Below, in pieces: positions 1-32,366 of a stretch of 32,366 bases of DNA. The stretch spans positions 1 through 32,366 of the forward strand of contig JAGCDF010000069.1 in the NCBI GenBank assembly GCA_017651225.1, read 5' to 3'. The DNA is from Bacteroidales bacterium. Its GTDB lineage: Bacteria; Bacteroidota; Bacteroidia; Bacteroidales; UBA932. The translations under genes and the position numbers were made by a program. Position 1 is the stretch's first letter. Each line of letters starts with the position of its first letter. The notes beneath the pieces were generated by a model, which saw only the letters and a list, made by a program, of their open reading frames with translations, was not told where the DNA came from and searched no databases.

Positions 1-166
1 CGATCTTCGCTTCTTCGTCTCCCTGGACGACTTCTTCACCTTCACGAAGTACCCGGGTGCCGATCCTGAGACCGCTTCCCTCAACAGCACTTCTTCCCGT
101 GGTGTTGACTCCGGTTCGTACCCGACCACCAAGAAGGTTGTTTTCGGTGTGAATCTGACGTTCTAA
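1..166 (+). CDS. SusC-type TonB-dependent outer-membrane receptor, C-terminal end (partial)
   Basis: The frame is open from the window edge (codons starting at base 2) to a TAA at 164-166 and encodes the last 54 residues of a protein. It ends in a beta-strand with terminal Phe (VVFGVNLTF), the typical last strand of an outer-membrane barrel. A SusD gene follows after 19 bases, the standard SusC-SusD order in Bacteroidota, where SusC forms the TonB-dependent channel importing glycans across the outer membrane. The rest of the gene lies outside the window. The family call rests on the C-terminal strand and the neighbour, so substrate cannot be inferred. Confidence 0.85.
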   Translation, partial: DLRFFVSLDDFFTFTKYPGADPETASLNSTSSRGVDSGSYPTTKKVVFGVNLTF

Positions 167-185
167 TGCTAAAAGATTACAGAAT

Positions 186-1949
186 ATGAAAAAATTAGTA
201 TACTCTGTTCTCGCCATTGGCGCCCTCTTTACCGCAGTTTCCTGCGAGAAGAACCTCGACATCCCGCAGAAGGGTGTCACGCCCATTGAGAACTTCTATA
301 AAACTGACGCCGACGCTGAGGCTGCCCTGACGGCTGCTTACGCCCGCTTTGCGACCCGTATCACCGGCCAGGATGGTTCCTCCATCTACACGGACTACAA
401 GGCCGCTCTCAACAACATGGGTGACGATACTTACGCCGCCGGTTCCAACTTCGGTGACAACGACTTCATGGCCCAGCTGGACGAGTTCCGTCTCGACTCC
501 GGCAACCAGGTCGTCGACCACTTCTATAGCAACCTGTTCCAGGTGAACTACGCCTGCAACCTGGTGATTGACAACTTCAAGGAGTCCAATTCCACGGTCG
601 CTCAGCGCTGTGTTGCCGAGGCCCGCGTCCTGCGCGCCTACATCTACTTCCTGCTGACCTCGTTCTGGAACTGCCCTCCGATGATCGATCACGTGATCTC
701 CGACGGCCTGCCGTACAACTCCGACAAGGACCCCGAGAATCCGATGAGCCACGAGGATCTCTACCGCTGGGTCGCCAGCGAGTGCGAGGCGGCTGTCGCT
801 CACCTCGACGAGCGTAAGAGCCCGACCGACATGGACGGTGCCGTGAAGGTGACCAAGGGCTTCGCCTGGGCTCTCCAGGGCAAGGCGCTCCTCTTCGTCA
901 AGGACTACGCTGGTGCGAAGACCGCGCTCAAGAAGGTCATCGACTCTGGCAAGTACGCACTGGTTCCGGGCGCAAAGTATGCGGATCTCTTCCACACCGA
1001 AGGTGATGCCAATGAGGAGAAGGTCTTCGAGCTCAACATCGAGTACAACTCCGCTCTCGGTGCCTGGGGTGGCCAGATCCAGCGTTCCACCTGGATGGAG
1101 GCAAACATTTGGAACTGGCGTTCCGACCACTTCGTGGCCGGTGCCTCTCCGCAGGCCAAGTACACCGGTGGTGTCGACGGTTGGGGCGGACTCGGCGTGC
1201 CGAAGTGGTTCGGTGACGAGTTCCTCGCCAACGACGGTCACTCCCCGCGCTTCGACGCCACGCTCAAGCTGGTTGACGACGCTGTTTACAACATGGAGTA
1301 CAACGATCCTACGGTCGCTGCCCTGACTCCCGAGCAGAGGAAGACCTCTAACCTGGTCGGTATCGCCGATCTTCAGGATGGTCTCTATGGCCAGTCCTTC
1401 TACCTGCCGTTCAAGCAGCTCCTTCGCGCCACTGACGCCGCCAAGTATGGTGCCAACGTCCGTATGAACAATGGTATCATCATGCGTTACGCTGAGGTCC
1501 TCCTGCTCTACGCTGAGGCTTGCCTCCAGAGCGGCGACACCGCCGAGGGCGCCAAGTATGTCAATATGATCCGTGAGCGTGCCGGTCTGGCTCCGCTTGC
1601 CACCGTCACCATGGATGTCCTCAAGAAGGAGAAGTCCTACGAGCTCTGGCTCGAGGGCAGCCGCTGGCTCGACCTCATCCGCTGGGGCGACACCGAGCGC
1701 GTGAAGCAGGCCGGCCAGGCCGTGCCGAAGCTCTTCGACAAGATTCATCGTGCACCGAAGGCCGGTGAGACCCCGATCTGGCAGTATGGCTCCGAAGCCA
1801 ACAGCCGCTTCTACATGGTCAACACCCACGAGGCGATCGATAAGGGCCACACGGTCGGCTTCCAGACTGGTAAGCACGAATTCTTCCCGTTCCCGGTTTC
1901 TGTGATGGACAAGAACCCGAACCTTGTCCAGAATCCGAACTGGGACTAA
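186..1949 (+). CDS. SusD/RagB family nutrient-binding outer-membrane lipoprotein
   Basis: 587-residue protein with a lipoprotein signal peptide (KK start, hydrophobic core, lipobox ending VSC, Cys20), so it should sit on the outer membrane. SusD proteins cap the SusC channel and bind the glycan. Family features visible: a conserved start after the Cys (EKNLDIPQKG), the TPR-like segment around residues 100-260 (EARVLRAYIYF), and the C-terminal SusD signature with RYAEVLLLYAEA, MIRERAGL and YELWLEGSRWLDLIRWG. The length is in the usual range. It is the last gene of its unit, with a strong terminator 44 bases after the stop. Substrate cannot be read from sequence; the GH3 and esterase at the other end of the window are not obviously part of the same locus. 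Confidence 0.95.
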   Translation: MKKLVYSVLAIGALFTAVSCEKNLDIPQKGVTPIENFYKTDADAEAALTAAYARFATRITGQDGSSIYTDYKAALNNMGDDTYAAGSNFGDNDFMAQLDEFRLDSGNQVVDHFYSNLFQVNYACNLVIDNFKESNSTVAQRCVAEARVLRAYIYFLLTSFWNCPPMIDHVISDGLPYNSDKDPENPMSHEDLYRWVASECEAAVAHLDERKSPTDMDGAVKVTKGFAWALQGKALLFVKDYAGAKTALKKVIDSGKYALVPGAKYADLFHTEGDANEEKVFELNIEYNSALGAWGGQIQRSTWMEANIWNWRSDHFVAGASPQAKYTGGVDGWGGLGVPKWFGDEFLANDGHSPRFDATLKLVDDAVYNMEYNDPTVAALTPEQRKTSNLVGIADLQDGLYGQSFYLPFKQLLRATDAAKYGANVRMNNGIIMRYAEVLLLYAEACLQSGDTAEGAKYVNMIRERAGLAPLATVTMDVLKKEKSYELWLEGSRWLDLIRWGDTERVKQAGQAVPKLFDKIHRAPKAGETPIWQYGSEANSRFYMVNTHEAIDKGHTVGFQTGKHEFFPFPVSVMDKNPNLVQNPNWD

Positions 1950-1992
1950 TAGAAAGCTATTCGTTCTACATACGAATAATTTGTTAGTGGTT

Positions 1993-2027
1993 TGGGAGGC
2001 ACCCCGTGAGGGCTGCCTCCCATTTTT
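1993..2027 (+). terminator. Rho-independent terminator after susD
   Basis: A 9-bp perfect stem, TGGGAGGCA (1993-2001) with TGCCTCCCA (2014-2022), has a 12-base loop and is followed by TTTTT (2023-2027). A smaller 7-bp hairpin (TATTCGT 1958-1964, ACGAATA 1972-1978) precedes it just after the stop codon. It closes the susC-susD unit. Confidence 0.85.
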
Positions 2028-2030
2028 ATG

Positions 2031-2160
2031 CAAAATTAAAACGGGTTACGCATCACGCGGAACCCGTTTCCCACAATACAATTAACCAAAATCTACCACC
2101 CGTATTTGTGAAGAGGCAGGCTCGGGTGAATGCCCACCGTCAGAGAGTTATTCTAGTTTG
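2031..2160 (-). ncRNA. Candidate minus-strand small RNA of about 130 nt
   Basis: No coding frame is convincing here. On the minus strand a perfect TAnnTTTG promoter element (TACCTTTG) lies at 2174-2167. About 100 bases downstream is a hairpin of AAACGGGTT and AACCCGTTT (2069-2061 with 2047-2039) followed by TTAATTTTG. That is a terminator with a U-rich tail only in the minus direction. The implied transcript runs from about 2160 to 2031, tail to tail with susD. I do not recognise an RNA family, and no clear -33 element is visible. The coordinates are estimates. Confidence 0.45.
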
Positions 2161-2166
2161 ACGATA

Positions 2167-2174
2167 CAAAGGTA
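2167..2174 (-). promoter_or_regulatory. Bacteroidota -7 element of the candidate small RNA
   Basis: The minus strand reads TACCTTTG, a perfect match to the TAnnTTTG -7 element of the Bacteroidota housekeeping sigma factor. It is the only strong promoter-like match in the intergenic region pointing left. The upstream stretch is A/T-rich with no clear TTG at -33. Confidence 0.5.
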
Positions 2175-2254
2175 TTTCTTTTTTTTGTAGGTAAATTTCA
2201 CGGAAAGACCAATAACAAGCAATTCTGTTTCAAATGCCGGATTGTGCAGATTAT

Positions 2255-2314
2255 GAACGGTTTCGACCGTTCTGCCAGGAGTGGGTGTACAAGTCGCCAG
2301 CAGATTGTCCACCC
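2255..2314. other. Two adjacent hairpins in the gap between susD and the aminotransferase
   Basis: GAACGGT (2255-2261) and ACCGTTC (2266-2272) form a perfect 7-bp stem closed by TTCG. Ten bases on, GGGTGTACAA (2283-2292) pairs with TTGTCCACCC (2305-2314) with one mismatch. Neither is followed by a T-tract, so they do not look like terminators. The remainder of 2175-2415 shows no gene I can support. Confidence 0.4.
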
Positions 2315-2415
2315 GCCGTTTTTCTGATTTCCGGGGCGTGAAACAGAATTGATGGGAATTGGTCCGCGAGTGATAGTTCCTCCGCGCCCGGGCCGGCGAA
2401 TCTCGTTTTTTTATG

Positions 2416-2423
2416 TATATTTG
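2416..2423 (+). promoter_or_regulatory. -7 element of the aminotransferase gene
   Basis: TATATTTG matches TAnnTTTG exactly and ends only 4 bases before the ATG at 2428. If it is used, the transcript starts at or next to the start codon (near-leaderless). Similar spacing recurs at other genes in this window. Confidence 0.6.
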
Positions 2424-2427
2424 CGAT

Positions 2428-3621
2428 ATGGAAATCTCGCAGCGAGCACAAAACATGCCTTCTTCCCCGATCCGGAAGCTGGCGCCGTACGCCGACGCGG
2501 CCAAGCGCAACGGCGTGCACGTCTATCACCTCAATATCGGTCAGCCGGACATCAAGACCCCGCAGTGCGGTCTTGACGCCCTCAAGGCCGTGGACCGCAG
2601 CATCCTGGAGTACAGCCCCTCCGACGGCTATCTCTCCCTGCGCACCAAGATGGTGCAGTACTACGCTGAGTACGGGATTTACCTTTCTCCGGAGGAGATC
2701 ATCGTCACGACCGGCGGCTCCGAGGCGGTGCTGTTCGCGTTCCTGGCGTGCCTGGGGCCCGGCGACGAAGTGATCGTCACAGACCCGTTCTACGCCAACT
2801 ACATGGCCTTCGCGATTTCCGTGGGTGCCGTGATCAAGAGCGTCAAGACGAACATCGAGGACGGCTTCCGCCTGCCCTCCGTGGAGGCGTTCGAGGAGCA
2901 GATCACTCCGCGCACCAAGGCCATCCTCATCTGCAACCCCAACAACCCGACGGGCTACCTCTACACCCGCAAGGAGATGCAGCGCCTGCGCGATATCGTC
3001 AAGAAGCACAATCTCTTCCTGTTCAGCGACGAGGTGTACCGCGAGTTCATCTACACGGGCATGCCGTATATCTCCGCCTTCCACATGGAGGGGATCGACC
3101 AGAACGTCGTGCTCTTCGACTCCGTGTCGAAGCGCTATTCCGAGTGCGGTATCCGCATCGGCTGCCTCTGCACGAAGAACAAAGCCGTGCGCGACGCGGT
3201 GATGAAGTTCTGCCAGGCGCGCCTGTCGCCGCCGCTGCTCGGCCAGATCGTGGCCGAGGCGTCGCTGGGCGTGCAGAAGGAGTATCTGCACGGCGTCTAT
3301 GAGGAGTACCTCGAGCGGCGCAACTTCCTGATCGACGGGCTGAACAAGATCCCCGGCGTGTATTCGCCCATCCCGATGGGCGCTTTCTACACGATGGCGA
3401 AGCTCCCGGTCGATGATGCGGAGAAGTTCTGCATCTGGTGTCTGCGCGACTTCCAGTACGAAGGCGCCACGGTCATGATGGCGCCCGGCGCCGGCTTCTA
3501 CACCGAGCCCGGCGAAGGCCGCCAGGAGGTCCGCATCGCCTACGTCCTCTGCAAAGAGGACCTCGCCAAGGCCCTCGTCGTCCTCCAGAAGGCCCTCGAG
3601 GCCTACCCCGGACGCCTCTAG
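2428..3621 (+). CDS. Pyridoxal-phosphate aminotransferase, class I/II (aspartate aminotransferase-like)
   Basis: 397-residue fold-type I aminotransferase that transfers amino groups between an amino acid and a 2-oxo acid in the cytosol. Visible motifs are the N-terminal NIGQPD segment, the NPNNPTG loop at residues 170-176, the DEVYREF segment with the PLP-ring Asp, and the Schiff-base Lys235 in SVSKRYSECGIRIG. A C-terminal RIAY segment carries the carboxylate-binding Arg. I chose ATG 2428 rather than ATG 2413 because homologues I recall begin a few residues before the SPIRKL motif and because 2413 lies upstream of the promoter box. Substrate specificity is uncertain. The gene stands alone, and a mobile element begins 3 bases after its TAG stop. 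Confidence 0.9.
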   Translation: MEISQRAQNMPSSPIRKLAPYADAAKRNGVHVYHLNIGQPDIKTPQCGLDALKAVDRSILEYSPSDGYLSLRTKMVQYYAEYGIYLSPEEIIVTTGGSEAVLFAFLACLGPGDEVIVTDPFYANYMAFAISVGAVIKSVKTNIEDGFRLPSVEAFEEQITPRTKAILICNPNNPTGYLYTRKEMQRLRDIVKKHNLFLFSDEVYREFIYTGMPYISAFHMEGIDQNVVLFDSVSKRYSECGIRIGCLCTKNKAVRDAVMKFCQARLSPPLLGQIVAEASLGVQKEYLHGVYEEYLERRNFLIDGLNKIPGVYSPIPMGAFYTMAKLPVDDAEKFCIWCLRDFQYEGATVMMAPGAGFYTEPGEGRQEVRIAYVLCKEDLAKALVVLQKALEAYPGRL

Positions 3622-3623
3622 CC

Positions 3624-3679
3624 GCCTCGCACGCTACGCCTACGCGCAGTCGATCCGACTCCAATCCTCATTTTGGCCT
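3624..3679 (+). repeat. Left terminal inverted repeat of the RAYT element
   Basis: Begins GCCTCGCAC and ends TTTTGGCCT. It matches the reverse complement of 5553-5608 at 48 of 56 positions. The shared blocks include GCCTCGCAC, ACGCCTACGC, CGATCCG and ATCCTCAT. The innermost part is a half REP palindrome. Confidence 0.8.
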
Positions 3680-3685
3680 TGTATA

Positions 3686-3811
3686 TCCTCAAAATGGGTC
3701 TATTTTGAGGACGGGGACCAGTTTTGGCCAGGTGTCCTCAAAATGGGGCTGTTTTGAGGACGGAAGCTGGTTTTTGGTGGGTTTGTCCTCAAATCGGGGT
3801 GTTTTTGAGGA
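3686..3811. repeat. 5' REP array: three TCCTCAAA(A) palindromes
   Basis: Three imperfect palindromes share arms TCCTCAAA(A) and TTTTGAGGA: 3686-3711, 3734-3761 (10-bp arms) and 3786-3811 (8-bp arms), each with an 8-10 base G-rich loop. The spacers between them are related GGGGACCAGTTTTGGCC-like sequences. The array matches the inverted 3' array at 5439-5567 but has one unit more in its middle. It lies within the untranslated region upstream of the element's first gene and could also affect transcription into it. Confidence 0.85.
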
Positions 3812-3910
3812 TTTGAAGGAAGTTTTTGGGGACAGTCTTTTACTTTTCAGGAAAAATCCGTAATCTTGTGTTAGGAGTGAGGCCTTTGTTTAACTTATAA
3901 AGGTTTCAAA

Positions 3911-4497
3911 ATGGAAACTATTGAAAAACCCGCCGCCTCCCCGTCCACGCGGGAGGCCCGCATCCGGGAAGTCCTGGATGAACACCGTTCCCTGGCGCAT
4001 GGCGCGCTGGATGATCTTATGTACGAGGCCTTCCTCGAGATTGGCCGTATCCTCAACACTCCGGAAGAAGCTGCCGGCGATAGCCAGGCCGGGAGCGCCC
4101 CTGTTCCCACCATGCCTGTCGGCGGGCTGTCGGCTTTTGCCTTGCGGCAGATCCAGCATCATGCCGCCGCCGGCGACCTGGCGGATTGGCTGGCCGGCGG
4201 CGCCGACAAGGACAAATGTCTTTACCTGCGCGACTTCCTGAATCTCGGCAAGCTGCAGGCCGAGGAGCTCCGTCTGCGCTACCCGAAAGCTTTCACGAAA
4301 TGGACTGACGACCAGGACCAGGCGCTGCTCGCGAACTACCGAGAAGCAACGGAAGGTGGCCGGAGCGTGAACTGGCGGCAATCTGTGACCCCTTCGGGCG
4401 CAACGTCAATGCCATCAAGCTCCGCCTGGAGCGGCTTGGAATCAACCTGGGCGCCGAGGCCGGACATTCCAGAAGGCCGGGAGGACCCGCCCGATGA
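3911..4497 (+). CDS. DNA-binding-type accessory protein of the RAYT element, frameshifted
   Basis: Starts at ATG 3911. About 145 residues read in the first frame, ending KWTDDQDQALLANYRE, the beginning of a Myb/HTH-like domain. The rest of that domain (NGRWPEREL, then FGRNVNAIKLRLERLGI) continues in the next frame from about 4348 to a TGA at 4495-4497. That TGA overlaps the transposase ATG as ATGA, the usual sign of translational coupling, so the second frame is the original 3' end. One base appears to be missing around 4340-4350. Uncorrected, the first frame runs on to 4714 through the transposase gene with an unlikely sequence. Reconstructed length is about 195 residues. The N-terminal part is a helical region I do not recognise. 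Whether the shift is a real mutation or a sequencing error cannot be told. Confidence 0.7.
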
Positions 4498-5462
4498 ATC
4501 CGGAGTCCGTGTGCGAGGCCGCCTTTGCCCGGGGCGGCCCGTACTGGCATCTCTATACGGATGGGGAGGGGATGCCAATCTTCTTTGCGGAGCCGGTCGA
4601 TTTCGTGTTTGGTATCACGTTGCTGGGGATAATCGCAGCGGAGTTCCCTCGCTGCAGAATCATCACTTTTACGTTGATGAGCAATCATATCCATATCATC
4701 CTGGCTGGCTCTGAAGCGGATATCCGCGCCTTTTTCTCCCTGTTTCGAGAGCGCCTGCAGAGATACCTGGGTCGGAAGAGGCGCTACTGGCCGGCCGAAC
4801 GCTTCGCGCCTTCCCTTTTTCGCATTCCTGACCTTCGTGCGCTTCGAAGCGAAATAGTGTATGTCAACCGTAACGGCTATGTGGTCTCTCCGGCGTGTAC
4901 ACCATTCTCTTATTGGTGGAGTGCCGGGGTGTTCCTGTTCAACCCGATGGCACGCATGCTCCCCACCTTAGCGTTTGCGGAACTGACACTCCGGGAGCGG
5001 CGGGAGATGTGCCATTGCCGCGACGCGACCCTTCCCGACCACTACCGTGTTCTTCCGGATTTACCCCTGACGGGAGACGAATATGCCGGTCCTGTCCTGG
5101 CGGCCCCTTCTTTCTGTGCTTTGGAGGAGGCAGAATCGTTCTTTCGGGACGCACATCAGTACTTCCGCCTGCTCAGCAAGGACCAGGAAGCGCAGGCGGA
5201 GGTGGCCCGGCGGCTGGGAGATAAGGTGTTCCTGACGGACGACGAGCTGTTCGGCGCCGTCTGTGCCCTGTGCGCAAAAGAGTATGATGTCTCCAATCCC
5301 GTCCTGGTTCCGGCCGACGGAAAACTGGACTTGGCCAGGAAGATGCACTTTGACTACAACGCTTCAAACAGACAGATTCAGCGGATGCTGCGCCTTTCGC
5401 CCGCTATCGTCGACGACCTCTTTCCGAATGCCAAGCCCATCCTCAAAAACACCCGCATTTGA
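4494..5462 (+). CDS. RAYT-like transposase (IS200-related Y1 HUH protein) with long C-terminal extension
   Basis: 322 residues. The HUH metal-binding motif is in MSNHIHIIL (His65, His67), and a candidate catalytic Tyr123 is in VYVNRNG, matching the YIHxNP-type motif of REP-associated tyrosine transposases. These enzymes nick and rejoin single-stranded REP hairpins. IS200-type Y1 domains take about 150 residues. Here about 190 residues follow, ending in an HTH-like segment (NASNRQIQRMLRLSPAIV, about 285-305) that could bind DNA. The ATG overlaps the upstream gene's reconstructed stop (ATGA). The last codons and the TGA stop lie inside a REP palindrome (5439-5466). REP arrays and inverted repeats flank the pair. 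I see no frame disruption, so it may be active. Confidence 0.82.
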   Translation: MNPESVCEAAFARGGPYWHLYTDGEGMPIFFAEPVDFVFGITLLGIIAAEFPRCRIITFTLMSNHIHIILAGSEADIRAFFSLFRERLQRYLGRKRRYWPAERFAPSLFRIPDLRALRSEIVYVNRNGYVVSPACTPFSYWWSAGVFLFNPMARMLPTLAFAELTLRERREMCHCRDATLPDHYRVLPDLPLTGDEYAGPVLAAPSFCALEEAESFFRDAHQYFRLLSKDQEAQAEVARRLGDKVFLTDDELFGAVCALCAKEYDVSNPVLVPADGKLDLARKMHFDYNASNRQIQRMLRLSPAIVDDLFPNAKPILKNTRI

Positions 5463-5567
5463 GGATAAACCCGTCCAAAACCGGTCCCTGTCCTCAAATT
5501 AGGCCTGTTTTGAGGATATGCTAGGCCTAAATCGATCTCTGTCCTCAAAACTAGGCCAATATGAGGA
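5439..5567. repeat. 3' REP array: three palindromes, the first overlapping the transposase stop
   Basis: Palindromes at 5439-5466 (ATCCTCAAA/TTTGAGGAT, 9-bp arms), 5491-5516 (TCCTCAAA/TTTTGAGGA) and 5542-5567 (TCCTCA/TGAGGA). Read as its reverse complement, this array runs in the same order as the 5' array, including the spacer between the first two palindromes. The two arrays are therefore extended inverted repeats of the element ends. Confidence 0.85.
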
Positions 5568-5608
5568 TCGGAGCCGGATCGCCCGTGCGTAGGCGTGGTG
5601 TGCGAGGC
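5553..5608 (-). repeat. Right terminal inverted repeat of the RAYT element
   Basis: Its reverse complement starts GCCTCGCAC and matches 3624-3679 with 8 mismatches in 56 bases. It overlaps the last palindrome of the 3' REP array. Confidence 0.8.
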
Positions 5609-5679
5609 TGCAATTTGGTTTTTCGAGCTACCGCACGAAAAATAAATTGCTGCTGAGCAGTTGGAAAGGGCGATCCGGC
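5573..5679. repeat. Nested inverted repeats beyond the right end of the element
   Basis: GCCGGATCGCCC (5573-5584) has a perfect inverted copy at 5668-5679. Between them is an imperfect hairpin, GCAATTTGGTTTTTCG (5610-5625) with CGAAAAATAAATTGC (5636-5650), followed by CTGCTGAGCAG (5650-5660). The inner hairpin lies just outside the terminal repeat and could be the terminator of one of the two convergent genes. No gene lies in 5609-5697. Confidence 0.5.
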
Positions 5680-5697
5680 GAATAGGGGCAGGAGGAA

Positions 5698-6324
5698 CTA
5701 GCGCTGAGACTCGGCGTCAAAGATCGCGTCGAACAGGGTGCGGAGGCGGGGTTCGTCGGAGATGAGGCGGCGGAGCTCGGCGAGGCGCGCGGCGTTGGGG
5801 GATTCGGGGATCCAGAGCTTGAGGTAGCCGCCCTCCGCGTACTTCTCGTGGAGGTGGTCCAGCGTGCGCTGCCAGTGCTCCTCGCGGCCGAGTTCCGGAT
5901 AGTGGGCGAAACCGAACTGCACGGTGCGCCGGACAATCGTCTCCGGCTCGATCTGCCGGTCGGCCTCGGCGATGATGCGCCCGTAGACCGAGCGGGGCTC
6001 GTGGTCGAGCGAGGCGCGGTGGTCCTCCGCGGCCTGCGCGATGGTCTCGATCTGCTCGGGAGAGAACCAACGGGGCAGGGCGGCGTCAGCGCGGATGATT
6101 CGCCCCGAGACCAGGTGGTGCGTGGCGCGGTCCTCGCAGAGGCCCGTGTCATGGAAGGCCGCGGCGGCGTAGATCATGCCGCGGTCGACGGGGTAATACG
6201 CCGCGAGCGCCAGGGCGTCGCGGATCACGCGCTCGACGTGCGGGCGCTGGTGCGCCTTGTCGAAGGCGTCGTAGCGGGGGAGAATCTCCGCCTCCACGTA
6301 AGCTTGCAGTTCAGCAGGAATCAT
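5698..6324 (-). CDS. HD-domain phosphohydrolase
   Basis: 208-residue cytosolic protein of the HD superfamily (metal-dependent phosphohydrolases). The metal-site pattern is visible: His in AHQRPHVERVIRDAL (about residues 25-40), the HD pair in AAAFHDTG (about 55-62), His in EDHRASLDHE, and a late Asp in IIAEADRQIE. The C-terminal third (YPELGREEHWQRTLDHLHEKY) is helical. HD proteins act on nucleotides or other phosphates; the substrate cannot be told here. A -7-like TATCTTCG (6340-6333, minus strand) ends 8 bases upstream of the ATG, so the gene probably has its own promoter despite following the DUF3868 gene by only 27 bases. Confidence 0.85.
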   Translation of the reverse strand: MIPAELQAYVEAEILPRYDAFDKAHQRPHVERVIRDALALAAYYPVDRGMIYAAAAFHDTGLCEDRATHHLVSGRIIRADAALPRWFSPEQIETIAQAAEDHRASLDHEPRSVYGRIIAEADRQIEPETIVRRTVQFGFAHYPELGREEHWQRTLDHLHEKYAEGGYLKLWIPESPNAARLAELRRLISDEPRLRTLFDAIFDAESQR

Positions 6325-6332
6325 ACGGGAGG

Positions 6333-6340
6333 CGAAGATA
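6333..6340 (-). promoter_or_regulatory. -7-like element of the HD-domain gene
   Basis: The minus strand reads TATCTTCG, one mismatch from TAnnTTTG, with 8 bases to the ATG at 6324. It is in the short gap after the DUF3868 gene. Confidence 0.4.
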
Positions 6341-6351
6341 CAAAATAATCT

Positions 6352-7461
6352 TTAACGGTCGATCTCGTCCAGGATGTCCGCGGCCTGCTTGATGCCGCCG
6401 TCGAGAGCCTTCTGGAAATGTGGAATCGCCGCCTTGTAGTGCTCCTGCGAAGCCTCGAACACGCCGCGGGCGTACTCGGCATCCGCCGATGAGCCCGCCT
6501 TGGCGAGCAACGGCTGGGCCGCCGCGTAGTTGCCGGCGGCTATCTCCGCGTTGGCTGCGTTCAGGTTCGCCACCGGATCGTTCGGGAACTGCGCCACCGC
6601 CGCCCGGCAGATCTTGGTGTGGTTCGGCGTGCCCGGCTCGTATTTGCTCGCGGCGGCGCAATACTCCGCCAGCGTCAGGTTCTCCGGGTGCGTCTCCATG
6701 ACGGCGAGGACATCCTCCGGCTGCTCATAGCCGCGGATGTCGTAGTCGACGCGGTAGTGCACGCGGCGAAGCTCGGGCAGGCATTCCTTGCTGATCTTCT
6801 TCCACGAAGCGGCATGCTTGCGGCGGATGGCTTGCTCCTTGGCGTCGGGCTCCTGGTCGCTGTCGATGATCTCCAGGATTGCATCCTTATCCTTCAGGGA
6901 AGAAGCTGCCACGTAGGCGCGCACGCCGTCCCAGTCTTCGGCGACGAAGTCGACCTGGAAGATATCCTCCGGCAGCTCCAGCTGCTGGGAGACGTAGCTG
7001 CGGATGGCGTTGGCACGCGCTTTCGCCAGCTTCTCATTGTTGGCATACCGCCCCTCCGGCGAGGCGCCGCCCTGCATCACGATGCTGCGGATTTTTACGT
7101 CCGGCGAGGTGCAAATGGCAGCAATCGACGCGCGAATCTCTTCCAGCATGGCGGCGTTGTCCTTCAACTTGGGGTTGAGCTTGCTGTTGCCAGTGGCGAA
7201 GATAACGGTCGCTTCGCTGCTCAGGGAGCGGTTCTTGCCCTGCGCGGGTGCGGAAGCATAGCGGTAGACGGGAACGAAGTTGATCGGGGGACGGTAGAAG
7301 ACGGCCAGCGAGTCCACGCGCTCCACGCCGCCGTCGCCGCAGCAACCCTCGTAGAGCGTCACGAGCTCCAGCTTCGAATCATCCATCCAGCCTGCATACG
7401 GAACACTGGTCGCGTAATGCAGCGTGGCGGGCAGGTCCTGTTTGCCGTAGACGGCGTCGCC
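6352..7461 (-). CDS. DUF3868/OmpA-like C-terminal domain protein with TPR-like tail, 5'-truncated
   Basis: About 369 residues match the later part of the Bacteroidota DUF3868 family. They include the LHYATSVPYAGWM motif (start of what is intact), then an OmpA-like domain (VIFATGNSKLNPK, GGASPEGRYANNEKLAKARANAI), then an alpha-helical TPR-like tail (YAAAQPLLAKAG, YKAAIPHFQKAL). Such proteins sit in the envelope, some with fimbria clusters. Upstream of about 7461 the frame remains open to 7653 but encodes Gly/Leu/Arg-rich residues that are just the antisense of the coiled-coil gene on the other strand. No signal peptide or N-terminal DUF3868 half (over 100 residues) is present. The gene is therefore cut at its 5' end by a rearrangement or a join. 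An internal start at 7386 would give 344 residues. Confidence 0.75.
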   Translation of the reverse strand, partial: GDAVYGKQDLPATLHYATSVPYAGWMDDSKLELVTLYEGCCGDGGVERVDSLAVFYRPPINFVPVYRYASAPAQGKNRSLSSEATVIFATGNSKLNPKLKDNAAMLEEIRASIAAICTSPDVKIRSIVMQGGASPEGRYANNEKLAKARANAIRSYVSQQLELPEDIFQVDFVAEDWDGVRAYVAASSLKDKDAILEIIDSDQEPDAKEQAIRRKHAASWKKISKECLPELRRVHYRVDYDIRGYEQPEDVLAVMETHPENLTLAEYCAAASKYEPGTPNHTKICRAAVAQFPNDPVANLNAANAEIAAGNYAAAQPLLAKAGSSADAEYARGVFEASQEHYKAAIPHFQKALDGGIKQAADILDEIDR

Positions 7462-7464
7462 CTC

Positions 7465-9000
7465 GGTCGCGCCGAGGCCGCTGCCGCCACGACGCTGGCC
7501 AACGCCCAGGCCGCCCTCGTTCAGGCCCAGGCTGCTTACATCGCCGCTCAGACGCAGACGGAACAGGCGAACGCCGCTTCCGCCATGGCACAGGCAGAGC
7601 TTGATCTCCAACGCGCCCAGTATGCGAAGGAGCTTGCTGAATTGCGGTATCAAATTCAGTTGCTGCAGTTGCAGCAGGAGCTGGCGGCCGCTGTCGTGGC
7701 GGGCCAGATTGAAGCCAACGACAACTTACTCGATGTTCTCGCCCAGTACAATATTGCCCGTACCTACCTGGTGGATTTGGTGGCCGAGCTGGAAGATGAT
7801 GAGTTCATGCTGGCTTTCCTCAAGGAAATTGTAGAATCCGTTGATCCGACGGCCTACATTGAGGAGCTGAATAAAGCGGCTCAGGAAAAAATCACTAAGA
7901 AAGAGGCGGCGATCGCCCGCGTTCAGAAGGAACTGGATGCCATCAATGCTTACCGGACATTTACACCGGATCAGCTGAAGGATAAGGAACTGGCTGCGCG
8001 GCTTGCGCTCATTGACGCCAACACTAAATTTGAGCAGGCTACTGAAAATAAAAACAAGGCAAATACTGCTTTCTGGGAGAGTGTTAATGCGATTGAAGAA
8101 ACAACTGTTTACTATCAGTTATACATGGACCAGGTATTCATGGGTTCTTCTTCCGAATTACTTTCATTTTTTAACAAGTATTCAACCGGGCTTATGTCTA
8201 AGATTAATACCGAACGTGGTGTCGTTGAATGGTATGTTGTTAATAGCGAGAGTAAACAAGTTGTTATTTATAATTTCCCCAATACGAAATATGCGGAGTC
8301 GGAGCGTTACCCGGAAGCCAAGGACGGTATCTATGAAGGGGATGTTTCGACTATGATCAGTCCTTCCTGGACTTACATCGCTCCAATTATTAACGCCGAG
8401 AATGTCGAGGCCATGTACAACGAATGGCGCAAGCCGTTGGCGAAGGCCGTTGAAGACGCCGAGGCAGAGGATCCTGTCGATGAAACCAAGGTAGAAAACG
8501 CCCAGAAGGCGCTTGACGCTATCGATGATGACTATGCCAAAGTAACAGCCGTGCTCACGGAAATGGCCGCCGCTAAGCCCGCCTTCGATGCCACCGTGAA
8601 GAAAGCCGAAGATACCTATCTGGAGTACGTCAAGCGCCAGAAGTCCTACATTGACGCCCTGCAGGTCAAGATTGACGCTCAGGCTGAGTATGACGCCATC
8701 CAGAACCTTCTCTATTATGTTGACGAGTACGGCGATCTTGTGGAAGTCGAAGAGAAGATTGCGGAGCTTGAAGATGAAATCGAAGACCTGCAAGATGATA
8801 TCCTCTGGATCCAGAGGGACCTGATTGAAGACACGATTGATGTCCAGCTGATGGTCCAGCAGATGGAGGCCCAGATTGCCCGTCTGGAAACGGAAGTCGC
8901 AGAACTGAAGGACGAGGTCGCGATTCAGCAGAAGGTCGTGGCCGACCTCAAGGCCCAGCTCGATGCGATGCTGGACGGTATTAACGGTGGTGCAGCCTAG
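7465..9000 (+). CDS. Coiled-coil protein of unknown function, 5'-truncated
   Basis: About 511 residues in a frame ending TAG at 8998-9000. The N-terminal part (TTLANAQAALVQAQAAYIAAQ, AELDLQRAQYAKELAELRYQ) and the C-terminal part (IAELEDEIEDLQDDI, ARLETEVAELKDEVAIQQKVV) are long heptad-type coiled coils. The middle (about 130-330) is a mixed region with FWESVNAIEETTVYYQLYMDQ and a Trp/Tyr-rich stretch. The frame stays open upstream to 6619, but that part is only the antisense of the DUF3868 gene, so the true N-terminus (probably with a signal peptide) is missing. The middle of the gene is visibly more AT-rich at third positions than its neighbours. I do not recognise the family. A porin-like gene follows after 52 bases. 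Confidence 0.7.
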   Translation, partial: GRAEAAAATTLANAQAALVQAQAAYIAAQTQTEQANAASAMAQAELDLQRAQYAKELAELRYQIQLLQLQQELAAAVVAGQIEANDNLLDVLAQYNIARTYLVDLVAELEDDEFMLAFLKEIVESVDPTAYIEELNKAAQEKITKKEAAIARVQKELDAINAYRTFTPDQLKDKELAARLALIDANTKFEQATENKNKANTAFWESVNAIEETTVYYQLYMDQVFMGSSSELLSFFNKYSTGLMSKINTERGVVEWYVVNSESKQVVIYNFPNTKYAESERYPEAKDGIYEGDVSTMISPSWTYIAPIINAENVEAMYNEWRKPLAKAVEDAEAEDPVDETKVENAQKALDAIDDDYAKVTAVLTEMAAAKPAFDATVKKAEDTYLEYVKRQKSYIDALQVKIDAQAEYDAIQNLLYYVDEYGDLVEVEEKIAELEDEIEDLQDDILWIQRDLIEDTIDVQLMVQQMEAQIARLETEVAELKDEVAIQQKVVADLKAQLDAMLDGINGGAA

Positions 9001-9052
9001 TCCAACCCAATCCCATCCAATTCAAGTTTAATCCGACAATTCATTCAACAAG

Positions 9053-9802
9053 ATGAATATTAAACGTTTAACAACCCTTTTCCTTGCATTGCTCGTCGGC
9101 ACCAGCCTGCTGGCGCAGGAGCAGGTCGGGCGCGTGAAGCCCGTCCGCTTCAGCGCAGCCGTGACGGTCGGCGCCAACGGGTATGCGAGCGTCGGGGCCC
9201 TGGATGGCAGGGCGGCGCTGCAGGAAATGCCGGAACTGTCCGTCAACTGGATGGACAGGGCACCTGCGTTCGGCGTGGAAGCCAGCCTGCTGTTCTGCGA
9301 CAAGTGGAAGCTGGATGTGGGAGGAACCTTCAATTTCTCCTATAACCCCGGCTACCTCGGTGTCCCGGGCACGGCGGGTGACGACGGCTATGTGATCGGC
9401 GACGTGCCCGAATATCGGGCCGTGCCGCAGGATCAGAAAGTCGGCTACCTTGCCTACATTGCCTGCAGCTACTACTTCCGGGTGCCCAAGGTTCCTGCGC
9501 TGCGTCCCTACCTCGGGATCCGCTTCTCGGGTACCTACGCGCAGAACCAGCAGAAATACGACGAACTCGAATCGATGGGCATCTCTGTCGGCGAGACCTT
9601 CCAGCTGGGAGCCTCGGTCATCGCAGGCATTGATTTCTACGTCGCGCCCAATTTCTATATCGGCGGCGGAATCGACCTGGCCCGTTATATCTATGGTGTG
9701 GCGCAGTATCGCCCGCAGGATGGTCTTCCCCTCCTGGCCGGCGACACCCACAACATCGGCGCCTTTGGCGCGCCGCGGCTGAAGGTCGGATTCCTGTTCT
9801 GA
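9053..9802 (+). CDS. Outer-membrane beta-barrel protein
   Basis: 249 residues with an N-terminal signal peptide (LTTLFLALLVGTSLLAQ, cleavage about residue 21-22). Alternating hydrophobic/polar strands follow, and the protein ends in LKVGFLF, a C-terminal Phe typical of barrels inserted by BamA. The tyrosine- and glycine-rich strands (YLAYIACSYYFRVP, YIGGGIDLARYIYG) fit a small 8-10 stranded porin-like barrel. It follows the coiled-coil gene after 52 bases with no terminator visible between them, so the two may be cotranscribed. A strong terminator follows. Function and ligand are unknown. Confidence 0.8.
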   Translation: MNIKRLTTLFLALLVGTSLLAQEQVGRVKPVRFSAAVTVGANGYASVGALDGRAALQEMPELSVNWMDRAPAFGVEASLLFCDKWKLDVGGTFNFSYNPGYLGVPGTAGDDGYVIGDVPEYRAVPQDQKVGYLAYIACSYYFRVPKVPALRPYLGIRFSGTYAQNQQKYDELESMGISVGETFQLGASVIAGIDFYVAPNFYIGGGIDLARYIYGVAQYRPQDGLPLLAGDTHNIGAFGAPRLKVGFLF

Positions 9803-9821
9803 TCGTTGGTTAAATCGTGAA

Positions 9822-9857
9822 AAGGGGAGGGGGCCTTTCGGGGTTCCCTCCCTTTTT
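9822..9857 (+). terminator. Rho-independent terminator after the barrel gene
   Basis: GGGAGGG (9825-9831) pairs with CCCTCCC (9846-9852), flanked by AAG/CTT pairs, and is followed by TTTTT (9853-9857). Confidence 0.8.
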
Positions 9858-9870
9858 GCGTTTTTTTTCG

Positions 9871-9878
9871 CATCTTTG
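9871..9878 (+). promoter_or_regulatory. -7 element of the DUF3108-like gene
   Basis: CATCTTTG (one mismatch from TAnnTTTG) ends 4 bases before the ATG at 9883. It lies directly after the preceding terminator, again a near-leaderless arrangement. Confidence 0.5.
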
Positions 9879-9882
9879 CAGT

Positions 9883-10563
9883 ATGAAACGCATTCTGTTG
9901 ATCATGACCCTGCTGCTCGCGGGCGTTGCCGGGCGGGCAGGGGAGCCGTATTGTTGCACAACACCCGGCCGCACGCTGGTCTACGAGCGGACCAAGGCGA
10001 ACGGCCGCATCGAGCGGACCGTCACGATGGAGTATACCGCCGTGCGCCGCAGTGGCACGAAACGCCTTGTGGACTGCATCCTCACGGTGCGCGGCCCCGG
10101 CGGGGCGGAGCTTTATGGCGGCCCTTCCGAGCAGACGACGACCGTCAACGCTGACGGCACGGTGGTGCAGAATCTGGGCGAATCGCTCCGCGCGGTGTTA
10201 CACAACATGTTCCCGGGCGCCGCGCAGAGCGTGGAGGATATTCCCGCCATCCTGCCGGCCGACATGAAGCCCGGCGACAAGCTCCCGGACGGCCGCGGCA
10301 CGGTCAAGACCGGTGTCATGACCCACTCCATGGAGATCATCGAGCGCGAGGTGCTCCGCTACGAGCGCGTCACCGTGCCTGCGGGTACCTTCGACTGCAT
10401 CGTGGTGCGCGAGCACAAGATCGAGCGCGGCATCGGCCGCAACCGCGACACCCTCACCGAGAACTGGTACGCGCCGGGCATCGGCCCCGTCCGTCACGAC
10501 TCCTATAATTATAATAATGGTAACCCCACCTTCGGGGCGCGCGAAGTCCTGAAAAAGTATTAA
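9883..10563 (+). CDS. Secreted DUF3108-like protein
   Basis: 226 residues from ATG 9883, which places a signal peptide (RILLIMTLLLAGVAGRAG) at the N-terminus; the frame is open further upstream but crosses the terminator and promoter box. The mature part is beta-rich and carries the pattern of the DUF3108/TapB-like periplasmic family: an early TLVYERTK segment, VTVPAGTFDCIVVRE at about 165-180, and a final ENWYAPGIGPVRHDSY. Members occur in the envelope of many Bacteroidota; their function is not established. The stop TAA is part of the promoter box of the next gene (10561-10568). Confidence 0.7.
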   Translation: MKRILLIMTLLLAGVAGRAGEPYCCTTPGRTLVYERTKANGRIERTVTMEYTAVRRSGTKRLVDCILTVRGPGGAELYGGPSEQTTTVNADGTVVQNLGESLRAVLHNMFPGAAQSVEDIPAILPADMKPGDKLPDGRGTVKTGVMTHSMEIIEREVLRYERVTVPAGTFDCIVVREHKIERGIGRNRDTLTENWYAPGIGPVRHDSYNYNNGNPTFGAREVLKKY

Positions 10564-10568
10564 CTTTG
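10561..10568 (+). promoter_or_regulatory. -7 element overlapping the stop codon of the upstream gene
   Basis: TAACTTTG matches TAnnTTTG exactly. Its first three bases are the stop codon of the DUF3108-like gene, and it ends 6 bases before ATG 10575. It suggests a separate, near-leaderless transcript for the next gene. Confidence 0.55.
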
Positions 10569-10574
10569 CAGGAT

Positions 10575-11858
10575 ATGAAACTGATCCACCGGCTTCTGGT
10601 CCTCCTGCCGCTGCTGACGCCGCTCGCGTCGGCGGCCCAGGCGCCGTCCGACACCCTCGCGCTTGGGGCGTCGCGCGTCGAGGCGGCGGCACGCCACCTG
10701 GTGGAAGCGGGCTTCACGAACGTGCGCGCCGTGGAGACCGCATCCTTCACGGCCTTCACCGTGGAGAACGACTACTACAAGCTCCCGGCGGATGGCTTCG
10801 CCCGCGCCGTGCAGATCCTGGAAGGCGCCGGCCTCGACGAGTCCAAGCCGATCAAGATCATCGGCACTTCCTACAAGGTCCCCGAGGTCACGATCAGCTA
10901 CAACCCCGCCGAGGGTCGCTGGAATACGACCAAGCGCCTGGACGCTTCCTGGGACGCCGTCCGCCGGCAGCCGATGCTGAACAACTCCTTCGGCCGGGCG
11001 GACATCTCCGTCTACCCGCAGGTCTCGCTGATGAACCTCATCATCACGCAGGTGTACCAGTCGCTCTGGCAGCTCAGCCCGGCGCTCGAAATTCCGCTCT
11101 GGCCGGGCGCCAAATTCACCTACCAGGTGAAGATCCCCGTCGTGAACGACGGCTACGGCATCACGGAAGGCCTGCCGCACCCGGGCTTCATCACGCTCTC
11201 GCAGCGCTTCCGCGACCCCTGGAACCTGAACATCTTCGGCAAGGCCACGCTGGGCATCTTCAATTCCAACTACATGGGAGGCATGCTGGAGCTGGCCTAC
11301 TGGTTCCCCAACGAGCGCTTCTGGGTGGATGCGAAACTGGGCTACCTGGATCAGGTGCGCTTCGGCCCCTCGGTCGTCGCCTCCGGCGGCGTCCGCAAGA
11401 AGGGCCCGCTCCCCGAGTGGCTGGTCGGCTTCTGGTTCCACCCGAACGCCACGCCCAACTGGCGCTTCATCTGGAATGTCGCGGCCAATTACTACTGTCC
11501 TGCCCTGCAGACGCAGTTCACTTTGCGGTTCGAGCGCTACCTGCTGCGCGACTATGGCTTCAAGTTCGAGATGATCAGGCACTTCCGCCACTGTTCGATC
11601 GGTTTCTACGCCATGAAGGGCTTTGACAAAGCCGCCCACACCAATGGCGGATTCCGCTTCCAGATCGCCCTGCCGCCTTACCGCAACCGCCGCTACGGCT
11701 ATGTCCCCCGGATCACGACCTCCGGCCAGATGGGCATGAGCTACAACGCGAACAACGAGCAATATTACTATAAGGAGACCCGTTCAGAGGCTTCTGACAA
11801 CATCATGTCGAAGAATTACTATAATCCTTATTATATAAATGCAGCGCTCAACCGATAA
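10575..11858 (+). CDS. Outer-membrane protein, possibly YjbH-like
   Basis: 427 residues from ATG 10575 (an upstream TTG at 10566 lies inside the promoter box). Signal peptide LLVLLPLLTPLASAAQA at the N-terminus. Residues 30-100 form a small alpha/beta domain (AARHLVEAGFTNVRAVE), and the rest is amphipathic strands (WNLNIFGKATLGIFNSNYMGG, GGFRFQIALPPYRNR), consistent with a beta-barrel. The late RHFRHCSIGFYAMKG and GGFRFQIALP segments resemble YjbH-type barrels linked to polysaccharide secretion, but this is a weak recollection of pattern. No polysaccharide genes are adjacent. Confidence 0.6.
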   Translation: MKLIHRLLVLLPLLTPLASAAQAPSDTLALGASRVEAAARHLVEAGFTNVRAVETASFTAFTVENDYYKLPADGFARAVQILEGAGLDESKPIKIIGTSYKVPEVTISYNPAEGRWNTTKRLDASWDAVRRQPMLNNSFGRADISVYPQVSLMNLIITQVYQSLWQLSPALEIPLWPGAKFTYQVKIPVVNDGYGITEGLPHPGFITLSQRFRDPWNLNIFGKATLGIFNSNYMGGMLELAYWFPNERFWVDAKLGYLDQVRFGPSVVASGGVRKKGPLPEWLVGFWFHPNATPNWRFIWNVAANYYCPALQTQFTLRFERYLLRDYGFKFEMIRHFRHCSIGFYAMKGFDKAAHTNGGFRFQIALPPYRNRRYGYVPRITTSGQMGMSYNANNEQYYYKETRSEASDNIMSKNYYNPYYINAALNR

Positions 11859-11881
11859 ATTTCGGTCATTTTTTAAAATAA

Positions 11882-11913
11882 TTTGTTTATTTCCATTTTT
11901 AGTTGTACCTTTG
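11882..11913 (+). promoter_or_regulatory. Promoter of the DUF3869 lipoprotein gene
   Basis: A -33 TTTG (11882-11885), a 20-base spacer and a perfect -7 TACCTTTG (11906-11913) make this the clearest complete Bacteroidota promoter in the window. Transcription would start near 11920, leaving an untranslated leader of about 80 bases before ATG 12001. Confidence 0.75.
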
Positions 11914-12000
11914 TCGGCTGGAGAGTGCTATGTCCTGACGTGACGTGCGTTTTCCCACAGGTTAGAAATTAGTTTAATGTTTAATATTTATTTTAAAGAA

Positions 12001-12957
12001 ATGAAAAAGTTTTTTTCACTCATTGCGTTAGTTGGTGTATTCGCCGCTTGCGAGCCTGAGAATCTTCAGACCGCGTTTAACGTGAACGACGCCACCGCTA
12101 CGGTCAACGAGACGGTCCTCTGCGCCGCCCCTGATTTCGATCCGTCGGCCGTGACTGTCACCTATGGCTGGTCCGTTGGTACCGGCTTCTCGACCAAGTC
12201 CATCAAGGGTAACCCCTCCATCCCTGCCGGTACCGTCACGGTGACCGCTAACTACAAGGGTGCTACCGCTTCCACGACTGTTTCCTTCCCGCAGATCTTC
12301 GCCGGTATGGACGCTGTCCTTACCGCTACCGTTATCCTTCCGTACAACGCCGGTGGTTATGTCGTCGACTTCGAGTATGGCGACACTGAGGTTGCTGACG
12401 TGGAGGTCTATGGTCTCCAGGCTGCCGCCCATGGCCACGGCTATGGCGTCGCCCAGGAGGTTGAGTTCGAAGGTGAGAAGTTCAAGGTTTGGATGATGGA
12501 GAACGCTACCGAGTTCATCCTCGAGGACAGCTACACCTGGTATAGCCCCTATGGTTTCGAGCTGGATGATCTCGAGGTGCTCAACGATGATTTCGCTTTT
12601 GAGAGCGAGTACATCTACGACTTATTCGATTTTTACTCCGGAATCGATTTCGAAGAGGAGTCCTATGATTTCTCCGTCGGTGCCTGGTCCCTCTACGAAG
12701 TGATCAACCCGGTGATCACCTATGTGACCCCGATCATCGTCACCGCTACCCCGGAAGAGGGTTCCAACAACCCGGAGATCGGTCCTGTGGCCTCGTTCAA
12801 CGTGTATGATCTCTACGCTGCCTGCGGTGTCGTCGAGATGGCTCACCCGGATCACGCCGCCCACTATGTGCCGCACTCCGGTCACTACACCCACGATGGT
12901 CACGCCCTCCACGGTGACAACAACAACGCCGGTGGTGGTATCATCACTGCTGAGTAA
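12001..12957 (+). CDS. DUF3869-type lipoprotein with His-rich C-terminus
   Basis: 318 residues from ATG 12001, which gives a clean lipoprotein signal (KK, hydrophobic core, lipobox FAAC, Cys17); the upstream ATG 11977 would bury it. Residues 20-100 contain Ig-like repeats (VNETVLCAAPDFDPSAVTVTYG, IPAGTVTVTANYKGATASTTVSF) of the type found in DUF3869 proteins. The middle is acidic and aromatic (DYFAFESEYIYDLFDFY-like). The tail holds eight His in about 30 residues (PDHAAHYVPHSGHYTHDGH) and ends with Asn/Gly. It has its own promoter and precedes the OmpA gene by 45 bases, so they are likely cotranscribed. Function unknown; a metal-binding role for the tail is only a guess. Confidence 0.75.
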   Translation: MKKFFSLIALVGVFAACEPENLQTAFNVNDATATVNETVLCAAPDFDPSAVTVTYGWSVGTGFSTKSIKGNPSIPAGTVTVTANYKGATASTTVSFPQIFAGMDAVLTATVILPYNAGGYVVDFEYGDTEVADVEVYGLQAAAHGHGYGVAQEVEFEGEKFKVWMMENATEFILEDSYTWYSPYGFELDDLEVLNDDFAFESEYIYDLFDFYSGIDFEEESYDFSVGAWSLYEVINPVITYVTPIIVTATPEEGSNNPEIGPVASFNVYDLYAACGVVEMAHPDHAAHYVPHSGHYTHDGHALHGDNNNAGGGIITAE

Positions 12958-13002
12958 TCCGTCACGCAATCCTTTGTATAACGAATTTAAAAATTTACAG
13001 AT

Positions 13003-14166
13003 ATGAAACTCAAAGCTCTCGCACTGTCTATCGCTCTCGCAGCCGGCATGTTCGCTGCGAACGCTCAGACTGCTTACAAGGGGAATGACGTTTTCGTCGG
13101 CATCGGTGGCGGTATCATCTCCGTCTACAATGGTGGCTTCAACACCCCTAACGTGTACGGCAACATCATGGTCGGTAAGTATATCACGCCGGTCTGGGGT
13201 GTCCGTGCTGTCATCGGCGGTCCTTTCCAGACCCTCGATCAGAAGGCGGGCAACGCTTACGATCAGCAGGGTGGTCTCCTGATCCCCCGCGGCTTCCAGA
13301 ACCAGCTCTTCGGTGAGTTGAATCTCGATGCGATGATCAACTTCAGCAACATCTTCGCCAAGGATCTTGCCAAGTTCGATGTGTACGCTTTCCTCGGTCC
13401 GACCGTGAACTTCTCCAAAGAGAATTCCGTGTTCTCCAACACCGCTCTTCAGGACGCTGTCTTCGTTCGCGTGAATGAGAGCAACGCCTTCAAGGCCCGC
13501 TTTGGTGCGACCGCCGGTCTCGGCCTCGGTTACAACATCACCAACGCTTTCGAGCTCGCTCTCGAGGGTCGTTTCGGCATCACCCCGTCCATCTTCGGCG
13601 ACGCTTCCCAGTATCGCAAGGGTGAGGGTACCGGCCGCGTGACCCTGAACGCCATCTGGACCATCGGTGGCAAGCATGGCAAGTTCGCCCGCGCTGCTGC
13701 CGCTGCCGCTGCTGCCGGCTACCTCTCCAAGGAGGCTGCTGACGCTCTGGCCCGCGAGTACGCTGAGAAGAACCCGAAGATCATCGAGAAGGTGGTCGAG
13801 AAGGAGGTCATCAAGGAGGTCGAGAAGCTCGTCAACAAGGAGATCCCCGCTTCCACCGCTGTCTTCTTCGATATCAACAAGGCCGTCCTCACCCAGAAGG
13901 ACAAGGCTCGCCTGCAGATCTATGCTGACGAGATCAAGGGTGTTGATGCCAAGTTCGTCGTCGCCGGTTATGCTGACAAGAAGACGGGTAGCGCCAAGCG
14001 CAACCAGACCCTCTCCGAGCAGCGTGCCAAGGCCGTGTTCGACTTCCTCGTGTCCCAGGGCGTTCCTGCCAGCAAGCTCGAGACTGTCGCCTACGGTGGT
14101 GTCGATCCGCTCTTCTTCAACAACGATGTGCTGAGCCGCACCGTTATCATCAAGCCGAAGAATTAA
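13003..14166 (+). CDS. OmpA-family outer-membrane protein
   Basis: 387 residues. Signal peptide ending ANAQ (about residue 22), an 8-strand barrel to about residue 225, an Ala-rich stretch (ARAAAAAAAAGYL), a charged linker (IIEKVVEKEVIKEVEKLV), then an OmpA peptidoglycan-binding domain from about 285. That domain has FFDINKAVLT, GYADKKTGS (conserved Asp) and LSEQRAKAVFDFL (conserved Arg). OmpA proteins anchor the outer membrane to peptidoglycan. Codon use is strongly biased towards a few codons, as in highly expressed genes. A perfect terminator follows. Confidence 0.95.
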   Translation: MKLKALALSIALAAGMFAANAQTAYKGNDVFVGIGGGIISVYNGGFNTPNVYGNIMVGKYITPVWGVRAVIGGPFQTLDQKAGNAYDQQGGLLIPRGFQNQLFGELNLDAMINFSNIFAKDLAKFDVYAFLGPTVNFSKENSVFSNTALQDAVFVRVNESNAFKARFGATAGLGLGYNITNAFELALEGRFGITPSIFGDASQYRKGEGTGRVTLNAIWTIGGKHGKFARAAAAAAAAGYLSKEAADALAREYAEKNPKIIEKVVEKEVIKEVEKLVNKEIPASTAVFFDINKAVLTQKDKARLQIYADEIKGVDAKFVVAGYADKKTGSAKRNQTLSEQRAKAVFDFLVSQGVPASKLETVAYGGVDPLFFNNDVLSRTVIIKPKN

Positions 14167-14196
14167 TTAATTCTTTAGATAAATATTACTCTCCCG

Positions 14197-14232
14197 GAGA
14201 GCCCGCAACGTTTGCTTGCGGGCTCTCTTTTT
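14197..14232 (+). terminator. Rho-independent terminator after the OmpA gene
   Basis: A perfect 12-bp stem, GAGAGCCCGCAA (14197-14208) and TTGCGGGCTCTC (14216-14227), has a 7-base loop and a T5 tail. Confidence 0.95.
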
Positions 14233-14240
14233 ATCTGCTC

Positions 14241-14271
14241 TTGACGATTTGACGAAATTTTGTTATATTTG
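14241..14271 (+). promoter_or_regulatory. Promoter of the coiled-coil/zapA operon
   Basis: TTG at 14241-14243, a 20-base spacer and TATATTTG at 14264-14271 match the Bacteroidota -33/-7 pattern. The first start codon is ATG 14299. Confidence 0.75.
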
Positions 14272-14298
14272 CGTATTGTATGTTAGGTATCGTCTGCG

Positions 14299-14568
14299 AT
14301 GCTCGAAGATGTCAAGTCAAATATCGCCAAGTTGATTGCGCTATACGAGGCCGAAAGGCAGCGGGCGGACACACTTGCCGGGAAGCTGGCTGCGAGCGAG
14401 GAGAAGAACCTGCAGTACAAGGAGCAGATTGCTGATTTGAACCAACAGATAGACAATCTCGAGCTGCTGCGCGCCTTCCAGGCCGCCGGCGACCCTGCGG
14501 AGTCCAAGGCCCGGATCGAGCGGCTGATTCACGAGATTGACAAATGCATAAAGCTGCTGGAGAACTGA
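14299..14568 (+). CDS. Small coiled-coil protein upstream of zapA
   Basis: 89 residues, nearly all predicted coiled coil (ERQRADTLAGKLAASEEKNL, EQIADLNQQIDNLELLRAF), ending in a helical ARIERLIHEIDKCIKLLEN. It is 1 base from the zapA start, so the two are surely cotranscribed. A short coiled-coil gene directly before zapA is a recurring arrangement in Bacteroidales. A role with ZapA at the division ring is inferred from that pairing and from the general similarity to ZapB-like coiled coils, not from sequence identity. Confidence 0.75.
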   Translation: MLEDVKSNIAKLIALYEAERQRADTLAGKLAASEEKNLQYKEQIADLNQQIDNLELLRAFQAAGDPAESKARIERLIHEIDKCIKLLEN

Positions 14569-14569
14569 T

Positions 14570-14860
14570 ATGGCCCAGGACATCACATTGAAAGTTGCGG
14601 GCAAGCCGTATCGCCTCAGTGCCGCCTCTCCCGAGATGGAGCAACTGATGCGCCTTGCGGCTGCCGAGGTTTCCGAGATGGTGACGAAGTTCGACGCCCG
14701 GTTCCCGGACAGCAGTCCGGAGGACAAGCTGGTCTTCGTGGCGATCCAGGAAGCGGCCGGCAAGCTCTCCGCCCAGAAGAAAATGTCGCGCCTCGTAGAG
14801 GAGGTGGAGACACTTCAGGGGGATGTGGCAAGCTATCTGGAAGGTGTAACGAAAAAGTAA
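14570..14860 (+). CDS. zapA: Cell division protein ZapA
   Basis: 96 residues with the ZapA layout: an N-terminal beta-hairpin region (DITLKVAGKPYRLSA) and a long C-terminal coiled coil (MRLAAAEVSEMVTKFDARF, KLVFVAIQEAAGKLSAQKK, LVEEVETLQGDV). ZapA crosslinks FtsZ filaments at the division ring. Length is normal for the family. The next element is a structured RNA and then rny; zapA next to the 6S RNA gene is also seen in Enterobacteria. Confidence 0.85.
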   Translation: MAQDITLKVAGKPYRLSAASPEMEQLMRLAAAEVSEMVTKFDARFPDSSPEDKLVFVAIQEAAGKLSAQKKMSRLVEEVETLQGDVASYLEGVTKK

Positions 14861-14861
14861 T

Positions 14862-15015
14862 AGCCGTCAGGCCCATCTTCTGAAAACAACAAGTTCTTCG
14901 GAACCGGGTCTACTCGCGCTGAGGAAGGCAAGCCCGCCAGACGGGAAGCCCGATACAGAACGGAGCCCAAAACATAATCAGAGGCTTTCTGAAAGCTCGG
15001 CTGACGGCTTTTTTT
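14862..15015 (+). ncRNA. ssrS: Structured RNA of about 150 nt, probable 6S RNA
   Basis: There is no coding frame between zapA and rny. AGCCGTCAG (14862-14870) pairs perfectly with CTGACGGCT (15001-15009), closing the whole region into one long hairpin-like structure, and a T7 tail (15009-15015) follows directly. Inner helices are visible, such as CCCG/CGGG around 14930 and GCTTT/AAAGC near 14988. A closed, rod-like RNA of 150-200 nt next to zapA fits 6S RNA, which binds housekeeping RNA polymerase. The family name rests on position and overall fold only. It is either processed from the zapA transcript or has a promoter I cannot see. Confidence 0.6.
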
Positions 15016-15018
15016 CAT

Positions 15019-15053
15019 AACAGTATCTGCTCCGCAAGAGAGTGGATACTGTT
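15019..15053 (+). promoter_or_regulatory. Hairpin in the leader of rny
   Basis: AACAGTATC (15019-15027) and GATACTGTT (15045-15053) form a perfect 9-bp stem 17 bases before the rny ATG, with no T-tract. It could set the 5' end or stability of the rny mRNA. Confidence 0.4.
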
Positions 15054-15070
15054 AATTATATATACTAACT

Positions 15071-16609
15071 ATGTTTTTGTACTACATCCTAGCAGCAGTT
15101 GCCGGAGCCGTCCTGGCCCTTGCAATTTATATACTCGTCAGCCGCTCCGCGTCCAAGGGACGCGCGGACGCCATCATCGAGAAGGCGGAGCTCGAGGCCG
15201 AAAGCATCAAACAGCAGAAGATCCTGCAGGCCAAGGAGAAATTCCTCCAGCTCAAGAGCGAGCACGAGAATTTCGTGAACAACAAGAATAACGAGCTCCG
15301 CGAGCGTGAAAACAATATCAAGTCCCGCGAGGGGCAGCTCAAGCAGCAGCAGGGCGAGCTGGACCGCCGCCAGCACGACCTGGATTCCCAGAAGGGCCAG
15401 GTGAACGCTCTCAAGACCAAGCTGGACACCAAGCTTGAAGAGTGCGAGCGCGTGACTGCGCAGGTCAACAAGGAGCTGGAGAACATCGCCGGCATGTCCG
15501 CCGAGGATGCCCGCAAGATGCTTGTCGAGAACATGAAGGCCGAGGCGCGCAGCGAAGCGCAGGCCTACATCAACGATACGATGGACGAGGCGCGCCTGAA
15601 CGCCGCCAAGGAAGCGAAGCGCATCGTCATCAACACCATCCAGCGTACCGCTACGGAAACGGCCATCGAGAACGCCGTGACGACCTTCCCGATCGAAAAC
15701 GACGAGGTCAAGGGCCGCATCATCGGCCGTGAGGGCCGCAACATCCGCGCCCTGGAGTCCGCGACCGGCGTGGAGATCGTCGTGGACGACACGCCCGACG
15801 CCATCCTCCTGTCCGCATTCGACCCGGTCCGCCGCGAAGTGGCGCGCCTGGCGCTGCACCAGCTGGTGATCGACGGCCGCATCCACCCGGCCCGCATCGA
15901 AGAGGTGGTGACGAAGGTGAGCAAGCAGCTCGAGGACGAAATCCTGGAGACGGGCAAGCGCACCTGCATCGACATGGGTATCCACGGCCTGAACCTGGAG
16001 CTGGTGAAGCTCATCGGCCGCATGAAATACCGTTCTTCCTACGGACAGAACCTCCTGCAGCACTCCCGTGAAGTGGCGAACATCTGCGCCATCATGGCTT
16101 CCGAGCTGGGTCTGAACCCGAAGGTGGCCCGCCGCGCCGGCCTGCTGCACGATATCGGTAAGGTCAGCGACGTGGAGCCGGAGCTGCCGCACGCCCTGCT
16201 GGGTGCCAAGCTCGCCGAGCAGTACAAGGAGCGTCCCGAGATCTGCAACGCCGTGGGTGCGCACCACGAGGAGATGGAGATGACCTCCATCTACGCGCCG
16301 CTGGTGCTCGTGGCCGACGCCATTTCCGGCGCCCGTCCGGGTGCCCGCCGCGAGGTGATCGAGTCCTACATCAAGCGCCTGAAGGGCATGGAAGACCTGG
16401 CCGCGTCCTATCCGGGCGTGACGAAGTCCTACGCCATCCAGGCCGGCCGCGAGCTGCGCGTGATCGTGGGTGCCGAGGAGGTGTCCGACGAGCAGGCCGC
16501 CCGCCTGTCCACCGACATCGCCCAGCGCATCCAGGATGAGATGACCTATCCCGGCCAGGTGAAGATCACCGTCATCCGCGAAACGCGCTCTGTCGCCATC
16601 GCCAAGTAA
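15071..16609 (+). CDS. rny: Ribonuclease Y
   Basis: 512-residue membrane-anchored endoribonuclease that starts mRNA decay. Layout: one N-terminal transmembrane helix (about residues 3-24), a long Gln/Glu/Lys-rich coiled coil (about 35-150), a KH domain with [12 protein letters not shown] (GREG at 219-222), and an HD domain with LLHDIGK (His360, Asp361). After these come the AHHEEMEM and [14 protein letters not shown] segments. The length matches the family. It follows the probable 6S RNA and precedes dsbD by 25 bases. Confidence 0.97.
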
Positions 16610-16634
16610 CCATTATCTAAACCGTTAGTATTCT

Positions 16635-18365
16635 ATGTTTTATCACCTGATACTGTCACTGGTGATGCTGCTGCAGTTGACGCCGGAGATCCACTGGAAA
16701 TCCGAGGTCAGGCAGGCTGCGGACGGCACCAGCCAGCTGGTCCTGACCGGCGATCTCGACAAGGGGATCGACCACGTGACCGGCACGGTGACGTATATGC
16801 CCTGCGCCGGCGAGTCCTGTTACATGCCCGTCGACTGGGATTTCGAAGAATTCTTTGAAGCTGCTTCTGAGAGCAGCGGTGCTAAAACCGCTGCTCCGCA
16901 GAAAGTTAAACCGGCTGCGCCGCAGCAAGAGGATTATGGCAGTTTGTGGGCGCTGATCCTGGAGGCGATCCTGTGGGGATTCGCGATGCTGCTGACGCCG
17001 TGCGTCTTCCCGATGGTCCCGATGACCGTCTCCTTCTTCATGAAGGGCAGTGAAAACGCCCGTCAGGGCCGCCTGAAAGCCTTCTTCTACGGCCTCTTCA
17101 TCGTCCTGCTCTACACGGTCCCGATCAGCGCCATCATCGGCGTGACCTGGTTCGTGGGCGGCAGCGGCGTCACGGCCGACATCTTCAACTGGCTCTCGAC
17201 CCACTGGCTCCCGAACCTCATCTTCTTCCTGGTATTCATGGTCTTCGCCGCCAGCTTCTTCGGCGCGTTCGAAATCACGCTGCCGTCCAGCTGGACCAAC
17301 GGCGCAGACAAGAACAGCGACCGCAAGGGCCTGGGAGGCATCTTCTTCCTCGCGCTCACGCTGGTGCTCGTCAGCTTCAGCTGCACGGGCCCCATCGTCG
17401 GCACGGTCCTGATCAAGAGCACCCAGGGCGAATTCTGGACGCCGATGATCACGATGCTGGCCTTCAGCGTCGCCTTCGCGCTGCCGTTCACGGTGCTCGC
17501 GCTCTTCCCTTCGCTGCTGAAGAAGCTCCCCAAGCGGGGCGGCTGGCTGAACTCCGTCAAGGTGGTCCTCGGCTTCATCGAGATCGCCCTCGGTCTGAAA
17601 TTCCTCAGCACCGCCGACCAGACCTACCACTGGCACCTGCTGGACCGCGAGGTGTACCTCGCCATCTGGATTGCCGTCTTCACGCTGCTGGGGCTGTACC
17701 TCATCGGTAAGATCCGCTTCAAGCACGACACGCCGCTGGAGTACCTCAGCGTGCCGCGCCTGACGCTCTCCATCGCCGTTTTCGCCTTCGTGGTGTACCT
17801 GCTGCCCGGCATGTGGGGCGCGCCGCTGAAGGCCCTGTCCGGCTACCTGCCGCCGATGGAGACGCAGGACTTTGTGCTGTCGGATGCTTCGCCTTCGCTC
17901 AGCATGACAAGCGGGGGTGGCGTGACAAACGACGGGACGATCACCATCGCCCACGGGCTGCAGGCGTACGACAACCTGCCCGACGGACTCGCCGCGGCGA
18001 AGGCCGCCGGCAAGCCGGTCTTCCTCGACTTCACGGGCTACGGCTGCGTGAACTGCCGGGAGATGGAGGCGCGCGTGTGGTCGGATCCGGAGGTGCTGCG
18101 CCGCCTGCGCGACGACTTCGTCATCGTGGCGCTGCACGTCGACGACAAGACCAAACTCCCCGAATCAGCGTGGGTCACCAACGATAAGGGAAATCTGCTG
18201 AAAGACGTCGGCCGGGTCAACTCCTACATCGCCCTGCACGACTTCGGCGTCAACGCCCAGCCCAACTACTTCCTGCTGGACGAAAACGGGAACCGGCTCG
18301 CCGGTCCCCGTCCTTACAACCTTGATATCCAGGGTTTTATCGACTTCTTAGATACTGCTTTATAA
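16635..18365 (+). CDS. dsbD: Thiol:disulfide interchange protein DsbD with a shortened N-terminal domain
   Basis: 576 residues; passes electrons from cytosolic thioredoxin across the inner membrane to the periplasm. A signal-like N-terminus is followed by only about 70 residues of the periplasmic alpha domain. Its Cys pair CAGESC is kept, but much of the usual beta-sandwich is absent. About eight transmembrane segments then carry the two redox Cys (Cys123 in LLTPCVFP, Cys250 in FSCTGPIVG). A C-terminal thioredoxin domain has CVNC (Cys471, Cys474). Residues 417-425 in the linker between the membrane and thioredoxin domains are encoded by a copy of the GTCAT palindrome (17883-17910). The 3' end overlaps that of the convergent phosphorylase gene by 6 bases. 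Confidence 0.93.
   Translation: MFYHLILSLVMLLQLTPEIHWKSEVRQAADGTSQLVLTGDLDKGIDHVTGTVTYMPCAGESCYMPVDWDFEEFFEAASESSGAKTAAPQKVKPAAPQQEDYGSLWALILEAILWGFAMLLTPCVFPMVPMTVSFFMKGSENARQGRLKAFFYGLFIVLLYTVPISAIIGVTWFVGGSGVTADIFNWLSTHWLPNLIFFLVFMVFAASFFGAFEITLPSSWTNGADKNSDRKGLGGIFFLALTLVLVSFSCTGPIVGTVLIKSTQGEFWTPMITMLAFSVAFALPFTVLALFPSLLKKLPKRGGWLNSVKVVLGFIEIALGLKFLSTADQTYHWHLLDREVYLAIWIAVFTLLGLYLIGKIRFKHDTPLEYLSVPRLTLSIAVFAFVVYLLPGMWGAPLKALSGYLPPMETQDFVLSDASPSLSMTSGGGVTNDGTITIAHGLQAYDNLPDGLAAAKAAGKPVFLDFTGYGCVNCREMEARVWSDPEVLRRLRDDFVIVALHVDDKTKLPESAWVTNDKGNLLKDVGRVNSYIALHDFGVNAQPNYFLLDENGNRLAGPRPYNLDIQGFIDFLDTAL
17883..17910 (-). repeat. GTCAT-type palindrome inserted in dsbD
   Basis: The minus strand reads TTGTCATGCTGAGCGAAG then GCGAAGCATC. 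It matches the copy in rimO (25134-25160, opposite orientation) almost base for base and keeps the dsbD frame. Confidence 0.75.
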
Positions 18366-19187
18366 GCTCGTAATCATCTGGGCGAAGAGCGCGGTCATGC
18401 GGGTGGCCGCGGCGTCCGCCTGTTTGACGACGTCTTCACCGTCGTTCAGGTTCTTCGGCTGATTGTCGAAATTGGCACAGTTCGTCACCACGCTCATACC
18501 GAAGACGCGGATCCCGCAGTGGCGGGCGACAATCACCTCCGGAATAGTGGACATGCCGAGCAGGTCGGCGCCGATGGTGCGGTAGAAACGCACCTCGGCC
18601 GGCGTCTCGTAGGTCGGGCCCGTGCTGCCGAAATACACGCCCTTGCGGGGCTCGAAGCCCATCTCCTCCGCGCATCTCAGCGCGAGCGCCTGCAGATCCA
18701 GGTCGTACGCGCAGGTCATGTCCGGGAAGCGGGGGCCCATCTCGTCGAGATTCGGTCCGATCAGCGGATTCGGGAACATGCTGATGTGGTCGCGGATGAT
18801 GACCAGGTCGCCCACGCGGTAGTCCGGATTCGCCGCGCCGGCGGCGTTGGACACGAAGAGGAACTTCACGCCGAGCACGGCCATCGTGCGGATGCCGATG
18901 GTCACGAGGTCCATCGGGTAGCCCTCATAATAGTGGAAGCGGCCCTGCATGGCGATGACGGTCTTCCCGCCCAGGCGGCCGATGATGAAATTGCCCTTGT
19001 GGCCCACCGCGGTCGAGACCGGGAAGCCCGGGATGTCGCGGTAGGGGATGACGACCGGCTGCTCGATGCTCTCGGCCAGGCGGCCCAGGCCGCTGCCGAG
19101 CACGATGCCCACCAGGGGCGCGTAGCCGCCGGTCTGCTGGCGGATATAGTCCGCCGCTACTTGGTATGTACGGATTCTGCTGTCCAT
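18360..19187 (-). CDS. Purine nucleoside phosphorylase (trimeric, type I)
   Basis: 275 residues. Phosphorolyses purine (deoxy)nucleosides to base and (deoxy)ribose-1-phosphate. Family motifs in order: phosphate loop VLGSGLGRLAE (about 28-38), GHKGNF, GRFHYYEGYP, SNAAGAANP, GSTGPTYETPAE (purine/phosphate site), GMSTIPE, and SVVTNCANF with the base-binding Asn. The length is normal. It is the third gene of a minus-strand operon, 21 bases after the deaminase, which produces inosine-type nucleosides that this enzyme could cleave. An MTA/MTI-type substrate is therefore possible. Overlaps dsbD tail to tail by 6 bases. Confidence 0.93.
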   Translation of the reverse strand: MDSRIRTYQVAADYIRQQTGGYAPLVGIVLGSGLGRLAESIEQPVVIPYRDIPGFPVSTAVGHKGNFIIGRLGGKTVIAMQGRFHYYEGYPMDLVTIGIRTMAVLGVKFLFVSNAAGAANPDYRVGDLVIIRDHISMFPNPLIGPNLDEMGPRFPDMTCAYDLDLQALALRCAEEMGFEPRKGVYFGSTGPTYETPAEVRFYRTIGADLLGMSTIPEVIVARHCGIRVFGMSVVTNCANFDNQPKNLNDGEDVVKQADAAATRMTALFAQMITSL

Positions 19188-19208
19188 ATTGTTCTCTGTT
19201 TTAGTGTT

Positions 19209-20483
19209 TTACGAAATCTTGGCGAGGACCTTGCGGGCCTCGGCGAGGATCTCCCGTTCGCCCGCGATCTCGCGGTGGCGCATCAGGAACTTGCCGTCGC
19301 AGATGACGGAGTCGATGCAGTCGGAATGGGCCGAATAGACCAGGTTCGCGAGGAACGGGCCGGGGGAGAGGAAGAATGTATTGTCGGTGTCGATGAGCGC
19401 GAGGTCGGCCGCCGCGCCCTCCTCGATGCGCCCGGCGTCGAGCCGCAGGGCCCGCGCGCCGTTGCGCGTGGCCATGTCGAGCAGCTCGGGCAGCGGCAGG
19501 GCGGAAGGGTCCTCGCGCCAGGCCTTCTGGAAGATGGCGGCGTTCTTCATGGCCTCGAGCAGGTCGAGGTTGTTGGACGAGGCGCAGCCGTCCGTGCCCA
19601 GGCAGAGGTTGATCCCGGCGTCGCGCATCTCGTTGTAGAGGAAGCGGTAGCCGGAAGAGAGCTTGGTGTTCGAGTTGATGTTGTGGATGCAATGCACGCC
19701 GTGGGCGGCGAGCAGCTCGATGTCGTGCGGCGAGAGCCAGAGCGTGTGGGCGGCCAGCAGGCGGGGCGAAAGGACGCCCAGGCGGTCGAGGTACTCGACG
19801 GGCGTGAGTCCGCCGTGCGCCGCCTTGCAGTTTTCGACTTCCCCGCGCGTCTCACAGAGGTGGATGTGCAGGGGAACGTCGTATTTTTTTGCCAGCTCGC
19901 TGGTCCAGACGATCATCTCTTCGCTGACGGAGTAGATGGCGTGGAAGGCGAGCGTGTAGATGTGGCCGGGGTCGCCGGCGTGCAGGAAGGCCTCGCTCTT
20001 GGCGATGCACTGCTCCTTCTGGCGCTCGGATTCGCCGCGGTTGCCCTTGTCCATCACGTCGTAGCCCGTGGCGATGCGCATGCCCATCTCGCGGGCGGCC
20101 TGGACGGAGGAATCGAAGAACCAGTACTGGTCGTTGAAGGTCGTGGTGCCGGTGCGGATCATCTCCAGGCAGGAGACCTTCGTGGCCCAGTACACGAATT
20201 CGTGGTCCAGGTGCTCCTCGACCTTCCAGATCTTGTCCAGCCAGGCGGGGAAGAGCATGTCCTCGCCGATGCCGCGCATCAGCGACATCGGGGAATGCGT
20301 GTGCATGTTGATCAGGCCCGGGATGGCCACCATCCCCGAACAGTCCATGCTGTCCAGGTCGCCGGCCAGCTCCCAGTCGGCGCACGAGCCGACCGGCCCG
20401 ATCCGTCGGATCCGGCCCTGCCCGATCAGGATGTCCTTGCGTTCATCCCCGAGGGTGACGTCCCTGAGGAGGATGGAAGTCAT
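19209..20483 (-). CDS. mtaD: 5-methylthioadenosine/S-adenosylhomocysteine deaminase (amidohydrolase family)
   Basis: 424-residue metal-dependent amidohydrolase of the TrzN/AtzA/MtaD group. Metal ligands visible: His61 and His63 in MHTHSP, His208 in HIHLCE (with catalytic Glu211), His246 in AAHTLWL and Asp298 in LGTDGCASSNN. Members deaminate MTA or SAH to the inosine forms, recycling by-products of S-adenosylmethionine use. The phosphorylase downstream would split the product, which supports this substrate over guanine or triazines. Its ATG overlaps the upstream stop (TGATG), so the two are translationally coupled. Substrate assignment is by motif and context. Confidence 0.85.
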   Translation of the reverse strand: MTSILLRDVTLGDERKDILIGQGRIRRIGPVGSCADWELAGDLDSMDCSGMVAIPGLINMHTHSPMSLMRGIGEDMLFPAWLDKIWKVEEHLDHEFVYWATKVSCLEMIRTGTTTFNDQYWFFDSSVQAAREMGMRIATGYDVMDKGNRGESERQKEQCIAKSEAFLHAGDPGHIYTLAFHAIYSVSEEMIVWTSELAKKYDVPLHIHLCETRGEVENCKAAHGGLTPVEYLDRLGVLSPRLLAAHTLWLSPHDIELLAAHGVHCIHNINSNTKLSSGYRFLYNEMRDAGINLCLGTDGCASSNNLDLLEAMKNAAIFQKAWREDPSALPLPELLDMATRNGARALRLDAGRIEEGAAADLALIDTDNTFFLSPGPFLANLVYSAHSDCIDSVICDGKFLMRHREIAGEREILAEARKVLAKIS

Positions 20484-20824
20484 CAGAGGTTCTCGAAGTC
20501 AGCTTCGCCGAAACCTTCGGAGGTCCGCTGGGGGATCTCGCCGTGGAAACAGGTGTCGCGGATGTAGGCGACGACCTCTTCCAGCCCTTCGGCAAACTTC
20601 TCGAAGTCTTCTTTATAGAGGAAGATTTTATGCTTGTCGTAGTTGAAACTGCCGTCCGGATTGGTCCGGCGCTTGCTCTCCGTAATCGTCAGGTAGAAAT
20701 CCTTGCGGCCCTTGGTGGCCTTGACATCGAAGAAATAGGTCCGCTTCCCGGCCCGAACGGGCTTGGAGTACACATCTTCTGCTTCCCGGCTGTCGTAGCG
20801 CGAATCGTAATCGTCTCTGTACAT
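20483..20824 (-). CDS. PUR-alpha-like DNA/RNA-binding protein (DUF3276)
   Basis: 113 residues with the single PUR repeat of the DUF3276 family: AGKRTYFFDVKATKGRKDFYLTITE then HKIFLYKEDFEKFAEGLEEVV, a beta-sheet plus helix that binds single-stranded nucleic acid as a dimer in related proteins. The N-terminal 25 residues are charged and disordered (RDDYDSRYDSREAED). It is first in an operon with the deaminase (TGATG overlap) and phosphorylase. Why a PUR protein heads a nucleoside salvage operon is not evident. A -7 element lies upstream at 20859-20852. Confidence 0.9.
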   Translation of the reverse strand: MYRDDYDSRYDSREAEDVYSKPVRAGKRTYFFDVKATKGRKDFYLTITESKRRTNPDGSFNYDKHKIFLYKEDFEKFAEGLEEVVAYIRDTCFHGEIPQRTSEGFGEADFENL

Positions 20825-20851
20825 AGCGTTATTTTGGTTGATATCTTCTTA

Positions 20852-20859
20852 CAAAAATA
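20852..20859 (-). promoter_or_regulatory. -7 element of the PUR-deaminase-phosphorylase operon
   Basis: The minus strand reads TATTTTTG, a perfect TAnnTTTG, 27 bases before ATG 20824. It is divergent to the nusB box at 20882-20889. Confidence 0.55.
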
Positions 20860-20881
20860 GGATTTTTTATCGATTACTTGT

Positions 20882-20889
20882 TATCTTTG
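20882..20889 (+). promoter_or_regulatory. -7 element of the nusB operon
   Basis: TATCTTTG matches TAnnTTTG exactly and lies 21 bases before ATG 20911. With the divergent box at 20852-20859 it forms a compact two-way promoter region. Confidence 0.65.
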
Positions 20890-20910
20890 CAGGTAAATTT
20901 GTTTGAAAGT

Positions 20911-21831
20911 ATGCTCAACCGAAGAATTCTCCGTATCAAGGCCTTCAAGACCATCTACTGCTACGCGGAAAACCACGGTATGACTCTCAAGGAAGCAGAG
21001 TCCCTGCTGGACCTGTCATGTGAGTCCACGCGGGACCTGTACCTGTTCCTGCTGGCCCTCGCGGGGCCGCTCACGGAAGAGGCCCGCGCCCGCATCGAAG
21101 CGGCCCGCGCCAAGTTCAATCCCACGGAGGAGGAGTTGCATCCCAATCTCAAGTTCGTCAATAACAAGATCGCGCCCCTGCTGGCGCAGGACCCCGATTT
21201 CAGCAAGCTCGTGTCCCGCAAGAAATTCGCCTGGGACCAGTACGACGTGCTGCTGCGCCGCCTCTATGAGCGCATCCGCGGCCGCAAGTATTTCCAGGAG
21301 TACCTGGCGAGCGGGGAGGATTCCCTGGAGGAGGACGCGCGCCTGTGGTGCAAGATCTACGAACGCGAACTGGAGGACAGCGAGGAGCTGTCCGGGATCC
21401 TGGAAGACCTCTCCATCCACTGGAACGACGACCTGGGCTACGCCCTGGGCTGGTGCATCCGCACGATGCGCGAGCTGGGACAGGGCAGCGTGTGGCGTCT
21501 GCCGCCGCTCTACCAGAGCGAGCTCCCCGGCGGGGAGGCCCTCGAGAGTGACAAGAAGTTCGTGGTGAACCTGTTGCGTACCGCGTACGCCCATTATGAC
21601 GAGTTCTGCGCGCAGATCGCGGCGCTTACGCCCGGCTGGACGCGCGACCGCCTCTGCACGACCGACCTCTGCCTGATCGCCTGCGGCATGGCCGAGGCGA
21701 AGATGTCCCCGGCGGTCTCGCCGCGCATCATCATCAACGAGTATGTCGAAATCTCGAAGTATTACAGCACGCCCGAGAGCAGCGCTTTCGTGAACGGCCT
21801 GCTGGACAAACTGATTAACCAACACGAATAG
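20911..21831 (+). CDS. nusB: Transcription antitermination factor NusB
   Basis: 306 residues from ATG 20911; a TTG at 20878 lies before the promoter box. The start RRILRIKAFKTIYCYAE is the NusB RNA-binding helix with the Arg-rich N-terminus. The C-terminal half has the family helices (KKFVVNLLRTAYAHYDEF, RLCTTDLCLIACGMAE, IIINEYVEISKYYSTPESSAFVNGLLDKL). Bacteroidota NusB carries a long insertion compared with the roughly 140-residue proteobacterial protein, and this one agrees. NusB acts with NusE on boxA during rRNA transcription. First gene of a six-gene operon. Confidence 0.95.
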   Translation: MLNRRILRIKAFKTIYCYAENHGMTLKEAESLLDLSCESTRDLYLFLLALAGPLTEEARARIEAARAKFNPTEEELHPNLKFVNNKIAPLLAQDPDFSKLVSRKKFAWDQYDVLLRRLYERIRGRKYFQEYLASGEDSLEEDARLWCKIYERELEDSEELSGILEDLSIHWNDDLGYALGWCIRTMRELGQGSVWRLPPLYQSELPGGEALESDKKFVVNLLRTAYAHYDEFCAQIAALTPGWTRDRLCTTDLCLIACGMAEAKMSPAVSPRIIINEYVEISKYYSTPESSAFVNGLLDKLINQHE

Positions 21832-21834
21832 TAT

Positions 21835-22164
21835 ATGAATATGATGCTTTTACAGGCAGCTCCCGCTGCCCAAGGTGGCAGCAGCTGGAGCTTCCTCCTG
21901 ATGCTCGCCCTGATGTTCCTGGTGATGTGGCTCTTCATGATCCGCCCGCAGCGTCAGCAACAGAAGAAACTCGAGGAGATGCGCAACGCGCTCAAGAAGG
22001 GTGACAAGGTCATCACCGCCGGCGGCATCTACGGCACCATCGCCGACGTCGACGAGCGCACTGTGCTCGTGAAGGTGGACGGCGAGGTGAAGATCCGCGT
22101 GGACAAGAGCTCCATCAACAAGGACACCACCGCCGAAGCTTCCGCTCAGCCCGAGAAGAAATAA
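21835..22164 (+). CDS. yajC: Preprotein translocase subunit YajC
   Basis: 109 residues: one transmembrane helix (about 18-35, LLMLALMFLVMWLFMIRP) followed by the YajC signature RPQRQQQKKLEEMRNALKKGDKVITAGGIYGTI. It accompanies SecDF in the inner membrane. The gene starts 3 bases after the nusB stop. Confidence 0.96.
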   Translation: MNMMLLQAAPAAQGGSSWSFLLMLALMFLVMWLFMIRPQRQQQKKLEEMRNALKKGDKVITAGGIYGTIADVDERTVLVKVDGEVKIRVDKSSINKDTTAEASAQPEKK

Positions 22165-22167
22165 AGC

Positions 22168-23097
22168 GTGAAAGTCTGGGTCCAGTTCCTGCTCTGCGTG
22201 CTGTTCTCGGCCAGTATCTGGCTCGTTCTCAATCTGTCGCAGCTTTATGTGGCGATCGTGAGCGTCCCGGTTACGGCCCAGAGCAACATCGAGGGCCGTG
22301 GCGCCCTGTCGCAGTCGGAGGCCACCGTGACCGCCCAGGTCTCGGCGTCCGGCTACCGGCATGTGGTCATGGCCCGGCGGCACCGCCGCACCGAACAGGT
22401 GAGCTTCGCCGCGGCGGACTTCCGCTACATGGGCGGGGACCGGTACGCGATTCCCAATACGGCTCTGTACCGCTATGCTTCCCAGATTTTCGGGGAGGGC
22501 GTGACGGTGGAGAGCTTCATCTCCGAGGATCCTGAATTCTCCTTCCCGGAGGAGACCTACAAGAAAGTACCCGTCCGGGCTGTCCTCGACATCGAATACG
22601 CGCCGCAGTACATGGCGCTGAAGCCGCTGCAGGTGCAGCCGGACTCCGTGCTGGTGTACGGCGAGCCGTCGCGGCTGGAGAACGTGTCCGTCGTGTCGAC
22701 GAAGCCGCTCGACCTGGGCGACCTGCGCCGCAGCGTACACGGCAAACTGCGGCTGGAGACGCCCTCCGGCGTGCGCCTCTCGCACGAGGAGTGCGTCTAC
22801 TCGCTGGAGGTCACGCGTTTCGTGGAGCTGCGCTCCGAGGTGCACATCGGGACGCGCAACGTCCCGGCGTCGGTGGACCTGGCGGTGCTGCCATCCACGG
22901 CCACGGTCGTGTACCGCTGCATCTTCCCGACCGCCACGGACCCGACCGCGAAGGCGAAGTTCTACATCGACTACAACGACTTCGCCGGTTCGCTGAGCGG
23001 TCGCTGCGTGGCGCGCTGCGAGGAGCTCCCGAACAATGTGATCGACTACACGATCTCGCCGGAAGTGTTTGACTGTCTGGTGAAAACGGCGGAGTAG
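22168..23097 (+). CDS. YbbR-like domain protein
   Basis: 309 residues from GTG 22168, 3 bases after the yajC stop. One N-terminal transmembrane helix (about 4-22, FLLCVLFSASIWLVLNL), then beta-rich YbbR-type repeats (VPVRAVLDIEYAPQY, DSVLVYGEPSRLENVSVVSTKPLDL). In Firmicutes YbbR/CdaR proteins regulate a diadenylate cyclase; in Bacteroidales the usual place is between yajC and coaE, as here. Its role there is not known. A GTG start is supported by the tight spacing and by the position of the membrane helix. Confidence 0.88.
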   Translation: MKVWVQFLLCVLFSASIWLVLNLSQLYVAIVSVPVTAQSNIEGRGALSQSEATVTAQVSASGYRHVVMARRHRRTEQVSFAAADFRYMGGDRYAIPNTALYRYASQIFGEGVTVESFISEDPEFSFPEETYKKVPVRAVLDIEYAPQYMALKPLQVQPDSVLVYGEPSRLENVSVVSTKPLDLGDLRRSVHGKLRLETPSGVRLSHEECVYSLEVTRFVELRSEVHIGTRNVPASVDLAVLPSTATVVYRCIFPTATDPTAKAKFYIDYNDFAGSLSGRCVARCEELPNNVIDYTISPEVFDCLVKTAE

Positions 23098-23099
23098 CG

Positions 23100-23621
23100 A
23101 TGCTGACGGTACTGGTCACGGGCCCCATCGGGAGCGGCAAGAGCGCGGTCTGCAAGTACCTCGCTTCGCTGGACTTCCCGGTCTACGAGTGCGACGCGCG
23201 CACCAAGATGCTCTACTCGCTCGTCCCGGGCCTGAAGTGCAGCATCGAGGAGCGGCTGGGCTTCCCCTGGTCGGAGATCGGCCGGGTCTTCGCCGAGCCG
23301 GACAAGCTCCGGACGCTGGAGGAGATGGTGTATCCGCACGTACTGGAGGACCTGAAGGCCTGGAAGGCCGCCCAGAAGGCGCCGCTGCTCTTCGTCGAGT
23401 CCGCCATCGCGCTGGACAAGCCGATGTTCGACGGGCAGTACGACAAGGTCCTGCTGGTCACGGCGCCGTACGAAGTGCGCGTGCAGCGCAACCCCAAGGC
23501 GGCGGAGCGCGACGCCCTGCAGGCGTTCGACCCCGCGCGGGCCGACCTGGTCCTGGAGAATGTGGGAACAAAAGAAGAAATGAAACTTAAAATACGACAA
23601 CTGATATGCAAACTGATTTAG
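23100..23621 (+). CDS. coaE: Dephospho-CoA kinase
   Basis: 173 residues; last step of coenzyme A synthesis (ATP-dependent phosphorylation of dephospho-CoA). P-loop GPIGSGKS at residues 8-15; the substrate-binding DAR of ECDARTKMLY follows at about 32-40. The lid region (YEVRVQRNPKAAERDA, Arg-rich) is visible near 130. It is about 25 residues shorter than usual, mainly in the middle, but all key motifs are present. It starts 2 bases after the YbbR stop and overlaps the next gene by 16 bases. Confidence 0.92.
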   Translation: MLTVLVTGPIGSGKSAVCKYLASLDFPVYECDARTKMLYSLVPGLKCSIEERLGFPWSEIGRVFAEPDKLRTLEEMVYPHVLEDLKAWKAAQKAPLLFVESAIALDKPMFDGQYDKVLLVTAPYEVRVQRNPKAAERDALQAFDPARADLVLENVGTKEEMKLKIRQLICKLI

Positions 23622-24025
23622 CACGAATCCTTTCCGTGGCCGGCCAGCATGGCCTTTTCCAATACGTGGCGCAGGCCCGCGGCGGCGCGATCGCCGAGAG
23701 CCTCGAGACCAAGCAGCGCAAGGTGTTCTCCACCTCCAGCCGCATTTCCACCCTGGCGGACATCGCCATCTACACCAGCGAAGGCGAGATGAAGCTGGAC
23801 CAGGTGTTCCTGGCCCTCAAGGCCGCGCTCGGCGACGCCGAGGCCCCGTCTTCCAAGGCTTCCGAGAAGGAGATTGTCGCCCTCTTCAAGAAGGCGATTC
23901 CGAACTACGACGGCGACCGTTTCTACGTGTCCCACATGCGTAAGGTGATCGACTGGTACGACCAGCTCGTCAAGTACGCGTCCCTGGACTTTGTGAAAGA
24001 AGATGAAGCAGCCCAGGAGGCTTAA
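23606..24025 (+). CDS. DUF5606 family protein
   Basis: 139 residues with the conserved start LARILSVAGQHGLFQYVAQARGGAIAESLE and TSSRISTLADIAIYT. A short helical C-terminus ends in an acidic tail. The family is common in Bacteroidota directly after coaE, as here. It has no established function; a small-domain fold with possible binding role is only a guess. It overlaps coaE by 16 bases and rimO by 23 bases, so the three are translationally linked. Confidence 0.88.
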   Translation: MQTDLARILSVAGQHGLFQYVAQARGGAIAESLETKQRKVFSTSSRISTLADIAIYTSEGEMKLDQVFLALKAALGDAEAPSSKASEKEIVALFKKAIPNYDGDRFYVSHMRKVIDWYDQLVKYASLDFVKEDEAAQEA

Positions 24026-25310
24026 AGTCATCACCCTCGGCTGTTCGAAGAACACCGTCGATACCGAGCATCTGCTGGCCCAATTGCCGGCGGATGCTTT
24101 TACCATCGTCGAGGGCGAGGAGCCTTGCGACGTGCTGATGCTGAACACCTGCGGCTTCATCGGCGACGCCAAGGAGGAGTCGGTGAACGCCATCCTCGCG
24201 GCCGTGGAGGCCAAGAAGCGGGGCGAGGCGGGGGAGCTGGTCGTGTTCGGCTGCCTGTCGCAGCGCTATCCCGCCGAACTGCGCGCCGAGATCCCCGAGG
24301 TAGACGCCTGGTTCGGCGCGCGCGACCTCGCGCCGGTGCTGCAGCACCTGGGTGTGCAGCCCGGCCCGCTGACCGCGCGCCGCATCGCCCGCCCGCAGGG
24401 CTACGCCTATCTGAAGATTTCCGAGGGCTGTGACCGCCGCTGCTCCTACTGCGCCATTCCCTTCATCCGCGGCGCGCACCGCTCCGTGCCGATGGAGGAG
24501 CTGGTGGAGGAGGCGACGTCGCTCGCCGCGGCCGGCGTGAAAGAGCTGATCCTGATCGCGCAGGACACGACCTACTATGGTCTGGACCTGTACAAGCGCC
24601 GCGCGCTGGGCGAGCTGCTGGAGCGTCTGTCGGCCATCCCCGGCATCGTTTGGATCCGCATCCACTATTCCTACCCGGCGGATTTCCCGGAGGACGTGTT
24701 GGTCGCGATGGCGAAAAATCCCAAGGTCTGCCGCTACCTGGACATCCCCCTGCAACACATTGCGGACGGGATGCTGGAGCGGATGCACCGCCACGTGGAC
24801 GGCGCGTGGACGCGCGCGCTGATCGCCCGCCTGCGGGCGGAGGTGCCCGGCGTCGCGCTGCGCACCACGATGATCGTGGGGCATCCCGGTGAGACGGAGG
24901 CGGAGTTCGAGGAGCTGCTGGATTTCGTGCGCGAGGCGCGCTTCGAGCGCCTGGGCGCGTTTACCTACTCCGAGGAGGAGGGGACCTGGGGCGCGGAGCA
25001 CCTGCGCGACGACGTCCCGGCGGAGGTCAAGCAGGCGCGTCTGGACCGCCTGATGGAGCTCCAGCGCGAGATCTCCCTGGCCTGCAACCAGGCCCGCGTG
25101 GGTCAGGAGGTGCTGGTGATGGTGGACGACCTCTGTCATTCTGAGCGAAGCGAAGAATCTTACGCCGTCTGCCGCAGCGAGTTCGAGAGCCCCGAAGTCG
25201 ACGGCGAGATCCTGCTTCGCAACCCCGCGCCCGGCCTGCAGGTCGGCGACATGCTCCGCGTCCGCATCGTCTCCGCGGAGGACTACGACCTCATCGCCGA
25301 AGCTGTTTAG
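24003..25310 (+). CDS. rimO: Ribosomal protein S12 methylthiotransferase RimO, with repeat insertion in the TRAM domain
   Basis: 435-residue radical-SAM enzyme that adds a methylthio group to an Asp of ribosomal protein S12. The N-terminal MTTase domain has its iron-sulfur Cys (Cys14 in GCSKN, further Cys in NTCGF and FGCLSQRY). The radical-SAM Cys are Cys143, Cys147 and Cys150 in CDRRCSYC. The C-terminal TRAM domain (VLVMVDDL to LRVRIVSAEDYDLIAE) carries the RSEFESPEVDGEILL signature. Residues 378-386 (CHSERSEES) are encoded by a GTCAT-type palindrome inserted in frame between two TRAM strands. The stop codon lies within the terminator stem. Last gene of the nusB operon. Confidence 0.95.
   Translation: MKQPRRLKVITLGCSKNTVDTEHLLAQLPADAFTIVEGEEPCDVLMLNTCGFIGDAKEESVNAILAAVEAKKRGEAGELVVFGCLSQRYPAELRAEIPEVDAWFGARDLAPVLQHLGVQPGPLTARRIARPQGYAYLKISEGCDRRCSYCAIPFIRGAHRSVPMEELVEEATSLAAAGVKELILIAQDTTYYGLDLYKRRALGELLERLSAIPGIVWIRIHYSYPADFPEDVLVAMAKNPKVCRYLDIPLQHIADGMLERMHRHVDGAWTRALIARLRAEVPGVALRTTMIVGHPGETEAEFEELLDFVREARFERLGAFTYSEEEGTWGAEHLRDDVPAEVKQARLDRLMELQREISLACNQARVGQEVLVMVDDLCHSERSEESYAVCRSEFESPEVDGEILLRNPAPGLQVGDMLRVRIVSAEDYDLIAEAV
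25134..25160 (+). repeat. GTCAT-type palindrome inserted in rimO
   Basis: The sequence begins TGTCATTCTGAGCGAAG and ends CGAAGAATCT. It is the same type as the dsbD copy, in opposite orientation, and encodes CHSERSEES in frame. Confidence 0.8.
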
Positions 25311-25324
25311 CTTCGGCTTTTTTT
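25296..25324 (+). terminator. Rho-independent terminator overlapping the rimO stop
   Basis: GCCGAAGC (25296-25303) pairs with GCTTCGGC (25310-25317) around a 6-base loop, followed by T7. The left arm encodes the last residues of RimO and the TAG (25308-25310) reaches into the stem. Confidence 0.9.
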
Positions 25325-25326
25325 AT

Positions 25327-25334
25327 TATCTTTG
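25327..25334 (+). promoter_or_regulatory. -7 element of the RNase P RNA gene
   Basis: TATCTTTG matches TAnnTTTG exactly. It begins 3 bases after the rimO terminator T-tract and just upstream of the RNase P RNA. Confidence 0.7.
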
Positions 25335-25339
25335 CGCCG

Positions 25340-25690
25340 TTGAAATAAAGGTGGGGCGATCTGCCGCCCGTAAGGGAGGAAAGTCCGGACAGGACAGGGC
25401 ATCCCGCTGCGGAAAGCGCAGGTAGGGGTAACCTTACGCCCGTCGTAACAGAAAACAACCGCCTACTCCGTCATCCCCGACCTGATCGGGGATCTCGGAA
25501 GGGTAAGGGTGAAAACGCGGGGCAAGAGCCCACGACGCACGGCAGCGATGTCGCGCGGGTACGACACCGGGACCTGCAAGACCAAATATACTGGCAGACG
25601 AGGACGGCCCGTCCGATGCCAGGGGGTAGGTTGCGAAGATAAATGGCAGAAAAAACGTGAACAGAAACCGGCTTACGGCTCCACCTTTTC
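25340..25690 (+). ncRNA. rnpB: RNase P RNA (type A)
   Basis: The conserved core is present: GGAGGAAAGTCCGGAC near the 5' end (25375-25390), the AACAGAAAACAACCGCC segment, GGGTGAAAACGCGGGGCAAG, and the 3' GATAAATGGCAG with AACAGAAACCGGCTTAC. The terminal P1 helix is AAGGTGG (25348-25354) with CCACCTT (25681-25687), followed by a U-rich stretch. The RNA processes tRNA 5' ends. A GTCAT-type palindrome sits inside it (25470-25495). The 3' end overlaps the stop codon of the convergent acyltransferase gene. The ends are estimates. Confidence 0.93.
25470..25495 (+). repeat. GTCAT-type palindrome inside the RNase P RNA
   Basis: GTCATCCCCGACC followed by TGATCGGGGATCT forms a stem of ATCCCCGA and TCGGGGAT. 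It lies between the conserved AACCGCC and GGGTAAGGGTGAAA segments, in a peripheral helix, where it would extend a stem without touching the core. Confidence 0.8.
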
Positions 25691-26752
25691 TATTTTCTTT
25701 TTCTTCTTCAGGAACGCATTGAAGCGGCGTTTGCGCTGCCGCTCGTTTTTGCTGAGCAGCTGGTCCTTCAGGTCCGACAGCTCCGCGCGGAGCGCGCTGC
25801 GGTTCAGCAGTTTCTCCGCCAGGTGCTTGAAGTAAGGCTCCTTGTGACGGTCGCGCTTGTCGGCATACATCTCGTCGAAGCCGATCAAGATGCCGATTTC
25901 GATGGAATCGAAGAACTCGTCGTTGATGCTGCCGCCGAACATCTTCATCTTCGGCGAAGCGTTCATATAGGAGTTGACGAGCGGCGGAATGCCCGTACCG
26001 AGGCGCCGGATGGCGTCCTTGAGGTTGCGGTAGTCCAGCTTATAGTCATCGTCCTTGAGGATGAGGTCCAGCAGGCGGCCGTTCGTCGTCACCTCGTAGG
26101 TCTGTTTCGGGCGGACCAGCTCGTCGGTATCCGCGAAATGCTTCCACAGGAAGTGCTGGATCAGGTCGAGCGCTCCCTTGTCGTAGTCCGGGTAGACGGT
26201 CATCTTCCCGAAATAGTACATCATGTCGGCGTGCTGAAGCATGATGGCGGCGAGGCCGTCCCAGAGGTTGTCCAGGGCGAAAATGGCCTTCGCGCCGGCC
26301 TTGGAGCTCTGGTATTCCGGCGCCACGAAGGAGCGGCCGAGCTCGATCGTGTGCGGGAGGTAGTCCTTGATGAACTCTTCCGAGAAATGGAACAGATGCG
26401 CGGAGGCCAGGATGGGCTGCCCCTCCGCGTCGAGGTTCACGTCCGAGCCCAGGATATAGCGGTAGCCGCCCAGGATGGCCGAAGCCTCGGGATCCCAGAT
26501 GACGATCTGCTTGTAGAGGCGGTCGTCCTTGAAATCGAAGTCGTCCAGATCCACGGCCGCGCCGGTGCCGCCGCCGCTGTCGCGGAAGGCGATCTCGCGC
26601 AGGCGCCCGATCTCCTGCAGGACATTGGGCGCGTTATGGCAATCGACCACGTAAATCTCGTTGTCGGATTTGTTGGTGTCGCACAGCTTTTTGTCGGGGG
26701 TGAGTTCCGCCTTCAGCAGGTCGACGCTCACCGGGGCAATGATATTTTCCAT
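25673..26752 (-). CDS. glsB: GNAT-fold N-acyltransferase, probable glycine-lipid synthase GlsB
   Basis: 359 residues. The N-terminal half is an OlsB/autoinducer-synthase-like GNAT domain: CHNAPNVLQEIGRLREIAFRDSGGGTG, then ILGGYRYILG, then IELGRSFVAPEYQ. In Bacteroides the paired genes glsB and glsA make glycine lipids: GlsB N-acylates glycine and GlsA adds the second acyl group. The gene follows the PlsC-like gene after 6 bases, which supports the assignment. The C-terminal tail is Lys/Arg-rich (LKKKKKIEKVEP) and is encoded opposite the U-rich 3' end of the RNase P RNA; the stop codon lies inside it. The family call is by motif and gene pairing. Confidence 0.82.
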   Translation of the reverse strand: MENIIAPVSVDLLKAELTPDKKLCDTNKSDNEIYVVDCHNAPNVLQEIGRLREIAFRDSGGGTGAAVDLDDFDFKDDRLYKQIVIWDPEASAILGGYRYILGSDVNLDAEGQPILASAHLFHFSEEFIKDYLPHTIELGRSFVAPEYQSSKAGAKAIFALDNLWDGLAAIMLQHADMMYYFGKMTVYPDYDKGALDLIQHFLWKHFADTDELVRPKQTYEVTTNGRLLDLILKDDDYKLDYRNLKDAIRRLGTGIPPLVNSYMNASPKMKMFGGSINDEFFDSIEIGILIGFDEMYADKRDRHKEPYFKHLAEKLLNRSALRAELSDLKDQLLSKNERQRKRRFNAFLKKKKKIEKVEP

Positions 26753-26758
26753 GACTCG

Positions 26759-27577
26759 CTAGAGTTGATAAACTTTTTCGCGCACCCATGCCGCCCACTC
26801 GACGGGCTTGCGGCTGTCGTCGAAGGTGGAAGCCGGGATGGGTTGGCCGAGAACGATCTTGAAGGTCTTGTGCTGCGAATGATACAGCGCATCCGGCAGG
26901 AAGAGCATCGGGATGTTGAATTTGGTCTTCAGCACCTTGCGGAAGAGCCAGTCGGCGCGGTAGAAGCGCGCCGGGTTGCGGCCGACGAAGTGGACCGGCA
27001 CCACCGGGCGGCCGGTCTCCACGCTCTTGGTGATGAAGGTCTTGGTCCAGGGGAAATCCTGGATCTTGCCTTTGATGCGGCGGGAGCACACGCCCGCCGG
27101 GAAGATCATGATCTGGTCGTCCGAGCGGAAGGCGTCGTCCATGAGCTGCGGCAGGTTGCGCACCTGGTTGCCCGTCTTGTTGATGGGCACGCAGAGCGGC
27201 GCCAGGGGCTTGAGGAACATCAGGAAATCGTTGACCGGCATGCAGACGTTGCCGAACTCGCGCGAAATCAGGCCGCAGAGGGCCAGACCGTCGGCTGCGC
27301 CGAGCGGGTGGTTGGAGGCGAAGGTGTAGAGCGTGCCGTCCTTCGGGACGTTCTCCAGGCCTTCGACTTCGATCTTGATGTCCATGTATTTGAGGGTATC
27401 GTCGCAGAATTCCGCGCCGTCGTAGCCGCGCGAAAGGATCTCATTCATCCAATCCTGATGAATGAAGCGCTTGATGAAATTGACGACGAACTTGGGAATC
27501 TTCTTTCCCTTGAACTTGGTGGCCACGACCTTGTCCAGGTCGATCAGGCGGTCTTGTACACTGTCAGTGGTGCTCAT
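26759..27577 (-). CDS. glsA: PlsC-type O-acyltransferase, probable glycine-lipid synthase GlsA
   Basis: 272 residues of the 1-acyl-glycerol-phosphate acyltransferase superfamily. Catalytic motif SNHPLGAADG has His90 and Asp96; the spacing is one longer than the textbook H-x4-D. The second motif is IMIFPAGVCSRR and the third VVPVHFVG. The N-terminal helices (FVVNFIKRFIHQDWM) probably lie on the membrane. With the following GNAT gene it forms the two-gene unit known for glycine lipid synthesis in Bacteroides; alternatively it could acylate another amino-acid lipid. A perfect -7 box lies 7 bases before the ATG. Confidence 0.82.
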   Translation of the reverse strand: MSTTDSVQDRLIDLDKVVATKFKGKKIPKFVVNFIKRFIHQDWMNEILSRGYDGAEFCDDTLKYMDIKIEVEGLENVPKDGTLYTFASNHPLGAADGLALCGLISREFGNVCMPVNDFLMFLKPLAPLCVPINKTGNQVRNLPQLMDDAFRSDDQIMIFPAGVCSRRIKGKIQDFPWTKTFITKSVETGRPVVPVHFVGRNPARFYRADWLFRKVLKTKFNIPMLFLPDALYHSQHKTFKIVLGQPIPASTFDDSRKPVEWAAWVREKVYQL

Positions 27578-27584
27578 AGCAATA

Positions 27585-27592
27585 CAAAGTTA
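27585..27592 (-). promoter_or_regulatory. -7 element of the glsA-glsB operon
   Basis: The minus strand reads TAACTTTG, a perfect TAnnTTTG, 7 bases before ATG 27577. The transcript would be near-leaderless. Confidence 0.6.
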
Positions 27593-27647
27593 CACAAATC
27601 TTATTAATTTTGGTCTATCATTGCTAGGAATCCTGCTTAGCAAAAAG

Positions 27648-27655
27648 TAACTTTG
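27648..27655 (+). promoter_or_regulatory. -7 element of the carboxylesterase gene
   Basis: TAACTTTG matches TAnnTTTG exactly, 42 bases before ATG 27698. It is divergent to the identical box at 27585-27592. Confidence 0.6.
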
Positions 27656-27697
27656 TGAAAGTTTGTACGAAAACACTAACCCATTTTTCAAATTAAT

Positions 27698-29182
27698 ATG
27701 AAAAAAGCACTTCTTTTGTTGTCCGTGCTCGCCCTGTTCGGGTGCAGCAAGGCTGTTGACACGCCGGTCCTCACCATCGAGGGAGGCCAGGTGAAAGGTG
27801 TTACCACGGAGATTCCCGGTGTTCTCGTGTACCGGGGCATTCCTTATGCCGCTCCGCCTATCGGTGAAAACCGCTGGAAAGAACCCCAGCCGGTCGTTCC
27901 CTGGGAGGGTGTGAAGCTTTGCGACAAGTTCGGTCATCCGAGCTACCAGGCCATCCAGTACCCCGGTGGTTACTTCACCGAGTGGGGCTATGGCGACGAA
28001 GCTCCCTACAGCGAGGACTGCCTCTACCTGAACGTCTGGACCAAGGCCTCCGGCCAGCCCGACAAGAAGCTCCCCGTGGCCCTCTGGATCCATGGTGGCG
28101 GCTATCGCGAAGGCTGGGGCTCCGAGCCTGAGTTCGATGCCAAGGCCTGGGGTGCGAAGGACGTCGTCCTCGTGTCCATCAACTACCGCCTCGGTGTGTT
28201 CGGCTTCCTGACCCACCCTGAGCTCTCCGCCGAGAGCCCGCACGGTGTGTCCGGCAACTACGGTATCCTCGACCAGATCGAGGCCCTGAAGTGGATCAAG
28301 AAGAATATCGCCCAGTTCGGCGGCGATCCTGACAACGTCATGATCTTCGGCCAGAGCGCCGGCGCCGGCAGTGTCAAGACCATCTGCGAGTCCCCGCTCG
28401 CCCGCGGTCTCTTCCACAAGGCCGTCATCATGTCCGGCGGCGGTATCACCGTCCCGCAGCCGGCTCCCACCGCAGCTCCCGCCGGCCGTCCCGCCGGTAT
28501 GCCCGCCATGCCTGCCGGCATGATGCGCATGTTCCGCCCGACCAACATCAAGGAGGCCGAGCAGGCCTGCAAGGAGATCCTCGACTGGGCCGGCCTGACC
28601 GACCTCAAGAAGATGCGCGCCGCTTCCACCGAGACCCTCTACGCCCTCAGCACCATCTACAATGGCGCCAGCGGCAAGTTCGGCTCCCTCACCGGTATGC
28701 CGATGGTGGACGGTTATGTCAGCAAGGAGAGCTTTGACGACGCCGCCAAGGATGGCTCGCTCGCCGATGTCCCTTACATGATTGGTTACACGCTCAACGA
28801 TATGGGCAACATGTCCGGCGGTATCGCCGCCTTCTGCCTCAACCGTGAGGAGAAGGGCGCCAAGGCCTGGGCTTACGAGTTCGCCCGCCCGCTGCCTGAC
28901 GACGGTTCCCATCCGGAGGTGACCGCCCGCCTGAAGGGTGCGTTCCACTCCTCCGACCTGTGGTTCGTCTTCAAGTCCCTCGAGCACTGCTGGCGTCCCT
29001 GGACCCAGGGTGACTGGGATCTCTCCGAGAAGATGCTGACCGCCTGGACAAACTTCGCCAAGAACAGCGATCCGGGCCTCGGCTGGGAGCCTTACACCAA
29101 GGACAACAGCAAGTTCATGCTCTTCAAGCTGGACGCCCAGGACAAGGAGAATTCCGAGGTCGGTGAGCCCATCGTTCCGTAG
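27698..29182 (+). CDS. Type B carboxylesterase lipoprotein
   Basis: 494 residues with a lipoprotein signal (lipobox FGC, Cys16). Alpha/beta-hydrolase of the carboxylesterase B family: the EDCLYLNVWT signature, oxyanion hole HGGGY, nucleophile Ser220 in FGQSAGAG, and catalytic His417 in GAFHSSDLWFVF. An acidic partner lies in between. Residues 247-285 are an unusual Pro/Ala/Gly/Met-rich loop (PAPTAAPAGRPAGMPAMPAG). Being outer-membrane or periplasmic and near a GH3 glycosidase, it may remove acyl groups from plant polysaccharide, but the substrate is not readable. Codon use is strongly biased as in highly expressed genes. A terminator follows. Confidence 0.9.
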   Translation: MKKALLLLSVLALFGCSKAVDTPVLTIEGGQVKGVTTEIPGVLVYRGIPYAAPPIGENRWKEPQPVVPWEGVKLCDKFGHPSYQAIQYPGGYFTEWGYGDEAPYSEDCLYLNVWTKASGQPDKKLPVALWIHGGGYREGWGSEPEFDAKAWGAKDVVLVSINYRLGVFGFLTHPELSAESPHGVSGNYGILDQIEALKWIKKNIAQFGGDPDNVMIFGQSAGAGSVKTICESPLARGLFHKAVIMSGGGITVPQPAPTAAPAGRPAGMPAMPAGMMRMFRPTNIKEAEQACKEILDWAGLTDLKKMRAASTETLYALSTIYNGASGKFGSLTGMPMVDGYVSKESFDDAAKDGSLADVPYMIGYTLNDMGNMSGGIAAFCLNREEKGAKAWAYEFARPLPDDGSHPEVTARLKGAFHSSDLWFVFKSLEHCWRPWTQGDWDLSEKMLTAWTNFAKNSDPGLGWEPYTKDNSKFMLFKLDAQDKENSEVGEPIVP

Positions 29183-29207
29183 GTAAATTCCTATCCATAT
29201 TGCAAAC

Positions 29208-29246
29208 AGACCCCCCGACTGCTCCTGCAGCCGGGGGTCTATTTTT
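29208..29246 (+). terminator. Rho-independent terminator after the carboxylesterase gene
   Basis: AGACCCCC (29208-29215) pairs with GGGGGTCT (29233-29240), then ATTTTT. Confidence 0.85.
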
Positions 29247-29262
29247 AAGCTGGCTGAAAACA

Positions 29263-29347
29263 ATTCCGTCCTCAAAAACATGCTGTTTTGAGGACGGAAT
29301 GCCTTTTTTCTGTTGTTTGTCCTCAAAAACAGGGTGTTTTGAGGACA
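29263..29347. repeat. Solitary pair of TCCTCAAAA palindromes
   Basis: Two palindromes of the same family as the RAYT element arrays. Copy 1 is 29263-29300 with perfect 15-bp arms (ATTCCGTCCTCAAAA); copy 2 is 29318-29347 with 11-bp arms (TGTCCTCAAAA). Both have 8-base loops. They fill the gap between the convergent esterase and GH3 genes, with no transposase nearby, like REP doublets of other bacteria. Confidence 0.85.
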
Positions 29348-29353
29348 GAATAG

Positions 29354-31966
29354 CTACAGGACCTGGAAGTCCAGGGCCTTGAGGTCCTCGTCGCGGGAAG
29401 AGGAGCCGTAGAGGATGCGGTACTTGCCCGGGCGGACGGAGAGGCCGTCCACGGAGGCGTCGTAGTACTCGAAGGCCTCGTCGTCGAGGGTGATGGCCAC
29501 CTTGGCCGTGGCACCCGGGGCGAGCTGCACCTTGTCGAAGCCCTTGAGGGCCTTGATCGGGGCGTCAGGGTTGTCGAGGGCCTGCACGTAAACCTGGGCG
29601 ATCTCGGCGCCGGCCACGGAGCCGGTGTTCGTCACCGGGAAGGTGACCGTGACCTTGCCGCCCTTCTTCATGGAGTTCTTGCTGAGCTTGCCCTCGCCGT
29701 AGCCGAAGGTGGTGTAGCTCAGGCCGTAACCGAAGGCGTACTGCGGCGTGCCGCGGAAGTAGCGGTAGGTGCGGTTATCCATGTTGTAATCCAGGAAATC
29801 CGGAAGGTCGGCGGTGGAAGCGTAGAAGGTGACAGGCAGCTTGGCGGACGGGTTGAAGTCGCCGAAGAGCACGTCGGCAAGGGCCTTGGCGCCGCCCTGG
29901 CCGGGATACCAGGCCTGCAGGAGGGCGTCGTACTGACCCTCGACGCTCGCGAAAGCGATGGCGGAGCCGGAGCAGTTCACGAACACCACCGGCTTGCCGG
30001 TCTCGTGCATGGCACGGACGAGGCGCTGCTGCACGGCAGGGAGCTCGATGTCGGCCTTGTCGCCGCCTTCGCCTTCCATCTGGGCGGAGATGCCGCCGAT
30101 GATGATGATGGCGTCAGCGTTGGCCGCCAGGGCCTTCTCCTCGGCGAAGTCGGCATACTTGCGCTCCACGAAGTCGGCGCGCAGCATGGCGAACGGACCG
30201 GAACCGCGACGGTACTCGATCTCGATGTCGAGCGGCTTGCCGGCCTGGACGTTGAAGGTCTTGTAGGAGGCGCCGCCGCGACGGCCGAAGCCGAAGCCCA
30301 TGCCGCCCATGGCGGGCTTGGCGTTCTCCACCACGCGGCCGTTGACCTTGAGGACGTAGCCGTTGTCGGAGGAGACGGTGTAGCTCATCGGGCCGGTGAA
30401 GTCAGGCACGAGGCGGCCCTTGATGCGGACGGAAATCTTGTCCGTAGGGATGCCCTCGGCGAAACCATAGGCACCGAAGGTGCTGAAGTTCAGCTCCTTG
30501 TAGTAGCCGCTGGTCTTCGGCTGGCCCTTCATCTCGCTGTTGTCCCAGAACTCCACGAACACGCCCTGGCCTTCGTTGAACTCCGGCAGGTGGTAGATCG
30601 TGTTGTAGTCGTCGGCGAGGGTGCAGCCCTTGGAGTAGAGGACATTGGCCTCAGGCAGGGCGTTCTTGATACCCTCGAGCAGGGAGTGCTTGTGATTGTC
30701 GGTCGGGGTGCCGCCGTAGTTGCCGTTGAGCAGGGCGACATCGTCGGCGTTCGGACCGACCACGAGGACGGTCTTCAGGCTCTTGGAGAGCGGGAGGACG
30801 CCGTTGTTCGCCAGGAGAACCATGGACTCGCGCGCGGCCTGGGTGGCCAGGGCGTCGTGCTCCTCGCTGCTGATCACGTCTTCGCCGAGTTTGGACCAGG
30901 GCACCATGTCGGCCGGGTCGAACATACCCAGCTCGAAGCGGCCGCGCAGGGTGCGGCGCAGGTGCTCGTCGAGGTCAGCCTCGCTGATCATACCCTTCTC
31001 CAGGGCCTCGGTGAGGGCCATCATGGTCTTGCCGCACTCAAGGTCGGTGCCGTGCAGGACAGCGTCCACGGTGGCGTGGAGGGCATCCGGCTGGGTCTCG
31101 TGCTGACCGCGGTTGAAGTAGTTGTTGATGGCGTCGCAGTCCGTCAGGATGATAGCCTCGTAGCCCCACTTGTTGCGCAGGATGTCCGTCAGCAGACGGT
31201 CGTTGGAGCAGCAGGGGACGTCCTCGTAGCGGTTGTAGGCGCACATGACTTCGCGCACGTCACCGTCCACGACGAGCTTCTCGAACGCGGGGAGGTAGGT
31301 CTCGAAGAGGTCACGCTGCGAGACGTGAGCGTTGTAGGTGTGGCGCAGGGGCTCCGGACCGCTGTGCACGGCGTAGTGCTTGGCGCACGCGTGGGTCTTG
31401 TAGTAGCGGGGATCGTTGCCCTGCATACCGAGCACGGTCTGCACACCCAGGACGCCGGAGAGGTAGGGATCCTCGCCGCAGGTCTCCTGGCCACGGCCCC
31501 AGCGCAGGTCGCGGAAAATGTTGACGTTCGGGCACCAAAAGGTGAGCTCCGGGTTGCCGGGATAGTAGGTCACGCCCATCGGCACGTTGAAGATGTCGTG
31601 GTCGGAACGGTTCCAGTTCGCACGGGCCTCGTCGGACACCTGCGAGAAGACATCGTACATCTGCTGCGGGTTGAAGGCGGCGGCCATGCCGATCGGCTGG
31701 GGATAGACGGTGTATCCGTCCTCGCGCACACCGTGGCAGGCCTCGCTCCACCAGTTGTAAGAGGGAATGCCGAGACGGTCCACGGAAATGGCCTTGTTCA
31801 TCATCAGACCCACCTTCTCTTCCGGGGTGAGCAGGGAGATCAGATTCTCAACGCGATCCTCAATTTTGAGTTTCGGGTTCTGGAACGGGTACTCATAGAC
31901 CTGCTTGGGGCCGCAGCCGACCAGCAGGAGGAGCACAAGCGGAATGGTTAAAAGGATTTTTTTCAT
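29354..31966 (-). CDS. Glycoside hydrolase family 3 lipoprotein, probable beta-xylosidase/beta-glucosidase
   Basis: 870 residues with a lipoprotein signal (lipobox VGC, Cys18). The GH3 N-terminal barrel carries NWWSEACHGV, GRGQETCGEDPYLSG, KHYAVHSG and the nucleophile Asp276 in ILTDCDAIN. Next is the GH3 C-terminal domain (ESMVLLANNGVLPL, VVGPNADD) with an inserted PA14-like module (about 450-600, YTVSSDNGYVLKVNG). A fibronectin-III-like end (AEIAQVYVQ) follows. The WWSEACHGV form is typical of xylan beta-xylosidases of rumen Bacteroidota, so short xylan products are the likely substrate; beta-glucosidase activity is possible. The ATG overlaps the stop of the upstream DUF1573-like gene (ATGA). 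Confidence 0.93.
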   Translation of the reverse strand: MKKILLTIPLVLLLLVGCGPKQVYEYPFQNPKLKIEDRVENLISLLTPEEKVGLMMNKAISVDRLGIPSYNWWSEACHGVREDGYTVYPQPIGMAAAFNPQQMYDVFSQVSDEARANWNRSDHDIFNVPMGVTYYPGNPELTFWCPNVNIFRDLRWGRGQETCGEDPYLSGVLGVQTVLGMQGNDPRYYKTHACAKHYAVHSGPEPLRHTYNAHVSQRDLFETYLPAFEKLVVDGDVREVMCAYNRYEDVPCCSNDRLLTDILRNKWGYEAIILTDCDAINNYFNRGQHETQPDALHATVDAVLHGTDLECGKTMMALTEALEKGMISEADLDEHLRRTLRGRFELGMFDPADMVPWSKLGEDVISSEEHDALATQAARESMVLLANNGVLPLSKSLKTVLVVGPNADDVALLNGNYGGTPTDNHKHSLLEGIKNALPEANVLYSKGCTLADDYNTIYHLPEFNEGQGVFVEFWDNSEMKGQPKTSGYYKELNFSTFGAYGFAEGIPTDKISVRIKGRLVPDFTGPMSYTVSSDNGYVLKVNGRVVENAKPAMGGMGFGFGRRGGASYKTFNVQAGKPLDIEIEYRRGSGPFAMLRADFVERKYADFAEEKALAANADAIIIIGGISAQMEGEGGDKADIELPAVQQRLVRAMHETGKPVVFVNCSGSAIAFASVEGQYDALLQAWYPGQGGAKALADVLFGDFNPSAKLPVTFYASTADLPDFLDYNMDNRTYRYFRGTPQYAFGYGLSYTTFGYGEGKLSKNSMKKGGKVTVTFPVTNTGSVAGAEIAQVYVQALDNPDAPIKALKGFDKVQLAPGATAKVAITLDDEAFEYYDASVDGLSVRPGKYRILYGSSSRDEDLKALDFQVL

Positions 31967-32366
31967 AAAATATGGATTGGTATTTCTTTGGCGGGACGAA
32001 GGGGGTCGTTGCTGAAGACCGTCAGGCGCGGAGATTCGCCGGTCGGAGCCGGCGAATGACGAGCGGTCAGCGAAATCTTCAGCGACTTGCCCGGGGCGAT
32101 GCGAAGAGATTCCGGGTCAAGCCCGGAATGACTGACTCCCTCGGGGAGTTCGATGGCATGGATGATCAGATCGGAGGCGCCGTCGTTGGTGATTTCGAGC
32201 GTGCCGCGCGGGGCGCGCGGGAGCAGCCCCTTGCGGAGCTCCACGGCGGCGTTGCGCAGCCGCGGGGCGTCGGGGGATTCCGGCGCCTGGGTGAGGCAGA
32301 GGCCGCTGACGGGCAGCTCCCGCAGGGCGGGGACGCCGTCGGGCGTGAGCCGCAGCGAGGCGCGCA
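31963..32366 (-). CDS. DUF1573-like protein, C-terminal part (partial)
   Basis: The frame is open from the window edge to a TGA at 31965-31963, giving at least 133 residues. GTLEITNDGASDLIIHAIELPEGV, then LRIAPGKSLKISLTA and LTVFSNDPLRPAKEIPIHIL follow the strand pattern of DUF1573/Ig-like domains of Bacteroidota exported proteins. Two GTCAT-type palindromes in the same frame (32032-32060, 32107-32132) encode HSPAPTGES and HSGLDPES. The stop overlaps the GH3 ATG. Its N-terminus, and so any signal peptide, is outside the window. Function unknown. Confidence 0.7.
   Translation of the reverse strand, partial: RASLRLTPDGVPALRELPVSGLCLTQAPESPDAPRLRNAAVELRKGLLPRAPRGTLEITNDGASDLIIHAIELPEGVSHSGLDPESLRIAPGKSLKISLTARHSPAPTGESPRLTVFSNDPLRPAKEIPIHIL
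32032..32060 (-). repeat. GTCAT-type palindrome in the DUF1573-like gene, copy 1
   Basis: The minus strand begins GTCATTCGCCGGCTCC and ends GGCGAATCT. The stem is ATTCGCCGG with CCGGCGAAT. Confidence 0.75.
32107..32132 (-). repeat. GTCAT-type palindrome in the DUF1573-like gene, copy 2
   Basis: The minus strand begins GTCATTCCGGGCTTG and ends ACCCGGAATCT. It lies 46 bases from copy 1 and has the same orientation. The stem is ATTCCGGG with CCCGGAAT. Confidence 0.8.

Follow-up and report, generated by a model that had tools for sequence, protein, structure and literature searches.

The closest described relatives of the locus analysed here are the RAYT, or TnpA-REP, systems (REPtrons), in which a Y1 HUH gene lies between inverted palindromes and copies of these palindromes are found genome-wide (PMC2817692, PMC3686654). 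In the parts of the literature cited here, RAYT orthologues were described in 2010 as occupying a fixed position, diverging faster than their neighbours, and being accompanied by REPs that are changed yet still palindromic (PMC2817692). An 'orthoswitch', leading to the partial replacement of REP variants, was proposed in 2013, as was the end of proliferation upon loss of the RAYT (PMC3686654), and hairpin-dependent cleavage and strand transfer by TnpA-REP have been published (PMC8266576). TIRYTs (TIRtrons; Di Nocera 2013), which belong mostly to subclass 2.1 (Quentin 2018), are Y1 genes situated inside inverted repeats, some of them dispersed as pairs or clusters; subclass 2.1 proteins possess a C-terminal HTH (PMC3733652, PMC6006769). 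TnpA-Y1 subclass 2.6, or RAYT group 5, is found in the Bacteroidetes and has atypical structures around the gene that are copied elsewhere (PMC6006769). Finally, REPINs are inverted pairs of palindromes (PMC3116915).

The DNA stretch studied, hereafter the window, comprises 32,366 nt from a Bacteroidales genome (G000; 1.87 Mb in 77 contigs) that is 78.7% complete, and counts obtained in G000 are therefore minimum values. The named genomes nearest to it are Bacteroidia/Bacteroidales MAGs, of which one is, by its title, from yak rumen and others bear RUG labels, which we take to be rumen genomes. A cassette of approximately 2 kb lies between a class I/II aminotransferase gene (AAT; 2413–3621, + strand; Pfam PF00155, E value 6.1e-52) and a gene for an HD-domain protein (HD; 5698–6324, − strand; PF01966, E value 4e-8). 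It consists of a left palindrome array, a Myb-type gene (gene 1; 3911–4497, + strand), a Y1-type gene (TNP; 4494–5462, + strand) and a mirrored right array. The related loci discussed below are L040 (genome G344), L041 (G345), L042 (G346), L106 (G261), L107 (G254), L291 (G440), L292 (G419) and L293 (G442).

The best reading of this locus is that of a RAYT/REPtron-like cassette with unusual features, namely the lack of a GTAG foot and of the Y...NP motif, phased arrays and a coupled Myb-type gene. As such, it extends known RAYT behaviour to a divergent Bacteroidales family. In common with RAYTs, inverted palindromes flank the gene and recur in the genome (recurrence was not seen for G346 and G419), the position is fixed among orthologues, and the orthologues show faster divergence than their neighbours along with changed, palindromic repeats (compare PMC2817692). 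The differences are also apparent. A GT(A/G)G foot was found at none of 154 positions, these being both sides of 77 TCCTCA-type palindromes. Class 2 RAYTs are expected to have Y...NP, whereas the window protein has YVNRNG, and Y...NG predominates over Y...NP (44 versus 8) among 70 related loci. The 322-aa length of TNP, the phasing of the arrays and the second gene set the cassette further apart. With regard to the TIRYTs, a putative C-terminal HTH can be read from the alignment of TNP; the window differs in having palindromic units, in its Bacteroidales origin and in the absence, by eye, of GGGGWSAS from its 62-base arms, a motif also absent from other TIRs (PMC3733652, PMC6006769). Subclass 2.6 agrees with the window in phylum, but its median length is 179 aa and its motif YIH[QN]NP, against 322 aa and YVNRNG here; the latter motif appears in no class of Table 1 of Quentin et al. 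2018 (PMC6006769). The dispersed unit of the window is, like a REPIN, mostly a pair of palindromes. REPINs are described as inverted pairs (PMC3116915); the palindromes here are near-symmetric, indeed too symmetric to orient, and are set at a 51-nt spacing with a directional spacer between them. No description of phased arrays, a coupled Myb-type gene or in-place inversion was found among the titles and abstract openings listed by searches of open papers, which were directed at the system as a whole.

The original prediction of a RAYT-type gene is supported by the properties of TNP. The ORF has the Y1-type motifs NHIH and YVNRNG, and both NHxH and Tyr123 are invariant in seven of seven aligned rows; by its position, Tyr123 would be the catalytic tyrosine. 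Across a 70-locus set (the window, L040–L047, L106 and 60 further loci), [ND]HxH was present in 68, and the downstream motif was Y...NG in 44, Y...NP in 8 and neither in 18. The Pfam Y1_Tnp cut-off (PF01797, 23 bits) was not reached by any of the proteins scanned, the best score being 14.7 for L041, with no match reported for the window protein; the NCBIfam model NF047646 likewise gave 12.8 against a cut-off of 80. A profile built from seven TNP relatives matched ISDra2 TnpA (E value 0.0023). An AlphaFold model of modest quality (pLDDT 66, pTM 0.58) was used in a fold search of the PDB, and the 29 best matches were all IS200/IS605-type transposases, TnpA-REP (4er8) included, with probabilities of 0.98–1.00. 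No match attained an E value of 0.001 or better; the best was 0.0031, with approximately 110 of the 322 residues aligned. These results are consistent with TNP being a divergent HUH/Y1 transposase, presumably a catalytically active one. A relative of TNP was found at 1e-40 in 106 of 398 genomes of the family.

The palindromes are 26-nt units approximately 51 nt apart, at 3686–3711, 3735–3760 and 3786–3811 in the left array, and at 5440–5465 (overlapping the 3′ end of TNP), 5491–5516 and 5542–5567 (with a mismatch in one arm) in the right. Similar palindromes spaced at 49–53.5 nt were present at 28 of the 70 loci, the other 42 failing the strict array test. By comparison, the far flanks of the same loci gave 0 of 70 (100,067 versus 110,150 bases), and five shuffled sets also gave none. 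Pair counts by spacing are 10 at 50 nt, 52 at 51 nt and 21 at 52 nt, with an echo at 102–104 nt and few pairs elsewhere. The letters of the palindromes vary between loci, and there are mosaic arrays that contain several palindrome classes. Both arrays of the window fold as hairpins better than 200 of 200 shuffled sequences (z −8.2 and −6.7).

The second gene is real: it is present at the site in four of four close relatives (L040, L041, L042 and L106), and also in L292 and L293. Its predicted coupling to TNP through an ATGA overlap holds in part. In L040, L041, L042 and L106, where the start codons of the upstream genes are inferred ones, an intact gene 1 overlaps TNP by 4 nt; the overlap of the window itself (4494–4497) is not in the frame of the gene 1 start. 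There, the ORF that begins at 3911 runs on to 4714, and the Myb-type C-terminus and its stop codon (4495–4497) are in another frame, with a net frame change relative to intact L040 near 4379–4387. Substitutions in gene 1 relative to L040 number 14, 14 and 58 at the three codon positions, and since they fall mainly at third positions, the break is either recent or an assembly error. Of the three intact relatives scanned, L042 (27.0 versus 24.4 bits) and L041 (25.3 versus 22.9) exceed the cut-off of a Pfam Myb model and L040 falls below it; gene 1 of L291 gave no Pfam match. The AlphaFold model of gene 1 is poor (pLDDT 54.9), its fold search gave no significant match, and its PHROGs matches are weak (phrog_18209, unknown; phrog_323, D5-like regulator).

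An alignment search with gene 1 in the 398 family genomes gave a match at 0.01 in 45 genomes, in 14 of them below 1e-10, as compared with 106 genomes for TNP; thus, most TNP-bearing genomes are without gene 1. Two of the genomes found (G457 and G424) have contigs that, from their identical lengths and matches, are apparently those of L040 and L042 again, and they were not counted as new. A search with the N-terminal part, conducted in 199 genomes, found only the window's own. In 7 of the 14 best genomes, gene 1 occupies this site or adjoins genes of the site; in the other 7, TNP was absent from the 4.8–10 kb examined. A more distant Y1 gene, at L303, has a different Myb/GcrA-type gene upstream, which hints that the pairing of Y1 and Myb-type genes may recur.

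The cassette is situated directly between AAT and HD in the window and in L040, L041, L042 and L293. In L106 a truncated cassette follows AAT and three other ORFs precede HD; L107 has AAT, a putative RidA-like gene and HD, with no cassette; and in L291 gene 1 is beside AAT and TNP is absent. L292 contains a RidA-like gene, gene 1 and TNP, with neither AAT nor HD in the 10 kb examined. It would nonetheless represent the same site, judging from the RidA neighbour and from a left-hand stretch that matches the HD-side neighbourhood of L042. With respect to both flanks, the cassette has the opposite orientation in L042 and L293, and L291 and L292 would fit the inverted form. In the TNP tree, the forward cassettes of the window, L040, L041 and L106 form one group (82/87), so that a single inversion event is enough to account for the orientations observed here. 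L155 and L156 constitute another locus pair with an inverted cassette. Two further candidates were not counted as inversions: between L144 and L154 it is a neighbouring block that is inverted and not the transposase, and the case of L138 and L154 rests on one flank. Inverted, truncated and divergent forms of the cassette are seen at its site, as is its absence.

The divergent type is that of L293, from the sister species G442. DNA identities for the flanking genes are high among the window, L040 and L293: 94.5% (window–L040), 95.3% (window–L293) and 93.2% (L040–L293) for AAT, and 91.7, 90.2 and 89.9%, respectively, for HD. The corresponding values for TNP are 83.4, 60.7 and 62.6%, and for gene 1 they are 85.5, 57.0 and 58.2%. 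The collinear match between the window and L293 stops at 3615 and restarts at 5710, with only weak inverted matches in between. The HD tree places the window, L040 and L293 together (100/99), the AAT tree being weak. In the TNP tree, L293 branches outside six other cassettes that bear gene 1 (100/99), among them cassettes from more distant species; long branches lead to two further rows. An AU test on TNP rejects a clade of the window, L040 and L293 (p 0.0049). We read the G442 cassette, on these sequence comparisons, as a probable replacement. Very fast evolution in place, without any contribution from another lineage, is the main rival and seems somewhat unlikely. It would be in keeping with the reported rapid evolution of RAYTs relative to neighbouring genes (PMC2817692); the same clade is not rejected by gene 1 on its own (p 0.285), and no close donor emerged for the G442 transposase, the best of the matches listed from the 398 genomes having 51% identity. 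Against it stand the position of L293 in the TNP tree and the AU result. A search beside the cassette for a donor tract of homologous recombination gave no clear signal; over the final 100 columns of AAT, L293 is 91% identical to the window (window–L040, 98%), and elsewhere its identity falls as low as 89%.

The predicted copying of the palindromes to other places in the genome is substantiated by dispersed palindromes. Exact matches to the CCTCAAA type number 17 in G000, including 5 within the element, and 41 in G344; G345 has none, and G346, G261 and G254 have one each, those of G346 and G261 being within the cassette. For the exact CCACAAA type there are 16 matches in G345, of which 5 belong to the element, and none in five other genomes; for the TTACNGAAT type there are 9 in G442 (2 at the cassette) and none in eight others. 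A wider pattern yielded, among the matches listed, 21 in G000, 42 in G344, 19 in G345 (three of which combine one arm from each type), 5 in G419, 2 in G442, and 1 each in G440, G261, G254 and G346; reversed control patterns gave 0 throughout. Of the six genomes whose TNP at the site is full-length, four (G000, G344, G345 and G442) thus have dispersed cognate palindromes, and in each of these the class is that of the resident cassette and is hardly found elsewhere. G346, by the exact pattern, has one cognate palindrome, within its cassette, and only the cassette copy among the five wider-pattern matches of G419 is of its own TCCATGAA type. The remaining genomes have a truncated TNP (G261), gene 1 only (G440) or no cassette (G254).

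Nine of ten dispersed sites read in G000, with two mismatches allowed, are pairs exactly 51 nt apart. G000 and G344 have some palindrome sites in common, such as the pair at 29269–29345 of the window, which is formed by the same two palindromes in G344. To compare occupied and empty sites, the flanks of G344 palindrome loci were sought in G000, giving 13 matches, of which the 7 long ones were aligned. Both sides align for L227/L249, and the array is absent in G000, with blurred edges. L225, L232, L221 and L230 align on the left side only, L225 most clearly; L226/L250 has arrays in both genomes, and L224/L254 does not align. None of the seven is a clean empty site, so the exact ends of the dispersed unit could not be taken from them.

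We consider it likely that this is a resident RAYT/REPtron-like cassette whose Y1 protein disperses palindrome pairs in trans while the cassette stays at one site. By analogy with TnpA-REP, the Y1 HUH protein would probably cut and join single-stranded DNA at palindrome hairpins, and would probably carry pairs of its own palindromes in trans to sites elsewhere. The cassette as a whole, TNP with the Myb-type gene coupled to it and the mirrored arrays, keeps its place while species diverge, and there it can undergo inversion, partial or complete loss, or take a divergent form. The mirrored arrays may allow the inversion, by recombination or by the enzyme, and the Myb-type protein might be a DNA-binding partner or a regulator. 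Related species differ both in their palindrome classes and in the cassette at this one site, and almost none of the classes searched were found in the three genomes examined that lack a full-length cassette there. This amounts to a natural experiment on whether genomic palindromes are generated and maintained by Y1 genes, a relationship usually inferred from association. The matched transposase/palindrome pairs, with a symmetric one-base switch (TCCTCA versus TCCACA), make specificity directly testable.

In a more elaborate version, which we offer tentatively and regard as doubtful, the site-locked HUH cassette would have two components, with the Myb-type protein helping to choose or organize the palindromes. 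The 51-nt phasing (about five helical turns) would reflect assembly on double-stranded arrays, and the cassette would behave as an allelic type that is inverted and exchanged among species, each exchange resetting the palindrome population.

It is also conceivable, and in our judgement decidedly unlikely, that another enzyme, or recombination, is responsible for spreading the palindromes and that the Y1 gene is a passenger that carries them. Three further Y1 matches in G000, two others in G254 (G440 also has other Y1 genes), the several palindrome classes of the mosaic arrays, and the full-length TNPs of G346 and G419 without dispersed cognate palindromes by the patterns used would all suit a passenger. 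The abundant class, however, follows the cassette at the site and not the species tree: CCTCAAA is that of G000 and G344 among six genomes, CCACAAA that of G345 among six, and TTACNGAAT that of G442 among nine, and G442, close to G000 and G344 by its flanks, yet has its own class.

The dispersal of palindromes by a resident cassette is to be distinguished from movement of the cassette itself. It had been proposed that the locus is a complete mobile insertion element, with both genes moving together between 56-bp inverted repeats as its ends, and long inverted repeats enclosing two genes in one unit do suggest this. G000 holds one copy, close relatives have the same neighbours, and no near-identical copies at different sites were found in G000 or among the related locus pairs. 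For locus pairs with TNP identity of at least 72% (n=22), a neighbouring ORF is common to 20 (the match for L183/L184 being short, 57 aa, with local duplications nearby), and L147/L151 have flanking DNA in common, so that 21 of the 22 share the locus; the pairs listed below 72% give a mixed picture. The exception is L133/L136 (72.7% TNP identity), which have no flanks in common, and thus relocation or duplication may happen over long times. Unchanged flanking genes, and repeats lying apart from the two genes, had been named with the proposal as grounds for rejecting it; the first holds for the relatives seen and the second for the outer repeats in G000. A mobile two-gene element is largely refuted for the relatives seen, and we regard it as very improbable.

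The inverted repeats themselves are genuine. The arms at 3624–3679 and 5553–5608 are complementary at 48 of 56 positions, as compared with a mean of 27.2 and a maximum of 30 for the best 56-base match over 40 rounds of shuffling the two 250-base flanks. The symmetry extends beyond these arms (84% for 3621–3682/5550–5611, 83% for 3670–3733/5469–5532 and 79% for 3735–3812/5439–5516). The right arm enters a separate 107-nt hairpin repeat (5573–5679, + strand), one half of which is made up by the outer part of the arm, and the left arm is a partial copy of the same hairpin (approximately 3621–3660, − strand). The hairpin has no known RNA family in Rfam; the segment 5570–5682 folds better than 200 of 200 shuffled sequences (z −5.48). 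Among six aligned copies, at least one two-sided change was seen in 15 of 39 predicted pairs, in an alignment with an incomplete row from L041, a small covariation term (−0.88) and several pairs disrupted in one or two of the rows. Copies are dispersed at four other places in G000 (C47, C22, C28 and C75), where they are found without either gene. The outer arms therefore belong to a separate repeat and are not the ends of a transposase element. The copy on C75 is approximately 760 nt from a dispersed palindrome pair.

The array at positions 551–884 of locus L233 (G344 C7:59100–60300) is a mosaic, in which palindromes of the TCCTCA, TGCGCA, TCCACA and TACACA classes share a single phase of 51–52 nt. 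Hybrid palindromes, with TCCTCA on one arm and TCCACA on the other, were observed in genome G345 (C81:6156, C93:3770 and C93:3821), and these possibly represent intermediates in a switch of class. Long and often near-identical arrays of palindromes adjoin the Y1 genes of loci L171, L152, L158, L163 and L047; 12 units were counted downstream in L171 within the stretch examined.

A dispersed hairpin repeat of approximately 107 nt is situated at 5573–5679 of the window, with further copies in loci L064, L065, L066 and L067 and at 3115–3210 of L041, the cassette locus of G345. Some paired changes are apparent in the stem between these copies. An Rfam search with the window copy returned no match.

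No Y1 gene was present in the stretch fetched around each of seven relatives of the cassette's Myb-type gene (L294–L300). At 3298–4789 of L303, a more distant Y1 gene has a Myb/GcrA-type gene upstream, the two ORFs being separated by 127 nt.

Between the related Y1 loci L144 and L154, a neighbouring 3-kb block differs in orientation, being inverted. The window also contains a bacterial class A RNase P RNA (25348–25691).
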